This document shows positions 1 through 64,000 of a stretch of DNA of 64,000 bases, one piece after another. How positions within the stretch are numbered: position 1 is the stretch's first letter; each line of letters starts with the position of its first letter. The notes beneath the pieces were generated by a model. It saw nothing but the letters and a program-made list of their open reading frames with translations. It was not told the DNA's origin and made no database searches. The translations under genes and the position numbers were made by a program. This stretch comes from Vibrio diabolicus. Lineage in GTDB: Bacteria; Pseudomonadota; Gammaproteobacteria; Enterobacterales; Vibrionaceae. The stretch is taken from contig CCKK01000016.1 of the NCBI GenBank assembly GCA_001048675.1, positions 1 to 64,000 on the forward strand, given 5' to 3'.

Positions 1-258
1 CGTAAAGCGAAACAAGCAGACTCAACTGAAACTGAAGAAGCTGAAACGCCTACTGAGAAAACCGAAGATCCGAAGAAAGCCGCGGTTGCTGCTGCTATTG
101 CTCGCGCTAAGGCTCGTAAAGCGAAACAAGCAGACTCAGCTGAAACGGTAGAAGCAGAAGCGCCTACTGAGCCAACCGACGATCCGAAGAAAGCCGCGGT
201 TGCTGCTGCCATTGCGCGTGCCAAAGCGCGTAAAGCTAAGCAACAAGAACGCTCGTAA
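1..258 (+). CDS. rsxC: RsxC C-terminal end (partial, early stop in repeat region)
   Basis: This is the 3' end of the electron-transport complex subunit C gene; its start lies before the window. Only the Ala/Lys/Glu-rich C-terminal tail is visible, made of 38-residue repeats ([29 protein letters not shown]). RsxC is the membrane-associated, Fe-S/NADH-side subunit of the Rnf-like Rsx complex that re-reduces SoxR. Identity comes from the tail type and from rsxD, rsxG and rsxE directly downstream. The frame stops at 256-258 (..KQQERS, TAA) because a repeat unit is cut short; the repeats continue in another frame to the stop at 530-532 that overlaps rsxD. The catalytic part lies upstream, so function may be unaffected, but translational coupling to rsxD would be lost. 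Confidence 0.85.
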
Positions 259-532
259 AGCGAAACAAGCAGACTCAGCTGAAACGGTAGAAGCTGAAAC
301 GCCTGCTGAGCAAGCTGAAGATCCGAAAAAAGCCGCGGTTGCTGCTGCCATTGCGCGTGCCAAAGCGCGTAAAGCTAAGCAACAAGAACCAGCCGAAACG
401 GTAGAAGCTGAAACGCCTGCTGAACAAACTGAAGATCCGAAAAAAGCGGCTGTCGCAGCGGCTATTGCGCGCGCGAAGGCTCGCAAAGCGCAGCAAGAAG
501 CTAATAAAAATAATACTGAGGAGAACGAGTAG
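251..532 (+). pseudogene. rsxC: Out-of-frame remainder of the rsxC repeat tail
   Basis: From about 251 the RsxC repeat peptide resumes one frame later ([21 protein letters not shown] type) and runs to the TAG at 530-532, which overlaps the rsxD GTG start. This is the natural rsxC terminus in the rsx operon arrangement. It is a continuation of rsxC, not a separate gene; an in-window ATG near 200 is only a chance start. Either a real 89-bp deletion between repeats or collapse of repeats in assembly would produce it. Confidence 0.8.
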
Positions 533-1578
533 TGTCGTTTTTTATTGCCAGTTCACCGCATACCCACAGCCGTCGTAGTACACCTGACTTAATGAAATGG
601 GTGGCACTTTGTGCTCTCCCAGGTTTAGCGGCTCAAACCTACTTCTTTGGGTGGGGAACGCTTATTCAGCTGATTTTTGCCATCGCAGTCGCTGTATCAC
701 TTGAAGCCTTAGTTATGGTATTCCGTAAACGTTCGCCGATGCGAGCACTACGTGATAACAGTGCGATCGTTACCGCTTGGTTATTAGCCGTTGCTATCCC
801 ACCATGGTCTCCGTGGTGGATTATGGTGATCGGACTTATTTTCGCGATCGTAATCGCTAAACACCTATATGGTGGCCTTGGTCAAAACTTATTCAATCCT
901 GCTATGGTCGCTTATGTGGTCTTGTTGATCTCATTCCCAGTGCAAATGACGAGTTGGAGTGCCCCGACGTCACTCATACCTGATCACGTAAATTTTGCAG
1001 ATACACTCTCTTTAATTTTTACGGGCTATGATTACGACGGCTTATCGCTTCAGCAAGTTCGAACGGGGGTTGACGGCGTGACAATGGCGACGCCACTTGA
1101 TGCATTTAAGACCGGTATTCATACAGGTGCAACCCCAAGCGAAGTACTGTCGCAGCCAATATTCGATGGCTTAGCTGGCATTGGTTGGCAATGGGTAAAT
1201 CTTGCCTACTTACTTGGTGGTTTAGTGATGATCAAAAAACGCATCATCCAGTGGTATATCCCAGCAGGTTTCCTAGTGAGCCTGACGCTATTTAGCCTCG
1301 TGTTCAGCTTGCTGACCCCTGGGGAAACTGCGTCGCCAATCTTCCACTTGTTATCAGGTGCAACCATGCTTGGCGCATTCTTTATTGCAACCGATCCCGT
1401 GTCGGCGTCTACCACCGTTAAAGGACGTTTGATCTTTGGCGCGCTTATTGGTGCTTTGGTCTTTATCATTCGCAGTTGGGGCGGCTTCCCTGATGGTGTT
1501 GCATTCGCAGTGTTACTTGCAAATATGTGTGTGCCACTGATCGATTACTACACCAAACCTAGAACTTACGGTCACTGA
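532..1578 (+). CDS. rsxD: Rsx/Rnf electron transport complex subunit D
   Basis: Inner-membrane subunit (348 aa) of the SoxR-reducing Rsx complex, homologous to RnfD/NqrB. The protein is highly hydrophobic, with many membrane segments, and carries the SGAT motif near residues 275-278 whose Thr binds FMN covalently in the family. The start is GTG at 532, overlapping the native rsxC stop (TAGTG), with a good GAGGAG ribosome site just upstream. rsxG follows after 7 bp. Length and order match the gammaproteobacterial rsxABCDGE operon. Confidence 0.95.
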
Positions 1579-1585
1579 GGTAAAC

Positions 1586-2218
1586 ATGTTAACCGCTATT
1601 AGAAAAAATGGTCTGACACTTGCGATCTTTGCCTGTGCAACAACCGGATTAGTCGCCTTTACTCAGTACCTAACAAAAGACCAAATCAAGATACAAGAAC
1701 AACAACAATTGCTTTCTGTTTTGAATCAAGTCATTCCAGAAAACATGCATGACAACGCACTCACGCAAGCCTGCACTATGGTCACGTCACCAGAACTGGG
1801 GACATTGCGTGCGATGCCAGCCTACCTCGCCACGAAGAATGGTGAACCGACAGCAATCGCAATAGAATCCATCGCGCCAGATGGCTACAATGGTGAGATA
1901 AAAGTTATTACTGGAATTGACAATCAGGGCAATATTTTGGGGACACGCGTCTTAAGCCATCAAGAAACCCCTGGCCTGGGCGATAAAATTGATCTTCGTG
2001 TCACCGACTGGATCCTGAGCTTTACGGGCAAACAAGTCACGGAAAGTAACTGGAACTCATGGAAAGTTCGTAAAGATGGTGGTGATTTCGATCAATTTAC
2101 TGGTGCAACGATCACACCTAGAGCCGTCGTAAAAGTGGTGCGAAATACCGTTAACTACGTAAACCAATCTCGTGAAGACATTCTTAGCCAGCCGTTAGGC
2201 TGTGAAGGAGAGCAGTAA
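1586..2218 (+). CDS. rsxG: Rsx/Rnf electron transport complex subunit G
   Basis: Flavoprotein subunit (210 aa). It has one N-terminal membrane anchor (residues about 8-27) and a periplasmic FMN-binding domain with a TGAT motif at residues 172-175, the covalent FMN site of the RnfG/NqrC family. The motif GDKID preceded by HQETPGLG is typical of the family. Its last base overlaps the rsxE start (TAATG), so the genes are translationally coupled. It passes electrons within the Rsx complex towards SoxR reduction. Confidence 0.95.
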
Positions 2219-2910
2219 TGAGTGAAAATAAATTGCTGATGAAAAACGGTATGTGGAGCAATAACCCTGCTCTCGTACAGCTGCTGGGTCTGTGTCCACT
2301 ACTAGCGGTTTCTTCCACGATAACCAATGCCTTAGGTCTTGGTATTGCAACCTTATTAGTGCTGGTCGGCTCCAACGTCACGGTTTCTCTTATTCGTAAT
2401 TACGTACCAAAAGAGATCCGCATTCCTGTGTTCGTGATGATCATTGCCTCGCTCGTTACCTGTGTTCAGTTATTGATGAATGCCTATGCGTATGGTTTAT
2501 ACCTGTCTCTTGGTATCTTTATTCCTCTGATTGTAACCAACTGCATCATTATTGGTCGAGCTGAAGCATACGCTTCAAAAAATGATGTTGCGCCTGCAGC
2601 ATTAGACGGTTTATGGATGGGTCTTGGTATGACAAGCGTTTTGGTCGTGCTAGGTGCCATGCGTGAGTTAATTGGTAATGGTACGCTATTCGACGGGGCA
2701 GATCTGCTATTAGGAGACTGGGCATCCGCTCTCCGCATCCAAGTTTTCCAATTTGACAACAGCTTTTTGCTAGCGCTTCTTCCACCCGGTGCATTTATCG
2801 GTGTTGGTCTGTTGATAGCGCTTAAAAATGTCATCGATAATTCAGTCCAGGCACGTCAACCAAAAGAAGAAAAACCAACCATAGAACGTGCTCGCGTCAC
2901 CAACGCATAA
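2218..2910 (+). CDS. rsxE: Rsx/Rnf electron transport complex subunit E
   Basis: Integral membrane subunit (230 aa) of the RnfE/NqrD family, with about six membrane helices. Conserved motifs seen include the [17 protein letters not shown] start and the [15 protein letters not shown] stretch, whose Cys is conserved in the family. It is the last gene of rsxCDGE: a rho-independent terminator follows within 10 bp, and nth comes next, as in E. coli. Confidence 0.95.
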
Positions 2911-2916
2911 CAAAAT

Positions 2917-2943
2917 AAGGCTCTGTCATAGGAGCCTTTTTCA
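2917..2943 (+). terminator. Terminator after rsxE
   Basis: Inverted arms AAGGCTC / GAGCCTT with an eight-base loop, followed by a T run, directly after the rsxE stop. Confidence 0.8.
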
Positions 2944-2974
2944 TAAACCGCAGAGACGGTATTGGAAGTCAGCA

Positions 2975-3617
2975 ATGAACAAAAATAAAAAGAATCGAAA
3001 TTCTTGAGCGATTACGAGAAAACAATCCGAATCCTCAAACTGAGCTTAACTGGAGCTCCCCTTTTGAGCTGCTAATCGCGGTATTATTATCAGCGCAAGC
3101 AACCGATGTAAGTGTCAATAAAGCCACCGACAAACTTTTCCCTGTCGCTAATACACCGCAAAGTATTCTCGATTTGGGAGTTGATGGCTTAAAAGAATAC
3201 ATAAAGACCATCGGTTTGTTTAACTCAAAGGCAGAAAACACTATCAAGACTTGTAAGATCTTGTTGGAAAAACACAATGGTGAAGTTCCTGAAGATCGTG
3301 CAGCGTTAGAAGCGCTACCAGGCGTAGGTCGCAAGACCGCAAACGTCGTGCTCAACACCGCTTTTGGTTGGCCAACCATTGCCGTCGATACGCACATTTA
3401 TCGCGTGTCGAATCGTACTAAGTTTGCAATGGGCAAAACGGTTGATGATGTCGAGCAAAAGCTATTAAAAGTTGTGCCAAAAGAGTTCAAACTCGATGTG
3501 CACCACTGGCTCATTCTTCATGGCCGCTACACGTGCTTGGCGAGAAAGCCTCGCTGCGGTAGCTGCATTATTGAAGATTTGTGCGAATATAAAGAGAAAG
3601 TATATCCAGATAGCTAA
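2975..3617 (+). pseudogene. nth: Endonuclease III, frameshifted at codon 5
   Basis: Base-excision-repair DNA glycosylase/AP lyase for oxidised pyrimidines. From about 3000 on, the frame gives an intact Nth: SSPFELLIAVLLSAQATD, the helix-hairpin-helix LPGVGRKTANVV with the catalytic Lys, VDTHI with the catalytic Asp, and a C-x6-C-x2-C-x5-C iron-sulphur loop at the end. The natural start is ATG 2975 (MNKNK..), but that frame stops at 3005-3007. Removing one A from the five-A run at 2987-2991 joins MNKNKRIEILERLREN to the rest. So either one extra base was sequenced or the gene is truly disrupted. No good start lies near the beginning of the second frame; the first internal ATG (3174) would delete about 67 residues. 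Confidence 0.9.
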
Positions 3618-3649
3618 CGCTATTTGAAAATCAAAGCTAGGAGCAAAAA

Positions 3650-4066
3650 ATGTCAAATGGTCGAATTCTCCACACTATGCTTCGCGTAGGTGATCTAGAC
3701 AAATCCATCAAGTTTTACACTGAAGTTATGGGCATGCAGTTGCTTCGTACGAACGAGAATAAAGAGTACGAATACACACTGGCGTTTCTTGGCTACGGTG
3801 ACGAATCCCAAGGTGCTGTGATCGAGCTAACTTACAACTGGGGTAAAACTGAATATGACCTAGGTACTGCTTTTGGTCATATCGCCATTGGTGTTGATGA
3901 TATCTACACAACTTGCGACGCTATCAAAGCGGCGGGCGGTAATGTGACGCGTGAACCAGGTCCAGTAAAAGGCGGAAGCACGCACATTGCATTCGTAAAA
4001 GACCCAGATGGTTATATGATTGAGCTTATCCAAAACAAGCAAGCTTCAGCAGGTCTTGAAGGCTAA
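3650..4066 (+). CDS. gloA: Lactoylglutathione lyase (glyoxalase I)
   Basis: Converts the hemithioacetal of methylglyoxal and glutathione to S-lactoylglutathione in the cytoplasm. The 138-residue single-domain protein shows the family opening ([18 protein letters not shown]) and four expected metal ligands: His8, Glu in VIEL, His in FGHIAIGV and Glu in MIEL. The proteobacterial enzymes of this length are Ni2+-dependent. It has its own ribosome site (TAGGAG) and is followed by a terminator. Confidence 0.95.
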
Positions 4067-4112
4067 GCGGCACTTCTAATAATCACTTGTACTGCAAGTT
4101 GAACATCGATTA

Positions 4113-4142
4113 CAGGCAGGTCTGCGATCTGCCTGTTCTTTT
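4113..4142 (+). terminator. Terminator after gloA
   Basis: Arms CAGGCAG / CTGCCTG with a nine-base loop, then a T-rich stretch. Confidence 0.7.
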
Positions 4143-4160
4143 ATAAACAAAATACTTTAC

Positions 4161-4177
4161 TTGATAATAATTATCGT
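4161..4177. promoter_or_regulatory. Possible Fur box
   Basis: The palindrome GATAATAATTATC (4163-4175) resembles the core of the Fur consensus and lies 40 bp before the DUF2753 gene. The match is short and AT-rich, so this is only a candidate. Confidence 0.35.
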
Positions 4178-4216
4178 TTAGATTTATTCGCAACTTCGAT
4201 ATGCGGGATTACGATA

Positions 4217-4651
4217 ATGATCAGTGAATGGGAAAAACACACACTTCTAGCCGATACGGCACTTCAACTAGATGACCCTGTTCGCAGCATTCTTCATTAC
4301 CAGCAAGCCCTAAGCCTGAGTGAAGATATTAGCGAATGTGTGGAAATTGAAGCAGACGAGCGATTATTAATTTCTGTGATTTCTTGTCATAACTTAGCTC
4401 AGTTCTGGCGTTGGGCCGGAGACACTGACTATGAACTCAAATACCTTCAGCTGGCTTCAGAGAAAGTCTTAACACTCATCCCACAATGCCCAAATAAAGA
4501 ATGTGCAAGCTTTATCGACTCAATAGGATGTTGCACTAAAGCATTAATAGACTTCATGAAACGTCATCCTAATCCGGCTATTGCCAAACAGGTTGAAAAA
4601 ATAGATACCGCAACCAATTGCGAAGTCATTGCCAAATTCCGATTAAACTAA
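4217..4651 (+). CDS. DUF2753-type protein of unknown function
   Basis: A soluble 144-residue protein, predicted mostly helical, with a tetratricopeptide-like stretch (DPVRSILHYQQALSLSE) near the N-terminus and a Cys-rich middle (CPNKECASFIDSIGCC). It resembles the Vibrionaceae family DUF2753; the assignment is from memory. It is monocistronic, with a bidirectional terminator shared with motY downstream. A possible Fur box lies upstream, which would hint at iron control, but no function is known. Confidence 0.7.
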   Translation: MISEWEKHTLLADTALQLDDPVRSILHYQQALSLSEDISECVEIEADERLLISVISCHNLAQFWRWAGDTDYELKYLQLASEKVLTLIPQCPNKECASFIDSIGCCTKALIDFMKRHPNPAIAKQVEKIDTATNCEVIAKFRLN

Positions 4652-4731
4652 CATCCAAATTATACAGCCGGAATCACCGAAAGGTACTTGGCAAAATCCC
4701 ATTAAAATATTATTAACAACGTCAGTAAATC

Positions 4732-4764
4732 AAAAACGCCGAAGCTTTGAGCTTCGGCGTTTTT
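4732..4764. terminator. Bidirectional terminator between the DUF2753 gene and motY
   Basis: Near-perfect arms ACGCCGAAGC / GCTTCGGCGT flanked by A4-5 and T5 runs. It serves the two convergent genes. Confidence 0.85.
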
Positions 4765-4771
4765 ATATGCA

Positions 4772-5653
4772 TTAGACTTGGGTTCGCCCTAGAGATATTA
4801 CGACTCGGCGGTTTTTGTCTTTTCCTATTGGCGAGCCATTATCTGCAATAGGACGACGCTTGCCGTACCCTTGCACTTGAATTCGATCTTCCGGTAGCCC
4901 TAGAGACTGAAAATAATCACGAAGTGACTCTGCACGTCGCTCAGACAAACTTTGGCTCGCACTTTTGCCATCGGTTGAATCGGTGTACGTCGCCACCAGC
5001 ACGAGATCGATATCTTGATTATGTCGGATATAATCTGCAATTTGTGATAAACGCTTTTTGGAAGCCTTGGTTAACTGATCGCCTTGTCTTTCGTAGTGCA
5101 AAATCGTAAAGGCAATGTCTTCAAAACTGTATTTCAATAAATTGGAAATACAGTCGCTAAACGCGTTGTACTTATTTTGAAACAGCACGGATGACAATGC
5201 GACTTCAATTCTCTGATCTCGGCTCTGCCAATCCTGATAACTAAAGGTCGGATAACGCCCTTTTTCCAGCTCAGACAAAATGCCCCATGCTGTTTGCCCT
5301 CCGACATAACCATCAAACTGTTTAAAAAACTTTAGGTTTGTAATTCGATCGGCGTGTTCACCTGGCCGCCAAGGTGGCGGCATAGAGATGAGACTGACGT
5401 TACGTGTTTCTCCCATCGGACGACGCATTTTTAACTCAAAGTCTAAATTGATTTTTTTATTCGCACGAGATGAAAATACCGCATCTCCAAAACTTGGAAT
5501 AGGGTGAACAAGTTGGCATTCTAACGGTGTGTTGACCACCATTTCCCATTGAGATTGCTGTGGAGTGGCAACATAACGTTTGCCCATCACAGCAAAACTG
5601 CTTGTGCTAAACAACGAAAATACAACGCCACTAGTAATCAGCCATTTCTTCAT
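4772..5653 (-). CDS. motY: Sodium-type polar flagellar motor protein MotY
   Basis: Forms the T ring of the Vibrio Na+-driven polar flagellar motor and helps anchor the PomAB stator. The 293-residue protein has a signal peptide (about residues 1-21, ending SSFA), an N-terminal MotX/basal-body-binding domain, and a C-terminal OmpA-like peptidoglycan-binding domain ([23 protein letters not shown], then [11 protein letters not shown]). It is divergent to rnt, the known Vibrio arrangement. A sigma-28-like promoter lies upstream. Confidence 0.95.
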
Positions 5654-5668
5654 CTAAGTACTGTCTCT

Positions 5669-5697
5669 TAAACGGCAGTCTGTTGCCGTCAATTTGA
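5669..5697 (-). promoter_or_regulatory. Possible sigma-28 (flagellar) promoter of motY
   Basis: On the minus strand, TCAAA (5697-5693) and GCCGTTTA (5676-5669) are separated by 16 bp. This resembles the flagellar TAAA-N15-GCCGwwAA pattern, 15 bp before motY. The spacing is one base longer than ideal. Confidence 0.4.
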
Positions 5698-5916
5698 ATC
5701 AATAAAACCACTTCACCTGGGATGCAAAAACCTCGCCAACGTGCGAAATATCGTGATATTACGATTAACGTTAATCATGGTAACTCAATCACCCGAAATG
5801 CGATCGAGCGTATTGATGAGATGCAAAATAGAATTCCGTTTTTCTCCTAAATTGCGGTTTTTCTCGTCGGTATAATCTGCAATAATGCAGCCTTCGTCAC
5901 ACAAAAATAAGCCGAC

Positions 5917-6561
5917 ATGACAATAGAAAATGAAGCTCTGACCTTGAAAAAACGCTTTCGTGGTTATTTCCCTGTGGTAGTAGACGTTGAGACCGCAGGT
6001 TTCAATGCTCAAACTGATGCACTTTTAGAAATTTGCGCCGTTACGTTAAAAATGGACGAAGATGGCGTGTTGCATCCGGCCTCCACCATTCATTTTCATG
6101 TTGAGCCATTTGAGGGCGCTAACTTAGAAAAAGAAGCGCTAGAATTCAATGGTATTCGTGACCCATATAGCCCTCTTCGTGGTGCAGTTTCTGAGCAAGA
6201 AGCGTTAAAAGAGATTTATAAGCTTATTCGCAAGGAACAAAAAGCCGCAGATTGCTCGCGCGCAATTATGGTTGCCCATAACGCAGCATTCGACTTAGGT
6301 TTTGTAAATGCAGCCAATGAGCGCTGTAAACTAAAAAGAGTCCCTTTTCATCCCTTTGCTACTTTTGACACGGCAACATTGAGTGGCCTTGCTTATGGTC
6401 AAACGGTTCTCGCGAAAGCATGCAAAACGGCCGGGATGGAATTCGATAATCGTGAAGCACACTCAGCGCTTTACGATACACAAAAAACAGCAGAATTATT
6501 CTGCGGCATTGTCAACAAATGGAAGGCCCTCGGCGGTTGGCCGCTTGTTGACGAAGAATAA
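5917..6561 (+). CDS. rnt: Ribonuclease T
   Basis: 3'-5' exoribonuclease (214 aa) that trims tRNA and other stable RNA ends. The DEDDh exonuclease motifs are visible: [11 protein letters not shown] (Asp and Glu), [10 protein letters not shown] (Asp), and [14 protein letters not shown] (His and Asp). Length and context (divergent from motY, 28 bp before an Na+/H+ antiporter gene) fit the Vibrio gene. Confidence 0.95.
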
Positions 6562-6589
6562 TAAGTAAACACAACATATTAGGAAAAGT

Positions 6590-7915
6590 ATGAATCCTGT
6601 CGTTATATCAGTGTGCGTCATGCTCGTGTTAGCATTGATGCGCGTAAACGTGGTGGTTGCCCTCACGTTTAGTGCCATCGTTGGTGGCCTTGTCGCAGGC
6701 ATGAGCCTTGGAGACACAGTTGCCGCGTTCGAAAGTGGTTTAGGTGGCGGTGCGACTATCGCTCTAAGCTACGCAATGTTAGGTACTTTCGCCGTTGCTA
6801 TCTCTAAATCTGGCATCACGGACCTACTAGCAAAAAGTGTTATCAAGCGCTTAAATGGTAAAGAAAACTCGGCGTCAACTACCGGGTTAAAGTACGCGGT
6901 GTTAGTCGCGCTCGTTCTTGTCACTATGTCATCTCAGAACGTAATTCCGGTCCATATCGCCTTTATTCCAATTTTGATTCCACCTCTTTTGGGCGTATTC
7001 GCGAAACTTAAGCTCGATCGACGTTTGGTCGCGTGTGTTCTTACTTTTGGTTTGATCACACCTTACATGATCTTACCTGTTGGTTTCGGCGGTATTTTCT
7101 TAAACAACATTCTATTAAAGAACCTACATGACAACGGTTTGGAAAACGTGGTTGCAAGCCAAGTTCCAACTGCAATGTTACTGCCAGGTGCTGGTATGTT
7201 GTTTGGACTATTGCTGGCAATCTTTGTTAGCTACCGTAAACCACGCATCTACGAAGAAACGGAGTTGACTGTCGTTCACGAGACAGATCATGCTATCAAT
7301 AAAAAGCACATCTTGGTGGCCGCTCTTGGTATTGTCGCCGCATTGGGTGTTCAGCTTTACACTGGCTCAATGATTATTGGTGCTCTAGCTGGCTTTATGG
7401 TGTTTACTTTTGGCGGTGTGATTGCCTGGAAAGAAACGCACGATGTCTTCACAAAAGGCGTGCATATGATGGCTATGATTGGTTTCATCATGATCGCTGC
7501 CGCAGGTTTTGCTGCGGTAATGAAGCAAACAGGTGGCGTTGAGACATTAGTACAGTCTCTCTCTACCAGCATTGGTGATAACAAGCCGCTTGCGGCGCTA
7601 TTAATGCTAATTGTTGGTCTGTTGGTAACAATGGGTATCGGTTCATCGTTTTCAACCATTCCAATCTTGGCAACAATCTACGTTCCACTCGCGTTGGCAT
7701 TTGGTTTTTCGCCAATGGCAACAATCGCGCTAGTTGGTACTGCTGCCGCTTTGGGTGATGCTGGTTCTCCAGCGTCCGACTCGACATTAGGCCCTACATC
7801 TGGTCTAAATGCCGACGGTCAGCATGAGCACATTTGGGAAACGGTTGTTCCAACCTTTATCCACTACAACATTCCACTGATCATCTTTGGTTGGATTGCT
7901 GCAATGGTGCTTTAG
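6590..7915 (+). CDS. Na+/H+ antiporter family membrane protein
   Basis: A 441-residue polytopic inner-membrane protein with about 11-12 helices. The C-terminal part carries the [22 protein letters not shown] signature seen in the NhaC-like Na_H_antiport families. It probably exchanges Na+ for H+; the substrate is inferred from the family, not shown. It follows rnt closely and ends before a strong hairpin terminator. Confidence 0.8.
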
Positions 7916-7946
7916 TACCGTTGTTTGATGGATATACTTAGTTACG

Positions 7947-7973
7947 AAAAAGCCGCTCATTGAGCGGCTTTTT
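7947..7973. terminator. Bidirectional terminator
   Basis: Arms AAAAAGCCGCTCA / TGAGCGGCTTTTT, placed between the convergent antiporter and DsbA-family genes. Confidence 0.9.
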
Positions 7974-7990
7974 GTTATTTGAAATCGCGA

Positions 7991-8620
7991 TTATTGCGCT
8001 GGCATATTGTCAATAATACGCTCACGTATCAGTTTCAAGGTAGGCTCTGTTGACAGATAATCCACGGCAATCGGGAAATAAGCGTCGTTAATTTGAAGAA
8101 CCAAGCTAGGGTAAGAATCCACGCCTAGGCTCTTTGCAAGACTCAGTTGATCTTGGAACACACCTTCTAAGAAAGAGCCGTCCATATCGTTCTTGAACTG
8201 CTGAACATTCAAACCAATTTCTTTAGCTAGCTGCAAGTGAGTCGCTTCTTCATGAGGAGGCATCGCACGTAAGTAATACGCATGTTGAATCGCTTCTAGC
8301 ATCTGCTCATAAGAATCTTGAAAGCCCGCTGCGATAACTGCGCGACAAGATTGGTAAGTGCTTCTTACTGGCGTACAAAGCTTCCAGAAATCGTAGTTAA
8401 ACTTGGTGCCCAACTGACGCTCAATCTGCTTCCAAATACCTTCGAGTTTTTGTTGCATCTCTGGTGGCATCGGCAAACTAGTATCTGGCGCAAGACCACC
8501 CACCACATACTCAAACTGAATAACGCCTGGCAGTTGCTGTTTCAATTTATCAAGCGTCGGTTTGTAACCCCAACACCAACTGCACATTGGGTCATGCACG
8601 TAGTAAAGCTTTATATCCAC
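7991..8620 (-). CDS. Cytoplasmic DsbA-family protein, 5' end rebuilt by the prophage
   Basis: A 209-residue thioredoxin-fold protein without a signal peptide. A CSWC redox motif sits near residues 14-17 (DPMCSWCWGYKP), followed by the helical insert and a cis-Pro region (SYPS), as in FrnE-like DsbA-family oxidoreductases. The present start is GTG (8618-8620; MDIKLYYV). The prophage attL lies inside codons 3-8, so the start codon, the second codon and everything upstream are phage DNA. The original host start (MNIKLYYV, ATG) is stranded beyond attR at 45698. The new start has only a distant AGG as a ribosome site and an in-frame TGA eight codons upstream, so expression may be reduced or phage-driven. 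Confidence 0.85.
   Translation of the reverse strand: MDIKLYYVHDPMCSWCWGYKPTLDKLKQQLPGVIQFEYVVGGLAPDTSLPMPPEMQQKLEGIWKQIERQLGTKFNYDFWKLCTPVRSTYQSCRAVIAAGFQDSYEQMLEAIQHAYYLRAMPPHEEATHLQLAKEIGLNVQQFKNDMDGSFLEGVFQDQLSLAKSLGVDSYPSLVLQINDAYFPIAVDYLSTEPTLKLIRERIIDNMPAQ
8596..8616. other. attL
   Basis: A 21-bp segment matching 45674-45694 at 18 positions, with the exact 11-bp palindromic core TAAAGCTTTAT at 8604-8614. It lies inside codons 3-8 of the DsbA-family gene. The differing bases are at wobble positions or beyond the core, as expected when a phage carries its own version of the target segment. Confidence 0.85.
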
Positions 8621-8670
8621 TTTAATTTTTAACCTATAAAATCAATTAGTTAAATGAAACAAGAATAATA

Positions 8671-8693
8671 AATGGCGATAAAGTGGCGACACA
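8671..8693. repeat. Left integrase arm-type sites (putative)
   Basis: Two tandem TGGCGRYA octamers (TGGCGATA, TGGCGACA) 11 bp apart, one helical turn. The 23-bp block matches 45545-45567 at 20 positions. It lies just inside attL, where arm-type integrase sites are expected. Confidence 0.6.
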
Positions 8694-9448
8694 TTTAAAT
8701 CTTATTGCTTGGTTTCTGCTTAAGAGTTAACGAGTTTTGCTTATAACCCTGATAACAATATAGGTCCAGCACTCACTCGTTCCCCTCTTCTTCATCAACA
8801 CGTAAACAGCGGTTTTGTCCCGTTAACTGCACAGTGATTTTGACATCTGAGTTTAATTATACCGTCTCATAAATTGAAAAACTGCTTTATCTTAATAATT
8901 CGCTCTAAAGCCTTATCGAATAAGGCTCTATGCCCTATTAATCAGATCTTATCTTTGCTCACCTGATCATCTATATTTCTCACAAAACTCTTAACAACCT
9001 TTATTTTCATACACTTAAATAAACCACCATGATCTTTTCAGATCATTAAAATTGGAATTTACTGAAAATATTTTCAATCTTTGAAATTTTCAAAACACTC
9101 TCAGTCTAGGTTCTAAGTGGCTCTATTCTCACGCAAGCCCCGCTATATATATGGTTTCCCGCGAGATACTCTAGGAACTCTCCCCACTAAATTTCAGTAC
9201 ACAAAAACTGAAAAAAAACTGTTCGAAAAACCTCGCAGGCGGGTGAGGAGAGTGCGGATTTTGTCATCAGCTCCAAGCCTTCCACGGTTATATAGATATT
9301 GTTTGCACTTTGATTAAGTACTCAAGTTATGCAGAATGCGTGAATATGAACTTTAGATTACGCTGGCGGGCATGGCTAGGATTGCAGGTTAAGTGGGCTA
9401 TTCATTATATGAATAGCCCTGTAAATGAGAGCAATGCTATGCAAATAT
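8694..9448. other. AT-rich prophage left end without a credible gene
   Basis: About 750 bp. Short open frames here lack ribosome sites and protein-like composition. Visible structure: a perfect 14-bp palindrome TGAAAATATTTTCA (9063-9076), followed at once by a second AT-rich near-palindrome, and the strong hairpin at 9395-9419. It may hold the promoter now driving the DsbA-family gene and a terminator for the leftward genes. Confidence 0.6.
9395..9419. terminator. Perfect hairpin downstream of the 114-aa gene
   Basis: Arms GGGCTATTCAT / ATGAATAGCCC with a three-base loop, 30 bp after the stop of the leftward gene. No T run follows on that strand, so it may act in RNA stability or as a weak terminator. 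Confidence 0.5.
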
Positions 9449-9793
9449 CTAGGACAGTACATCCGCTGCTTTACTCACAACTTTTGACACTTTATCCAAA
9501 GTATCGGTAACTTTGTTTATCACAAGCAGTACTTTTTCTAGGTCCTGTTGAGCTTGCTTACAATAAGTTGTCAGGGAATTTAGGCTAGTTAAAGCCTCGA
9601 TAAGTTCATCAGAAGTACCGATCAACTGATTTTTCATCACTGTGACTAAGTTTTCGTGAAGCTTTTCACTTGCGTCTAATAACTGATTGGCTTTTTGATT
9701 ATCTAGCTCTACTTCATATAGTTTATCAATCTCTAAAATAGATGATAAAAGCGCACCGCGTACTAATTTATTTTTTTCAGGTAACGTGTTCAT
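9449..9793 (-). CDS. Small helical protein at the prophage left end, unknown
   Basis: A 114-residue soluble protein with heptad-like hydrophobic spacing through most of its length (LLDASEKLHENLVTVM, then QDLEKVLLVINKVTDTLDKV). No domain is recognised. The start is supported by a good AAGGAAG site 6 bp upstream. It lies 37 bp after the stop of the lipoprotein gene on the same strand, so the two probably form an operon outside the tail genes, in a position typical of lysogenic-conversion genes. Confidence 0.65.
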   Translation of the reverse strand: MNTLPEKNKLVRGALLSSILEIDKLYEVELDNQKANQLLDASEKLHENLVTVMKNQLIGTSDELIEALTSLNSLTTYCKQAQQDLEKVLLVINKVTDTLDKVSKVVSKAADVLS

Positions 9794-9829
9794 AAGACTT
9801 CCTTACTGGTATTACTGAAATGGTATAGC

Positions 9830-10852
9830 TTAGGTGTTTTCTTTACAGACGATTATTTGAGCTTCTGTTGCAGTAACCTCTTCGTTCGTTGCTGGTGAAG
9901 CGTCTTCTATCGCGTAAGAACCATTACATCCGTCAACTAAATCGCGATAATCGCCATAGTGTTTCCATTGCTCTTTTAACTCGCCGATAATGGCGATGAT
10001 GCTTGGGCCATCAAATTGATCTTTTGCCACTTCCTTAGCTAAGGCTGCATGAGCTTTCTGTATACCTAAAAGTGATTTCTGCGTTTTCGATAAATTAATA
10101 CGAGTCGTGGCCATTAGTGTGTGAGCATCAAAAATTTCCTTCATGCGTTTTTCACTCTCAGAGAAAGCTAACGGTTTTGCATTAGCATTCACATTAAAGT
10201 CTCTTATTAGATGTTTTAAAAAAGTGCTACGCTGAGAAACCAAAACATCTTGGAAGTACGTTTCTTTTAGTCGGTCAACGATCTCATCTGTGATGATTTT
10301 TATTTTGGGGTCAGCTTGTATGATGACCGTTTTCAATGCTTCTTGGCGCTTTTTCTCTACATAGGTAGTTCCAATCGCAGCGATGGCTGTAGAGATAATA
10401 GATATATCATCATTAGTATAGAGATTAGGTTTACCCGTTAATTCAACATAGCTTGTATTTGCCGAGTTTATTGAAGCCGCTAGATTCGCCGCAGCAAAGT
10501 CAATTTCTGCTTGAGTAACAGCTCCCGCTAGGTTTTGCAGGCCTTTCGCGTATTTAGTCAACGCATCATTCGCTCGATATAACGCAAGGTTTTTCGTTAA
10601 TTTTTTATCAAAAATAGGTGCAATTTCCTCAATTTCAGAGCGTGTAAGTGGCTCTATTCCGACACCAAATTTCGCCGCTTTATCTTTTATCTGCTTGGAG
10701 ACCTCACCCTGATTAATATCAACGAGGACTTGATCTACTTGATCGGTTATCCCCTGTGTCGCTAGGGCGAATGCGCCAATTTGATTGTGAGGAGTGGAAG
10801 AACATCCACTGAGAAGTAAAACTAATATGGATATTGAATATAAATATTTCAT
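9830..10852 (-). CDS. Prophage-encoded lipoprotein, unknown
   Basis: A 340-residue protein with a signal peptide and lipobox (LLLSGCSS, lipidated Cys near residue 17), then a largely helical periplasmic body; there is a short Cys-containing C-terminal tail. The start has a good AAGGAT site. It is not recognised as a virion protein and lies beyond the end of the tail operon next to attL. A surface or periplasmic lipoprotein in this place could act in superinfection exclusion or host conversion; that is inference from position. Confidence 0.75.
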   Translation of the reverse strand: MKYLYSISILVLLLSGCSSTPHNQIGAFALATQGITDQVDQVLVDINQGEVSKQIKDKAAKFGVGIEPLTRSEIEEIAPIFDKKLTKNLALYRANDALTKYAKGLQNLAGAVTQAEIDFAAANLAASINSANTSYVELTGKPNLYTNDDISIISTAIAAIGTTYVEKKRQEALKTVIIQADPKIKIITDEIVDRLKETYFQDVLVSQRSTFLKHLIRDFNVNANAKPLAFSESEKRMKEIFDAHTLMATTRINLSKTQKSLLGIQKAHAALAKEVAKDQFDGPSIIAIIGELKEQWKHYGDYRDLVDGCNGSYAIEDASPATNEEVTATEAQIIVCKENT

Positions 10853-10989
10853 TTACTAATCCTTACCTAGTTTAGCCTAGAGTATTTATTCAATTACTAT
10901 GCAACCAAGTAAATATTAGTTCAAAAATCATTCAGCACTTGAATCTGAGATAAATAAATTTTGGAGTAGGTTATGAAGGTATATTGATG

Positions 10990-11017
10990 ACCTTACCGGT
11001 CAGGAAACCAGTAAGGT
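10990..11017. terminator. Hairpin at the end of the late operon
   Basis: Arms ACCTTACCGGT / ACCAGTAAGGT pair at 10 of 11 positions with a six-base loop. It lies between the last tail gene and the lipoprotein gene. No T run, so only a possible terminator. Confidence 0.4.
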
Positions 11018-11095
11018 GGGACTTACGGTATGACTATATTTTTATACTCCCCTTACTCGTACAAGCTAGTTTATAAGTATCTCTCCGGTAAAAGG

Positions 11096-12736
11096 TTAAC
11101 TTGTTTGTGTTATCGGTTCGAGCCTGCCCTTCAACTTCTCACTATCCTCCCCATGACCAGTAATATCATTCGCTTGCACTGGTGTTTTGGTACTTGCTCG
11201 TCCTGGTGCTACACCGCTGTGTGTATGCGTTGCTAAAGTGTCGGCCAATTCTTTAACCACCTGCATTAACTCCGATAAAAGAATCAACACATTCTCTTGC
11301 TTAGAGCCTATCCAAGTCTTTGGTGACTGCAGCCATTGATGCTCAGCGGCAATACTTCGGCGAATTTTTCCGATGGTCTCAATCAGTTCGCCAGCGGTAG
11401 CCGTTTGCATGTTACCCAAGCTTCCTAACACCAGATCATCTCCTGACAACAAATTAATAGCGCCAAGCGCTTCAATAAGCTTCTTACCATTCACTTCTTC
11501 AGTGCTGTGCTCATTTACAAAAAGCTGATGCTGGCCAAACTCACCTTTATACCGTTCAAATTGGTCTAACTTACCAAACGCTCTCTGATTTTGAGTTTGG
11601 TCAGTCTGCAGTGTTGTATTTCCTGCGGCATCGACTCGATAACTCACTTCTTCACGTTGCTGTTGTAGTTGTTCACCAGGCTCTATTGAGGGAAGCGCAT
11701 ATTCACGTCCATAAACGCCACGTATGATGGGTCTATCGCTTCGACCATAAGCGAAAGCAATTTCAACCAATGTCCCTTCTAATGGATACGCTAACAATCC
11801 GGACTCATGTCCGCTCATGTTAACCGGCAGTGGAATCGAGCGATAAACCGGTACGTTACTATCTGGTTGCAAATTCTCATCTAGAACTTGCACATCAACA
11901 GAGAGTCTTGGCCGAAATGGGTCAGATACTTTACCCGCCGTCGCACTGTCTCTGACCGTTTCGACTCGCCCGAACTTTGGCAAGTGAAAGCCCGCAGCTA
12001 ATTCAGGAAAATGCTGTAGTGTTTCTCGCTTTTTAGGTATGACTTCAGACTGCTCAGCTTTCCAATATGCGGTCATATCATCCTGTATTAAGTCAACCCG
12101 ATTAACTCGCTTACCATTCACAACACGACCTGGTCTAAGCATAGGAAACGGAACAAAGGTGACACTGTTACCATTTTGACGACTCGTAAACTCTTCAGGT
12201 AGTGGCATTGGTTTGCCGTTGAAATGGCTATCTTGATAGGAGCCAAAGTAAACTACCTGGTCAGTATGTTGAAACCAAACACAGTCAGGAATAGAAAAAG
12301 CCTTAGCGACCTGATCTAAACATTGATAACCCGTTCCCTGGCAAACAAAGTTTGGGATCGCGGTCTTCATGTATTCTTTATTAGGCAGATTAAACTCAAG
12401 ACCAGTAAGGTGAGAGAGCGCATCAATAACTTGCTCGGCATTTGGATGCTCTAAGCTGAGAGACCAACGTTTACTCAAAATACCTGTCAGTTCTTTTACT
12501 GTGATTTTTTGGTAGCCATTGACTGTAGATTGGATTTTATCAACATAGCCCTCAAACCAAGGCGACGTTTTGTTTTCATATCCAATATCAAAACGCACCG
12601 GCTCGAATAATTTCAGGGGTTGCGTTGCTTCAATTTCAAAGATGGCCACACTACCCAAAGAAAGCTTTAAGCTCACCATGTTACTTGCCAATTTGACTTC
12701 TTCGCCGCTTATATACAAGCGCTTCTCTAACTTCAT
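11096..12736 (-). CDS. Baseplate hub-spike fusion (gpD/gpV-like, VgrG-like)
   Basis: A 546-residue protein at the end of the tail operon. Residues about 1-330 resemble a gpD/gp27-type hub; an OB-fold region follows (LAYPLEGTLVEIAFAYGRSDRPIIRGVYG, about 330-365), then a helical linker. The C-terminus contains THTHSGV, the His-x-His pattern that binds iron at the tip of gpV-type membrane-piercing spikes. Hub and spike in one chain is the VgrG arrangement; P2 uses separate D and V genes. It overlaps the upstream gene by 4 bp. Confidence 0.75.
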   Translation of the reverse strand: MKLEKRLYISGEEVKLASNMVSLKLSLGSVAIFEIEATQPLKLFEPVRFDIGYENKTSPWFEGYVDKIQSTVNGYQKITVKELTGILSKRWSLSLEHPNAEQVIDALSHLTGLEFNLPNKEYMKTAIPNFVCQGTGYQCLDQVAKAFSIPDCVWFQHTDQVVYFGSYQDSHFNGKPMPLPEEFTSRQNGNSVTFVPFPMLRPGRVVNGKRVNRVDLIQDDMTAYWKAEQSEVIPKKRETLQHFPELAAGFHLPKFGRVETVRDSATAGKVSDPFRPRLSVDVQVLDENLQPDSNVPVYRSIPLPVNMSGHESGLLAYPLEGTLVEIAFAYGRSDRPIIRGVYGREYALPSIEPGEQLQQQREEVSYRVDAAGNTTLQTDQTQNQRAFGKLDQFERYKGEFGQHQLFVNEHSTEEVNGKKLIEALGAINLLSGDDLVLGSLGNMQTATAGELIETIGKIRRSIAAEHQWLQSPKTWIGSKQENVLILLSELMQVVKELADTLATHTHSGVAPGRASTKTPVQANDITGHGEDSEKLKGRLEPITQTS

Positions 12737-13206
12737 TGAGTCGCCTCCTCTGCGGTGATGAGTGCCTGTTTCAGCCGAGTATTTTCTCGCTGCTCAGGCT
12801 TGCTTTGCGCTTTAATCCGCTGCTCTTTTTGTTCGGCAACACTGTTGTACTCCCGAAGCTCAAAAGAAACATTCCAAGCCTGTAGAGTTTCATGTTCTCT
12901 TGCTTGAATACGCCCAGTGAACTTCACATTGCGAATTTTAAGTGCGAGCGCAATGTCATTGCCGATTCGATAAATACGCCTAGCATTCGACTCATCTTTA
13001 TCTGAAGCAAACGCATAAAGTTGGGTCAGTGTTTCTATACGAATGAAAGGAACACGACCACTAAAGGTAAGCTTTTTGCCTTTGTCACCCTGCTCTGCCA
13101 CATCAGTACCAGAAGACTGCCCACTCATGTCCTGGTCTTTAAACTCCATGGACATTTCAACGGTCATTGAGTCTAAGTTAATTGGCACACCATCTAGAGC
13201 TAGCAT
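12733..13206 (-). CDS. Baseplate complex protein
   Basis: A 157-residue protein beginning with a typical tail-hub-adaptor sequence (LDGVPINLDSMTVEMSMEFKDQDMSGQSSGTD) and ending in a charged coiled-coil-like tail. Similar proteins sit before the spike gene in Vibrio K139-like phages. It overlaps both neighbours by a few bases, so translation is coupled. The family assignment is by resemblance and position; the exact role in joining tube and hub is inferred. Confidence 0.6.
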   Translation of the reverse strand: MLALDGVPINLDSMTVEMSMEFKDQDMSGQSSGTDVAEQGDKGKKLTFSGRVPFIRIETLTQLYAFASDKDESNARRIYRIGNDIALALKIRNVKFTGRIQAREHETLQAWNVSFELREYNSVAEQKEQRIKAQSKPEQRENTRLKQALITAEEATQ

Positions 13207-14090
13207 AATAGCTCCTCAAAAAACGTCATAGGTTCATAGCTAAGCAATAAGCTTGCTAATGTAAATTGATGATTGTTGGGCGTTCCCGCTTGATTCAATC
13301 GTGTCGCTATACTTTCCGCATTGCCCTCCACGGAGAATGCATAGATACTTCCTTTCAAGTTCTTCAGGGCGTTGAGCTGAGCCTTGATTTCTTCCATCTT
13401 TTTATTGCGTTTCGCTGCTAGTAACTGCAACTTGTCAATTACGTGATGGTCATCGTCTGCTAATGACTCTAGCGTAGCTACTTGGGCACCTTGCCAATGT
13501 AAAGCATCATGTAATGGGTTAGCGTTGAGTAAAGCCATCGGCTTAAAGCGTGGTAGAGCGATCGCTGCAGGTTGATGGAACTTATCAACGTCATTGGTAT
13601 TTGAAGCATGACTTTGCCTAGCTACTTGGCACCACTCAGGCATTGGAAACAATGATGTAAGCTCAATGAGCTGCCGAGAGAATTGATTCAATTGAGAGGC
13701 CGTTACCATTATCGCAATGCCATGAAGATGGCCATTTGGTCGGTGCCTATCAGCGTAATCCCGCAGCTTATTAGATAACGTTTTAATTGCAGTACTAGGA
13801 TTGAGATAACACCCCGAGTCCAAACGGGTCCCCACTTGAAACTGATATGGCGACACTGTAAGTACGGTTCCTGAGACAAGTAAGGATTGAAGTTCACTAC
13901 GCAGCTTAAGCAAAGCGCTCGCCTCTTCACTTAAAGAGTGACGCCCGTAATTGGCGTCACTTGTATGGTTGGTTAAACGGTTAATCGCTTCATTCATTAC
14001 GGCGCCGACTGCGTCTGTCACTGACTCAGTCTTGGTTTGAATGCTCTGCGAGTAACTTGGCCAATTTAATGGGGATAAGTACCAAGTCAT
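13200..14090 (-). CDS. Tail/baseplate protein of unknown role
   Basis: A 296-residue soluble protein within the tail operon, overlapping both neighbours by 4-7 bp. It has no recognised domain. The N-terminus (MTWYLSPLNWPSYSQ) is Trp/Tyr-rich, and a helical region near residues 225-250 (KRNKKMEEIKAQLNALKNLK) could form a coiled coil. Its position, between the fibre assembly gene and the baseplate adaptor, suggests a structural baseplate part. Confidence 0.6.
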   Translation of the reverse strand: MTWYLSPLNWPSYSQSIQTKTESVTDAVGAVMNEAINRLTNHTSDANYGRHSLSEEASALLKLRSELQSLLVSGTVLTVSPYQFQVGTRLDSGCYLNPSTAIKTLSNKLRDYADRHRPNGHLHGIAIMVTASQLNQFSRQLIELTSLFPMPEWCQVARQSHASNTNDVDKFHQPAAIALPRFKPMALLNANPLHDALHWQGAQVATLESLADDDHHVIDKLQLLAAKRNKKMEEIKAQLNALKNLKGSIYAFSVEGNAESIATRLNQAGTPNNHQFTLASLLLSYEPMTFFEELLC

Positions 14091-14488
14091 AAGCGGCCTT
14101 CAATTGTCATGGAGTTCTCTGTAGGGCGTTGTGGTCGAATGGCCATCGTTACTACACCATCCTTTACATAGTCGCGCAGCGCTCTCCGGTAACTTCTCCA
14201 AACTGAAGCAGTTAGCGTAGAACGAGGGTCGGAGTCTTCATGTAATGTGACTTGTCTATCCACATATACCATTTCATGTGCCACCCACTGATTCTCTGCT
14301 TCAGCAAAAATGGCTGGCTCTTCTCTACCAGAAACTGCATCTGGATATGTCCATATGCCATTTGATTGCAAGACAGCGGGCAACTTTTCGGGTGGTGAAG
14401 GGATCTCTATCCATCCATGCGGAGGGGTACCTCCGATAACTTGAAAGCACCCAGTTCCCACTAATCCATATATTTTCTCTTTATCCAT
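14087..14488 (-). CDS. Probable tail fibre accessory or assembly protein
   Basis: A 133-residue protein immediately after the tail fibre gene, the usual place of fibre-assembly chaperones. The N-terminal half contains a GTPPHGWIEIPSPPE / WTYPDAVSG pattern like that in fibre-assembly proteins that bind fibre tips; the C-terminal half has SVWRSYRRALRDYV. It starts 3 bp after the fibre stop. Role is inferred from place. Confidence 0.55.
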   Translation of the reverse strand: MDKEKIYGLVGTGCFQVIGGTPPHGWIEIPSPPEKLPAVLQSNGIWTYPDAVSGREEPAIFAEAENQWVAHEMVYVDRQVTLHEDSDPRSTLTASVWRSYRRALRDYVKDGVVTMAIRPQRPTENSMTIEGRL

Positions 14489-14491
14489 GCC

Positions 14492-16270
14492 TTACACCTT
14501 AACGCCCACAATCTTTCTCAAATAATGCTGACCTGAATAGGCGGTCACACCATAGTATTTTAGAGAAGTACCACCTCTAACTGATTGAACTTCTTTACAT
14601 GTCAAGGTAAACCCGTACTTGCCATCACTCTGCAAGATGACATAAAACTGGCCCAGCTCCATTGCTAATTGAACATCAACAATCGCGCTCAGACTTAGCC
14701 CTGACGCTGCTGCATAACCACCTTCGGCTGTCACTATCAAGAAGTCGAAGTTTGTAATAGGCTCTGACGTTTTTAGCTTCGTATTACCTGGCGCTCTTCC
14801 ATTCCACAAAATTGACCGCTTTGTATTTGATTTACTACTGAGTGCTTCTTGTAAACCTCTAATAGTAGAAATCGCTTGAGTGCCCGTATGATTAGCTCGG
14901 TTCTTTAAATGTGCGTCTGTTTGATTTTTCGTAGCTTGAGTGGCAACTCCATCGAGCTTTTTCTTATCTGCTGCCGTCATTACCCCTGCATGAGATGCCG
15001 TCACGGCACTTAAAACCGCATCTTTACCTGTAGAACTCTTGATCGTTTGAGTTGTGGCATTGCGAGATGCCGTCAAGTTAGTTGCGATATTCGCTTGCGC
15101 TCCAGCTTGTATGCCATCCAGCTTCTTCTTGTCTGCTGCGGTCATCACCCCGGCGCTCGATGTTGTTGCGGCACTTAAAGTGGCATCTTTACCCGTAGAG
15201 CTATTAACCGTTTGAGAATTGGCGTTGCGAGACACGCTCAAGTTAGTTGCTACATTGACTTGAGCCCCACTCTGAATCCCGTCTAATTTTTTCTTATCGC
15301 TTGCACTCATCCAACCGGAGGCTGTTTTAGTGGCATTCTTAACATTCTTGTTGATGTATGACGCGACAGACTGAAAGACTCGTTTTGCACTCCATAGGCT
15401 ACGGTATTCATCCTCACCAGCTTCAGCTTGTTGCTGAGTGATAACATCCCACACGCGCCAATCAGTAACATTGCCATGAGAATCAATGCCAGCAAGTCGG
15501 GCGATGTAATGCTGTTGACCGTTTTCATCAACGTAATTACTGAGTTCTGTTTTTGAGCTTTTTACCGTTGCTATGTTTTCCCAACGAGAGAGTGCGCTGC
15601 CTTGGCGTACCACATCTAAGTACAAGCCGCAGGGAACGCCATCACTGACCACCACCTCTTTTTTTGACAGCTCAACACGTAACCCTGAGACATAAACAAC
15701 TCCGGGACTAACAACAAACGTGTTTGACTTTCCTTTAGCGACGACCGAGCAGCCACGAACAAAGGCCGAATGGCCATAATGGTCGAGATTCGCCAAACGT
15801 AAATCATCATCAATGCCCATTAAGCGCCCATGAAAATCTATCTGCCAAGTTCCTGGATCAACATGAATATTTGCTATCGCTGCAGCGCCACTGTACTCCT
15901 GCGCGACGGACTTAATAGTAGTCATGTTTTCTTCTTTAGTTTCCGTGTTCTTATACACGATCAAGCCACAGGAGTTCTCAACATGCTTGTCATGGAGGTA
16001 AATCGCATTGAACTTAAAACTCGGTGTGGTTGACTGAAGAATGACGGAATACACCAACGTATTACTATTAAGTCGCGCAGCCTGGTCCACTTTTTGACGA
16101 TGCACGATATACGCTTCACTAGGCAGACCTAGGGCACGGTCAATCGGTGATTCAGCGTCTAAGTTAGGAATATGAGCAAACACAAACTCGTTCATGTCTG
16201 TCGTACTACCCGCTGTAATTTTATCCACTAAATAGCGCTCAAACTGAGCAGGGATAATGGTTTGGCTCAT
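14492..16270 (-). CDS. Tail fibre protein with tail-collar N-terminus and repeats
   Basis: A 592-residue receptor-binding fibre. The N-terminal ~180 residues match the phage tail-collar fibre type (IIPAQFERYLVDKITAG.., GTWQIDFHGRLMGIDDDLRLANLDHYGHSAFVRG). The middle has three copies of a DKKKLDGI repeat, two of them followed by about 45 residues of NVATNLSVSRNA..TGKDA.LSA, typical of trimeric fibre shafts. The distal ~130 residues are unrelated and probably bind the receptor. It follows gpI as in P2 (gene H). Confidence 0.85.
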   Translation of the reverse strand: MSQTIIPAQFERYLVDKITAGSTTDMNEFVFAHIPNLDAESPIDRALGLPSEAYIVHRQKVDQAARLNSNTLVYSVILQSTTPSFKFNAIYLHDKHVENSCGLIVYKNTETKEENMTTIKSVAQEYSGAAAIANIHVDPGTWQIDFHGRLMGIDDDLRLANLDHYGHSAFVRGCSVVAKGKSNTFVVSPGVVYVSGLRVELSKKEVVVSDGVPCGLYLDVVRQGSALSRWENIATVKSSKTELSNYVDENGQQHYIARLAGIDSHGNVTDWRVWDVITQQQAEAGEDEYRSLWSAKRVFQSVASYINKNVKNATKTASGWMSASDKKKLDGIQSGAQVNVATNLSVSRNANSQTVNSSTGKDATLSAATTSSAGVMTAADKKKLDGIQAGAQANIATNLTASRNATTQTIKSSTGKDAVLSAVTASHAGVMTAADKKKLDGVATQATKNQTDAHLKNRANHTGTQAISTIRGLQEALSSKSNTKRSILWNGRAPGNTKLKTSEPITNFDFLIVTAEGGYAAASGLSLSAIVDVQLAMELGQFYVILQSDGKYGFTLTCKEVQSVRGGTSLKYYGVTAYSGQHYLRKIVGVKV

Positions 16271-16276
16271 ACTGTA

Positions 16277-16873
16277 TTATTCCTCTAGTTTTGCACTAAA
16301 TAGCTGCTGACTTTGGCTGAAACAGGCCGTACGAATGTGCACCTGAATGGGATAAACAACTTCAAATCGATATCGACGGCAAGTTCTCCCATACTGCTCT
16401 ATGAGCACTTGAACCAACTTGCTGTTTTGCGAGATATCGCCATCACTTAGCTCAATAGTACAAACGTCCCACTGAACTTCGTTTTGACGCTCTTTGAACT
16501 TAACGATGCCAATGCCTAACCTTTCAAAAATCCGCTTGAAGCCCGCTACGCTACCTGCGTCTTTGGCGTTCACTTCTGCGTATTTCACTCGCTTTCGAAA
16601 CAGTGAAAGTGGCTCACTCTCAAACCTTTTGATATCTCTATCCCATGCCATTAATTCCAATGCTTTTTCGTTACAGGTCAACGCATCCATTTGGCGAAGC
16701 GGAAATAGTAGGCTGCTCCAAACTATCCGGAAGAATGAAAACACGCCTTTAGATAAAAAGTGAGGTTCTTTGACTTCATCCGCCGTCGTTCTTCCGTCCT
16801 GCCACCATGGGATCACAATTTCTGGTAAGCAAGGGGAATGTCGGCTTTGGTCGTAATTTCGAGACTCAGACAT
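16277..16873 (-). CDS. Tail protein I (gpI-like baseplate)
   Basis: A 198-residue baseplate protein. It shows the features of P2 gpI: a region of about 60 residues containing LTCNEKALELMAWDRDIKRFESEPLSLFRKRVK, then AGSVAGFKRIFERLG. It overlaps the gpJ gene by 8 bp and precedes the fibre gene, exactly the J-I-H order of P2-type phages. It contributes the wedge part to which tail fibres attach. Confidence 0.8.
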   Translation of the reverse strand: MSESRNYDQSRHSPCLPEIVIPWWQDGRTTADEVKEPHFLSKGVFSFFRIVWSSLLFPLRQMDALTCNEKALELMAWDRDIKRFESEPLSLFRKRVKYAEVNAKDAGSVAGFKRIFERLGIGIVKFKERQNEVQWDVCTIELSDGDISQNSKLVQVLIEQYGRTCRRYRFEVVYPIQVHIRTACFSQSQQLFSAKLEE

Positions 16874-18071
16874 CCACGAGTTCCCTAACTGCGAGTGATT
16901 TCAATCGAGGCTGTTCTAGCTTGCTGATAATGTCTTTTTGGACTTTTCCGTCTACGGTAAACCTTACCGATTCAACTTCCGTCATGTTGGTATGTATCTC
17001 AGTACCAAGCAAAGATAAGCTAAAACGATGCTCAGGTTTCGCGCGTGTCATTTCTGGGTAAGCTGCTGTTTCTCGAAAAGCCGCTCTAATCCTCTCTTCC
17101 ACTTCAAGAAGTTCATTCACTTTGGTGGCGCTGTCTAAGTTCTCAGCTAAGACGACATCCGCCGTGATCTCATGTTTCGTATCGGGAATGGCTTTACAGG
17201 TAAGTACATCACCGTGACCGTGATGCCCTTTAGACATTATGTGCTCATTTAGCTGTTCAAGAACGGTTAGCGGGGTTGGTCCCACTTCCATCAAAATCAA
17301 TGCTTCTGCTGAACCAGGGGTTATGTCCCCTGTATTTCTAAAATAGATGTTATCACTTCGGATCCCCGCTACGCTGGCGATGATAGAGCGATACACATCA
17401 TCAATGTGCCATTCACCAGAGCTAGTAAAGGCATTTTGAATACGAAGCGCTAACTCTTCATCAGTCTCTGCGTCAGCACCGAGTATAGAGAGCCAGTCAG
17501 GTTCATTCACCGCATCAACAATGCCCGGTATCGCTTCAGGAATAATGTTGAAATACCCCGCCGGCAAGTTAAACGCGGAGCCCGCTTCAAGTGCTTCGAC
17601 AAGCACCTTACCCTTTAAGTGACCAGCCTCGATGATTCCAGGCTCAATAACTTGAACTTTATACATAACGCCATCTATAGGTAGCGTTTGAATAACCGCC
17701 CCTTTCTCAATCGTCACCGCATCAGCAGCATTTGCTTTAGTTAGTGTGATGTAGCCTTGTGCTCTTTGAGCTACTTTCGGCGCGATATTGTGCTCCCATG
17801 CTTTTAGGTCCAGAGCCCAACGCTCAGCGGTTGCCACGAACATATTGGGCATAACGTGCTGAGCCAATAGATGTCTAATCAGCCAAACACATGGCGTGAC
17901 CACTGCAGCGCGAACCCAACGCCAAAACGGTGACATTGCGGAGTCATTCGAAACCTTACTACCAGCCCCCACGACTTCTTGTTTTAGTTTGGTTTCAAAG
18001 TCCTTTTCGGTAACTGGAACACCCGATTCACTTAGCACCTGAACAAAATCCGTACTTGGTCGTTTACTCAT
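16866..18071 (-). CDS. Baseplate assembly protein J (gpJ-like)
   Basis: A 401-residue baseplate wedge protein of the gpJ/Mu gp47 family. Recognisable features are the opening with helix-rich LKQEVVGAGSKVSNDSAMSPFW, the AGSAFNLPAG segment, and the family motif GADAETDEELALRIQNAF near the middle. It overlaps the upstream wedge gene by 4 bp and gpI by 8 bp. Confidence 0.88.
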   Translation of the reverse strand: MSKRPSTDFVQVLSESGVPVTEKDFETKLKQEVVGAGSKVSNDSAMSPFWRWVRAAVVTPCVWLIRHLLAQHVMPNMFVATAERWALDLKAWEHNIAPKVAQRAQGYITLTKANAADAVTIEKGAVIQTLPIDGVMYKVQVIEPGIIEAGHLKGKVLVEALEAGSAFNLPAGYFNIIPEAIPGIVDAVNEPDWLSILGADAETDEELALRIQNAFTSSGEWHIDDVYRSIIASVAGIRSDNIYFRNTGDITPGSAEALILMEVGPTPLTVLEQLNEHIMSKGHHGHGDVLTCKAIPDTKHEITADVVLAENLDSATKVNELLEVEERIRAAFRETAAYPEMTRAKPEHRFSLSLLGTEIHTNMTEVESVRFTVDGKVQKDIISKLEQPRLKSLAVRELVDV

Positions 18072-18418
18072 ACTTTCACCTCAAGTTCCCCATATTCATA
18101 AGCCTTAGCGGTTAAGGTGATATCACCAGTTTCTGTTTCTCTTGCTGTCGCTGAACCCGGTACCACTCTTACATCTCTCTCAGCAAGTTGCTCAATTTGC
18201 ACCATTACATCAGCGCGTAACGCTGGGTTTCTTTCTGCAACCAATTGGCGAGCCAATCCTGATTCCATGATCGCGTGCTTAATGTCCTGCGCTATGCTGT
18301 ATAAATCACTGCACTCTTTAGGCTGTTGGCCTGCGTCCATATCCCAGCCACCCTCGACCACTTTGATATCGTTGTAGCGCTTGCGTTCTGTTAAGTCGTT
18401 ACCCCACATTGAGCTCAT
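18068..18418 (-). CDS. Baseplate wedge protein, DUF2590-like (gpW position)
   Basis: A 116-residue protein just before gpJ, the place of P2 gpW/T4 gp25. It contains SDLYSIAQDIKHAIMESGLARQLVAERNP, a gp25-type pattern, and ends in a beta-rich segment. Family name DUF2590 is recalled from K139-like phages. It overlaps the tape measure gene by 20 bp. Confidence 0.65.
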   Translation of the reverse strand: MSSMWGNDLTERKRYNDIKVVEGGWDMDAGQQPKECSDLYSIAQDIKHAIMESGLARQLVAERNPALRADVMVQIEQLAERDVRVVPGSATARETETGDITLTAKAYEYGELEVKV

Positions 18419-20378
18419 CCCACTCGGCTAATTGGTCTGGTGTTATTCCGTTAGGGGCAGTGATATACACGTCGCCAAAAGAGCTAACTCGACTAGCATC
18501 ACTGTGATTGGTTGTTTTCATATTGTTCACCACTTGAGGAGGCAATCGTGGCTCGTTGCTCTTCCCTTTATATTCGATAAACGGTTGAGGCGATTGAGTA
18601 TCTAGATTTGGAGCTTCAACGTTGATGCTTGGCTGAGAAATAACCTGGCTTTCTGCAATTTTGAACGGCGCCATTTGCTCTGGCTTATATCCATAAACGT
18701 CTTGGTTCGTCGCTATCGCAGACTCGTAACTCATTTGAGGTTGAAGTAGTTCTAATTGCTTAACTTCTGACGCATCACCCGGAGTTAGGTTCTGTGATAT
18801 AGGAGTACTGTGTTCAGCTTGGACGGCCGTTGTCATCTCTGGCGTTTCAATTTGGCTCCCCAGTTCAATATCAACACCTGGGATCATATTGAGTAAATCA
18901 ACGAGCCCTTCGATAGCATGAGCAATAACATCAAACCAAGCCGTATCTTTAAACGCGGAGGTTAAGTCATCCCACCAATAGATTGCCGCAGCAATACCAC
19001 CTATAAGCAGCGCTATACCAGCGACAACCCAAGTTAACGGGTTGGCCCAAAGCGCGGCGTTAAATAGCCATGCAGCAGCAGTACTCGCCAGCGTACTAAT
19101 ACGCAGTAGTTTCATGATGCTATTTAAACTCGTCATGGTAACCGTCCAACCAGCAGACATCATTTGCCCGATCCCCATGACAAGCGACAATGTTGCAATC
19201 ACCCCGCCAAGAGACAGGCCTGCGATGGCGACATAGCCAAGAATTTCAGCAAACCAAGGAAATTGGTCCGTCCAACCAACAAGCACCATTAAGCCGTCAG
19301 CCATGGTGCCTACAACCGAATTGATTGAAGGAAGAATCGCACCAAATACCGCTGCACGAACCGCGAACCATGCCGCTTCTAACCTTTCCCACTGATCTGT
19401 CATGGTGCTGGCCATTTGCTCGGCCTTCGACATTCCCTCGATTTGACCAAGTTGGTCAATACTGCCTGCGAGTCCTTCGGTATCAGCCATTAATAACTTA
19501 ATCATGCTAACGGCTTCTTCTGAGCCGAATGCCTTTTTCAAATCAGCCGCTTCAGCAACACTTAAGGTGTCACCATATTTACCTTTCAATTGTTCAAGAA
19601 TATCTAGCATAGGCAGCATCTGACCTTGGCTATCGGTAAACGACAAATTGAGCTTATCTTGAGCGTTGGCCACACCCGCTAAGAATGCTTTGTATTTGGT
19701 ACCCGCTTCGCTGCCACTCATAGTTGATTGAAGAGTGCCTAAAATCGCCATCTGCTCTTCAATAGCAACTCCTGCACTGGTCGCATTCGCTCCGATGCTA
19801 GTAAAAGCACTACTCATGCCTGCGCCTGTAGTCTTAAACATTTCAACAGACTGCGCAGTCATGCCGGCAATCTGTTTGGACCAAATACCAACCCCAATTT
19901 CATCAGCTTGATTTTTGAAAACACCATACATGGTGCCCATATAATCCGTAATGGTTGCAGTATCAGCCTTAGTCGCAGCAGCTAAAACGGCAGAGCTTTT
20001 GGTGATGTCAGAAAGGCTGTCTCCATCAATATCACCAAATGCTGACTTGATATCATATGAGGCGCCGACAATATCTGTGGCGGACTTCCCGTACTGTACC
20101 GATGTCCAAAGTGCGGTCTTTGAAAGCTTCGTGAGATCCTCATCCAGAACCCCTAACGACTTCACTTCGCCTAGCTTTCTATCCATTTCAATCGCTGGCA
20201 TCAGCGCATTTTGAATAGCAAAGCCCGTGGCGACTAAACCCGCACCACCTGCCGCCATGTTTTGCATGCCTTGCTTACCAGCGTCCATCGAAGCTTGTAC
20301 TTCTTTAGTAATCCCCTGCAGCGGCTTGGTGACTTGATCAACCAACGCTATGTGCATTAACAATTTTTCCATGCTCAT
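18399..20378 (-). CDS. Tail tape measure protein
   Basis: A 659-residue tape measure protein of the TP901 type. A helical N-terminus (MSMEKLLMHIALVDQVTKPLQGITKEVQ) is followed by the tape-measure core (LTKLSKTALWTSVQYGKSATDIVGA, TITDYMGTMYGVF). Several hydrophobic segments lie at about residues 370-480, then a Pro/Gln-rich end. It sets tail length and is ejected during infection. It follows the chaperone genes with their programmed frameshift, the usual order. Confidence 0.92.
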   Translation of the reverse strand: MSMEKLLMHIALVDQVTKPLQGITKEVQASMDAGKQGMQNMAAGGAGLVATGFAIQNALMPAIEMDRKLGEVKSLGVLDEDLTKLSKTALWTSVQYGKSATDIVGASYDIKSAFGDIDGDSLSDITKSSAVLAAATKADTATITDYMGTMYGVFKNQADEIGVGIWSKQIAGMTAQSVEMFKTTGAGMSSAFTSIGANATSAGVAIEEQMAILGTLQSTMSGSEAGTKYKAFLAGVANAQDKLNLSFTDSQGQMLPMLDILEQLKGKYGDTLSVAEAADLKKAFGSEEAVSMIKLLMADTEGLAGSIDQLGQIEGMSKAEQMASTMTDQWERLEAAWFAVRAAVFGAILPSINSVVGTMADGLMVLVGWTDQFPWFAEILGYVAIAGLSLGGVIATLSLVMGIGQMMSAGWTVTMTSLNSIMKLLRISTLASTAAAWLFNAALWANPLTWVVAGIALLIGGIAAAIYWWDDLTSAFKDTAWFDVIAHAIEGLVDLLNMIPGVDIELGSQIETPEMTTAVQAEHSTPISQNLTPGDASEVKQLELLQPQMSYESAIATNQDVYGYKPEQMAPFKIAESQVISQPSINVEAPNLDTQSPQPFIEYKGKSNEPRLPPQVVNNMKTTNHSDASRVSSFGDVYITAPNGITPDQLAEWDELNVG

Positions 20379-20408
20379 CGCGTAATACTCACTCGCTCTC
20401 TATGTCTG

Positions 20409-20603
20409 TTAATGACTAAACAGTCGGCTGATAGCACTCATTACCGCTCTTTCTTCGCGTTCGAACTGATGTTTGTCCAGCCAGATAGCGCGACTTAAAC
20501 TTCTTTCGTCGTCTGGTTCACTCGGCAAAAAATGACGACGAAGGGCAAAGGCTTGTTCCAAAGGATTATCTTCAATCCGCTTTGCCCTATCTGTTATTTT
20601 TTT
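20409..20603 (-). CDS. Frameshift extension of the tail assembly chaperone (gpE'-like)
   Basis: After a -1 slip on the seven-A run (T7 on the plus strand, 20597-20603), reading continues ATA ACA GAT AGG.. for 62 codons to TAA at 20409-20411. The peptide (ITDRAKRIEDNPLEQAFALR.., ending SAISRLFSH) is charged and has no own start. This is the E+E'-type overlapping arrangement before the tape measure gene known in P2 and, as G/GT, in lambda. Confidence 0.75.
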   Translation of the reverse strand, partial: KKITDRAKRIEDNPLEQAFALRRHFLPSEPDDERSLSRAIWLDKHQFEREERAVMSAISRLFSH

Positions 20604-20875
20604 AGTGTGATTTCGATACCACCTTTAGAAGCGTTACTTACCGTGGCATAAAGCTCGATAGTTAAGCCAGGAACGCTATCAAGTAACTCAGTGAGCTCAT
20701 CTTTTTGTTCTGGGTTCACGGTACGCGTTAAGTACGTATAGGCAGGCGCGACTTTGTTGTTAGGCAACATGTCATTGGTATAGTTATTTGCATCCTGTAC
20801 CGTTGGCGTAAATACAAAGTCAGTGCCACCGATAGCGACTACGACAGGTTTTGATGTGAAGGTAGGTTTAGTCAT
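20594..20875 (-). CDS. Tail assembly chaperone (gpE-like)
   Basis: A 93-residue protein (MTKPTFTSKPVVVAIGGTDF..EITLKK) directly before the tape measure gene. The ATG at 20875 is chosen because an AGAGAAG site lies just upstream; a longer frame to 20941 overlaps rz1 and lacks such a site. The gene ends CTA AAA AAA TAA, a classical A-AAA-AAA slippery heptamer followed at once by the stop. Such chaperones coat the tape measure during tail assembly. Confidence 0.75.
   Translation of the reverse strand: MTKPTFTSKPVVVAIGGTDFVFTPTVQDANNYTNDMLPNNKVAPAYTYLTRTVNPEQKDELTELLDSVPGLTIELYATVSNASKGGIEITLKK
20597..20603 (-). other. Programmed -1 ribosomal frameshift site
   Basis: Heptamer A AAA AAA in zero frame, with the zero-frame stop directly after it and a 62-codon open -1 frame downstream, placed between tail chaperone and tape measure. 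Confidence 0.7.
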
Positions 20876-21170
20876 TTTTACTTCTCTTCTTGTTTTCGTG
20901 CTTAGCACGCCATTGCAAATAATCTTCAATCTGGTTATCACACTCAGTCAGTGCGTTTTTCAGCTTGGGAATGTCGTCGGTAACCACTTCCGGCCATGTG
21001 CCTTGAACTTGTGGTTTTGAACAGGGCACCAACATTCCAGCAGGTGGCAATTTCATGAACACATGCATTGCGACGGTTTCAGTAGGGGTCGCGCAGGCGG
21101 TCAGTAACAGTGGCAGGGATATGGCACTGAACGTTTGCCAGCTCTGTTTTAAGTGCTGCCAGGTCTGCAT
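20868..21170 (-). CDS. Rz1-like spanin outer-membrane lipoprotein
   Basis: A 100-residue lipoprotein with lipobox LLTAC (lipidated Cys about residue 26). Its start lies inside the 3' end of rz in another frame (92 bp overlap), the typical nested spanin arrangement. A Pro-containing middle is followed by a C-terminal region with WRAKHENKKR. With Rz it fuses inner and outer membranes in the last step of lysis. Confidence 0.8.
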   Translation of the reverse strand: MQTWQHLKQSWQTFSAISLPLLLTACATPTETVAMHVFMKLPPAGMLVPCSKPQVQGTWPEVVTDDIPKLKNALTECDNQIEDYLQWRAKHENKKRSKND

Positions 21171-21420
21171 TAAGTTTTTCCTTTGCTGCTATGTGTTGCC
21201 GTTGCCGCTGAACTAACATGTTGTTAGCTTGCTCACTTTCACCCTTCAAAAATTCAATGGTGGTTAAGTTGATTTGGTTGTCTGCTTCTGCCTTGGTGAG
21301 CTTTTCACTTAATGTGGTTTTCTCTGCTTTGACGGTATGAAGCTGCAGATTCAGCACCGCGATGGTCGTCACCAACACCGCAATACCAATCCACTTAATC
21401 CATTTCCATGCAGCGATCAC
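21079..21420 (-). CDS. Rz-like spanin inner-membrane protein
   Basis: A 113-residue protein with one N-terminal membrane segment (KWIKWIGIAVLVTTIAVLNL) and a periplasmic coiled coil (KTTLSEKLTKAEADNQINL, then KEKLNADLAALKTELANV). It follows the endolysin gene with a 26-bp overlap and contains the start of rz1. These are the marks of an i-spanin. Confidence 0.85.
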   Translation of the reverse strand: MIAAWKWIKWIGIAVLVTTIAVLNLQLHTVKAEKTTLSEKLTKAEADNQINLTTIEFLKGESEQANNMLVQRQRQHIAAKEKLNADLAALKTELANVQCHIPATVTDRLRDPY

Positions 21421-21985
21421 GTTCTAATCCTCTTCGAGTGACGAGTCCTTTAAGTACAACGCCCTGACTCTTTACCCACTCCGTAATGTGACCGCAGGCT
21501 TTGGGATAATTGCCATGTTTGATTGCTGCGTAAATCCGAGTGTCAGAGCCGTCCTTATTTTTGCGAAACTTGGTACACCCGAAGTTGAAAACAAAGCTGG
21601 TAAATGCGTCAAATTGACCCGTGCTCATTTGCGCTCCTGAAATCCGTTCTGCATTGGTCACACATCGTTCGGCCGATTGAATATTTTTCACCCAGTCGAT
21701 CGCGACTTGCTCCAATGTGATTGGCGTATCTGGCACACCATGAGTATTCCCAATTCCATTCGTAGGAATACCTCCCGGACAAACGTAAGGGTTCTGCCGG
21801 CATCCCTCTGCATCACCAATCAACTTCAGTCCTTTAGGGGTGATGCGCAGCGTTCCTAAGTCTCGTTCCGATACCACAACTTGCCCAATGGGCTGCGTCA
21901 ATTCAGGTCCATAAACAGCCGTACCACCTGTTACCAAGCCGATCACAGCGACTACAGAACAAATGATCCGCTTAGTCAGTTTCAC
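21395..21985 (-). CDS. SAR-type endolysin, GH24 lysozyme
   Basis: A 196-residue muramidase that cleaves peptidoglycan during lysis. The N-terminus (KRIICSVVAVIGLVTGGTAVYG) is a weakly hydrophobic, Gly/Ala-rich signal-arrest-release segment. The catalytic Glu-Cys-Thr triad of the R21/P1-Lyz type is visible: DAEGC, YVCPGG and PTNGIGNT. It overlaps the holin gene by 14 bp. SAR endolysins pair with pinholins or holins that only depolarise the membrane. Confidence 0.9.
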   Translation of the reverse strand: MKLTKRIICSVVAVIGLVTGGTAVYGPELTQPIGQVVVSERDLGTLRITPKGLKLIGDAEGCRQNPYVCPGGIPTNGIGNTHGVPDTPITLEQVAIDWVKNIQSAERCVTNAERISGAQMSTGQFDAFTSFVFNFGCTKFRKNKDGSDTRIYAAIKHGNYPKACGHITEWVKSQGVVLKGLVTRRGLERDRCMEMD

Positions 21986-22181
21986 TCAGTGCTACTCCTT
22001 TTTCGCTAGCAATACGTTGCATTGCGCGCTTATGCCAATAGTTCAATCCCAGTGCTGCAAGGCCAATCACTAGTGATAAAATGAAATACCACTGTTCAAA
22101 TGTCAGCTTGCTGAAAGTCATTCCTGCCAATGACATAAGATAAGCAACTCCACTGGTTAATTTGTCGAACCAATCTTTCAT
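21972..22181 (-). CDS. Phage holin (HP1-like)
   Basis: A 69-residue protein with an amphipathic N-terminal half (VAYLMSLAGMTF) and a clear membrane segment (FEQWYFILSLVIGLAALGLNYW), followed by a basic tail (HKRAMQRIASEKG). Size, position before a SAR endolysin and the NYWHKR pattern fit HP1-type holins. It times lysis by collapsing the membrane potential. Confidence 0.8.
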   Translation of the reverse strand: MKDWFDKLTSGVAYLMSLAGMTFSKLTFEQWYFILSLVIGLAALGLNYWHKRAMQRIASEKGVALSETD

Positions 22182-22185
22182 ATCG

Positions 22186-22392
22186 TTACTCCAACTTAGC
22201 CTGGCAAGGTGCGCAAAACTGGCATCCCGCTATAGCTATCTGACGCCCTTCAGGGATAGGGTCACCACATTCAAGGCATTCTTTTGCACTCTCTTGTTCG
22301 CTTGTCTGCATAGACTGTTTAAGCTGGTTTGCGATTGCCATTTCAGTAAACTTGGTTTCGTTACTACTAGCATGGTCGATAAAGTCAGGCAT
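22186..22392 (-). CDS. DksA/TraR-type C4 zinc-finger protein
   Basis: A 68-residue protein with a C-terminal C-x2-C-x17-C-x2-C finger (CLECGDPIPEGR, then CQFCAPCQ), the TraR/DksA signature. TraR-like phage proteins bind RNA polymerase through its secondary channel without ppGpp. It sits between the lysis and tail-tube genes, so it could tune late or host transcription; the separate Ogr-type activator is at 31348. Confidence 0.85.
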   Translation of the reverse strand: MPDFIDHASSNETKFTEMAIANQLKQSMQTSEQESAKECLECGDPIPEGRQIAIAGCQFCAPCQAKLE

Positions 22393-22412
22393 TCGTTCTC
22401 TCTCTGATAGGC

Positions 22413-22865
22413 TTAAAGCAAACCGCGGGTATCATCATTACTTAGGTATGAGATGCCATTAATGCGAACAAAGTGAGGGCTCGTCACAAAGCCTTTAAGC
22501 TTGCGCTTGGTTTTATCACTGCTGTTTGGATCAACACTGAGTAAATCTGAGATTTGAAGCTTCACACCAAACAGCTCTACTTTGTCTTCATCATCGCCAG
22601 TATTTGCATAGAACATACAGTCGTGTGGCTTAATACCGCGCCAACTGCCAGCTTCGCGAGCTTTTTGTTGAAGCTTACGGAAGTTGTTCAAGTCCAGCTC
22701 ATACTCAACATCACAACTCACAGCTCCATGAGTAAATCCAGTGGGAATGCCGCGCTCTTTATCAACAGCAGACTCATCATTGATGGTTGCTGTAGCCGAC
22801 TCCACATGAACCAAAATCCCCAGCATGTTTATGTCGAAGCTTCGCCCTGTATAACGAGAATTCAT
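22413..22865 (-). CDS. Tail tube protein (DUF2597-like)
   Basis: A 150-residue beta-rich protein directly after the sheath gene, the place of the tube protein in contractile tails. It shows the tube-type opening RSFDINMLGILVHVESATATIND and the segment VSCDVEYELDLNNFRKL. DUF2597 is the family name recalled for the K139 equivalent. The intact 3-bp gap to the sheath gene suggests a strict stoichiometric operon. Confidence 0.8.
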   Translation of the reverse strand: MNSRYTGRSFDINMLGILVHVESATATINDESAVDKERGIPTGFTHGAVSCDVEYELDLNNFRKLQQKAREAGSWRGIKPHDCMFYANTGDDEDKVELFGVKLQISDLLSVDPNSSDKTKRKLKGFVTSPHFVRINGISYLSNDDTRGLL

Positions 22866-22868
22866 TGT

Positions 22869-23999
22869 TTACTCCCCTAGTCGTTGATTGAGCATGATGC
22901 CGATGGTGATCTTCACTGGGCACTCGTAAGGTGTAACAGCGAGTAGAATTTCAACTTCTTCACTATTAACCCATATAATGGTGATGTCATCGTCTTGAGG
23001 TGGTTTGATTTCACCAGGGAACTCGTAATCACCAATTTTTTTCACTACCGCCATTTCACGGAGGTCTTGAGTAAAATACAGCTTTGCGCTGGCTTCACTG
23101 CCTGGTGTGGAATTGAATTCTCGATCAGCAATTCGTGCAATTGCTCGTACCCGCACTTTACGTGCTGCTTTCATGGCGACGCGAATGTGACGAATATCTT
23201 GATAATCACCACCAGGGACATCTAGCGTACGTCCTGTTGTCCAATATTGTCCCGGATAGTCTGGATACCACATCGGTACAGCGATTCGAGCAGCTTCTAG
23301 TGCTTTAAGTGTTGCTAGCTCTAATGGCTTTCCATCCTTATCTTTTGCTAATGCCATACTGCCGAGAATGCTGCCTGTTTTTACTCGTGCCGGTGAGTCA
23401 GCAATAGATACTTCTTGATTGGCCAACCGACCTGCATAAATGCCAACTGTAGAGTTTCCTTCGTGTACTTGTGGCACTACGGTGATGTATTCACTTGCAA
23501 TGTTCTTTGGCACATTCACCGTTTGCGCTAACCACTCGGTCCATGTTTCACCGTCCTCGGAATCATTAATTCCTGGTAAGGAACAGATCATGAAAACTTC
23601 TCGTCCAAGCTTGGCTTTAAGTTCATGGCGAAATGCGACTGCATCTTCAAGAGTGGACGCTCCAGTATTTGGCTTATCCAACACAACAGCTTCAAAGCTT
23701 GATGTCTCATTGGCTTTAAAAACCGCAGCCTGCCAACTATCTGATGGGTTTAAAACGATCACACCGGCAGTCCAGTTCTGTTTCCCATTTAACTGAGCAG
23801 CTTTTAGCGTGAGCATGTGTACAGGGTCGATGTTATCGAACGTGCTGTCTGAAAAATCCGTGGTGTTATCCACCATAATTAGGTTGCGCTCTGTTCCTGC
23901 AACTGTGCCGTACACAACAAACAGAAAGTGAAATTCAACGCCCGGGATCGGTCCGCGCATCATGTTCAGAATGTTAATAATGACGGTAGGCCATGCCAT
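22869..23999 (-). CDS. Contractile tail sheath protein (DUF2586-like)
   Basis: A 376-residue protein at the sheath position before the tube gene. It has the sheath-type start (WPTVIINILNMMRGPIPGVE), the central VPQVHEGNSTVGIYAGRLAN segment where sheath proteins list subdomain insertions, and the C-terminal IRVAMKAARKVRVRAIARIADREFNSTP helix that packs on the tube. DUF2586 is the recalled family for Vibrio K139-like phages. Confidence 0.85.
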   Translation of the reverse strand: MAWPTVIINILNMMRGPIPGVEFHFLFVVYGTVAGTERNLIMVDNTTDFSDSTFDNIDPVHMLTLKAAQLNGKQNWTAGVIVLNPSDSWQAAVFKANETSSFEAVVLDKPNTGASTLEDAVAFRHELKAKLGREVFMICSLPGINDSEDGETWTEWLAQTVNVPKNIASEYITVVPQVHEGNSTVGIYAGRLANQEVSIADSPARVKTGSILGSMALAKDKDGKPLELATLKALEAARIAVPMWYPDYPGQYWTTGRTLDVPGGDYQDIRHIRVAMKAARKVRVRAIARIADREFNSTPGSEASAKLYFTQDLREMAVVKKIGDYEFPGEIKPPQDDDITIIWVNSEEVEILLAVTPYECPVKITIGIMLNQRLGE

Positions 24000-24001
24000 G
24001 T

Positions 24002-24661
24002 TTAGTTGCTCCTATTTCGATTCATTTCCCGCTTGATAATCATTGCTGCCCGTTTCGGACTAATGCCTATCAATCGGCGTTCTGGGCGATCTACTTCCCA
24101 CTTACGTGATGGCGTTTTATTTTCCAGATCACTAATCAGTTTTGCGGCTTCAGCGACGGTCATATTCTGAGTAATGAATTTGAGCGTTGGCTTTTTGCCT
24201 CTCTTCTGCCTGCCTTGGGGCGGAAGTCTGTAACCTAAGTCGCGTAACTCTTTCGCTTGCTCTCTCGTTGCCGGGTCGGTTTTCTTTGGTTCTTTCGCTT
24301 TCTTGGCTTGCCTGAATCGCTGCTGTAATCCGCTTTCCTCTGCTTCACCTGTATGGTGAGCCAGTGCAACGGTTCCTCGTCTTGATGGCCAACCAACAAC
24401 CAAAACCCGGTTATTGTCTTTTTGAAAATGCTTTAGCTTCTTAGTGAAACCTTTAAGCATTTTTCGCCTGCCGTTTTTGCGCTTTGACCACGCTTTACCG
24501 TCTGGGTCACGCTGTGCTCGAATGTTTTTTTTGGTCGTTTTGGTGATGTATTTACCAAGCTCTTTCAGCACTCGGGCTCTGGCTTTTTTCTCAAGCTTTA
24601 GCAGCTCGAATTGCTCTTTAACTCGCAAATAACTGCGCTTATCGGCCCGTATCTCATACAT
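24002..24661 (-). CDS. Virion morphogenesis / tail completion protein (gpS-like)
   Basis: A 219-residue, very basic protein (many Lys/Arg, e.g. KKARARVLKELGKYITKTTKKNIRAQRDPDG followed by KAW, a gpS family motif). In P2, gpS completes the tail and joins it to the head. It overlaps the gpR-like gene by 8 bp. Homologues of the family are usually shorter (about 150 residues); the extra Lys-rich middle (RQAKKAKEPKK) accounts for the length. Confidence 0.78.
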   Translation of the reverse strand: MYEIRADKRSYLRVKEQFELLKLEKKARARVLKELGKYITKTTKKNIRAQRDPDGKAWSKRKNGRRKMLKGFTKKLKHFQKDNNRVLVVGWPSRRGTVALAHHTGEAEESGLQQRFRQAKKAKEPKKTDPATREQAKELRDLGYRLPPQGRQKRGKKPTLKFITQNMTVAEAAKLISDLENKTPSRKWEVDRPERRLIGISPKRAAMIIKREMNRNRSN

Positions 24662-25142
24662 TGCGGAGAACTACATTTGATAGCCTTTCCGCCTGCCAAA
24701 TCTCGTACTCTTCAATCTTCCAGCGTTGACCATTCCAATAGATTGGCCCGTCTAGGTCTGCAGCCACTTTGACGGGTTCTTCAAACATGACTGAGACCAA
24801 CACTTCGGCGTTTTTCTCATCTTCCAGTACTACGTCTACGTCTGGGTCGTCTAAGTCTTCGATGCGGAAACGGTCAGAATCGTTGTCCATCAACCACGCC
24901 CCAACATTGGCGAACAGCACCGCTGGGTCGTATTCTTTGAAAGGGAATTTGTCGAAGTAGAAGTCAGCAACATAACGCTGATACAGCAGGTCAAAACCAT
25001 GGCCCATGTGCTTGGTTTCTAGTTTCAACTCAACCTTGCCCATTTCACATTCCATGCGCTTGGCTATCTTGTCGCCCACAACGCTGATTAAAAATGCGTT
25101 TAGATCACGCAGTTTGTAGCCTGCTTGGTATTGCGTTCTCAT
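24654..25142 (-). CDS. Tail completion protein (gpR-like)
   Basis: A 162-residue protein beginning with YKLRDLNAFLISVVGD and ending with EEYEIWQAERLSNVVLR. It fits the P2 gpR family by pattern (LEDEKNAEVLVSVMFEEPV) and lies between gpL and gpS as in P2. The start overlaps the gpL stop by 4 bp. gpR is part of the head-tail joining end of the tail. Confidence 0.75.
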   Translation of the reverse strand: MRTQYQAGYKLRDLNAFLISVVGDKIAKRMECEMGKVELKLETKHMGHGFDLLYQRYVADFYFDKFPFKEYDPAVLFANVGAWLMDNDSDRFRIEDLDDPDVDVVLEDEKNAEVLVSVMFEEPVKVAADLDGPIYWNGQRWKIEEYEIWQAERLSNVVLRNV

Positions 25143-25603
25143 AGCAAATCCACCGATGAACGGTTCAGCCCTTTCATATTTCTAATAATGCGCTGGCTTT
25201 CTGAAAGTAATTCAGTGCGCACCTCTACGCTTCTGTCTGCGATGTGATCGCCCTTGTCCTTGGTATGAACAGTTGCAATGTCCGGCAGCAAATCAGCTTT
25301 GGCTCTCGCAAATACTGCTGATTCGTATTGATATACAACACGGTTTTTATCATTCATTTTCGGAAAAGCAGGAACATCGCCAGCAGTTGCATGCCCCTTT
25401 TCCCGATACTCAGCTTTTAAGTCTTCGAGTTGCTGATTAACTTCCGAAACAGCATTAACTAGAGCGATAGCAATACGTTCTGAGTCTTGAGCAGCAGGAA
25501 TACCGCGACGCTTCTCAAAATCACCGGCATTGATGTTCGGCCAAAAACCGTCATTGGTGATTTCTGTCGCTTGATAATCCGAACCGGAAGATCCCGTAAA
25601 CAT
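25139..25603 (-). CDS. Head completion protein (gpL-like)
   Basis: A 154-residue protein (MFTGSSGSDYQATEITNDGFWPNINAGDF..) with the gpL family feature NDGFWPNI near the N-terminus and a long helix-rich body. The start at 25603 is preferred because AGAGGA lies 6 bp upstream; the frame is open further to 25639. It plugs the filled head at the connector in P2-type phages. Confidence 0.82.
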   Translation of the reverse strand: MFTGSSGSDYQATEITNDGFWPNINAGDFEKRRGIPAAQDSERIAIALVNAVSEVNQQLEDLKAEYREKGHATAGDVPAFPKMNDKNRVVYQYESAVFARAKADLLPDIATVHTKDKGDHIADRSVEVRTELLSESQRIIRNMKGLNRSSVDLL

Positions 25604-25711
25604 CGTTATTCCTCTTTTAATAAGTGAGCCTCTAGCCACTGGGTCGACGGTATTGAGTTAGCCTATTGGCACTCTTACCTCACCAGCCGAGGCTCGGCGG
25701 CGTAGGAGCTG

Positions 25712-26428
25712 TTACAAGTTTTTGTTGTCTTTAATCGCTCGAATACGTTGTTCTACCTGACCAATTTTGGTTTTCACCCCAATTTTGGCGTACTTCTCAT
25801 GAGCACACTGCAGTAGCAACAAGGCCTTTTCCAAGGTATCTAAACAACCGATAGACGTCGGTTGCGGTTGTCCTTCTTCATTTCGAAGTAAGTGCAACCC
25901 AGCAAATCGGTACCACTTAGCATGCACTTCTTCGTGTAGTCGCCATTCGCTCTCAACCTTTTCAAAAACCGCGCTGAAATAAGGCTCGATAGAATGTCCT
26001 CTGCCAGACTCTTTTTCCGCCCAAGCTAAAACTTCATCGGCGCACACGGTTGGCCAGTCACGTCGGAAGTTATCTGGTGTAGGTAAATCAAGCGCTATGG
26101 CTTTCAAGCACCAATCAATCGCGGTTTCCATGTCGTTGACATCGAACAACCAGATAACCATATTGGTGAAAATTGGGTTCTCGAATACTTCGCCTTTTGC
26201 TAGGTAAGCTTCCACGTACTGTTTGTACTTGGGCACCAAAACATCACGCTTATGTTTCACCTTGTCTTCGATAGCATTGAGCTGTTTTAGATACTTGCGG
26301 TCTTCTTCAAAGTCGATCAGCTTGATGTGCAGGCTTTCGGTATTTGCACTAGCACTCAACTTCGATGCAGAATGACTGACTTGATTTTCTAGAAGCTGAC
26401 GACGCTGCCTTGCTAAAGGACTAGCCAT
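25712..26428 (-). CDS. Small terminase subunit, endonuclease (gpM-like)
   Basis: A 238-residue protein of the P2 gpM family. Visible features are SPLARQRRQLLENQVSHSA at the start, LIDFEEDRKYLKQLNAIEDKVKHK in the middle, and the conserved FTNMVIWLFDVNDMETAIDWCLKAI. It cuts the concatemer or circle at cos with gpP. It overlaps gpN by 8 bp. A 72-bp gap with a GC-rich near-palindrome (GCCGAG/CTCGGC) separates it from gpL. Confidence 0.88.
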   Translation of the reverse strand: MASPLARQRRQLLENQVSHSASKLSASANTESLHIKLIDFEEDRKYLKQLNAIEDKVKHKRDVLVPKYKQYVEAYLAKGEVFENPIFTNMVIWLFDVNDMETAIDWCLKAIALDLPTPDNFRRDWPTVCADEVLAWAEKESGRGHSIEPYFSAVFEKVESEWRLHEEVHAKWYRFAGLHLLRNEEGQPQPTSIGCLDTLEKALLLLQCAHEKYAKIGVKTKIGQVEQRIRAIKDNKNL

Positions 26429-27443
26429 TCATCACCTCTGCAACGGCTGATTCGACGACTGAAACAGATTCGATAGCCGCGAACTTTTTAAGATTTCCCA
26501 CAGCGTAACCTTCCATACGGATATGGTTTTGCTTGAAACGAAGCTCATCTTCATCGTTTTTCTGCTTACGCCACTGAGTGCCTTCTTGCGTCAGAATCTG
26601 TAGGTTCTTGGTATTGGTAACCCAAAGTTGATCAGCCGGGAAAAATGGTGGTGTGTAAGCCTTTTTGCCAGCAATTGTCTTGGCTAGGCTTTGAGCTGCT
26701 TTATGCTCTGTTGGACTATCGGCAGCCTCAAGTAAGCGGTGCTGCTCAGCCGCGACTAGATTCGACCCAACTAAAACAACGAGATCTGGGTCTTGACGAT
26801 GTTCGGGAGCAATCGTCGTGTTGATTAGATCTTGCGTAAGTGAATCAAGATTCTTGTATGAATCAGTCGCAGTGCCTGTTGGGTCAAGCTCTGCTGATGT
26901 GAGTACCTGGCTAGATCTCTTCTCTTTAACTATCGTGAGCCAGCCTTTATTTACATCCTGGCCTAATGGATTTTTAATCGGGTCCGTATTAGTTGCGATA
27001 GACGTACCGTTAAAACCGACACGCAACATATCTAATGCAAAACGACGAGAAATCGCGCTTTTCATCATGCTCAACCAGTGACCTTTAGAGCCAGAGTTTG
27101 CCCATTGCGTCATAGTTTCCCAAAGGATGTGTGCTCCTGAATCTGTCTTTGTAAGCTCGTAGGTATTACCACTTTGGCCCACTTCCACGCTAAAACGTCC
27201 CGAACCAGATCGACCAGTCGAAAGACCATCATCACCAACATCAACAACCTGACCTTTGATTTGCTGAACTGGCAGCAATGAAACCATGCCTAGGAAAGCA
27301 TCCGATTCCATAATTGCTTGACGTAGCTTAGTTTCCATAGGGGGCGTCAAGTTAAACGACTGTGTACCTTGCGGAGCATTTGCGGCGGATAACGTCGCTG
27401 TACAAAACTCTTGTAAATAACTGGTAGATAGTGCGTTCAGCAT
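26421..27443 (-). CDS. Major capsid protein (gpN-like)
   Basis: A 340-residue HK97-fold capsid protein. The P2 gpN family is recognised from LVVLVGSNLVAAEQHRLLEAAD, GKKAYTPPFFPADQLWVTNTKNLQILTQEGTQWRKQ and EGYAVGNLKKFAAIE near the C-terminus. In P2 it is cleaved by the gpO protease; length here is close to the family. It starts at ATG overlapping the gpO stop (TAATG). Confidence 0.92.
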   Translation of the reverse strand: MLNALSTSYLQEFCTATLSAANAPQGTQSFNLTPPMETKLRQAIMESDAFLGMVSLLPVQQIKGQVVDVGDDGLSTGRSGSGRFSVEVGQSGNTYELTKTDSGAHILWETMTQWANSGSKGHWLSMMKSAISRRFALDMLRVGFNGTSIATNTDPIKNPLGQDVNKGWLTIVKEKRSSQVLTSAELDPTGTATDSYKNLDSLTQDLINTTIAPEHRQDPDLVVLVGSNLVAAEQHRLLEAADSPTEHKAAQSLAKTIAGKKAYTPPFFPADQLWVTNTKNLQILTQEGTQWRKQKNDEDELRFKQNHIRMEGYAVGNLKKFAAIESVSVVESAVAEVMNG

Positions 27444-28300
27444 TAAAACATCTCCTTAGATGAGAAAGATTCACTAGCACCTGATGGATCTGGTTCCTGG
27501 TCAGGGACTTCTTGTGATAGTTCAGCAAACTTAGTTTCTAGTCCGTTCACTTTCTCAAACAACGGATTTAGCTTTTCTTCCAGCGCAGCGGAAAACTGCT
27601 CGACCGTCGCATCTTTGCTTGCTACTTCTGGTTGTTCGGGTGTGTTTTGCAAATTGAACTCTTCTTTTAGTTCTTGCTTAAACTCACCTTTGAAAGCAGA
27701 AAACTGCTCTTTTAGTGCGACTTTTAATTGTTCTTCGGTCACGTTGGTGCCCTCTGCTGTTGATAGCGTTTCTGGCTCTTCATCGTCAGAAGAGAAAAAT
27801 TCATTGAATGCCGCAAAAAAGCGGTCTTTGCGAGTAAAGCAATCTGAAAAGTCCACCTCTTCTAAATGGCTTGCTTGGATCTCAGTGGTTTCCCCATGAA
27901 CACGAGAGAATTGAAGGAGCGATGTTCCTGTGGAGGCTGGGGAGTCAGTCGCAGCTAGGCCCATTAGATAGCAACGCCCTTCCCCTTTGTAATCGGGATT
28001 TGGCTCAATAGATGTGAATAGTTTTTGCTTTTTACGGTTAGCTTCTAGCAGATAGTCATTCGGCTCTAGCTTGGCGAACAGACGTAATTTCCCGCCTTGT
28101 TCTTCCGCTTTTACTTCAACCACTCTGCCCCAGTTTTCACCGTAACCATAAAATCGACGATGCTCAGGCCAAATTAGTGCGGTGTACTCATCCATCGAAT
28201 AACTAGCGGCCATTTGCTCAATCCAATCACGGGTTATTTTACGCCCGTCTACGGTCGGCCCTTCTGTCGCGATGATTTTCCACTCACTAATCTTTGGCAT
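27443..28300 (-). CDS. Capsid scaffolding protein/protease (gpO-like)
   Basis: A 285-residue scaffold-protease. The N-terminal half is the gpO protease domain ([33 protein letters not shown] with the active His, then [32 protein letters not shown] with the nucleophile Ser). The C-terminal half is a long acidic helical scaffold. The ATG at 28300 (MPKISEWK) is preferred over a TTG seven codons earlier. It is divergent from the terminase gene. Confidence 0.9.
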
Positions 28301-28387
28301 TTTTGTACTCAAACTTGTCAATCACATATCGGTTCGAGCAAACAATACGCCTTTGAATGTGTCGTTTCAGCTACTTCAGTTCCTTGT

Positions 28388-28414
28388 AATTCGGATACAT
28401 TTACTATCCGAATT
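28388..28414. promoter_or_regulatory. Perfect inverted repeat in the gpO/gpP divergent promoter region
   Basis: Arms AATTCGGATA / TATCCGAATT around a seven-base spacer, in the 166-bp gap between the two divergent head operons. A further ATCCGAA follows immediately. It is a good candidate operator for the Ogr-type activator, whose P2 relatives bind dyad-symmetric sites near -55. Confidence 0.55.
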
Positions 28415-28466
28415 CATCCGAACTTTGCTTAGTCATCTGCAAGTTTTCGGCGCGTATGATGCGCTT

Positions 28467-30254
28467 ATGGCATATTCTCCCGAAATACGACAAGCCGCCC
28501 GAGCACTCTATTTGAAAGCTTGGACGCCACGTGAAATCGCTACCGAACTGAACCTGAATAATGAGCGCATCATTTATTACTGGGCAGACAAATTCGGTTG
28601 GCGCGATATGTTGCGTGAACAAACCATTGATGAAGCGATAGCAAATCGAATTCAAACACTGCTTGAACTTGTTGACCCCAGTAAAAACCAACTAGACATG
28701 CTCGATCGGCTTATCAAGCATCACGCTGCATTAAAGAAACAAAGGGCACAAGAAAAGCAGCAAGGTGAGCAACCTTTAAATACAGGGAATAAAAAGCACG
28801 ACGGTACAAATAGCCGTAACAGCCAGAAATCTAGCAGTAATTCAAAATCTACCAAGAAACGTAAAAGTAAAAAGAATGACATCAGCGAACTGAGTGAAGA
28901 TGACTTTGTCACATGGCATGACTCCCTGTTTGCCTATCAGCATGTAATGCGCAACAACATAAAACAGCGTATTCGAAACATTCTTAAGTCCCGCCAGATT
29001 GGCGCAACTTACTACTTCAGTGGTGAAGCGTTAGAAGATGCGATTCTGACCGGCGATAACCAGATCTTTTTGTCAGCATCACGAGCTCAAGCGGAAGTTT
29101 TCCGCAGCTACATCATTGCTATTGCAAAAGAGTTCTTAGACATAGAGCTAACTGGAAACCCGATCATTCTCTCCAATGGTGCTGAACTTCGTTTTTTATC
29201 TACCAATAGCAAAACCGCGCAAAGTTACCACGGCCATGTTTATGTTGATGAGTATTTCTGGATACCGAAGTTTGACGAACTAAACAAACTCGCTTCGGCA
29301 ATGGCTACCCATAAAAAATGGCGTAAAACCTACTTTTCGACACCATCATCGAAAATGCACCAGGCATATCCGTTTTGGACGGGCGACCAATGGCGAAAAG
29401 GCAGAGACTCACGCGCCAAAATTGAGTTTCCAACGTTCGATGAATATCGCGATGGGGGTGTACTTTGCCCTGATAAGCAGTGGCGATATGTCGTCACGAT
29501 TGAAGACGCTGCAGCAGGCGGCTGTGAACTATTTGATATTGAAGAACTGAAGGACGAATACAGTAAAGACGATTTCGATAACCTGTTTATGTGTATCTTC
29601 GTCGACGGCTCTTTGTCTGTATTCAAATTCTCTGACCTCGAAAAAGGCATGGTTGACTCTGCCCACTGGCAGGACTTCAAGCCGAAAACAAAATCACCGT
29701 TTGCCGGGCGTGAAGTATGGTTGGGTTATGACCCTAGCCGAACGCGAGACAATGCTTGTTTGGTAGTAATAGCTCCACCGGCAGTTGCAGGTGAAAAGTT
29801 TCGTGTCTTAGAGAAGCACTACTGGAAAGGGCTTAACTTCCAGTACCACGTGAGTGAAATTGAAAAGGTATTTCAACGCTACAAAGTCACTTACATAGGC
29901 GTTGATACTACAGGCATTGGTGGCGGTGTTTGGGACTTAATTAAGAAAAAGCACCCTCGTGAGGCCCACGCCATACATTACAGCAACGAAAACAAGAATC
30001 GCCTAGTAATGAAGATGATCGATATCGTAGAAGCAAAACGACTGCAGTTTGATGCCGAACACAAAGACATTGCTATGGCATTTATGGCGATTAAACGAGT
30101 GCCGACCAATAGCGGTAACGCTATGACCTTTAAAGCAGAGCGAAGTGAAACAACAGGCCACGCTGATGCGTTTTGGGCCATGTCACACGCCATTATCAAT
30201 GAGCCGCTAGACCACAACACACCAACGAAATCAACCTGGGCGACTGCAGCATGA
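28467..30254 (+). CDS. Large terminase subunit, ATPase (gpP-like)
   Basis: A 595-residue packaging motor. The N-terminus has a helix-turn-helix DNA-binding domain ([31 protein letters not shown]). A basic low-complexity linker (about residues 95-140) is followed by the ATPase ([16 protein letters not shown] as Walker A-like, [11 protein letters not shown] as Walker B) and a nuclease-type end ([34 protein letters not shown]). The ATG at 28467 is preferred because the family begins at that helix-turn-helix; the open frame extends to 28272. The stop overlaps the portal start. Confidence 0.92.
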
Positions 30255-31282
30255 ACAATCAAAAAGAAAAACTAGTACAACAGGAGCAACATGCGGAGTC
30301 TGTTTATCACCTTGACTCTACGCCTGAAGCAATTGACTCAACCAGTTGGATGACTTCATATTCTGAGCTTTTCTATAACGACACTGATGGTTACTGGGAA
30401 CCACCAATCTCACGCCAGGGCTTAGCAGAAACTTCTCGTGCAAACGCCTATCACGGGTCTTTACTTAAAGCTCGAGCAAATTATGTTGCTGCCCGTTTTA
30501 TTTCAGGTGGCGGTTCAAGACGTCGGCAGATTCAATCTTTTTGTAATAACTACTTCACGTTTGGTGATGCCGCATTTTTAAAAATCCGAGACCACTTCAA
30601 GCGTGTTGTACGCTTGTTTCCTCTACCGACCATGTATCTGCGTAGACGTAAAAATGGGGACTTCGTTTTGCTAGAGCGAGACAACAAGCAACGAGTGTAC
30701 AAAGAGAATGACATCATTTTTTTGCCTCAAGAAGACCTGCAACAGCAAGTTTATGGCCTACCTGATTACCTAGGTAGTTTACAAAGCAGCTTACTAAATC
30801 GAGATGCAACGCTATTTCGTCGTCGCTATTACAAGAACGGTGCACACATGGGATTCATTTTTTACGCCACGGATCCAAACCTTAGTGATGACGACGAACA
30901 AATGCTGAAGGAAAAAATCGCGAGCTCCAAAGGGGTGGGTAACTTTAGAAGTATGTTTGTTAATATTCCAGGCGGTGCAGAAAAAGGGATTCAGCTAATC
31001 CCGGTGGGCGATATAGCAACAAAAGATGAATTTGAGCGAATCAAAAACATCACTGCGCAAGACATTCTCGTAGGGCATCGCTTCCCCATAGGAAAAGCAG
31101 GAATCATTCCCCAGGGAACGACTAATCTGGGTGACCCCGTCAAAATTGGCAGTGAGTATGCCAAAGACGAAATCATCCCCGTATGCGAACTAATTATGGA
31201 TGAAGTTAACAACGATCCCGAGATAAAAAATATCAAAAATCTACATTTAAAATTTGATACTACGTTTGGAGAAAGCCCATAA
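30251..31282 (+). CDS. Portal protein (gpQ-like)
   Basis: A 343-residue connector protein of the P2 gpQ/PBSX portal family. Visible motifs are [44 protein letters not shown], and [32 protein letters not shown], with [22 protein letters not shown] near the end. It forms the dodecameric portal. Its start overlaps the terminase stop by 4 bp. P-Q order is inverted relative to P2 (Q, then P on the other strand) only through numbering of the strand. Confidence 0.92.
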
Positions 31283-31284
31283 AC

Positions 31285-31300
31285 CTGTACAAAAACACAG
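31285..31300. promoter_or_regulatory. Weak LexA-box-like sequence before ogr
   Basis: CTGTACAAAAACACAG has the CTGT-N8-ACAG frame of an SOS box, but the centre is a poor dyad and the flanks do not match. It lies 47 bp before the Ogr-type gene. Confidence 0.25.
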
Positions 31301-31347
31301 CCTTTTGACGTATCATTATTTGGTCAGTCAATAAGTTAGGTGCTTGT

Positions 31348-31599
31348 ATGAGAGTATTGTGTCCGGAGTGTGGTTGTAAAAGCCGAATTCAAAAATCCAA
31401 TCGACTATCCAATAGTCATGCCGATTTATATTGCAGTTGTAGTGACCCAGAATGCGGGCATAGTTTTGTGATGAACTTGTCTTATAGTCATACTTTAAGC
31501 CCATCGGCAAAAACAACTAGTCAAATGGCTTTTGATTTATGTAAGGCGTTGCCGCCAGAGGCACGACAACAGCTCAAACATCAACTCTCGATACTATAG
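31348..31599 (+). CDS. ogr: Ogr/Delta-type late transcription activator
   Basis: An 83-residue zinc-finger activator. The Cys pattern CPEC..(about 22)..CSDPEC and the family sequence GHSFVMNLSYSHTLSPS identify the P2 Ogr/P4 Delta family, which binds upstream of late promoters and contacts the RNA polymerase alpha subunit. It follows the portal gene. Its end overlaps that of the leftward 77-aa gene by 6 bp. Confidence 0.92.
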   Translation: MRVLCPECGCKSRIQKSNRLSNSHADLYCSCSDPECGHSFVMNLSYSHTLSPSAKTTSQMAFDLCKALPPEARQQLKHQLSIL

Positions 31600-31827
31600 T
31601 GAATCTTGTATAAACGCCGTGCTATCTACTTCAGAAGCCATCTCGACAATGCTCAAGATGGCTTTTTGTTTTTCGGAGTCCAACTGCCCTTTTGTATCAG
31701 CCAGTATTAAGCCAGCAATATATGCACCTGCCGCTCTAGTCCTCTCTGTTGCCTCACTATTAGCCACACCATCAATGACGATTTCTAAAGCAGACAACAA
31801 GATATCGTTTTGATTTTTATTCGACAT
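31594..31827 (-). CDS. LexA-boxed 77-aa protein, possible antirepressor
   Basis: A 77-residue acidic, helical protein (MSNKNQNDILLSALEIVIDGVAN..STAFIQDSL) with no recognised domain. The ATG at 31827 is chosen for its AAGGGTG site; the longer open frame would run through the LexA box. A near-perfect SOS box lies 32 bp upstream. The phage repressor looks like that of coliphage 186, which is not cleaved on DNA damage and needs the LexA-controlled antirepressor Tum. This gene is the best candidate for such a role, though it does not resemble Tum in sequence as far as can be judged. Confidence 0.7.
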   Translation of the reverse strand: MSNKNQNDILLSALEIVIDGVANSEATERTRAAGAYIAGLILADTKGQLDSEKQKAILSIVEMASEVDSTAFIQDSL

Positions 31828-31858
31828 ATCAACACCCTTACCAATCATCAGTGAAATA

Positions 31859-31878
31859 TACTGTATATCCATACAGTT
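31859..31878. promoter_or_regulatory. LexA (SOS) box before the 77-aa gene
   Basis: TACTGTATATCCATACAGTT contains CTGT-N8-ACAG, with an almost perfect dyad (CTGTAT/ATACAG). It is placed to cover the promoter of the leftward 77-aa gene. Confidence 0.85.
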
Positions 31879-31879
31879 T

Positions 31880-32396
31880 TCCACACTGGTTTTTAGATAC
31901 AATTCACTCATTAAAAAACTTTGTATCAATAGGCATATGCAAAGCTCTAATCAAAACCAAGAAAAAATCATCATCGACCAGCGTCAAAATAGCTCTATTA
32001 GCACACTCAATAGCTGACTAAAAAATTGGCTTAAATTTAGCATATGAAATGCTGCAGTATAGATTTCTGATTCTTAAATATCTTTTTCAGTAATAAGAAT
32101 TACAGCACTCGTACTGACGTCAGTACTCATGTTCAAACAAAATTTTAAGCATATTCGTGATAAAAATGCGGCGTGAATCACCAATACAGTGAAACGAGCA
32201 TACGACAATAACAAAACAATGGTAACCAGATCACTCTTGTGCAAAAAATAACCACAAAAATAAAACTACTAATGGATTAATCTCCAACTCAATACGAACC
32301 TGTTTGCATACCCAAATTGTTGGGGTGCAGTTTGAAGTATTAGTTCTCCAGCTAGCGGGTTGTCTTGATATTCACCTAACGATAGGAAATATGGAA
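31880..32396. other. Non-coding cargo-region gap with a 16-bp palindrome
   Basis: About 500 bp, AT-rich, with no credible gene. It contains the perfect palindrome GTACTGACGTCAGTAC (32111-32126), which looks like a dimeric regulator site, and presumably the promoter of the rightward gene starting at 32397. Confidence 0.6.
32111..32126. promoter_or_regulatory. 16-bp perfect palindrome, possible operator
   Basis: GTACTGACGTCAGTAC is self-complementary over 16 bp in a non-coding region between divergent cargo genes. The protein that binds it is unknown. Confidence 0.4.
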
Positions 32397-33215
32397 ATGT
32401 CTAATCTATTAGAAAGAACTAATGCTTGGCTAGAGTACATCAATAGTGCGGAGAACATTTTGTTGCCGCAAACTATTTTTATGAGGCCTAAATCTCTGGC
32501 TATGTTAGAAAGCGATAGCCTGATAGAAAACCCTGCTAATTCAGAGGCTGTTGGTGACTACAGAGCCCAAGCTGAAAAAGCATCAACACCAGGTACTGCT
32601 CCACAGAGCGTGTTTGACGGTATGCAGACAGCCGTTAACATGTGCCGAACGAAGGCTCAATACAATCCTTTAGATCCTGAGGGCAAAGGTGACAAAGCAC
32701 ACTTCATAGAGTTTACTCAGAACATAAGCTCAATGCCTTTTGTGACTTTAGAATGGGCCAATACAACAGAGATCGAACAAAAAAGTCACAATGCAGATGA
32801 CTTAATAAACTCCTTTGTTGATGGTTTTCAGGGTATCGAACAAGGAGATAAAGAGCAGATAGTCGACTCTGTGAAAAATCTAGTTCGCGCAGCATTATCT
32901 TATTCTAGTAAGACACAGAAGCTATCTAATTTTGCTCAAAATCTTTTACAAGTTGACTCTTCGGGCAATGTTGAGTTTTGTCTATATTGCAGCACTTTCC
33001 AAATTTCAGTTGAAGAACATAAAGGCACAATTACTTTCCACTCTAAATACGAACTGTCGCAAGCGATGTATTCTTTGTCACCATCCAACTGGGACTCGGT
33101 TAAAGAGCTTTTTGCCAAAGAGTATAAAGTCACCGTTGAGGACTGGATTAAAGATATGACAACCCCAGTGAAAGAAGGCAGCACTATAAGAGCACTCTGT
33201 CTAGAAGATAGATAA
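32397..33215 (+). CDS. Prophage cargo protein of unknown function
   Basis: A 272-residue soluble protein, not recognised. The start at 32397 (MSNLLERTNAWLEYINSAENILLPQ) has AGGA 8 bp upstream; an ATG two codons earlier is also possible. The protein has a helical middle (DKEQIVDSVKNLVRAALSYSSKTQKLSNFAQNLLQ) and a beta-rich C-terminal part with two close Cys (EFCLYCSTFQISVEE). It stands alone between long non-coding DNA and a strong hairpin, so it is probably an independently expressed conversion gene. Confidence 0.65.
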   Translation: MSNLLERTNAWLEYINSAENILLPQTIFMRPKSLAMLESDSLIENPANSEAVGDYRAQAEKASTPGTAPQSVFDGMQTAVNMCRTKAQYNPLDPEGKGDKAHFIEFTQNISSMPFVTLEWANTTEIEQKSHNADDLINSFVDGFQGIEQGDKEQIVDSVKNLVRAALSYSSKTQKLSNFAQNLLQVDSSGNVEFCLYCSTFQISVEEHKGTITFHSKYELSQAMYSLSPSNWDSVKELFAKEYKVTVEDWIKDMTTPVKEGSTIRALCLEDR

Positions 33216-33240
33216 TCCTAGTTTTACTATGTATTACTGA

Positions 33241-33269
33241 TAAGAAGCCCACATCACGTGGGCTTCTTA
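33241..33269. terminator. Hairpin after the 272-aa cargo gene
   Basis: Perfect 12-bp arms TAAGAAGCCCAC / GTGGGCTTCTTA with a five-base loop, 25 bp after the stop. Confidence 0.75.
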
Positions 33270-33310
33270 AAACTAAAGCTCCAACTACTTTTATAAAGGA
33301 ATTTGTGTAA

Positions 33311-33748
33311 ATGAAAACTTTATTAAGTGTATTAATAAGTGTACTAACTTTGGTTGGCTGCAGTTCACCAGAAGCCATAACTCAGCAACCTAGTGATATC
33401 GTCATTAAGTCAACTTTTAACAGTACAGTTACTTGGAACAAAGGGCAGAAGTTTTTAAACGTAATTGGATCAACTAAGGACCCCAAAGTGGATAATAAGT
33501 CTTGGATAGCCCTATACCGAGACAAGTGTGGCATAGACCCAGGGCACAGAAGTGCTACGGGTGCAATGTGCCCTCAAAATGCTCTTGGAGGACACATCGT
33601 CAAGTTTGGGCAATCACAACACCCAACAAAAAACTCTTTGGTTTATATAATTCCGATCTGCACAAGCGAAAACAACAAACCAAATGATGAAATGACGGTT
33701 GCTACTGATAATACATGCGTAGTTGTACTAAATTATTGGATGAAGTAG
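33311..33748 (+). CDS. Small prophage lipoprotein
   Basis: A 145-residue protein with a signal peptide and lipobox (LTLVGCSS, lipidated Cys near residue 17). The mature part is probably a beta-rich domain with four further Cys (DKCGIDPGH, MCPQNA, PICTSEN, NTCVVV) that could form two disulphides. An AAAGGA site precedes it. Unknown; its position in the cargo block suggests lysogenic conversion of the cell surface. Confidence 0.65.
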   Translation: MKTLLSVLISVLTLVGCSSPEAITQQPSDIVIKSTFNSTVTWNKGQKFLNVIGSTKDPKVDNKSWIALYRDKCGIDPGHRSATGAMCPQNALGGHIVKFGQSQHPTKNSLVYIIPICTSENNKPNDEMTVATDNTCVVVLNYWMK

Positions 33749-33829
33749 AGACTAAAGCTCTCCCAAAAGAGCGCTCTAAAATGGCCCCACTCTCATTTTC
33801 GTAATTCTACTTATATTAAGTAACTGCTG

Positions 33830-34405
33830 TTAACTGAATGGATCTGTCAGATTAGATGAGAATACAACGCCACCTAGCTCATTTTGTTCGCACAAACTCT
33901 TAAAATGTTCAGTACAATACAGAAAGCTCGCTCCTAGCATCTTTGACTTAAAAACAACCTTTTCTGCAACGTCGCTTTCATTAAATACTAACACCTCTAC
34001 ACCTGCTAAGCTGCCATATTCAATTTTTTGGACGCACTTATCTTCATCTTCTTGCCCAAACTCCAATGGTGTATACAGGTACCATTCCTCTCCTTTATAG
34101 CGAATCGATAAGAACTCGCCTACTTTGCTCAATGGCTCTTTTAAAGATGCATAAGCTTTAGGGGAAAGCACTAAGAAAACCCGTAACCATAAACTGATAT
34201 CAGGAAGTAATGAGTCTTTCTTGAGAACATCTTCAAACTCAATATCTACTTCACCCCATATACTTTTTAAAGAAAAGTTTTCTAATGGCTGCACAACGAT
34301 TTTTTCTATTAAATCTATGTCACCTAACTGCCTAGCTACAGAACTAGGCGTAGTGCTCACGATTTTATATTCATTGTGACAGTCGAAAATTTTATAAACC
34401 GTCAT
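33830..34405 (-). CDS. Imm11/DUF1629-type immunity protein
   Basis: A 191-residue acidic cytoplasmic protein, directly after an AHH nuclease gene and overlapping its stop. Features of the imm11 (DUF1629) family seen: LPDISLWLRVFLVLSPKAYASLKEPLSKVGEFLSI, a WYLYTPLE segment, and the end FLYCTEHFKSLCEQNELGGVVF. Such proteins neutralise the nuclease encoded next to them. Family call is from memory of the pattern; the pairing strongly supports it. Confidence 0.7.
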   Translation of the reverse strand: MTVYKIFDCHNEYKIVSTTPSSVARQLGDIDLIEKIVVQPLENFSLKSIWGEVDIEFEDVLKKDSLLPDISLWLRVFLVLSPKAYASLKEPLSKVGEFLSIRYKGEEWYLYTPLEFGQEDEDKCVQKIEYGSLAGVEVLVFNESDVAEKVVFKSKMLGASFLYCTEHFKSLCEQNELGGVVFSSNLTDPFS

Positions 34406-35154
34406 TAACCTCTCCAGTCCTCATTTTTACTTTCAAGTATGGTCTTAGGGTATGTTCCTTTTTTCAAATGGTTTTTTACTTGAAGGAGAGAGGCTTCAAA
34501 AAGCTGCTTATTAAGGGGGGTTAATGAAAATTTTGACGCGATCCAAGATTCATAGTTATAAGTATGTATTGAACGATGCGCTGGAGAGTCAGGGCTTTCC
34601 CAGTTTAGCTCTACGTTTTTAGCATAATTCATCAACCAAACACCATTTTGGGGAGCATTAATACCTATCCTGTGCATATGCATATTGATTCTTGCTGTTT
34701 CTATATCAGCCTGACGATGTCGCCCTTTACCAGGTATGATATGGTGAGCTTCATGGCTTAAGGTAGGTTGAGGCTCTCCTGCAGCTGTTAGATTATTCGC
34801 AAGCTTTTTAGTCGGGTGGTGCTTCTCTGACAATAGTTCCGACGGTTTCTTATTTAAGTTCTTATCTGTGTAGCTCTTAAGCTTCTCTTCAAGGTCTCTA
34901 ACTTGCGCATGGGCTATAAGCTCTCTTCTTTTAAGCTTCAAGAAGTCATAATCTCTCTGTTCATGGAAAAACCTTTTTGTTTTTTGCTCTTTAGTTTCTC
35001 CTGCTGGCGGAGACTTACGATACTTATCATAAAAGTCCGTCACTAATTGGTCAAAACGATCAAAAGCTAACTCTGCTGCTGTTGGGTTACTAGGACGATT
35101 AGATTTTTTCCCAACACGACTCAAACTATTCTTCATGGCTGCCAACCTAGTCAT
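34405..35154 (-). CDS. AHH-type HNH nuclease toxin
   Basis: A 249-residue protein with a C-terminal AHH nuclease domain: HEAHHIIPGKGRHRQADIETARINMHMHRIGI, then the family's NAPQNGVWL segment and a downstream HRSIHTYNYESW. The conserved Ala-His-His and following His residues form the metal site of this HNH/Endo VII-type nuclease. The N-terminal ~110 residues are basic and helical, and no PAAR, MIX, Rhs or signal peptide is visible. With the immunity gene it forms a toxin-immunity pair carried by the prophage. Confidence 0.8.
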   Translation of the reverse strand: MTRLAAMKNSLSRVGKKSNRPSNPTAAELAFDRFDQLVTDFYDKYRKSPPAGETKEQKTKRFFHEQRDYDFLKLKRRELIAHAQVRDLEEKLKSYTDKNLNKKPSELLSEKHHPTKKLANNLTAAGEPQPTLSHEAHHIIPGKGRHRQADIETARINMHMHRIGINAPQNGVWLMNYAKNVELNWESPDSPAHRSIHTYNYESWIASKFSLTPLNKQLFEASLLQVKNHLKKGTYPKTILESKNEDWRG

Positions 35155-35278
35155 TGTTTTAAAATGTGATTGGATATCACTTAGAGTAGAAGCGAGCGAA
35201 TTATCAACACGTTATTCTAGAACTCGGTCATATAAAATATTTCCGGTTTGCATTAACTTGCATATTTTAGGAACTGTA

Positions 35279-36979
35279 CTATGAGTTCACATTGACCCAT
35301 TGACACACTGGAAAAAGCCGCCCTTCGAGATAATCTGCCGTAATGCTATACCAATAAGAAAGCTCACTTTCATCAACTTCCATATGTGGTACAGGTTCAT
35401 GTAATAGTGATTGCCAATAGGACTGATTCTCTTTAAATCGCTGATATTCAGATTGATAGAAGTGGCTCGCGTCTTGTTTTATATCGCTCAGGTCCAGATC
35501 TCTACAATTCAATGACCACCCTCTTGCACCAGCAGCCCAAACCATAAACTTGTCTACTTTATCCTTAGCCAGTTCTCCTTCAAACGTAATGCAGAAGCGA
35601 TTGCTCGTATTCACGTGCACTCCCCTGCTATGTAAGTTCTGACTCAGCTTTTCGGCCTGCTTTTCCAAACGGATGATTCTCTGATAAAGCTTGTTCTGAT
35701 ATTCCTCAGATTTCTGCTGCTTTTTGGCGATCGCTTTGGCCTTGATGGTTTGCTCTTTGGCATTTCGTAGCTTGCGGATTTGCCGCTTAATTGGCTTTTT
35801 CCATTGCTCAAGTTTGTAGCCTAACTCCTTAATTATTGCGGTCATATTGCCAGCTTCAAACGAAGCAAGAGTTTCCCAGGCAGGAGCTCTTGAGCACTTC
35901 GCGATATTGTATCGATTTCCCTTGATTAGCCCTTGGTCAGCATTTTCACCTTTAGCGGCATAACCGACTGCTTTGATAATGTAAGAACCGGCGGCTTTTG
36001 GCTTTTTGATTCGCTCTAATTTCGCAAACCCATGCCCCCATATCTTTTCAAGTCGCTTGGCCCAAGGACTAAAGAGATGCTCTGGTACTGTCCAACGTAG
36101 CAAAATATGAACGTGTGGATTAGGCTCTCCATCTTCATTGGCTGGACACTCGGCTACCCATATGTAATGGAAATCAGCAGGTAAGTTAGTCGGCCCAACA
36201 TCGCTGGGTTGAGCATGTTTAGCAACCTTCTCCTGGGATAAGTCGCAGTACTTTCGTCCACTATCTTTGTCAACTTGGATGGTATGATCCGCAACCCAGC
36301 CGCGTTGATACATTTTCTTTGCGCCATCAAGAAAACGAGAGACTTCTTTACCTATCGTTGTCTCTAAGGTTTTTTCCATCGAGAACTCTTGCTTGGGCTT
36401 TTGTTTAAGATCGCAATACGGCCCGGCTATAACACTGCCCTGGTTCATAGCTTTAACACGCTTACTATCTAAGGTTGGAAACAGCCAGTATTCTCCACCA
36501 ATATCCGTGATTGGTTGGTCAACTTTCTTTTCACCACGCTTAGGATGTACTGTCACCATGTTGCGCTTATAGATTATTGGATGATGCGACCCCATGCTGA
36601 CACACTCACTTCCATCCAACATTCCACCGAATATGGCCATTCGTTGTGCCTTGGTGAAAGTCAGCGTGAGAAAAGTAGAGAAACCACCATGGCAAGCTGC
36701 AGTGTAAGCCCCAGCCTCAAAGATTTTAGAAACAGAACGGGACGTCAACTTTTCCGAGAATCTCTCACCACTGTTTTCCGAAGGCGCAGCACTAGATGGC
36801 GTTTCGGTTACCGCCTGAAACTTATAAGTTTCATTCCAAGACCGGTGCATTAGCTGCATTGAAATAGGAATCTTTTTAGGTTTCGCCTTGTCCTCGTTTT
36901 CCATTCTGATTGAGAATGGCAGGTTTGGAGCGCTCGTTCGTTTCATACAAAGCATCATGGCTGAAGTTGGCGTCGGCAT
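35279..36979 (-). CDS. Rolling-circle replication initiator, HUH endonuclease (gpA-like)
   Basis: A 566-residue Rep protein. The three classical motifs are visible in order: FLTLTF (motif 1), PHVHILLRW (the His-U-His metal site, motif 2), and AGSYIIKAVGYAAKG (motif 3, with the nicking Tyr and a Lys). A long basic coiled-coil region follows (RKLRNAKEQTIKAKAIAKKQQ). It nicks the phage origin, which in P2-type phages usually lies in this gene. The start is uncertain: several Met codons (36979, 36946, 36904) are possible and none has a strong ribosome site. Confidence 0.85.
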   Translation of the reverse strand: MPTPTSAMMLCMKRTSAPNLPFSIRMENEDKAKPKKIPISMQLMHRSWNETYKFQAVTETPSSAAPSENSGERFSEKLTSRSVSKIFEAGAYTAACHGGFSTFLTLTFTKAQRMAIFGGMLDGSECVSMGSHHPIIYKRNMVTVHPKRGEKKVDQPITDIGGEYWLFPTLDSKRVKAMNQGSVIAGPYCDLKQKPKQEFSMEKTLETTIGKEVSRFLDGAKKMYQRGWVADHTIQVDKDSGRKYCDLSQEKVAKHAQPSDVGPTNLPADFHYIWVAECPANEDGEPNPHVHILLRWTVPEHLFSPWAKRLEKIWGHGFAKLERIKKPKAAGSYIIKAVGYAAKGENADQGLIKGNRYNIAKCSRAPAWETLASFEAGNMTAIIKELGYKLEQWKKPIKRQIRKLRNAKEQTIKAKAIAKKQQKSEEYQNKLYQRIIRLEKQAEKLSQNLHSRGVHVNTSNRFCITFEGELAKDKVDKFMVWAAGARGWSLNCRDLDLSDIKQDASHFYQSEYQRFKENQSYWQSLLHEPVPHMEVDESELSYWYSITADYLEGRLFPVCQWVNVNS

Positions 36980-37385
36980 TGCTGATGATACTTTTAGGGC
37001 GTAGAGACTTGCTCAGACTCATCAATTGCTTAATTTGCTTGTCTTTTCTGTGGCGAAATTTCTTTGTCGGACTTTTGCGCCCTTTGACTAGCCTATACTC
37101 TTCGGCGATTCTCGCCGCCGCTTCGCGGTCGTGTTCCGAGAGGTAATTTACAGATTTATAGAAGTCAGTTCGCTCTTGAAGATCTCGCTCACGCTTAGAC
37201 TTTCGATTGGGAACGCGGTCATATATCGCTATTTTTTTGACCATTCCGCTATCCAGAAGCGCTTGTTCTTGGTCTGAGTAAATTTTGGAACCTAAAAAAC
37301 CAGCATTATAGCTGGCGTCATTATTTTTGATTCGGTCTAGGGGCATCACTGCTCCGCCGATATAGAGAAGGTCAGACTGGTTCAT
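36876..37385 (-). CDS. Early phage protein before rep, unknown
   Basis: A 169-residue basic, hydrophilic protein (RVPNRKSKRERDLQERTDFYKSVNYLSEHDREAAARIAEEYRLVKGRK). It overlaps the 5' end of the rep frame by about 100 bp if the longest rep start is used. No known domain; the basic helical composition suggests nucleic-acid binding or a Rep accessory role, which is inference only. Confidence 0.65.
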   Translation of the reverse strand: MNQSDLLYIGGAVMPLDRIKNNDASYNAGFLGSKIYSDQEQALLDSGMVKKIAIYDRVPNRKSKRERDLQERTDFYKSVNYLSEHDREAAARIAEEYRLVKGRKSPTKKFRHRKDKQIKQLMSLSKSLRPKSIISNADANFSHDALYETNERSKPAILNQNGKRGQGET

Positions 37386-37439
37386 AATCTATCCGTAGTT
37401 TATCTTTACCTGCAGAGAAAACGGTAAGCTTTGGGTGCC

Positions 37440-37667
37440 TCATACCGACTCCAGTTCCTGAGTCGTCACTAGCATGAAACCACCCTTCATGTTGCCTTTA
37501 CTCAATACACCTTTACTTAGATGAGTACAATTAAGGGAAACACACGCTTGTTCGATGGCTTGGTCTAGTGAGTCGAAATCACCAACTATTACATTGGCAA
37601 CTTCTTGAGTTTCTTCATGGCGTATAACACCACCAGCTGGACAAAGCATTATTGCGGCATATTGCAT
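37440..37667 (-). CDS. Small early phage protein, unknown
   Basis: A 75-residue soluble protein (MQYAAIMLCPAGGVIRHEETQEVANVIVGDFDSLD..). It overlaps the end of the gene upstream by 19 bp, so it belongs to the leftward early operon. No domain recognised. Confidence 0.55.
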   Translation of the reverse strand: MQYAAIMLCPAGGVIRHEETQEVANVIVGDFDSLDQAIEQACVSLNCTHLSKGVLSKGNMKGGFMLVTTQELESV

Positions 37668-37951
37668 AAGACAGGCTCCAGTTCTTTCTCATCGCGACGA
37701 ACGGCAACGCGTTCAATCAGGTAATCTTCAATGTTCAGTAGTTCTTCAAGCGCACGCTCTTTATCAATCAACACAACGTTGTGAGCGTGATTCGTTGTGT
37801 TTTCGTCGAACACAATCACGTTGAGAAGGCTCATTTTTGATGAGTACTCGATACGAATACTGATGACGTCTGAGCTATCCAACGCCAAAGCGAACAGACT
37901 ATTGATGGTTGTTTGGATAGCGAGTTTGTTTGCAACTTCATTTAGATTCAT
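37649..37951 (-). CDS. Small early phage protein, unknown
   Basis: A 100-residue acidic protein (MNLNEVANKLAIQTTINSLF..EEYSSKMSLLNVIVF-type start, ending VRRDEKELEPVLCNMPQ). A good AGGAG site precedes it. It begins just after a leftward terminator, so it may have its own promoter or depend on readthrough. No domain recognised. Confidence 0.58.
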   Translation of the reverse strand: MNLNEVANKLAIQTTINSLFALALDSSDVISIRIEYSSKMSLLNVIVFDENTTNHAHNVVLIDKERALEELLNIEDYLIERVAVRRDEKELEPVLCNMPQ

Positions 37952-37974
37952 CTTTTATGCTCCTACGCTAAGAC

Positions 37975-38000
37975 GAAAAAAGCCCCCTGTTACAGGGGCA
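37975..38000 (-). terminator. Leftward terminator in the early region
   Basis: On the minus strand GCCCCTGTAACAGGGGGC is followed by six T. It lies directly after the stop of the 111-aa early gene and could limit early transcription until antitermination or readthrough. Confidence 0.8.
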
Positions 38001-38013
38001 AAGGCTTGGAGAA

Positions 38014-38349
38014 TTAATGCGTACTACTGAGTTGGTAATGCTTGAGGCGTCGAACATCACCAAGATTGCGATCGAACAACGTCGCGATTTCTTTAATCTG
38101 TTGCATGCCGTTACGGATTTTTTGAAGCTCCAAATCATTAAAGCTTTCAAACTCTCGCACATGCTCCGATGCTTTCAGATCACCGGCGACTAAAACCATA
38201 CCGCGAAAACGTGGTGGCATAGCGTCCCACAATTTTTTCAACTTGCCGCGTGTAGCGGAACCGTTGAACAAGGCTTTACAAGCGGCAATGCTCTCGCTGG
38301 CGTGGGGGATTTGCTTTTGTTGTTCTTGTTGAATAGCTAGCTGACTCAT
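38014..38349 (-). CDS. Early phage protein, unknown
   Basis: A 111-residue protein with the sequence TRGKLKKLWDAMPPRFRGMVLVAGDLKASEHVREF, of a type often found after cII in Vibrio P2-like phages. A strong GGAGAA site precedes it, and the gap to the cII stop is 9 bp. It is followed by a strong terminator. Function unknown. Confidence 0.6.
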   Translation of the reverse strand: MSQLAIQQEQQKQIPHASESIAACKALFNGSATRGKLKKLWDAMPPRFRGMVLVAGDLKASEHVREFESFNDLELQKIRNGMQQIKEIATLFDRNLGDVRRLKHYQLSSTH

Positions 38350-38358
38350 TGGTTCTCC

Positions 38359-38898
38359 TTAGGCTAAGCCTGGAAGTGGCGCACCGTTGGCTAGGAAATC
38401 TGTGCCCATTTGCATGAGTGGCTGAAAGCCGGTGGTGCGGTTTTCTAAATCGTTGACGAACAAAACCAAGTTACCGATGGCCGCTTGAACCTTGGCAATG
38501 GTTTTGCGCTTTTGACTGCGAGGTAAACGGTCTGCACTGCACATGTGCATTGCATCGCTAGACAGCTCACCTGAATATTGGTTGTTAATTAACGTGCGCT
38601 CTAAAAGGTTCTTATCTTCCCCGTCTTGAGGTAACTGAACCGTCACGACACCTAGGTCAGCAAAGAGTGTGTTCACAATGGTGTAATCGCCGGATTCTTT
38701 ACTCAGCAATGCCAAATCCACTGGATCCAGTTTGTGAGGCTGTTCTGGGTTGAGCTTGTTACGCAGCATTCTCCCAGTTAGGCCGATGCGTGGAGCCAGA
38801 TTTTCCATATTATGATTGATAGCGAAGTCGCAGCATGCAGCGTTAAAAGATTGCTGTTTGCGTTCGCGGAATCCGCACATAGCGATATTTGCGTCCAT
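38359..38898 (-). CDS. Phage regulatory protein CII
   Basis: A 179-residue regulator of the 186/CP76 CII type: ACCDFAINHNMENLAPRIGLTGRMLRNKLNPEQPHKLDPVDLALLSKES contains the helix-turn-helix. In 186, CII activates the promoter that establishes lysogeny by making CI. The ATG at 38898 (MDANIAMCGF) is preferred to the start of the open frame at 38961, but its ribosome site is weak. Confidence 0.8.
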   Translation of the reverse strand: MDANIAMCGFRERKQQSFNAACCDFAINHNMENLAPRIGLTGRMLRNKLNPEQPHKLDPVDLALLSKESGDYTIVNTLFADLGVVTVQLPQDGEDKNLLERTLINNQYSGELSSDAMHMCSADRLPRSQKRKTIAKVQAAIGNLVLFVNDLENRTTGFQPLMQMGTDFLANGAPLPGLA

Positions 38899-39008
38899 GA
38901 TCCACACTCTTACATGAAAGGCGGTACGAGAATGACAACCAACGAGAACACATTTAGCCACATTGGGCAGTGCGTTTTAGTTGGAATAAGAGAGGAAAAG
39001 CCCATGAC

Positions 39009-39221
39009 TTACCCAAGCGCAGCAATGGCTTCACGTGCCGCCATTTCGTGCATAGCAACCATGTTAATCAATGGCTTATCGCGGCGTTTGTCTTTTGGTT
39101 TGATGATAACGCGACCTTCAGTCACGTATTGCTTGATGGTGCCCATAGGTAAACCAGTAAGACGGGAGTATTCTTCGTAAGTCACATATGGACTTAGTGG
39201 AGGTATCTTGTACGTTAACAT
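39009..39221 (-). CDS. Cox/Apl-type excisionase and early regulator
   Basis: A 70-residue winged-helix protein (VTYEEYSRLTGLPMGTIKQYVTEGRVIIKPKDKRRDKPLINMVAMHEMAARE), the P2 Cox pattern. Cox proteins direct excision with integrase and repress the cI promoter. The start at 39221 (MLTYKIPPLSP) has AAGG 9 bp upstream; the open frame continues to 39284 through the operator region. It is divergent from cI across 95 bp. Confidence 0.88.
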   Translation of the reverse strand: MLTYKIPPLSPYVTYEEYSRLTGLPMGTIKQYVTEGRVIIKPKDKRRDKPLINMVAMHEMAAREAIAALG

Positions 39222-39283
39222 GGTGATATCCTTGTACTTATGTCTATCTTCTTCGGTTGTCTCTTGCTTTGGTCGGCGTGACA

Positions 39284-39352
39284 ATCAACTTTCGAGTACA
39301 ATATTGATCAACTTATATGGATAGTCAACAAAAAATATCAATTTTCGAGTAC
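39284..39352. promoter_or_regulatory. Lysis-lysogeny operator repeats
   Basis: Direct repeats ATCAACTTTCGAGTAC (39284-39299) and ATCAATTTTCGAGTAC (39337-39352) are 53 bp (about five helical turns) apart, with a third octamer ATCAACTT at 39307-39314. They flank the cI start codon in the cox-cI divergent region, as expected for CI or Cox binding sites. Confidence 0.6.
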
Positions 39353-39985
39353 CTAAAAGGTGAAGACTTTACTCAAACCTTGAAGGATTCTCTAGGGTTA
39401 TCGACATTTGCAGAGTTAGCAGACGTAACGAATGTAAGTCGACAAACAATTAGCACATGGAATGCGCACAATAGGAACTCTCACGAGTTAGTTGTACGTA
39501 TTCATTTGAGGACAGGAATCCCTGTTCACGAGCTAATTCTTCCAAAAGATTACCCTCTGACGGATCTACACCACTCTTTTTGGGGGAATAAAAAAGCGCC
39601 GGAAGCTGAGGTGACTTCATCTAGTCCAGAGTTACAGAACCCTCAGTTAGCTATCGTCGCAATTAAAAGTTTCTGCCTCACGAACGGCCAGCTTGTGCCA
39701 ACTGGAGAGATTCCATACGCACAACGCATGTTCAACTCTTGGGATTTAGAAGCCAGCAACACCATTGAAATCGAGACAAACGATGGCCGCTTTCTGGTAG
39801 ATAAAAAACAGAACGATGCAGTGAGTGGCGAGTATTTGATTGATATGAATGGGCGTCTGTCCATCAACCACATTCAACGATTACCACATAAACTAGCAGT
39901 CGTGTTTGGCAACTCGACGGTTGAAGTATCAGAAGAAGATATAAAAGTGATTGGCCGCGTGGCGGTGACGTTAAGAACGGAATAA
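39317..39985 (+). CDS. 186-type CI repressor
   Basis: A 222-residue repressor that maintains lysogeny. The N-terminus holds a helix-turn-helix (FAELADVTNVSRQTISTWNAHNR). The C-terminal ~80 residues (GRFLVDKKQNDAVSGEYLIDMNG.., ending DIKVIGRVAVTLR) line up well with the oligomerisation domain of coliphage 186 CI. A Ser nucleophile motif and the Lys of LexA-type proteases are not visible (HIQRLP instead of a VKRL-type segment), so RecA-stimulated cleavage is unlikely. The start codon lies between operator repeats and has no clear ribosome site, hinting at a short leader. Confidence 0.88.
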   Translation: MDSQQKISIFEYLKGEDFTQTLKDSLGLSTFAELADVTNVSRQTISTWNAHNRNSHELVVRIHLRTGIPVHELILPKDYPLTDLHHSFWGNKKAPEAEVTSSSPELQNPQLAIVAIKSFCLTNGQLVPTGEIPYAQRMFNSWDLEASNTIEIETNDGRFLVDKKQNDAVSGEYLIDMNGRLSINHIQRLPHKLAVVFGNSTVEVSEEDIKVIGRVAVTLRTE

Positions 39986-40011
39986 TTATTAAATTGGCTA
40001 GGTAGAAATAA

Positions 40012-40461
40012 ATGGCTCAAGAAAAAAATCCACCATCAAAACTAACCAAGTGGTTTTGTTACACTGTTATCATTGGCTTAATTCCGATTATTCTACGTAT
40101 GTTTGCGAGCTGGATAATCGAAGGTGTTAACAACTTCTCAGCAGCAGATTTCATTGCATTTGGATTTGTTTTACATATCTCTATTATAAATGAACTTGAA
40201 CACATTACAGGCGATGATAACTGGAAGTCTGTTGGAAACATCTTTTCTATCGGTGGCATAGTACTTTGCTCTGGTTTGATGTTTGCGCTCCTTGTCGTAG
40301 AGTCTGGGTATAATAAGATCAACGTCGAAGCTTTAACTAACTCATCTATGGCGCTTGCTATTTGTTCGTTTATAATCTGTTGGATCATTTTTTATAGACT
40401 AAACAAGAAAGCAGTAGTCACAGCGCCAACCAGTGCAAATAAGAGTGGAGCCACAGCATGA
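40012..40461 (+). CDS. Four-helix membrane protein in the cI-int cargo block
   Basis: A 149-residue protein with about four membrane segments (TVIIGLIPIILRMFASWII; AADFIAFGFVLHISII; IFSIGGIVLCSGLMFALLVV; SMALAICSFIICWIIFY). No family recognised. It starts 26 bp after the cI stop and is coupled by ATGA overlap to a second small membrane protein. The block probably forms an operon with the DUF6414-like gene. A membrane effector or sensor in phage defence is plausible from context only. Confidence 0.7.
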   Translation: MAQEKNPPSKLTKWFCYTVIIGLIPIILRMFASWIIEGVNNFSAADFIAFGFVLHISIINELEHITGDDNWKSVGNIFSIGGIVLCSGLMFALLVVESGYNKINVEALTNSSMALAICSFIICWIIFYRLNKKAVVTAPTSANKSGATA

Positions 40462-40640
40462 TTAGCTTAGTTATATACGGAATTACAATTCTCGCCATCA
40501 TAGCTACCGCGATATTTTCTATCTGGACATACGTTGATACTAATCGTAAGTACTCTATGGAAGACTTCACTGAATCAAGAAAAATAAAAAACTTAGAAGC
40601 TGAAAATCGCTTTAAAGACAAAACTAGGTTAGGAAAATGA
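40458..40640 (+). CDS. 60-aa single-span membrane protein
   Basis: A short protein with one membrane helix (SLVIYGITILAIIATAIFSIW) and a charged cytoplasmic tail (DFTESRKIKNLEAENRFKDK). It overlaps the genes on both sides by 4 bp (ATGA), so translation is coupled in a three-gene unit. Unknown function. Confidence 0.68.
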   Translation: MISLVIYGITILAIIATAIFSIWTYVDTNRKYSMEDFTESRKIKNLEAENRFKDKTRLGK

Positions 40641-41552
40641 TCAAAAATTTCATCTATTTAGACGAACAAAAGCTATACTCTTTTTCATCTCAACTTTTTG
40701 AAGGCGTGACAGAGTACTTTTTAAATCAACACGCTTATGAACATGAAGAACAAGAAACTCAAAAAGGAACTATTGCTTCTGGTCGAGCGATTGCAGATGC
40801 CGTAAAAGAAGCATCTAGCTCAACTTCAAAGAAGTTTCTACATGACTACTCTTTCAATCTGTTCGAGTCTGAGTTAACAAAAAATGAATTATTGCTAGAC
40901 ATTAACGATGAAAGTGTTACTCATGAGCAAATCTGCAATTCAGGTAAATCTTTTATTCGAATTCGTTCTAAGGGCAAGTTTGTTGATACCAAAGAGATTC
41001 AAGAGCTATTTAGGCATTTCAATGAGATTGGACGTGCAATTGCTTCTGCTCAGCTTACGCCAGACTTCCAACTGTTAGAAAAGTTGAAAAACGACAAAAA
41101 AAGTAATAAGCAAGCAAATGAACTTCAGCGTCGACTAGAGCAACAAGTAAGACAAATAATATCTGAATCTGAATTGGCACTTCCCAAGACTGTGCTTGAT
41201 GGCCTTGACACTATGATTGAACAATTTGGCGATGAACTTGTACGCTTTCAACAAACCGTCGGAGAAGTAGAGTTTTCTACTTGTATGTCTCCTGATAGCT
41301 TTAGGGACCCAATCAAGGCGATCTGTAAAAAATAACGCAAGAAAAACCGCTAAAGAGTTTGTTGTTTTGGGTACTATTTGTCATTCTCATGATACTCAAG
41401 AAGTAGATATCCAAGGAGCATCGGACAGCGATAGCCTTCAGAAGCACCTAATCGGATTAACTGAAAACTTATACGACCTAGAACAAATGTACGCCTCCAA
41501 AGACGAAAATGAAATAATCATTGAGCCTATAGCAGTTTACACTGAACTCTAA
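40637..41552 (+). pseudogene. DUF6414-like protein, interrupted by a frameshift
   Basis: The first 232 residues (MIKNFIYLDEQKLYSFSSQLFEGVTEYFLN..) match my memory of DUF6414, a family often found near defence genes. The frame stops at 41333-41335 right after a six-A run (41327-41332). Removing one A continues the protein as NNARKTAKEFVVLGTICH.. to 41552, giving about 304 residues, the usual family length. So this is one gene with a +1 base in a homopolymer, either a sequencing error or a real mutation. The middle (about residues 150-200) is a coiled coil. The gene is coupled to the two membrane proteins upstream. Confidence 0.72.
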
Positions 41553-41570
41553 CACTTACTTAAAAAATAA

Positions 41571-41597
41571 AAAAGCGTATTAACTTACGCTTTTTTT
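41571..41597 (+). terminator. Terminator between the DUF6414-like gene and the KAP gene
   Basis: Arms AAAAGCGTA / TACGCTTTT followed by T7. It separates the KAP gene as its own transcription unit or attenuates it. Confidence 0.85.
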
Positions 41598-41649
41598 ATA
41601 TACAAAGTTGCATTAAACAATAATTAAAAATAGGCACTTGGGGAAAGTT

Positions 41650-43056
41650 ATGTGTTTAGTTATACCTAAAGAAGAAACATTCGAAAAGTATGAGCTGATT
41701 GATAGAAAGCCATTTGCTGATTATCTTACCACTTTCCTGAATACCAAAGCTGAAGAAGGTTATGTAATTAACCTTAACGCTGAATGGGGAGCAGGTAAAA
41801 CGACTTTCTTACAATGCTGGTATAATGAACTCTCCAAAAAGCACCCAACAATTTATTTTGATGCTTGGCGTTCGGATTTTTCCAAAGACGCGATGTTGGC
41901 TTTGATTGATTGTTTTCATGCCCAGTTAGCTAACCCAATAGCTGGTAATGAAGAGCTAATAAAGTCGTTATTTGATAAAGGTAGCTATTTTATTCGAAAG
42001 TCCGTTCCTTCCCTCCTCGTTGGGTACTTGAAACACAAAACAGGAACTCCTGAAGATGAGTCCCTAATCGAAGATATTAATAAGCAGTTTGGTATAGAAA
42101 TCGCTGAGAAAGAGTGTGGCGACGCATTAAAAGACATCTTAAAAGATATTCTAGAACAACGACAAAGAGTTGAAGGAATCGAAGCCTTCCAAAAAGTACT
42201 TATAAAACTGGCGAAAGCTTTCGTAGATACATACAAAAAAGATCCAAACCCAAAACAGTATCCTGTCTACGTGCTTATAGATGAACTCGATCGCTGTAGA
42301 CCAAGCTACGCCATCGAGATAATCGAGAGTGTTAAGCATTTCTTTAACACAAAAAACTTCGTCTTTGTCATCGCTACTGATACTGAACAGCTCCAGCATT
42401 CTGTCAAAGCGGTTTACGGTGAAGGCTTCGATGCTTACTCATACCTAAGCCGATTTTTTCACAAGACAGTAACCCTGCCTGCACCAAGTATGGAAGATTA
42501 CTTGGTCTCTCGGCTGTTGCCAATCGTCAAGTTTGAGTTTGATGCACTTTTCTTACTTGATTTCCTTGTTGGAATTTTCGAGTGGCATAATATGACATCA
42601 CTTCGTGAAGTCGAAAAAGTGATACAAGATATCGAAGTCGCTAAATCGACGGCGAGCAAGAGCTTCAAAGTCATACCATTAGTGTTGATTTCCGTATTGA
42701 AAAGACTTCACCCGATAGAATTTAAGAATTTTGTAAAAAGCGGTGTAATCCCATACTCTGTAAACCCTGGCGCATCTCGAAGCAAGCAACATTTATCTTC
42801 GAATACAAATATCGATGCTATAAGTTTTAACTTAAATACATCCGCACAATTTGAGACTATCTTGTACCATATTATGCGCTCACCTAACGAACACAACAGC
42901 ACGTTAAGTATCGGTAGTTTCAATGGAGTTCCCAACCTTCAAATTAATCAAGCAATCTACACCATTTGCAATGCATACAAAGTAAACCCAGGAAAAACCT
43001 TGGCTAGTAAGGTGGACTATATTCGAATACTGAATTTGGCTGGACATTTTGATTAA
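41650..43056 (+). CDS. KAP-family P-loop NTPase
   Basis: A 468-residue NTPase. Walker A is LNAEWGAGKTTF near residues 40-51; the KAP signature FDAWRSDFSKDAMLALIDCF follows; Walker B is YVLIDELDRCRPSYAIEIIE, the typical DELDRC form; and FVFVIATDTEQLQHSVKAVYGEGFDAYSYLSRFF is the sensor region. Unlike many KAP proteins, no membrane helices are inserted in the P-loop domain. KAP NTPases (such as F-plasmid PifA) act in phage exclusion. The ATG at 41650 is chosen because GGGGAAA lies just before it; a TTG at 41638 is also possible. Candidate superinfection-exclusion or anti-phage gene of the prophage. Confidence 0.85.
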   Translation: MCLVIPKEETFEKYELIDRKPFADYLTTFLNTKAEEGYVINLNAEWGAGKTTFLQCWYNELSKKHPTIYFDAWRSDFSKDAMLALIDCFHAQLANPIAGNEELIKSLFDKGSYFIRKSVPSLLVGYLKHKTGTPEDESLIEDINKQFGIEIAEKECGDALKDILKDILEQRQRVEGIEAFQKVLIKLAKAFVDTYKKDPNPKQYPVYVLIDELDRCRPSYAIEIIESVKHFFNTKNFVFVIATDTEQLQHSVKAVYGEGFDAYSYLSRFFHKTVTLPAPSMEDYLVSRLLPIVKFEFDALFLLDFLVGIFEWHNMTSLREVEKVIQDIEVAKSTASKSFKVIPLVLISVLKRLHPIEFKNFVKSGVIPYSVNPGASRSKQHLSSNTNIDAISFNLNTSAQFETILYHIMRSPNEHNSTLSIGSFNGVPNLQINQAIYTICNAYKVNPGKTLASKVDYIRILNLAGHFD

Positions 43057-43080
43057 AAAAAAAGCCCCTGATTAGGGGCC
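43053..43080 (-). terminator. Leftward terminator after the KAP gene
   Basis: Stem GCCCCT / AGGGGC. On the minus strand it is followed by nine T; on the plus strand only weakly T-rich DNA follows. It therefore seems built mainly to stop leftward transcription, although no intact leftward gene lies to its right. Confidence 0.75.
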
Positions 43081-43529
43081 AATTTATTAAAAACGGAGTG
43101 ATACTTCGACCTACGAACTTCTCACGATAAGAGCCACCAAATTTTTCCACCACATTGTGGTTTCGGTCAGAAGCACAACCATCAAAGTATCTTCAGTTAA
43201 GCTTCACAGCATGCTTGAGCAACTCATTCAATCCACCATAATGTTTCATAAACGTTGCCTTCCAAGCTATCACTAAATCCGGACGACCAATTAATCACAA
43301 ATTGGCTCATCCTTATCGGTTTATTGGCACTGGATTAGTACCATCGTAGGATTAAGGGTGTATATAAAGTCGGCCATAAAGTTCCTCCTTAACACAACCC
43401 AAGAGCCAAAACTACACTAGCCTAAGACATTTTGTTTGTAAACTTTTCTATTGCCTGCTTTAAATCGACTTTCTTCATTCTTGTTCGTTCCCTACCAACT
43501 TAAACATTGAGAAATTCCCCCGACACAGA
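43081..43529. other. Non-coding gap with remains of a leftward gene
   Basis: About 450 bp before int. On the minus strand a consensus ribosome site (AAGGAGG, 43390-43384) is followed by ATG at 43377, but the frame closes after 18 codons. Protein-like stretches continue in the other two frames (MSQFVINWSSGFSDSLEGN; DLVIAWKATFMKHYGG). Near-inverted segments (about 43102-43111 and 43184-43193) and the dyad ACCACATTGTGGT suggest folded RNA or a repeat element. Confidence 0.45.
43321..43377 (-). pseudogene. Start of a decayed leftward gene (18 codons)
   Basis: ATG at 43377 with a perfect AAGGAGG site seven bases upstream encodes MADFIYTLNPTMVLIQCQ and stops. The strong start signal with no gene behind it, and protein-like text in the other frames towards a leftward terminator at 43053, suggest a frameshifted remnant or a cassette-type element. 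Confidence 0.35.
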
Positions 43530-43549
43530 TACTGTACATAAAAACAGTA
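43530..43549. promoter_or_regulatory. LexA (SOS) box before integrase
   Basis: TACTGTACATAAAAACAGTA has the full outer consensus TACTG..CAGTA and the CTGT-N8-ACAG frame, 13 bp before the int ATG. It should repress int until DNA damage. Confidence 0.85.
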
Positions 43550-43562
43550 ATGCTATTCCATT

Positions 43563-44609
43563 ATGTCTATCCGAAACACTAAAGACGGCAGTAAAAAACC
43601 TTGGCTTTGTGAGTGCTATCCACAAGGCCGAACTGGTAAACGCGTTCGTAAACGCTTTGCAACTAAAGGCGAAGCTACAGCTTTCGAACTTCACTTAATG
43701 AAAGAGGTAGACGACAAGCCTTGGCTAGGTTCTAAACCTGATCACCGTCGATTATCTGATTTAGTCGAACTATGGTTTAAGCTACATGGTAAGAACCTCA
43801 AGTCTGGTGATCATACTCGTCTGCGTTTAGAAAGCATGGTTTTCGACTTAGACAACCCTATAGCTTCACACCTTAACGCGAAACAACTCGCCACATATCG
43901 CTCTAGTCGTTCCAATAAAGGCAGAGGACAGGAGCATAAAGAGCTTTCCATCGCTTCGAATAATGTGGACTTTGGGTTGCTAAAAGCGATGTTCAATAAG
44001 TTAATAAAGCTTGGTGAATGGAAACTACCGAATCCGGTTGGCGGTATAGAGGCAATAAAAAAGCCAGAGTCCGAACTTGCGTTCCTGACCGAACAAGAGA
44101 TTCATCACCTTTTTGAAGTAGCTCAACAAAGCCCGGTTGGTGATGAGCTAACGAAGATATATAAAGTTTGCCTGGCGACTGGTGCGCGAATCAGAGAAGC
44201 GATTTATCTGAAAGGCACTAACCTGACGAAATACCGCATTACCTACAACAACACCAAAGGCAAACGAAATAGAACGGTACCGATTTCTGAAGAGTTGTAT
44301 AGCCAAATCTATAAGCCAACCAATGACCGTCTTTTCACTTGCGGTTACGGCGTAGCTTACAAATGGCTTACCAAAGCCCTTCCCCACTTACCAGAAGGAC
44401 AAGCGACTCACGTCTTACGTCATACCTTTGCGAGCCACTTTATGACCAATGGCGGCAACATTCTTGTATTAAAGGAAATCCTCGGCCATCAGCATATCGA
44501 TCACACGATGATTTACGCACACTTTTCACCAAACCATTTGAGCGACGCAGTGAGGTTTAATCCGCTTTGCACTCTTAATTTATGCACTCCGCCACAAGCT
44601 AAGCACTGA
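43563..44609 (+). CDS. int: Tyrosine-type phage integrase
   Basis: A 348-residue site-specific recombinase of the P2/186 integrase group. The catalytic residues are visible: Arg in TGARIREAIYL, Lys in TKGKRNRTVPI, the HxxR box in HVLRHTFASH, and the final His and Tyr in LGHQHIDHTMIYAHF. The N-terminal arm-binding domain (SKKPWLCECYPQGRTGKRVRKRFATKGEA) has the usual beta-sheet pattern. It lies about 1.1 kb from attR with a LexA box directly upstream and no clear ribosome site. Confidence 0.95.
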   Translation: MSIRNTKDGSKKPWLCECYPQGRTGKRVRKRFATKGEATAFELHLMKEVDDKPWLGSKPDHRRLSDLVELWFKLHGKNLKSGDHTRLRLESMVFDLDNPIASHLNAKQLATYRSSRSNKGRGQEHKELSIASNNVDFGLLKAMFNKLIKLGEWKLPNPVGGIEAIKKPESELAFLTEQEIHHLFEVAQQSPVGDELTKIYKVCLATGARIREAIYLKGTNLTKYRITYNNTKGKRNRTVPISEELYSQIYKPTNDRLFTCGYGVAYKWLTKALPHLPEGQATHVLRHTFASHFMTNGGNILVLKEILGHQHIDHTMIYAHFSPNHLSDAVRFNPLCTLNLCTPPQAKH

Positions 44610-44688
44610 AAAACTCTCTTGAACGACGCTGCTGCTATAATTCCGCGAATAAACTGATACTTACTGATTTTTACCGGACGTCTGGCTA

Positions 44689-45507
44689 ATGAAGCAAATA
44701 ATAACCTCTTTACAAGAAGTCACTCTATCAAGGATTAGAAATCCTATTTTAGGCGCATTTATATTTTCTTGGTCAGCCCTTAACATTAAAGGGCTGGCAT
44801 TATTTTTATTTAATCCGATACCGGAAAAGATAGTACAAATAAAAAATTGGCAACCGAACTCTACGGATGATTTATTAATACCTTTAGGTTTGTCATTTTT
44901 ATACCTTGTACTCTTGCCTTTGTTGCAAATTGCGCATCAATACCTTGAGGAAGGCTTTTTTCAGCCTATCAAATACAAAATAAAACACCGTAGCTTACGT
45001 AATTATTACAAAGGTATGAGGGAGGTCAATGAATCCAAAGCGGATGCAGATGAAGAGCGAATAGCGAAGCTAAAAGAAGCGAACGTTTTAAACTGGCCCG
45101 ATGAAAAAAAACGTATAACAGCGATTTCGTTGAAGCACAAAGAAGATATTTCAAAAAAAATCAAAGAAATGAAAGAAATAGAACTAAAAGTAATACCAAC
45201 TCTTGAACGCAGTAAAACTCAGACCGAAGCATACAAGGAATATACTCATCGACTTTCTCTAATAACAAATGCATTAGGCCCAACGAAAGATGATGAAACT
45301 AGGAATGATGAATTGGTAAAATGTTTAGGACTGGTTCTTAAAGATTTACAGGCGATTAATCGAGAAGAGTTTAAGGAAGCAACACACCTTAAAACCCACT
45401 ACATTTTTCCAAACTCTAAACAAGATAAGTACATCGAAAATCAATCCAACACGAATAGTAATAATGTGCCAAGTGAATTAAACGAACTAGAAAAACCTAC
45501 GCCATAA
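44689..45507 (+). CDS. Membrane-coiled-coil protein between int and attR
   Basis: A 272-residue protein with two membrane segments (NPILGAFIFSWSALNIKGLALFLF and LLIPLGLSFLYLVLLPLLQIA), then a long charged coiled coil (about residues 115-180) and a hydrophilic C-terminal domain. Not recognised as a phage structural protein. Placed after int and just before the attachment site, where P2-like phages often carry exclusion or defence genes. The opening TSLQEVTLSRIRNPILGAFIFSW is a distinctive feature for homology search. Confidence 0.7.
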   Translation: MKQIITSLQEVTLSRIRNPILGAFIFSWSALNIKGLALFLFNPIPEKIVQIKNWQPNSTDDLLIPLGLSFLYLVLLPLLQIAHQYLEEGFFQPIKYKIKHRSLRNYYKGMREVNESKADADEERIAKLKEANVLNWPDEKKRITAISLKHKEDISKKIKEMKEIELKVIPTLERSKTQTEAYKEYTHRLSLITNALGPTKDDETRNDELVKCLGLVLKDLQAINREEFKEATHLKTHYIFPNSKQDKYIENQSNTNSNNVPSELNELEKPTP

Positions 45508-45544
45508 CATGACAAATCTGCCTAATAGTAAATTTCCATCACTC

Positions 45545-45567
45545 AATGGCGGCAAAGTGGCGGCACA
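45545..45567. repeat. Right integrase arm-type sites (putative)
   Basis: Two exact TGGCGGCA octamers 11 bp apart. The 23-bp block matches 8671-8693 at 20 positions, in the same orientation, inside the prophage near attR. Confidence 0.6.
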
Positions 45568-45659
45568 GGTCAGCTTTTGTCGTTATTCATAGGCCACAGC
45601 CGGATCGATGAGTTACTTACACTCTATATATAGCAAGGGATAGCAACGATTAGAGAGGT

Positions 45660-45698
45660 TTAGAAAGGCCGCAGCACATAATAAAGCTTTATGTTCAT
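45660..45698 (-). pseudogene. Severed 5' end of the DsbA-family gene
   Basis: ATG at 45698 encodes MNIKLYYVLRPF and then stops. The first eight codons match the start of the DsbA-family gene at 8620 (MDIKLYYV). This is the original host start, now cut off from the rest of the gene by the prophage; codons after the core belong to the phage. Confidence 0.85.
45674..45694. other. attR
   Basis: Partner of attL (8596-8616): 18 of 21 positions match, with the exact core TAAAGCTTTAT at 45682-45692. It lies within the severed 5' end of the DsbA-family gene. Confidence 0.85.
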
Positions 45699-45718
45699 TC
45701 CACTAACCTAAAAAGAAA

Positions 45719-45739
45719 AAGGAGCCAGTACGGCTCCTT
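45719..45739. terminator. Terminator after grxD
   Basis: Arms AAGGAGCC / GGCTCCTT with a short loop, 34 bp downstream of the leftward grxD. The T run on the minus strand (TTTTTCTTTTT) supports leftward termination. Confidence 0.75.
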
Positions 45740-45772
45740 CGTATTCTATCGCTAAATGTGAGTATTTACGAG

Positions 45773-46108
45773 TTACTCAGCTTGGTCTTCAGCGCGCGCT
45801 GCAGCTTCTTTGATTAGAGGCTGAAGTTCACCTTTTTGGAACATTTCTAGAATGATGTCGCAACCGCCGATAAGCTCGCCTTCAACCCATAGTTGAGGGA
45901 ATGTTGGCCATTGTGCGTACTTTGGTAGCTCAGCACGGATATCTGGGTTTTGCAGAATGTCTACGTAAGCGAACTTCTCACCACATGCCATTAGAGCCTG
46001 TGACGCTTGAGAAGAGAAACCACAGCTTGGCAGTTTCGGTGATCCTTTCATGTACAGCAGGATTGAGTTTTCAGAGATCTGCTGTTTGATTTTGTCGATA
46101 GTTTCCAT
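45773..46108 (-). CDS. grxD: Monothiol glutaredoxin 4
   Basis: A 111-residue CGFS-type glutaredoxin (LPSCGFSSQASQALMACG), which binds and transfers [2Fe-2S] clusters with glutathione and BolA partners. PTFPQLWVEGELIGGCDI is the family's glutathione-binding region. The start at 46108 (METIDKIKQQI) has GAGGA five bases upstream; an ATG five codons earlier is less likely. Confidence 0.95.
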   Translation of the reverse strand: METIDKIKQQISENSILLYMKGSPKLPSCGFSSQASQALMACGEKFAYVDILQNPDIRAELPKYAQWPTFPQLWVEGELIGGCDIILEMFQKGELQPLIKEAAARAEDQAE

Positions 46109-46392
46109 CGCTTCCTCATTCATGGGTTTGAACTTTGTTTATTTGCCACATTCTACTCAATAACGACAGAATAAAAACCATATAATTAATAAGGCTTAAA
46201 TTCAGGTTGCTTGATGGCGAACAATTCAGCACTTCACAGCCGCTAACCCCTTAAAATATTTTCATATCGGGGTTTTAATAAAGTAAAAACTTGCTAAAAT
46301 ACTTAGCAAGTCAGCCTTAAAGGCTACATAGCTATAAAAAACACTGGAAGCAATCGAAAGGTCATCCTTTCAAATCAATGGAGAATCGAGTA

Positions 46393-46977
46393 ATGGCATT
46401 TGAACTACCAGCTCTTCCTTACGCGAAAGACGCACTAGAACCACACATCTCAGCAGAGACTCTAGACTACCACCACGGTAAGCACCACAACACTTACGTT
46501 GTTAAGCTAAATGGTCTTATCCCTGGCACTGAGTTCGAAGGCAAAACTCTAGAAGAGATCATCAAAACTTCTACTGGTGGCGTATTCAACAACGCTGCGC
46601 AAATCTGGAACCACACGTTCTACTGGCACTGTCTTGCTCCAAACGCGGGCGGCGAACCAACTGGCGCAGTTGCTGACGCAATCAACGCAGCATTCGGTTC
46701 TTTCGAAGAATTCAAAGCGAAGTTTACTGATTCAGCAATCAACAACTTCGGTTCTTCATGGACTTGGCTTGTTAAGAAAGCTGACGGCTCTCTAGAGATC
46801 GTTAACACTTCTAACGCTGCTACTCCTCTAACAGAAGAAGGTACAACACCACTTCTAACTGTTGACCTGTGGGAACACGCATACTACATCGATTACCGCA
46901 ACGTACGTCCTGATTACATGAACGGCTTCTGGGCACTTGTAAACTGGGACTTCGTAGCTGAGAACCTAGCGAAGTAA
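46393..46977 (+). CDS. sodB: Superoxide dismutase [Fe]
   Basis: A 194-residue cytoplasmic Fe-SOD. It starts [31 protein letters not shown]; metal ligands are His in DYHHGKHH, His in [10 protein letters not shown], and Asp and His in [20 protein letters not shown] is the Fe-type pattern. The ATG at 46393 is chosen for the GGAG site; the longer frame from 46378 is read through that site. A strong terminator follows. Confidence 0.97.
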
Positions 46978-47013
46978 TTTTACTTCCCCCTAAGTTCAAT
47001 TTAGTCTTATTTT

Positions 47014-47042
47014 AAAAGCTCGCTGAACCAGCGAGCTTTTTA
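47014..47042 (+). terminator. Terminator after sodB
   Basis: Arms AAAAGCTCGCTG / AGCGAGCTTTT followed by more T. Confidence 0.9.
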
Positions 47043-47132
47043 TTTTTCGCTTAAAAACTCCAATTTAATCTCTTCTTTTTCCTAAAGTTCTTCTCAGACA
47101 CGCCGTTAAAATGGCATCGAGCGAGGAACATC

Positions 47133-47636
47133 ATGCAAATTCATACTTTAGACAAAGCGGCAATTATTAACGAGCTTCAGTTCGGCAATGGTATCAACCA
47201 TGCTGTCCACGAAGGACGTCGTGCCGATTTTGCACTGATTTTGTCGATGTTTTCTAGCGATGTACGCGACGTTGTACCTGTAGAGGAAATCAAAGAAGTA
47301 GCCACTAGCGATGATATACTCCGCCAACGACTTGAATTGTCAACGCCTCAAGCTCTTCGTTCTGATAGCAGCAGCTATGAGCTAGCAGCACAACAAGCAA
47401 AACAATTCCACGGTGCAGGTCTACCCTCAGCGAAACTGAGTCACTACTTGAAACCAGACGCCCTGACCTACTTGCCGGAAGATACGTTTAACCTTCCTGA
47501 AGACGTTTATCACAACCTATCCGGTCATGAGCGACGCAAATTGGGCGAGCGCAACAAAAACCTCATCCCAGATGCAGGGCTATACAATCAACTAGTGACG
47601 GCTCAACGTCAGTATCAAATTCAACTGCAAGTATAG
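47133..47636 (+). CDS. VC2046/SO_2500-type conserved protein
   Basis: A 167-residue soluble protein of unknown function. It fits the conserved gammaproteobacterial family named after VC2046, which follows sodB (VC2045) in V. cholerae, matching the position here. The middle contains GINHAVHEGRRADFALILSMFSSDVRD, the end HNLSGHERRKLGERNKNLIPDAGLYNQLV. No catalytic motif recognised. Confidence 0.8.
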   Translation: MQIHTLDKAAIINELQFGNGINHAVHEGRRADFALILSMFSSDVRDVVPVEEIKEVATSDDILRQRLELSTPQALRSDSSSYELAAQQAKQFHGAGLPSAKLSHYLKPDALTYLPEDTFNLPEDVYHNLSGHERRKLGERNKNLIPDAGLYNQLVTAQRQYQIQLQV

Positions 47637-47827
47637 AGATCATTGTTCAACCAACAGCTTGCAGTATCCACAGTCAGAAATGTGACGCCTTACAAATTAC
47701 CGCACAATAGTCCTCATCCAAAAGCGTTAGTTTGAAGTCTTTCACACTGAGCCTTTCTAATTTCAACCATGCTAATAGCACAAACCACTGGTGTATTTTT
47801 TTCACACAGGGATACAGTGAAGGTGTT

Positions 47828-48511
47828 ATGGATATTAAAGAATCAATTATTCTCGTCACGTCTGCAGGTTCTGTCATAGGAAGAACTTGTGCTAGTCACT
47901 TTGCTCACCTTGGAGCGACGTTGATTCTTTGTGACCAAAACTCTAGCGCTCTAAAAGCGAGCTATGAGCAGATTAGTGCCTTCACAGATAAAGTTTATGC
48001 GATGAATGTGTGCAGTGATAACACAACGTCCATTAACTTACTGTTTGATCAAATAGAATCGCAGCTGCGTGCGACACCAGACGTGATAGTCAATTGCTGG
48101 ACGAGCTCTCCCATGCCAGGCTTGATGGCTCCCGAACCTATGAGTACTTACATTGATCACTTGTCTTCTGCAGCACGTTTCCTCTACACCTATGGCCAGG
48201 TGGGAGCCGAACGATTTCGCGCTAGAAATAAGAAAGGGGTAATTGTTAACGTCATTTCCCATGACAGCCATGAAGATTTAACGGGAGTCGAAAGCATGGC
48301 TGCTTTGGTGTCAGGTTTTACTCACAGTTGGGCAAAGGAGCTCACTCCATTTAATATTCGGGTGGGTGGCGTCATTCCTTCGGTAAACCATACAAGAGAA
48401 GAACTTAACGAAAGGCACTGGGCAGAGATCCAAGATGAACTGGTTCGCAATACCGCATATATCGTATCAAATGAGTATTTTAGTGGCAGAGTGGTTGCTA
48501 CTGAAGTATGA
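47828..48511 (+). CDS. SDR-fold protein lacking the catalytic Tyr-Lys
   Basis: A 227-residue Rossmann-fold protein of short-chain dehydrogenase type. The N-terminal cofactor loop is altered (TSAGSVIGRTCASHFA in place of TGxxxGIG), and the NAG motif region is replaced by VNCWTSSPM. At the active site, where Tyr-x3-Lys is expected before the ..FTHSWAKELTPFNIRVG helix, the sequence reads GVESMAALVSG, without Tyr or Lys. So it is probably not a working dehydrogenase. The ATG at 47828 (MDIKESIILVTSAG) is chosen by family start, with GAAGG upstream. Confidence 0.75.
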   Translation: MDIKESIILVTSAGSVIGRTCASHFAHLGATLILCDQNSSALKASYEQISAFTDKVYAMNVCSDNTTSINLLFDQIESQLRATPDVIVNCWTSSPMPGLMAPEPMSTYIDHLSSAARFLYTYGQVGAERFRARNKKGVIVNVISHDSHEDLTGVESMAALVSGFTHSWAKELTPFNIRVGGVIPSVNHTREELNERHWAEIQDELVRNTAYIVSNEYFSGRVVATEV

Positions 48512-48566
48512 ATGGGCAACACGTTTGTTGCGTCAAGGGATCGCTATTACTCAACTCTTTCAACAA

Positions 48567-48597
48567 AAAAAGCCCCAGTCAAATGACTGGGGCTTTT
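48567..48597. terminator. Bidirectional terminator between the SDR gene and adhE
   Basis: Arms AAAAGCCCCAGTCA / TGACTGGGGCTTTT, between convergent genes. Confidence 0.9.
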
Positions 48598-48653
48598 ACT
48601 TTTTCCCGGTTAAGGTTTCGTGCTAGCGAAAACCTTACTCACACGACTCTTGA

Positions 48654-51356
48654 TTACGCGTCAGCTTTTTCTTTCTTTGCTTTAGGCGCCGCTTTCGCTG
48701 CTTCTTGGTCTGCTTTCTTCTTGATAACTGTTGTACCTTCGAAAGTTTCACCTTCAACGAATGCTTTACCGTAGTAAGAAGCCATTAACACATCTTTAAG
48801 TTCGCTAATTAGTGGGTAGCGAGGGTTCGCACCAGTACATTGGTCATCGAACGCTTCAACTGCTAGCTCATCAAGTTTCGCGATAAAGTCTGCTTCAGCT
48901 ACGCCTGCCGCTTGGATAGACATTGGGATGTCTAGGTTCACTTTTAGCTCATCCAACCATGCTAGTAGACGTTCAATTTTCTGAGCAGTACGGTCACCAG
49001 CTTGGCTTAGACCTAAGTGGTCAGCAACTTCAGCGTAACGACGACGTGCTTGTGGACGGTCGTATTGAGAGAACGCTGTTTGTTTAGTTGGGTTATCGTT
49101 CGCGTTGTAACGTACAACGTTAGAGATAAGTAGTGCGTTTGCTAGGCCATGTGGAATGTGGAACTCAGCACCTAGTTTGTGCGCCATTGAGTGACAAACA
49201 CCTAGGAATGCGTTAGCAAATGCCACACCAGCGATAGTTGCTGCGTTGTGTACTTTCTCACGAGCGATTGGGTCGTTAGCGCCGTTCGCGTAGCTTGAAG
49301 GTAGGTATTCTTTTAGCATCTTAAGTGCTTGTAGAGCCTGACCGTCAGAGTATTCATTCGCAAGAACAGATACGTAAGCTTCTAGAGCGTGAGTTACTGC
49401 ATCGTAACCACCAAATGCTGTTAGAGACTTAGGCATGTTCATCACTAGGTTCGCATCAACGATAGCCATGTTTGGCGTGATTTCGTAGTCAGCTAGTGGG
49501 TATTTAGCGCCAGTCTTGTCGTCAGTAACAACCGCAAATGGCGTAACTTCTGAACCAGTACCTGAAGTTGTAGTGATACATACAAGCTCAGCTTTTTGAC
49601 CCATTTTAGGGAACTTGTAAATACGTTTACGGATGTCCATAAAGCGCATTGCTAGTTCTTCGAAGTGAGTTTCTGGGTGCTCGTACATTACCCACATGAT
49701 CTTCGCAGCATCCATTGGTGAACCACCACCTAGCGCTAAGATAACGTCTGGTTGGTAGCTAGCCATTTGAGCCGCACCTTTCTCTACTACAGAAAGCGTT
49801 GGGTCAGCTTCAACATCGAAGAATGTTTGAACTTCCATGCCTTGAGCTTTCAGTAGGCTTACTACGTCATCTGCGTAACCGTTGTTGAATAGGAAACGGT
49901 CAGTTACTAAGAATGCGCGTTTCTTACCTTCTAGGTCGCCTAGAGCAATTGGAAGGCTACCACGACGGAAGTAGATTGACTTAGGTAGTTTATGCCACAA
50001 CATGTTTTCAGCTCGCTTCGCTACAGTTTTCTTGTTGATTAGGTGTTTAGGACCTACGTTCTCAGAGATAGAGTTACCACCCCATGAACCACAACCTAGA
50101 GTTAGAGAAGGCGCAACGTTGAAGTTGTACAAGTCACCGATACCACCGTGAGTAGTCGGGATGTTGATTAGGATACGAGCTGTCTTCATCTTGTCACCGA
50201 AGTAACGGATACGGTCAGCGTTAGTATCTTGGTTAGTGTAAAGACCAGATGTGTGGCCGATACCACCAATCTCAACCATAGTTACCGCTTGAGCAACCGC
50301 GTCTTCGAAGTTGTCAGCACGGAATAGACCTAGAGTTGGAGATAGTTTCTCGTGAGCAAATGCGTCATCGTAAGAAACTTTACCCAGACCTTCACCAACA
50401 AGAACTTTAGTATCTGCTGGAACTTTAACGCCTGCCATTTCAGCGATTGCCGCTGCTGGCTGACCTACGATTTTCGCGTTTAGCGCGCCATCGATAAGAA
50501 GAACTTTACGAACTTTTTCTGCTTCTGCTTTGCTTAGTACGTAAGCTTTATGAGAAGCAAAACGCTCTTTTACTTCGTCGTACACTTCGTCAACTACGAT
50601 TGCAGCCTGCTCAGAAGCACACACTACGCCGTTGTCGAAAGTCTTAGACATAAGGATAGAAGCCACTGCACGTTTGATGTCAGCAGTTTCATCGATAACA
50701 ACTGGAACGTTACCTGCACCTACACCGATTGCTGGCTTACCAGAAGAGTAAGCTGCTTTAACCATGCCTGGACCACCAGTTGCAAGGATAAGCGCGATGT
50801 CATCGTGCTTCATTAGAGCGTTAGAAAGCTCAACAGAAGGTTGGTCGATCCAACCGATGATGTCTTTTGGTGCACCCGCTGCTACTGCTGCGTCTAGAAC
50901 CAGTTTCGCTGCGTCGTTAGTCGAGTTTTTCGCACGTGGGTGTGGTGAGAAGATGATACCGTTACGAGTCTTCAGAGAGATTAGAGATTTGAAGATCGCT
51001 GTAGATGTAGGGTTAGTCGTTGGTACGATACCGCAGATGATACCTACAGGTTCAGCGATAGTCATAGTACCTAGGTTGTCATCCTCTTCTAGGATGCCAC
51101 ACGTTTGTTCGTCTTTGTATTTGTTGTAGATAAACTCAGAAGCGAAGTGGTTCTTGATTACTTTATCTTCAACAATACCCATACCAGATTCTTCAACCGC
51201 TTGTTGAGCTAGCGGGATACGGGCTTGGTTAGCTGCAAGAGACGCTGCACGGAAGATTTTGTCTACTTGCTCTTGAGAGTAAGTAGCGAACTCTTCTTGC
51301 GCTTTCTTAACGCGAGCGACCATTGCATCTAGTTCAGCCATATTAGTTACAGGCAT
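48654..51356 (-). CDS. adhE: Bifunctional acetaldehyde-CoA/alcohol dehydrogenase
   Basis: A 900-residue fermentative enzyme that reduces acetyl-CoA to ethanol in two steps and forms spirosomes. The N-terminal aldehyde dehydrogenase half contains GIVPTTNPTSTAIF and the catalytic Cys in FDNGVVCASEQ; a linker is followed by the Fe-type alcohol dehydrogenase half (ALGGGSPMDAAKIMWVMYEHP, TTTSGTGSEVTPFAVV, and His ligands in FLGVCHSMAHKLGAEFHIPHG). The Lys/Ala-rich tail (about 25 residues) is longer than in E. coli. It is divergent from a marC-type gene, as in enterics. Confidence 0.97.
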   Translation of the reverse strand: MPVTNMAELDAMVARVKKAQEEFATYSQEQVDKIFRAASLAANQARIPLAQQAVEESGMGIVEDKVIKNHFASEFIYNKYKDEQTCGILEEDDNLGTMTIAEPVGIICGIVPTTNPTSTAIFKSLISLKTRNGIIFSPHPRAKNSTNDAAKLVLDAAVAAGAPKDIIGWIDQPSVELSNALMKHDDIALILATGGPGMVKAAYSSGKPAIGVGAGNVPVVIDETADIKRAVASILMSKTFDNGVVCASEQAAIVVDEVYDEVKERFASHKAYVLSKAEAEKVRKVLLIDGALNAKIVGQPAAAIAEMAGVKVPADTKVLVGEGLGKVSYDDAFAHEKLSPTLGLFRADNFEDAVAQAVTMVEIGGIGHTSGLYTNQDTNADRIRYFGDKMKTARILINIPTTHGGIGDLYNFNVAPSLTLGCGSWGGNSISENVGPKHLINKKTVAKRAENMLWHKLPKSIYFRRGSLPIALGDLEGKKRAFLVTDRFLFNNGYADDVVSLLKAQGMEVQTFFDVEADPTLSVVEKGAAQMASYQPDVILALGGGSPMDAAKIMWVMYEHPETHFEELAMRFMDIRKRIYKFPKMGQKAELVCITTTSGTGSEVTPFAVVTDDKTGAKYPLADYEITPNMAIVDANLVMNMPKSLTAFGGYDAVTHALEAYVSVLANEYSDGQALQALKMLKEYLPSSYANGANDPIAREKVHNAATIAGVAFANAFLGVCHSMAHKLGAEFHIPHGLANALLISNVVRYNANDNPTKQTAFSQYDRPQARRRYAEVADHLGLSQAGDRTAQKIERLLAWLDELKVNLDIPMSIQAAGVAEADFIAKLDELAVEAFDDQCTGANPRYPLISELKDVLMASYYGKAFVEGETFEGTTVIKKKADQEAAKAAPKAKKEKADA

Positions 51357-52006
51357 AGGGAATCTCCTAAAATTAACAAATATTAAAAACTTTTTACTAA
51401 GGCTATTACTTATCGTTTTTACTGTTTATCAGTCACTTAGAAAACAAACGTCTTAGTAAATTGCTTTCAGGACTGAGTATAATATTTCAGAGTGTGAAAA
51501 AAATTGACTTGGATCAGTTCTCACGACCTAAATACCACCAAAGTGGTGCCCCATCACACCAAAACGACATAACCCACTGATAAACAAATAAATTAACCTT
51601 CAATTTTTATTGAACAAAAAAGAAGCAAATAGACAAATAAATAAAAGAAACTACAACAACCTGTAAAAAAGTTTCATTTTTAGCCAACAAAATTACATGT
51701 AGGCCCAATTCCTTGTGCTACTGAGAGTATATCGAACCGAATACATCTCTCTACAAACCACCTTAGTTTTTATCAAAAGTGTGCGAATGTTAACGTTTAT
51801 GTAAAACAGCACGCTTTGACAGCAACTTTATACGTAACAATTCTTTCCCAGATTGGATACAGTTTATTAAAGAATTAGTTTTTCTCACTAAAACAGTAGG
51901 AAATGCGTTAGTTTTTTTCATTTCTTCCAACCCAACTTTTGCCTTACATTACGCCCAAATTACCCCTTCTCCTTTTCACTAATGTGAACTTTAATGAGTA
52001 CGCAAC
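51357..52006. other. Long divergent regulatory region between adhE and the marC-type gene
   Basis: About 650 bp without a gene. The half next to adhE holds an FNR-like site and a TGTGAAAA-type half-site suggestive of Rex. The rest is AT-rich. A long untranslated adhE leader, as in E. coli, is plausible. Confidence 0.6.
51504..51517. promoter_or_regulatory. Possible FNR box upstream of adhE
   Basis: TTGACTTGGATCAG matches the TTGAT-N4-ATCAA pattern at eight of ten positions, about 150 bp upstream of adhE. Fits anaerobic control but is unproven. Confidence 0.35.
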
Positions 52007-52645
52007 ATGCAAACTTTTGAACTTGCTATCTTCTTGCAGTTTTTTCTTGGTTTGGTCGCCGCAGTAAACCCTGTTGGTATCATGCCTGTGTTTGTGTCAC
52101 TAACCGGACATATGACACCAGACGAAAAGCGCAATACGGCAACCACAGCGAACGTGGCTGTTGCGATCATCCTGATCATTTCGCTCTTTGCTGGCCAGTT
52201 ACTATTAGATATGTTCAGCATTTCTCTGGATTCGTTTCGTGTTGCAGGTGGGCTACTGCTGCTTAGCATCGCGTTCTCGATGATGAGCGGTAAACTGGGG
52301 GAAGATAAACAAAACAAACAGGAAAAATCAGAATACGTGAGTCGCGAGCAGATTGGTGTTGTTCCTCTTGCGATGCCGCTAATGGCAGGGCCAGGTGCAA
52401 TCAGTTCGACTATTGTTTACGGTGCACGCTACCCAAGCATGTTTGATACGGTAGGCATCAGCATTACAATTGGCTTGTTCTGTCTATGCTCGTGGCTGTT
52501 GTTCCGCTCTGCCCCACTGATCGTGCGATTTTTGGGCCAAACTGGTATCAACGTCATTACCCGTATCATGGGTTTGATATTAGGCGCATTGGGTATTGAG
52601 TTTATCGCCAATGGTTTACGCAACTTATTTCCAGGATTAGCCTGA
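52007..52645 (+). CDS. MarC-family membrane protein (YchE-like)
   Basis: A 212-residue inner-membrane protein with about six helices. The family's two repeats appear as FFLGLVAAVNPVGIMPVFVSLT and VPLAMPLMAGPGAISSTIVYG, each with the conserved NP or GPG. The position next to adhE matches E. coli ychE. The function is not established; members were once thought to affect antibiotic resistance. Confidence 0.88.
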   Translation: MQTFELAIFLQFFLGLVAAVNPVGIMPVFVSLTGHMTPDEKRNTATTANVAVAIILIISLFAGQLLLDMFSISLDSFRVAGGLLLLSIAFSMMSGKLGEDKQNKQEKSEYVSREQIGVVPLAMPLMAGPGAISSTIVYGARYPSMFDTVGISITIGLFCLCSWLLFRSAPLIVRFLGQTGINVITRIMGLILGALGIEFIANGLRNLFPGLA

Positions 52646-52680
52646 GTTTCTATAAAATTGTATGATAGAGCGATTCAACA

Positions 52681-53544
52681 ATGGATCGCTTTGTCATGAC
52701 GACTGACTCTCTCAAACATACTCTTTATGTCACCATTTTTGGTACTCATACCAAAGCTGGTCGAACCTTCGATATTGCACTCATTATCGCGATTATCAGT
52801 TCTCTAATCGTGCTGGTATTAGACTCAATACCATCCGTACGCGCCGAGTGGGCAAAAGAGCTGAAATACTTGGAGTACACTTTTACCGGTTTATTCACTA
52901 TTGAGTATTTTCTCCGGCTTTATTGCTCTCCAAAACCAGCCGCCTATGCGAAAAGCTTTTATGGCGTCGTTGATTTACTCGCGATTTTACCTACTTACTT
53001 AGCACTGTTTTTCCCTTCTGCCTCCTTTATGGGCGTAATAAGAGCACTACGAGTCATGCGAATATTCCGCATACTCAAGTTGGTCCGCTATCTTCAAGAG
53101 TCCAACATCCTCTTACGCTCTCTACTGATGGCGCGCAGAAAGATTTTTATCTTCTTTAGCTCTGTCGCCATTATGGTCACGATCTTTGGGTCACTAATTT
53201 TTGTCATTGAGGGGCCTGAAAACGGATTTACTAGCATTCCGAAAAGTATTTATTGGGCTATTGTGACCATCACAACGGTTGGATATGGTGACTTGGTACC
53301 TCAAACAGATCTCGGAAAAGGGCTTGCCTCACTCACCATGTTGTTGGGTTATTCAATTTTGGCGGTCCCTACTGGTATTTTCACAGCAGAGCTTCACCAA
53401 GAAATGCAATCGCACAAAGTATTAGTGAAGTGTCCGAACTGTTCTCACGCCGGGCACGACTCTGATGCGACTTACTGTAAACACTGTGGTAGTGAACTGG
53501 CCGATCCTGACAAACGCGTTGTTCGTGGAGAAGACGAAGCATAA
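52681..53544 (+). CDS. Voltage-gated potassium channel with a C-terminal zinc ribbon
   Basis: A 287-residue six-helix ion channel subunit. The S4 voltage sensor is RALRVMRIFRILKLVRYLQE (Arg/Lys every third residue). The selectivity filter is TTVGYGDLVP, giving K+ selectivity. After S6, a short cytoplasmic tail carries a zinc ribbon (VKCPNCSHAGHD, then YCKHCGSELADP). It starts 36 bp after the marC-type gene. The ATG at 52681 or 52696 is possible. Confidence 0.9.
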   Translation: MDRFVMTTDSLKHTLYVTIFGTHTKAGRTFDIALIIAIISSLIVLVLDSIPSVRAEWAKELKYLEYTFTGLFTIEYFLRLYCSPKPAAYAKSFYGVVDLLAILPTYLALFFPSASFMGVIRALRVMRIFRILKLVRYLQESNILLRSLLMARRKIFIFFSSVAIMVTIFGSLIFVIEGPENGFTSIPKSIYWAIVTITTVGYGDLVPQTDLGKGLASLTMLLGYSILAVPTGIFTAELHQEMQSHKVLVKCPNCSHAGHDSDATYCKHCGSELADPDKRVVRGEDEA

Positions 53545-53570
53545 AAAAGAGCTCCCTAGGGAGCTCTTTT
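53545..53570. terminator. Bidirectional terminator between the channel gene and asd
   Basis: A 26-bp perfect palindrome with arms AAAAGAGCTCCCT / AGGGAGCTCTTTT between convergent genes. Confidence 0.9.
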
Positions 53571-53599
53571 ATTTTGTCATCAAACAAAGATTGATGTGA

Positions 53600-54715
53600 T
53601 TATGCTTTCTCAGAAAGAATAATGCGTAACGTACGACGCAATGGTTCTGCTGCGCCCCAAAGTAGTTGGTCACCAACAGTGAAAGCATTTAGGAAGTCAT
53701 CACCCATTGCCATCTTACGTAGACGACCTACTGGTACGGACATAGTGCCTGTTACTTTTGCAGGTGTAAGTTCTTGCACAGTAATGTCACGATCGTTAGG
53801 AATCACTTTGACCCAGTCATTATGAGTGGCGATGATTTCTTCGATTTCATCCATTGGGACATTTTGCTTAAGCTTGATAGTGAGAGCTTGAGAGTGACAG
53901 CGCATCGCACCAATACGGACACAAGTACCATCAATTGGCACAGGCGAGCTTTGTGAGCCCAAGATTTTGTTTGCCTCTGCGCCCGCTTTCCACTCTTCTT
54001 TACTCTGACCGTTATCACGTTTCACATCGATCCACGGAATAAGCGAGCCAGCTAGTGGTACACCGAATTTATCGGTAGGGAAAGAACCGCTGCGCATTGT
54101 GTCTGCAACTTTTTTATCAATATCTAGGATAGAGCTTGATGGGTTTGCAAGTTCGGAACTTACAGAGTCATTGATAACGCCCATTTGCGAGATCAGTTCA
54201 CGCATGTTTTGCGCACCAGCACCAGAAGCGGCTTGGTACGTCATTGCGCTTGTCCACTCAACAAGGCCTTTCTCGAATAAGCCACCTAGACCCATTAGCA
54301 TTAAACTAACCGTACAGTTACCACCAACAAATGTGTTCGTGCCACCGTGGATGCCTTGTTGGATTTGCTTTAAGTTCACAGGATCAAGCGTGATGATGGA
54401 ATCTTCCGCCATACGTAACGTAGATGCGGCGTCAATCCAGTAGCCTTTCCAACCGGCTTGTCGAAGTGCTGGGTAAACTTTTTCTGTGTAGCTACCACCT
54501 TGACATGTAATTACCGCATCAAGCTGTTTTAAGCTTTCAATATCATACGCGTCTTGCAGTAAGCCTGCGTCTTTTCCTAAGTTAGGAGCAGGAATACCAA
54601 CTTGAGAAGTACTGTAGAATACTGGTTCGATTAGGTCGAAGTCTTTCTCTTCAACCATACGCTGCATAAGGACTGAACCAACCATACCGCGCCAACCAAC
54701 TAAACCAACTCTCAT
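53600..54715 (-). CDS. asd: Aspartate-semialdehyde dehydrogenase
   Basis: Reduces aspartyl phosphate to the semialdehyde for lysine, methionine, threonine and diaminopimelate synthesis. The 371-residue length and the start [20 protein letters not shown] are of the gram-negative type. The NADP loop is GWRGMVGS, the catalytic Cys is in [18 protein letters not shown], and [21 protein letters not shown] holds the substrate-binding and His residues. Single gene with its own terminator. Confidence 0.97.
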
Positions 54716-55145
54716 CGTATTAACTCTCCATGTATTAAAAAACCTACCCCATAGTTAATTTTTCGCATCAAAATCTCAACCCCTATTTTGTAAATAAGCC
54801 TATTTTTTAACCTTTTCCTATGAAAATTCGTGTTAAACGAGATTTTTTAGTGTTTGGTTTGCGATTTCGGCCATTTTTCAAGTAGGGAAAGCCCTGTTAC
54901 TCCAAATTGGTCTTACCACTCAGTGATAAAATAACACATGAAGCACAATAATTTCACATTACACAACATTTAAAACCAAAAAAGTTAAAACAAACTAACA
55001 GTTAATTTCACAAGCAAACGTTTTTGCCGACGAACATCAAGATAAAACACCAAATATTCGAAATATAATTTTTGTTAATGTATGTTATGCGCGATTACAA
55101 CAAGGAGCGCCTTCCTCTATTGCTCCAAGATTGACAGAGGCACAT
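54716..55145. other. AT-rich divergent intergenic region asd-nhaC
   Basis: About 430 bp, strongly AT-rich, without a gene. No clear lysine riboswitch or terminator could be recognised; it presumably holds both promoters. Confidence 0.55.
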
Positions 55146-56579
55146 ATGAAGCAAGTTACACCACGCCTACCAAGCTTGATACAGGTATTTATCTCGCTCG
55201 GTTTATTTCTACTGCTGGCATTTTCGTTCACTGCCAAGCTAGACCTACCGATCCAGCTAGCGCTGTACATCGGTTGGTTCATTATCATGATATTAGGCAT
55301 TAAGCTTGGTCATCAGTACAAAGATCTGGAAAAAGCTGCACTAAATGGCATTTCCAATGGACTTGGAGCCGTCTTAATTCTTCTTGCCGTTGGCGCGCTT
55401 GTTGGTACGTGGATCTCTGGTGGTATTGTTCCAACCATTATTTACTACGGCCTTAAAGCGATTCACCCTTCTATCTTTTTGCTCGCAACCATGATCATCT
55501 GTTCATTGACTGCGCTAGCGACTGGCACCTCTTGGGGCGCTGCTGGTACTGCTGGTATTGCGATGATGGGTATTGGCCAAGGCCTTGGCGTTCCTGCACC
55601 AATTACAGCTGGTGCGGTGCTTTCAGGTTGTTACTTTGGTGACAAAATGTCGCCTCTATCGGACTCCGTCATCCTTGCTTCATCTATGTCTAACGTTGAA
55701 GTGATGGAACATATTAAAGGCATGCTGCCGATCGCACTCATTAGCTACATTATTACAGGCATTATGTTTACTGCATTTGGTTTCCACTACGCAGGTCAAG
55801 TTGACATGAGCCAGGTAGACTCTGTAATTAAAGCGATGGAGCAGCAATTCTACATCACCCCTTACTCATTTGTTCCTGTGATCATCGTATTGTCACTTCT
55901 AGCAATGCGTATGCCTTCATTCCCAGTGATCAGTTTTGGTTCTCTGCTTGGTATTATTTGGGCAGTAATGATTCAAGATGTGGACTTCCTAACCGCGTTC
56001 AACACCGCTTGGGCTCCGTTTGCGATTTCTTCAGGCGTAGATTTCATTGACTCCATTCTTAACCGTGGCGGCATGTCTTCAATGCTTGGCTCGGTTGCTG
56101 TTATCGTATTCGGCCTTGGTTTTGGCGGTCTACTAGATAAAGTGGGTGTGTTAGAAACTATCGCTAAGCTGTTTGAAAAACGCGTTCAAAGTGCAGGTTC
56201 ACTGGCAACAAGTACAATCGGTACAGCCTTTATGGGGAACGTATTTGGTTCAGCGATGTACGTTTCACTTATCCTGACACCAAAAATCTGTGCGAAGAAC
56301 TACGATCGCCTAGGCTACAAACGTAAGAACTTGTCTCGTAACGCAGAGTTCGGCGGCACATTAACATCTGGTATGGTTCCATGGAGTGACAACGGTATCT
56401 ACATGGCAAGTATTCTGGGTGTTGCGACACTATCTTATGCACCGTTCATGTGGCTAAGCTTTGTATGTATCATTGTGACTATCATCAGCTCCTACATGGG
56501 TTGGTTTGTTGATAAATGCGAACCAACAGCGGAAGCAGTTGAACAAGCAGAAGGCGAACTGAAGCAGCAAACCGCTTGA
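55146..56579 (+). CDS. nhaC: Na+/H+ antiporter NhaC
   Basis: A 477-residue polytopic antiporter. Family motifs include TGTSWGAAGTAGIAMMGIGQGLGVPAPITAGAVLSGCYFGDKMSPLSDSVILAS and, in the second half, GMVPWSDNGIYMASILGV. It exports Na+ in exchange for H+. The ATG at 55146 (MKQVTPRLPSL) has AGAGG six bases upstream. It is followed by a strong terminator. Confidence 0.92.
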   Translation: MKQVTPRLPSLIQVFISLGLFLLLAFSFTAKLDLPIQLALYIGWFIIMILGIKLGHQYKDLEKAALNGISNGLGAVLILLAVGALVGTWISGGIVPTIIYYGLKAIHPSIFLLATMIICSLTALATGTSWGAAGTAGIAMMGIGQGLGVPAPITAGAVLSGCYFGDKMSPLSDSVILASSMSNVEVMEHIKGMLPIALISYIITGIMFTAFGFHYAGQVDMSQVDSVIKAMEQQFYITPYSFVPVIIVLSLLAMRMPSFPVISFGSLLGIIWAVMIQDVDFLTAFNTAWAPFAISSGVDFIDSILNRGGMSSMLGSVAVIVFGLGFGGLLDKVGVLETIAKLFEKRVQSAGSLATSTIGTAFMGNVFGSAMYVSLILTPKICAKNYDRLGYKRKNLSRNAEFGGTLTSGMVPWSDNGIYMASILGVATLSYAPFMWLSFVCIIVTIISSYMGWFVDKCEPTAEAVEQAEGELKQQTA

Positions 56580-56624
56580 GTTCGCATAGATAGGAAGAAT
56601 CTCTCTTCCGAGTGAAAGACAAAG

Positions 56625-56652
56625 AAAAAGAGCGCATTAGCGCTCTTTTTTA
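56625..56652. terminator. Bidirectional terminator after nhaC
   Basis: Arms AAAAAGAGCGC / GCGCTCTTTTT around a four-base loop, between convergent nhaC and the lipoprotein gene. Confidence 0.9.
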
Positions 56653-56667
56653 TATCTCAACCAAACG

Positions 56668-57831
56668 TTAACTTTGTTTGACTTGCGTTTTCACTGCTGC
56701 ACGCTTACCAAACCAATAGCCCAAGCCAAGTGGTGCAAAGAATATAACGGCAATGAACAAGATGAAGTAGATAATGGTACTTTTAACGAGCTCAATCAGC
56801 TTGGTCATCGCTAAACTGACCACTTCCTGCGAGACTCGGTCCATATCTTGAGCAAACTTCTCACGCTCATGGGTAATGATCTGCGCGATTTCTTGGCGCT
56901 CTCTGGCTACCATCAACTCTAAAGCTTGGCGCTCCTCACCCAATTGAGATAAACGCGCTTGCGTTTTTTGGTCAATATCGTCAACCAAAGGTTGTAACTC
57001 TACCGCCATTTGCTCTGCCAAATAGCGCATGTACTCTGGATTGTTATCAATAAAGTCCTTCATCGAATCAGCCGTAACTTGTAGGCTATTTAGCGCAGCA
57101 TTAACTTTTTCGATGCTGGCAGAGCTATTTAATGCTAATAACTGCGCCTTCCAAGTCATAATTTTGGGGGTCTGTTCTGATACAAGGCTTAGACGATCCG
57201 AGACATCCCCTAATGCTTCTGGCATTGTACCTAGCGTAGTCACTGCCTCTTCCTCGCTAATTTGATTCGCATCTAACCACCCACGGTAAGCTGGCGTCCT
57301 GATCATACTTAAGTCCGCGAATGGATGTTGCTTAACGAACTCTGCAACAAACGCTTGTGTCTTGATGTACGCTTCTTGTTTCAACAGAGATTGAGCCAGT
57401 TTATCCACCTCTTTCGCTAAGTGAGCAGAAACTAACTTTGCCTCCTCTGTCGCAAATAGTTCATTACCAGGGCCAGTCGTAAAGAATTGATCCATCTGTA
57501 GCGTAAAAGTCCAAGTATCAATCAGTGCTGCCATTGGCGAGACTTGGTATGCTGCGGCTTGAAGACCTTCTTCAGCATTTATCTTCCAAAGCAAAATATA
57601 AGATTGATGGACTTTATCATGCGGCTCATATTGATCGTGCAATGCATCAGCAGCTTGCTCTACCTGAGCAAAAAACTGTTGCGCATACTCACGAGTCAGG
57701 AGACGCATATTAAGCTCTTGTTTGGTAAGAGGGACGGTTTGACTCTCGATTTTCACTTCTAACAGGGAGCACCCTGAAAGCATCATAACCAACCCTATCA
57801 ACATCATTGAAGACAATCGACGAACGGACAT
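56668..57831 (-). CDS. Lipoprotein with a C-terminal membrane segment, unknown
   Basis: A 387-residue protein with a lipobox (MMLSGCSL, lipidated Cys near residue 21), a long helical body with an extended coiled coil (about residues 275-335, rich in Glu, Arg and Gln), and one C-terminal membrane helix (IIYFILFIAVIFFAPLGLGYWFG) with a basic tail. Lipid anchor plus C-terminal membrane span is unusual and would tie two membranes or loop in one. It precedes an Hpt-domain gene on the same strand. No function recognised. Confidence 0.75.
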   Translation of the reverse strand: MSVRRLSSMMLIGLVMMLSGCSLLEVKIESQTVPLTKQELNMRLLTREYAQQFFAQVEQAADALHDQYEPHDKVHQSYILLWKINAEEGLQAAAYQVSPMAALIDTWTFTLQMDQFFTTGPGNELFATEEAKLVSAHLAKEVDKLAQSLLKQEAYIKTQAFVAEFVKQHPFADLSMIRTPAYRGWLDANQISEEEAVTTLGTMPEALGDVSDRLSLVSEQTPKIMTWKAQLLALNSSASIEKVNAALNSLQVTADSMKDFIDNNPEYMRYLAEQMAVELQPLVDDIDQKTQARLSQLGEERQALELMVARERQEIAQIITHEREKFAQDMDRVSQEVVSLAMTKLIELVKSTIIYFILFIAVIFFAPLGLGYWFGKRAAVKTQVKQS

Positions 57832-57935
57832 GAAAGTACCTTTAACAAATTCTATGGAACAGGAATAAAGCGAACTAAGTCATATAGTTCGGGCCTTTAA
57901 TACCCCAACTCTGATGATTGTAAGTCAGAGCAATA

Positions 57936-59253
57936 TCAATCTGTTAGCGCTTCTTGTATCTTTTCACTATTGAGAACGTGGTTAGCGAAAAGTATGGTTT
58001 GCTTTAGGACATCATCTAAACGTGTCAGTTTCTCTTCCGGCACTTTTTGCCCTTGTTTAATCAACAGTTCAATATCACCCGAAATGCAGTGCAATGGCAT
58101 TGCCCCTAAACTTCCCGAGACCCCTTTAAGACTATGAGCCGCTCTTTGCGCTTGCTCTTTATCTTCTTCTAATAGCCGATGCATTTTTGAACCATCGCTA
58201 GAGTGATCCTGAATAAAGACTTCAAGTAACATTCGCACCGCGCTTTCATCTCCCGATAGCGAGTCCAGCATCTTATTAATATCTATATACGGCTCACGTT
58301 CCACGACTTCCACTTGTGATGAGTTCGGCTCATTATGACTCTGTTCGTTAACTTGGCTATTTTGAGAGCTTTCGGACTGAGCAGAAAAAACAACATAAGA
58401 CCCACCAACTTGCTCAGACTCTTTATCCTCTGCTCTTGATGGTATTAGCGGCTGAACGGTTCTTTGGGAGAAAAGCCCCCATGAAATAAGAGAAAGAAAT
58501 AAACCACTGATTACTGACAACCAAGTAACAAAGGTCATCAACTTTTGTTCCAACTGGTCATTTATCGAAGTTAACTGGTTCGGGAAATCAGGATTAAGCA
58601 GTTGATTAACTAGATAGCTGCCTTGCGCCTTGGCAGATAGCGCGCTTGAAGTATGGGCAAGTTGACGCTGAAAAGCACTTCGCTCTTGAGGAGAAAGCGT
58701 GTCCGACTCAATAAAAAGTCGGTCTAAATCACGATAAGTATCGCTATTCGTTGCTGAGTCACTAAAAATAGACTCCAAAACAAGTGCACCTAAGCGATAG
58801 TACATTGATTGAATTTGCTCAGAGTTTTCAGCTCGGGAGCGGCTTCTTCGCAACTGTTCAGCCAATGATACAAGCTCACTGTCACTCCCTACAAAGGCTC
58901 GAGCACTTTCTAAAAATCGATCGGTCGCATAAAGCAATTGAGTAATATCTGGTGTGATTTTGCCTTCAGAAAACTCACTTTCAAGCTGTAAGCGAACTGC
59001 ATAGGCTAACTGAAGTTTTAGTGAAACTTGGTCGACGTGCTTAACACGATAAGGCAGATCGAAAGTTAAAAAAATGTCTGACTTCTTCGACTTTGCTTCC
59101 TAGCTCATTCACTGTTGAAATGGTTTGAATCGTTTGTTTGGCTTGCAACCAAATCCCTAGCGCTAAAACACACCATAAAACGAACCAGAACCAAACAAAC
59201 CGCCTCATTCCTTCTTTTAGCTTCAGCAACACTCGCCCCTCGCATATCTCCAT
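57936..59253 (-). pseudogene. Membrane sensor with Hpt domain, frameshifted
   Basis: One gene read in two frames. The N-terminal piece (59253-59041) has a membrane helix (FVWFWFVLWCVLALGIWLQA) and ends FFNFRSALSC at a TAA. The second piece (from about 59070) continues as LTFDLPYRVKHVDQVSLKLQLAYAVRLQLESEF.. if one base is dropped from the seven-A run (plus strand 59068-59074). It then gives a periplasmic sensor region, a second membrane helix (LMTFVTWLSVISGLFLSLISW) and a C-terminal Hpt domain with the phospho-acceptor His in RAAHSLKGVSGSLGA. It resembles a phosphorelay protein without its own kinase. The fused length is about 437 residues. Confidence 0.8.
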
Positions 59254-59298
59254 TAATTACAAGCATATACTATGGATGTTTCTTATTCACATAAAAAA

Positions 59299-59319
59299 AG
59301 AGAGCCATTGGCTCTCTTA
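59299..59319. terminator. Terminator at the start of the yejK intergenic region
   Basis: Arms AAGAGAGCCA / TGGCTCTCTT with A-rich and T-poor flanks: seven A on the plus strand means T7 for leftward transcription from yejK. Confidence 0.8.
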
Positions 59320-59335
59320 ATTTGACGATATGGTT

Positions 59336-60334
59336 TTAGTTGCGACTCAACTGATCTTTTAGATTTGGTGGCGTACCTTTAATCGTTAAGGTATCCGTCT
59401 CTGGGTCATAAAAAATACGCTCGCCAAGCAATAGGCTATCAAAGCTAATATTCAAGCCACCACCAGCGCCAACAAATTTAGTCAGTTTGCGAACCGTCGC
59501 ACGGTCACCAGGGAAAGACTCTTCAAGTTCGTACCCTTGCTCTTTGGTGAAATCCATAAAGCTTGTGCCATCTTGGCTTGGAGGAAGCTCTCCAGAAAGC
59601 TCTGAGATTTGAACCTCATCACCGGATTTAATTTGCTCATTGCAGTAATCGTAAACTTGTTTCTTGTACTCGTTCACTTCTTGCTTTTCTAGCTTCGAGT
59701 CAGCACAAAAATCATCCACTGCCTGCATCAACACTAAGTTTTGTTGTTTAGTATCTAAGCCGATGTCCGCTTGCAGGAAATCTAGGAAGAAATCCGCCAC
59801 TTTACGGCCAACGCGTCCCTTGATGTATTGCAAGTAACGATTAGATTCCTTGTCAGTGTCGTAGCTCGACAAGTCAATGCGTGCCGCAATATCCATTTTG
59901 GTGATATCTAGGTAATCCGTGGCACTGATGTCCAAACCTTCGGTCACTTTTAAACTTTGGTTCATTGGTAAGATACCGATGAACAAGTAGTCCGTTGCTA
60001 AACTCTGATACTCAGCGAAAACCAAAATACCTTCATCCGCAAATGGGTACTTAATCAACTCTTCTTTCAAGCGATTTGCACTAATTTGTGAGAAGTCGTA
60101 AAAATCTCGCTCTCCTTTGCGCATTTCTTGAAGCCAAAATTGAAATTCGCTGTCTGACTGGAAAGAGCCAAAACCTTTACCAGCTTTAGAATGGAATACT
60201 CGGTGAAGCTCAGCGACTAAGTTTTCAGTAGATGCATCGTTCTCTAATGATGCTGGACGAAAGTTTACAACTAGCTCGTCCTGATCGTTTTTGCACAGTT
60301 GATGCAGAATAACGTTTGAAAGATGAAGGCTCAT
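59336..60334 (-). CDS. yejK: Nucleoid-associated protein YejK (NdpA)
   Basis: A 332-residue nucleoid protein. It starts MSLHLSNVILHQLCKND and contains the family patterns YLQYIKGRVGRKVADFFLDFLQAD and AGGGLNISFDSLLLGERIFYDPETDTLTIKGTPPNLKDQL. It is divergent from yejL-yejM, the classic arrangement. Members interact with topoisomerase IV. Confidence 0.95.
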   Translation of the reverse strand: MSLHLSNVILHQLCKNDQDELVVNFRPASLENDASTENLVAELHRVFHSKAGKGFGSFQSDSEFQFWLQEMRKGERDFYDFSQISANRLKEELIKYPFADEGILVFAEYQSLATDYLFIGILPMNQSLKVTEGLDISATDYLDITKMDIAARIDLSSYDTDKESNRYLQYIKGRVGRKVADFFLDFLQADIGLDTKQQNLVLMQAVDDFCADSKLEKQEVNEYKKQVYDYCNEQIKSGDEVQISELSGELPPSQDGTSFMDFTKEQGYELEESFPGDRATVRKLTKFVGAGGGLNISFDSLLLGERIFYDPETDTLTIKGTPPNLKDQLSRN

Positions 60335-60419
60335 AGTGATTTTATCTTGCTACAAGGTTTTAGTTGATGGGCATTGTAGGTTATCATAAGCCGCTTTTAC
60401 TATCATTATTAGAGTCTTT

Positions 60420-60647
60420 ATGCCGATTACATCTAAATATACTGACGAGCAAGTAGAGAAAATTCTTGCTGAAGTAGCAACAGTTCTTGAAAAACACGCT
60501 GCTTCTCCTGAGTTGACGCTAATGATTGCCGGAAATATCGCAACCAATGTCTTAAATCAACGTGTTGCTGCTTCACAACGCAAAGCGATTGCTGAAAAAT
60601 TTGCTCAGGCGCTGATGTCTTCTTTAGAAACACCAAAAACACACTAA
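60420..60647 (+). CDS. yejL: YejL family protein
   Basis: A 75-residue helical protein ([47 protein letters not shown]), the UPF0352/YejL family. It is 22 bp upstream of yejM. Function unknown. Confidence 0.92.
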
Positions 60648-60669
60648 TAACGGACAATAGAACACATAC

Positions 60670-62478
60670 ATGGTAGACAGCGGAAACTCATACGGCGAAC
60701 GTGTATCTCGACTGGTTGGTTGGGGTCACTGGTTTGCATTCTTCAATATCGTCGCATCGATGTTGATAGGCACACGCTACATTGTTCAGTCTCCTTGGCC
60801 CGAGACGTTACTTGGTCAGTTTTATCTGGCGGTTTCTTGGGTTGGTCACTTTGGCTTTCTAGTTTTCGCGCTTTACTTGCTCGTTCTATTCCCGTTAACG
60901 TTTATCCTGCCATCGCGGAAATTGTTCCGTTTGGTGGCAGTGATTTTCGCGACCGTTGGGCAAACCATATTATTGATTGATACCCAAGCGTATCAGTCTA
61001 TCAATTTGCACTTAACTCCTGTCGTTTGGGAGTTACTATTCAGCGAAGATAAAAGTGCACTCAGTACTGATCTACAACATCTCTTTGTTGTAATGCCGCT
61101 GATCTTCCTTATTCAGCTCGCTCTATCGGAATGGGTATGGCGAAAACAGCGCAAACTTTCTCATAAGCACGTAGGACGTCCTCTAGCAGCTGTATTTTTC
61201 CTCAGTTTTATGACCAGCCATTTGGTTTATATTTGGGCAGATGCATACTTCTACAATCCAATTACCAGTCAGCGTTCAAACTTCCCATTGTCTTACCCGA
61301 TGACGGCGAAGAGTTTTATGGAAAAACATGGTCTACTTGACCGTGAGGAATACCTAAAACGCTTAGCGGAAAATGAAGGCAACGTAGAGTTAGTCAATTA
61401 CCCTCTAGAAAAGCTAGAGTTTAACCGTCGAGTCAATAAGCTCAACGTGTTGATGATCAGCGTAAATAACCTGCGTGCAGACGCGCTGAATCCAGAAGAG
61501 ATGCCTAACCTCTATGAGTTTGCCGAAAACAATCAGAACTTCCGTAATCATTACAGTTCAAGTAATGATACTTACGGGGCTTTCGGTTTGTTCTACGGCT
61601 TACCAACCAGTTACGCCTCAAGCATCAAGGCGCAAGGTGCTTCGCCGGTATTACTCGATGTACTGAAAGATCAGGGTTACAACTTCGGCTTATTCAGTGG
61701 CAGCGGGTTTGAAGATGATCTCTACTCAGAGATTATTTTCCGCGACTTAAAACTAGCGGAAGACCTCGATGGCACACAAGCTCATACCGATAAGCAATCT
61801 ATCGCGAACTGGAATACATGGTTAACAGAGAAAGCGAGTCAACCATGGTTTAGTTACATCGAAGTCACCACCGTTGATAATTTTGAATCGATCCCTTCCA
61901 ATAATGACGAAGAAATGTCCGCAAGTGATCGCTTCAAAAAAGCTTATGAATATGCGGTAAAATCAGCGGATAAAACCATCGCTAGCATTATTGGTGAGCT
62001 TGAAAAAAATGAACTATTGACAAACACCATCGTGATTATCACTTCTAATCACGGTAGTGAGTTTAATGAAACAAACACGAACAGCTGGGGCGCAAACAGC
62101 AACTACAGCCGTTATCAGTTACAAGTTCCTATGGTAATCCAATGGCCAGGAATGTTGGCTGGTGAATTTAATCACAGCACAAGCCACTTGGACCTTTCGG
62201 TCACGTTGTTGCAGGATATGCTCGGTGTATCTTCCAACCCATATGATTACAGTAGTGGTCGTAACCTATTTGACGAAAGTCGTCGCCGTTGGATCCTAGC
62301 GGGTGACACTCGTGAGCTTGCCTTAATTACTAGCTCGCAAACCACAGTGATCGATAAGTTTGGCAACTACAAGTTGTATGACAAAAATTACAAACGACTT
62401 CGAGATGATGCACCGAAGTTGCCAGTTTTGATGCAAGGTTTAACTGAGTTACAGCGTTTTTATTCTAAAAACGATTAA
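60670..62478 (+). CDS. yejM: Inner-membrane LPS regulator YejM (PbgA/LapC)
   Basis: A 602-residue protein with five N-terminal membrane helices (about residues 15-200) and a periplasmic sulfatase-like domain (LMISVNNLRADALN, HYSSSNDTYGAFGLFYGLP, then IITSNHGSEFNE). The Asn at the usual nucleophile area and the altered motif mean no sulfatase activity is expected. In E. coli it senses periplasmic LPS and regulates LpxC through LapB and FtsH. It follows yejL; a terminator lies after it. Confidence 0.94.
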   Translation: MVDSGNSYGERVSRLVGWGHWFAFFNIVASMLIGTRYIVQSPWPETLLGQFYLAVSWVGHFGFLVFALYLLVLFPLTFILPSRKLFRLVAVIFATVGQTILLIDTQAYQSINLHLTPVVWELLFSEDKSALSTDLQHLFVVMPLIFLIQLALSEWVWRKQRKLSHKHVGRPLAAVFFLSFMTSHLVYIWADAYFYNPITSQRSNFPLSYPMTAKSFMEKHGLLDREEYLKRLAENEGNVELVNYPLEKLEFNRRVNKLNVLMISVNNLRADALNPEEMPNLYEFAENNQNFRNHYSSSNDTYGAFGLFYGLPTSYASSIKAQGASPVLLDVLKDQGYNFGLFSGSGFEDDLYSEIIFRDLKLAEDLDGTQAHTDKQSIANWNTWLTEKASQPWFSYIEVTTVDNFESIPSNNDEEMSASDRFKKAYEYAVKSADKTIASIIGELEKNELLTNTIVIITSNHGSEFNETNTNSWGANSNYSRYQLQVPMVIQWPGMLAGEFNHSTSHLDLSVTLLQDMLGVSSNPYDYSSGRNLFDESRRRWILAGDTRELALITSSQTTVIDKFGNYKLYDKNYKRLRDDAPKLPVLMQGLTELQRFYSKND

Positions 62479-62502
62479 TACCTAGCAATCCATATACTAT
62501 TC

Positions 62503-62530
62503 AAACTCCCCTTTTTGGGGAGTTTTTGTT
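62503..62530 (+). terminator. Terminator after yejM
   Basis: Arms AAACTCCCC / GGGGAGTTT with a five-base loop and a T run. Confidence 0.88.
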
Positions 62531-62632
62531 TATTTAAACAACACAAACCACAAATTTGCGCAGTAAACATCCAATCAGTTCAACTAGGGGTTTACAACAT
62601 TTTCAAAGCCTTATATTATGCGCCTCAACAAC

Positions 62633-62723
62633 GGAGAGATGGCTGAGTGGTTGAAAGCACCGGTCTTGAAAACCGGCATACGTTAATAGCGTATCTAGGG
62701 TTCAAATCCCTATCTCTCCGCCA
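62633..62723 (+). tRNA. tRNA-Ser(UGA)
   Basis: A 91-nt class II tRNA. The acceptor stem GGAGAGA pairs with TCTCTCC, the anticodon loop is CTTGAAA (TGA), there is a long variable arm (TACGTTAATAGCGTA), the T-loop is GTTCAAATC, and CCA is encoded at 62721-62723. A terminator hairpin starts seven bases after it. Confidence 0.97.
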
Positions 62724-62730
62724 CATTTAG

Positions 62731-62763
62731 AAAAAGCCCGCTAAGAAATTAGCGGGCTTTTTC
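62731..62763 (+). terminator. Terminator after tRNA-Ser
   Basis: Arms AAAAAGCCCGCTAA / TTAGCGGGCTTTTT with a four-base loop. Confidence 0.92.
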
Positions 62764-62784
62764 GTATATCCAGAATTGAAAAGA

Positions 62785-62872
62785 TTAGTACAAATCCCTT
62801 CTTTGAACACAACTAAGCACTCCGCAACATTCAGAAAGAGCACGCTTAGAAATTAACGACCTTTTCGTTTCA
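62785..62872 (+). repeat. Degenerate second copy of the tRNA-Ser 3' end and terminator
   Basis: ACAAATCCCT (62790) repeats the T-arm, and CACTCCGCAACATTCAGAAAGAGC (in parts, from 62818) repeats the acceptor end, spacer and terminator at 62714-62764. Stem bases have decayed so the hairpin no longer pairs well. It looks like an old duplication, perhaps from a lost element or tandem tRNA. Confidence 0.6.
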
Positions 62873-62915
62873 GTGTCCCGTTGTGAATCAGGTTGATACT
62901 TACGTCTAGTTGTAT

Positions 62916-63839
62916 TTACTTACCAACAAAGACTTCTTTAGCGGCATTAATGAGCTGCAAATGAATTGGGACAAGGTCTGCATGATTCGTTCGATATCCA
63001 CCTCCGACGACAGCTGCGACAGGGATACCTCGCGATTTCATTGTTTGCATTAAAAATCTATCACGTTCTAAAATCCCTTGAGTCGAAACATCAAAATATC
63101 CCAACTCATCGTCTTGATGTATATCAACACCAGCATCGTAGATAACCAAATCAGGACGATGAAGATTAAGCGCCATATCGACCACTTCCTTAAACGCCAT
63201 TAAAAAATCCTCATCACCGGTCCCTCGTACCAAAGGCACATCTAGATCAGACTGAGGCTTTCTAGCCGGGAAGTTCTTATCACAGTGGAAAGAAAGCGTG
63301 ATGATATCTGGCTCATCGTTACACAAAGTTGCTGTTCCATCCCCATGATGAACATCACTGTCAATGATCAATACTTTATCGACATGCTCAACTTCGAGTG
63401 CTTGCCTAGCCGCGATCACTAAGTCATTAAATAAACAAAAACCACTGCCAAACTCTTTGTGTGCGTGATGATACCCACCACTCAAATGAATGGCCACACC
63501 GTACTCAAGTGCCTTTTTTGCGGTCAAAGCCGTGCCCGCTGCTGAAGTTAGCGTTCTGGTAATGAGAGACTCACTCCAAGGAAAACCTATTCGGCGCATC
63601 TTCGCAGCTGGCATGTTTCCACTAACAAGTAACTCGACGTATTCCTCGTCATGAACACGTTTTACTTCCCCAACAGTTAATGTTTCGGGCTGGAAAAACT
63701 GCGCGTGCTCTTTCCAGTTATCTTTCTCCATATGCACCAATACCGATTCATAGAGGTACTGGTATTTCATAATTGGGTAACGATGCCCCTCTGGCAACTC
63801 AAGTTGAGAATAAATCGGGTGGTAGATAAATGGCAGCAT
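62916..63839 (-). CDS. Histone-deacetylase-family protein (AcuC/HdaH-like)
   Basis: A 307-residue zinc deacetylase fold. Metal-site motifs are visible: DSDVHHGDGTATL (Asp, His), SGGYHHAH (the catalytic His pair) and YDAGVDIHQDDELG (Asp). The usual start LPFIYHPIYSQLELPEGHRYPIMKYQYLYE fits. Bacterial members deacetylate acetylpolyamines or acetyl-lysines; the substrate here is unknown. Confidence 0.92.
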   Translation of the reverse strand: MLPFIYHPIYSQLELPEGHRYPIMKYQYLYESVLVHMEKDNWKEHAQFFQPETLTVGEVKRVHDEEYVELLVSGNMPAAKMRRIGFPWSESLITRTLTSAAGTALTAKKALEYGVAIHLSGGYHHAHKEFGSGFCLFNDLVIAARQALEVEHVDKVLIIDSDVHHGDGTATLCNDEPDIITLSFHCDKNFPARKPQSDLDVPLVRGTGDEDFLMAFKEVVDMALNLHRPDLVIYDAGVDIHQDDELGYFDVSTQGILERDRFLMQTMKSRGIPVAAVVGGGYRTNHADLVPIHLQLINAAKEVFVGK

Positions 63840-63909
63840 GAGAAATTCTTAATAACAATGGTAACGAAATAGTATCAACTTCAAGGGTTGAATAAAACGC
63901 AATTTAATT

Positions 63910-63928
63910 GATAATGATTTTCAATATC
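63910..63928. promoter_or_regulatory. Fur box
   Basis: GATAATGATTTTCAATATC matches the 19-bp Fur consensus at 16 positions, 20 bp before the gene starting at 63948. Confidence 0.75.
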
Positions 63929-63947
63929 AATTAAATTTAACATACAT

Positions 63948-64000
63948 ATGAATTCTACTTTCTTTGCTATTCTCGGCGCACTGTTTGGCTCTCTTTGTGC
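63948..64000 (+). CDS. Membrane protein N-terminus, cut by the window end
   Basis: ATG at 63948 begins MNSTFFAILGALFGSLC, a hydrophobic segment resembling the start of small membrane proteins (for example the DUF423/YgdD type); too short to classify. The strong Fur box just upstream indicates iron-regulated expression. Confidence 0.5.
   Translation, partial: MNSTFFAILGALFGSLC

Follow-up and report, generated by a model that had tools for sequence, protein, structure and literature searches.

The 77-aa gene ORF12, at 31594..31827 on the minus strand of the 64-kb stretch of DNA analyzed here (the window), probably encodes a LexA-controlled, Tum-like protein directed against the prophage repressor CI, which is the reading that best explains our comparisons of related loci. 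This reading is favored by conservation of a LexA box upstream of the gene, the presence of CI in most ORF12 loci, a portal-based sample chosen independently of ORF12, the lack of ORF12 in relatives with an S24 domain, a genomic slot shared with tum, a chromosomal pair consisting of CI and ORF12, and the finding that ORF12 tracks the CI C-terminal domain more closely than the N-terminal domain or ogr. An antirepressor role had been proposed in the initial annotation, and this part of the proposal is supported by the box, the slot, the S24 loci and the pair; the accompanying statement that the protein is not a recognised one does not hold.

The window carries a Peduoviridae prophage of the P2 family that is K139/HP1-like. 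Its 186-type CI repressor, the proposed target, lies at 39317..39985 (plus strand). The genes for a Cox/Apl-like excisionase-repressor (39009..39284, PHROG 575), a CII-like activator (38359..38961, PHROG 101) and a putative replication initiator (35279..36979), so named from where it lies and from its counterparts in the corresponding place of other Vibrio phages, are all on the minus strand and are thus transcribed in the same direction as ORF12. The Ogr/Delta late activator (31348..31599, plus strand; Pfam PF04606, E 8.5e-17) is convergent with ORF12, and the portal protein gene (30251..31282, plus strand) forms the other flank of the ORF12 slot. A search of Rfam at gathering scores gave no match in 31200-32500. 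Elsewhere in the prophage, an AHH-type nuclease gene (34405-35154, Pfam E 1.4e-11) is found beside an Imm11-like gene (33830-34405) whose Pfam match is below the cut-off (E 0.0018), a possible nuclease-immunity cargo, and a DUF6414 protein (E 9.7e-16) is encoded at 40637-41335, in the gene set between CI and the integrase gene.

The initial annotation had described ORF12 as a lone gene whose product was not a recognised protein, but it does not stand alone, and its family is already on record. Residues 2-73 match PHROG 5581 (E 6.3e-33), which is listed as function unknown, and matches were found in 20 phage records, among them Vibrio phage K139, whose orf12 product is 63.9% identical. K139 orf12, Kappa KP18 and PHROG 5581 represent the same protein family with the same neighbors as the window gene; the K139 copy is annotated as 81 aa rather than 77, and its LexA box overlaps the annotated putative promoter P12. 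The phage records give no function, and a literature search whose range did not extend to the two K139 papers returned no described function for ORF12 or K139 orf12. At E<=1e-4, ORF12 was found in 63 of 329 Vibrionaceae genomes, the window's own included, and neither Pfam nor NCBIfam holds a model that matches it. A DinI-type RecA modulator was ruled out, as PF06183 (DinI) was absent from the 77-aa protein in the Pfam search. AlphaFold2, supplied with 34 sequences, predicted three helices (residues 3-23, 28-44 and 51-66; mean pLDDT 76.5). Comparison of this fold with BFVD and PDB yielded nothing at E<=0.001, a comparison that is uninformative for so small a bundle, and four matches of the ORF12 profile in a PDB sequence search (E 0.62-0.75) were judged to be chance; the non-significance of the structural matches weakens the anti-CI reading. 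In L116, a Rha-like regulator (Phage_pRha E 1.2e-30) is encoded at 11749-12417, directly upstream of ORF12.

The LexA (SOS) box that precedes ORF12 lies at 31859..31878 on the strand of the gene (minus), reads AACTGTATGGATATACAGTA and ends 31 bp before the ATG. The consensus for LexA boxes is TACTGTATATATATACAGTA, with which AACTGTATGGATATACAGTA agrees at 17 of 20 positions. Using a matrix built from 14 E. coli LexA sites, whose own scores range over 13.8-25.5, we found that this site (score 23.6) is the highest-scoring LexA-like 20-mer in the 64000-base window, bearing out the near-perfect SOS box of the initial annotation. Since the bare CTGT-N8-ACAG core with <=1 mismatch showed no enrichment in the window (18 observed versus 25.3 expected), the case for a LexA box is carried by the full 20-bp score together with its conservation. 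The suggested check of conservation gave a clear result: of the 108 distinct homologue cores, 98 had a site scoring at least 17 in the preceding 160 bp, compared with 0.6% of 20000 random control windows drawn from the same loci. These 108 cores were obtained from 194 matches by merging identical ones and removing one with <60 nt upstream, and the more distant ORF12 copies of L305-L314 are outside these counts. When cores were grouped at ~80% similarity, 36 of 41 clusters had the box, the broken copy L108 being counted twice. The ten boxless cores comprised the broken copy L040, L094, the satellite-like L101-L103 and five distinct sequences belonging to the chromosomal CI-ORF12 pair (see below); the missing box in L094, in L101-L103 and in the chromosomal copies counts against the anti-CI reading. 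ORF12 of L115 has the box. A promoter scan found a -35/-10 pair overlapping the window's LexA box, with three pairs in total against 3.7 expected by chance. On these sequence grounds, LexA would be expected to act at the ORF12 box. The loci L101-L107, which perhaps represent phage satellites, encode CI, Cox, CII and ORF12, with ogr and portal undetected; the box is present in L104-L107 and absent in L101-L103.

The resemblance of the window CI to 186 CI that had been noted in its C-terminal domain was confirmed by a match to the solved 186 CI structure 2fkd (E 1.2e-4) and by Pfam, which identified both Phage_CI_repr and Phage_CI_C. The same Pfam search found no Peptidase_S24 domain, in accord with the earlier view of a repressor that lacks a protease, and because this domain is absent the window CI is likely to be non-cleavable. 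Among 68 loci chosen for ORF12, our CI model found CI in 61; its absence by the model from the other seven, one of which is a 2.4-kb record, weakens the anti-CI reading. Eight further named phages were obtained through their terminase, seven of them from Vibrio. In all seven Vibrio phages (L291, L292, L294-L296, L300 and L301), we found a 186-type CI and a LexA box together with an ORF12 match, whose E values were 1.5e-5 in L291, 0.011 in L296 and far better in the other five; in the eighth, Salinivibrio SMHB1 (L293), the gene behind the box encodes 53 aa and matches ORF12 with an E of just 0.75. The portal-based sample, which is independent of ORF12, gave 38 portal matches in 224 Vibrio genomes, and by hand count 25 of these adjoin an ORF12 of the E<=1e-4 set. 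Twelve of the remaining 13 were fetched (G255:C44 was left out), two ran off the contig end, and each of the 10 readable loci contained a 186-type CI, a distant ORF12 (E 8.9e-6 to 0.013, with two of them at 0.006 and 0.013) and, in the slot, a LexA box scoring at least 21.4.

Outside the Vibrionaceae, we examined 46 loci, made up of 40 of 77 portal matches together with PY3, C5a, phiO18P, YenM_324, HP1 and 186, using an S24 model that started from three seeds and was extended with sequences of the 46 loci themselves. An S24 domain was found in 18, in the repressor or, in C5a, in a separate peptidase, and Pfam confirmed it in all three loci checked (PY3, phiO18P and C5a). None of these 18 loci had an ORF12 or Tum match at E<=0.05, a count that ignores relatedness. 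A 186-type CI without S24 was present in a further 14 loci, again counted without regard to relatedness: L318 has a clear ORF12, 186 and YenM_324 have Tum, and L343 (E 0.01) and L342 (by eye) hold a 54-60-aa gene that resembles Tum behind a LexA box, leaving nine, among them HP1, L332, L333 and L335, with neither ORF12 nor Tum. The remaining 14 loci were untypable, including L334, which has a Tum-like match. Thus, ORF12 and Tum were not seen together with S24, yet a 186-type CI is not always paired with one of them, and the nine prophages with neither weaken the anti-CI reading. It is weakened further by the S24 loci L321, L323 and L324, where a LexA site lies in the interval from rep to ogr (with no ORF12-like gene behind it in L323 and L324), and by a weak match of L323 to the CI model as well.

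The lack of ORF12 from all 18 S24-bearing relatives would be unexpected for a gene directed at the host, and thus bears on the alternative that ORF12 is an SOS-expressed accessory gene whose product targets a host function (cell division, RecA or DNA replication) while CI is lifted in another way. Host-directed phage genes are common neighbors, as exemplified by 186 Fil and Dhr as annotated, and a dinI homologue adjoins a Gifsy LexA box according to passages of PMC3121763; nevertheless, ORF12 has no DinI domain and is found in an isolated pair with CI, and we regard a host target as unlikely.

Pairwise distances among 48 prophages indicated that ORF12 diverges most closely in step with CII (r 0.79), followed by the CI C-terminal domain (0.66), Cox (0.60), the CI N-terminal domain (0.43) and, last, the neighboring ogr (0.26). 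The correlation with the CI C-terminal domain was 0.64 given ogr and 0.69 in pairs with different replication genes (n=493), and fell to 0.14 (p 0.003) given CII. These results show that ORF12 travels with the lysogeny module and that CI is not singled out by covariation. The stronger correlation with CII, which remains at 0.58 after control for the CI C-terminal domain, weakens the anti-CI reading, lends some weight to a host target for which covariation with CI would be unspecific, and is the main point in favor of the proposal that ORF12 acts on another early regulator, such as CII or Cox, leaving CI untouched. A well-conserved CII may simply trace phage lineage, which would be enough alone for the correlation, and the chromosomal pairs keep CI and ORF12, with no cox or CII in L096 and L109-L111; we therefore consider action on CII or Cox to be quite improbable. 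Still less probable is regulation of the convergent ogr, or of late transcription, by the protein or through antisense overlap. In the window, the 3' ends of ORF12 and ogr share 6 bp, and many loci have the two genes convergent and close together, but they diverge rather independently (the correlation is 0.12 given the CI C-terminal domain), and several loci have an ogr at a distance of more than 1 kb, an ogr on the strand of ORF12 or no ogr that was found.

Individual comparisons showed how loosely ORF12 and CI can be coupled. The window and L062 have identical ORF12 proteins and CI proteins that differ by 49% in the N-terminal and 33% in the C-terminal domain; since Cox is also identical and CII and ogr differ by only 2% and 1%, this looks like an immunity swap through replacement of cI. 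In L050/L052 and L071/L072, ORF12 is identical and the CI N-terminal domain has been swapped (42% and 38% different), with a near-identical C-terminal domain (1% and 3%). The ORF12 proteins of L092 and L095 are 14% apart with CI C-terminal domains that are 69% different, and, conversely, L114 and L116 share CI (0-1% different) with ORF12 proteins that are 35% apart. Identical ORF12 proteins alongside very different CI proteins are a further point in favor of a host target, and together with L092/L095 and L114/L116 they weaken the anti-CI reading. An ORF12 that acts on CI would have to cope with extensive divergence of CI.

In six Vibrio genomes (L096, L109-L111, L222 and L223), among them V. 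ruber and Vibrio sp. MEBiC08052, CI was found with a divergent ORF12 trimmed after helix 2, flanked by two conserved chromosomal genes that by eye are oxidoreductase-like and alcohol dehydrogenase-like. Searches around the pair in four of the six loci (L096 and L109-L111) detected none of the genes cox, CII, rep, ogr and portal, and the pair has no LexA box. The dN/dS ratios pooled over genome pairs (0.082 for CI and 0.122 for ORF12, with 0.126 and 0.031 for the flanking genes) indicate that both CI and the trimmed ORF12 are under purifying selection. This chromosomal pair is the strongest hint that the CI and ORF12 proteins may belong together, and it offers a minimal system for finding out by what means a ~40-residue helical hairpin might inactivate CI.

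In the mechanism that we propose for the prophage, intact LexA bound at 31859-31878 would keep ORF12 silent while CI shuts the lytic promoter. DNA damage would remove LexA, allowing the 77-aa three-helix protein to be made, and ORF12 would then bind CI, most likely at its C-terminal oligomerisation domain, through the conserved helices 1-2. Because CI would thereby be stopped from holding its operators, the early lytic operon could start, and induction would depend on ORF12.

A LexA response may extend beyond ORF12. A second LexA box (43530..43549, plus strand; score 22.5) lies 13 bp ahead of the integrase gene (43563..44609, plus strand; identified by Pfam), and sites scoring at least 17 were present within 130 bp upstream of 45 of 95 distinct related integrase genes (1.0% of control windows), mostly 9-17 bp from the gene; the S24-typed loci L319, L321, L350, L351 and L353 are among those with such a site. 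A weaker LexA-like palindrome (31283..31302, plus strand; score 13.6) precedes ogr, ~45 bp ahead of the Ogr core. Within 130 bp upstream of distinct ogr genes, 43 of 115 had a site scoring at least 17 and 67 of 115 one scoring at least 14 (1.0% and 1.3% of control windows, respectively), and the ligand of this palindrome may be LexA, Ogr itself or CI. If int, and perhaps ogr, belong to the LexA regulon, a single signal would lift repression and set off excision and late transcription at the same time.

More tentatively, ORF12 and CI might constitute a portable two-protein switch, in which one antirepressor family recognises a CI surface shared across very different immunity types and phages swap the CI DNA-binding domain freely while ORF12 is retained. 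Satellite-like elements would then be carriers of the switch, the bare pair would be a chromosomal host regulator untied from SOS, and the phage LexA regulon would also take in int and perhaps ogr. We see this broader scheme as possible rather than probable. Broad tolerance of CI, if real, would mean that one prophage could induce another. The anti-CI reading itself would assign PHROG 5581 a function and add a second sequence family that does the job of Tum, and it gives a testable answer to how K139/Kappa-like phages, which are common in Vibrio and have a repressor without a cleavage domain, respond to DNA damage.

The closest functional precedent is Tum of phage 186, which, according to passages of PMC3121763, binds its repressor and blocks operator binding; inhibition of CI by Tum is likewise stated in a portion of PMC7708051, and an excerpt of PMC12055606 reports that mitomycin C induction of the P2-like DuoHS requires tum. 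As with ORF12, a LexA box is immediately upstream of tum (score 25.8 in 186), tum comes after the replication gene (A) in the direction of the early genes, and the partner CI belongs to the same Pfam families as the window CI. The two differ in that Tum is 146 aa rather than 77, carries a C-terminal DinI domain (PF06183) that ORF12 lacks, and is encoded in a phage whose ogr counterpart, B, is located elsewhere, unlike the ogr beside ORF12. Profile alignments placed helices 1 and 2 of ORF12 in register with those of Tum N-terminal domains, and Tum-type HMMs gave ORF12 proteins a median of 0.2 bits versus -1.9 for other small ORFs (rank test P 5e-30); however, hhalign gave P values of 0.016-0.16 depending on setting and alignment, which are not significant, and none of 84 ORF12 proteins exceeded the best of 420 shuffles with the Tum HMM. 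As the profile comparison is without significance, we propose that ORF12 is Tum-like in action and do not claim it as a Tum by sequence.

Stand-alone Tum N-terminal proteins of ~60 aa (PHROGs 1993, 698, 8554 and 37919) occur in enterobacterial and Yersinia phages. In two Yersinia phages they share the slot of ORF12 between rep and portal, as an annotated 60-aa tum in 06.16-2 and an unannotated Tum-like frame in YenM_324. They form a distinct sequence family, the third helix being ORF12's. In PSP3, whose tum is split, the antirepressor is the upstream half, according to a personal communication quoted in a passage of PMC3121763. A LexA site scoring at least 19.9 was present in all 17 Tum-type loci scanned, a set that leaves aside 80 close Tum relatives. 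Pseudoalteromonas phages ACA1 and ACA2 are stated, in a section of PMC10612066, to encode an S24-like polypeptide of its own alongside a protein homologous to the 186 antirepressor (gp1 in ACA1); as stated, this would be a case of S24 and such an antirepressor together, and it would weaken the anti-CI reading. The first gene of the related phage C5a is not a Tum and corresponds to DUF6173.

Small antirepressors under LexA control were already known, since passages of PMC3121763 describe them for Gifsy prophages and for N15 (AntC), adding that Gifsy repressors stay uncleaved on induction and that Gifsy antirepressors can work across prophages. By description, GfoA, GftA and GfhA of Gifsy, FsoA of Fels-1 and AntC of N15 can be likened to ORF12, but they belong to other phage groups and face other repressors. 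The combination of a LexA-boxed small gene and a non-cleavable repressor seen in the Gifsy/AntC type would also describe the ORF12 locus, judging from the domain content of its CI. In the TF-smORF modules found in plasmid-like phages of Vibrio and Aeromonas, small proteins inactivate CI without cleavage and outside SOS, as set out in a part of PMC10432266. Those modules answer to a divergently encoded activator rather than to SOS, whereas ORF12 has a LexA box and its neighbors are ogr and a cargo gene without a Pfam match, with no divergent transcription factor of the TF-smORF type.
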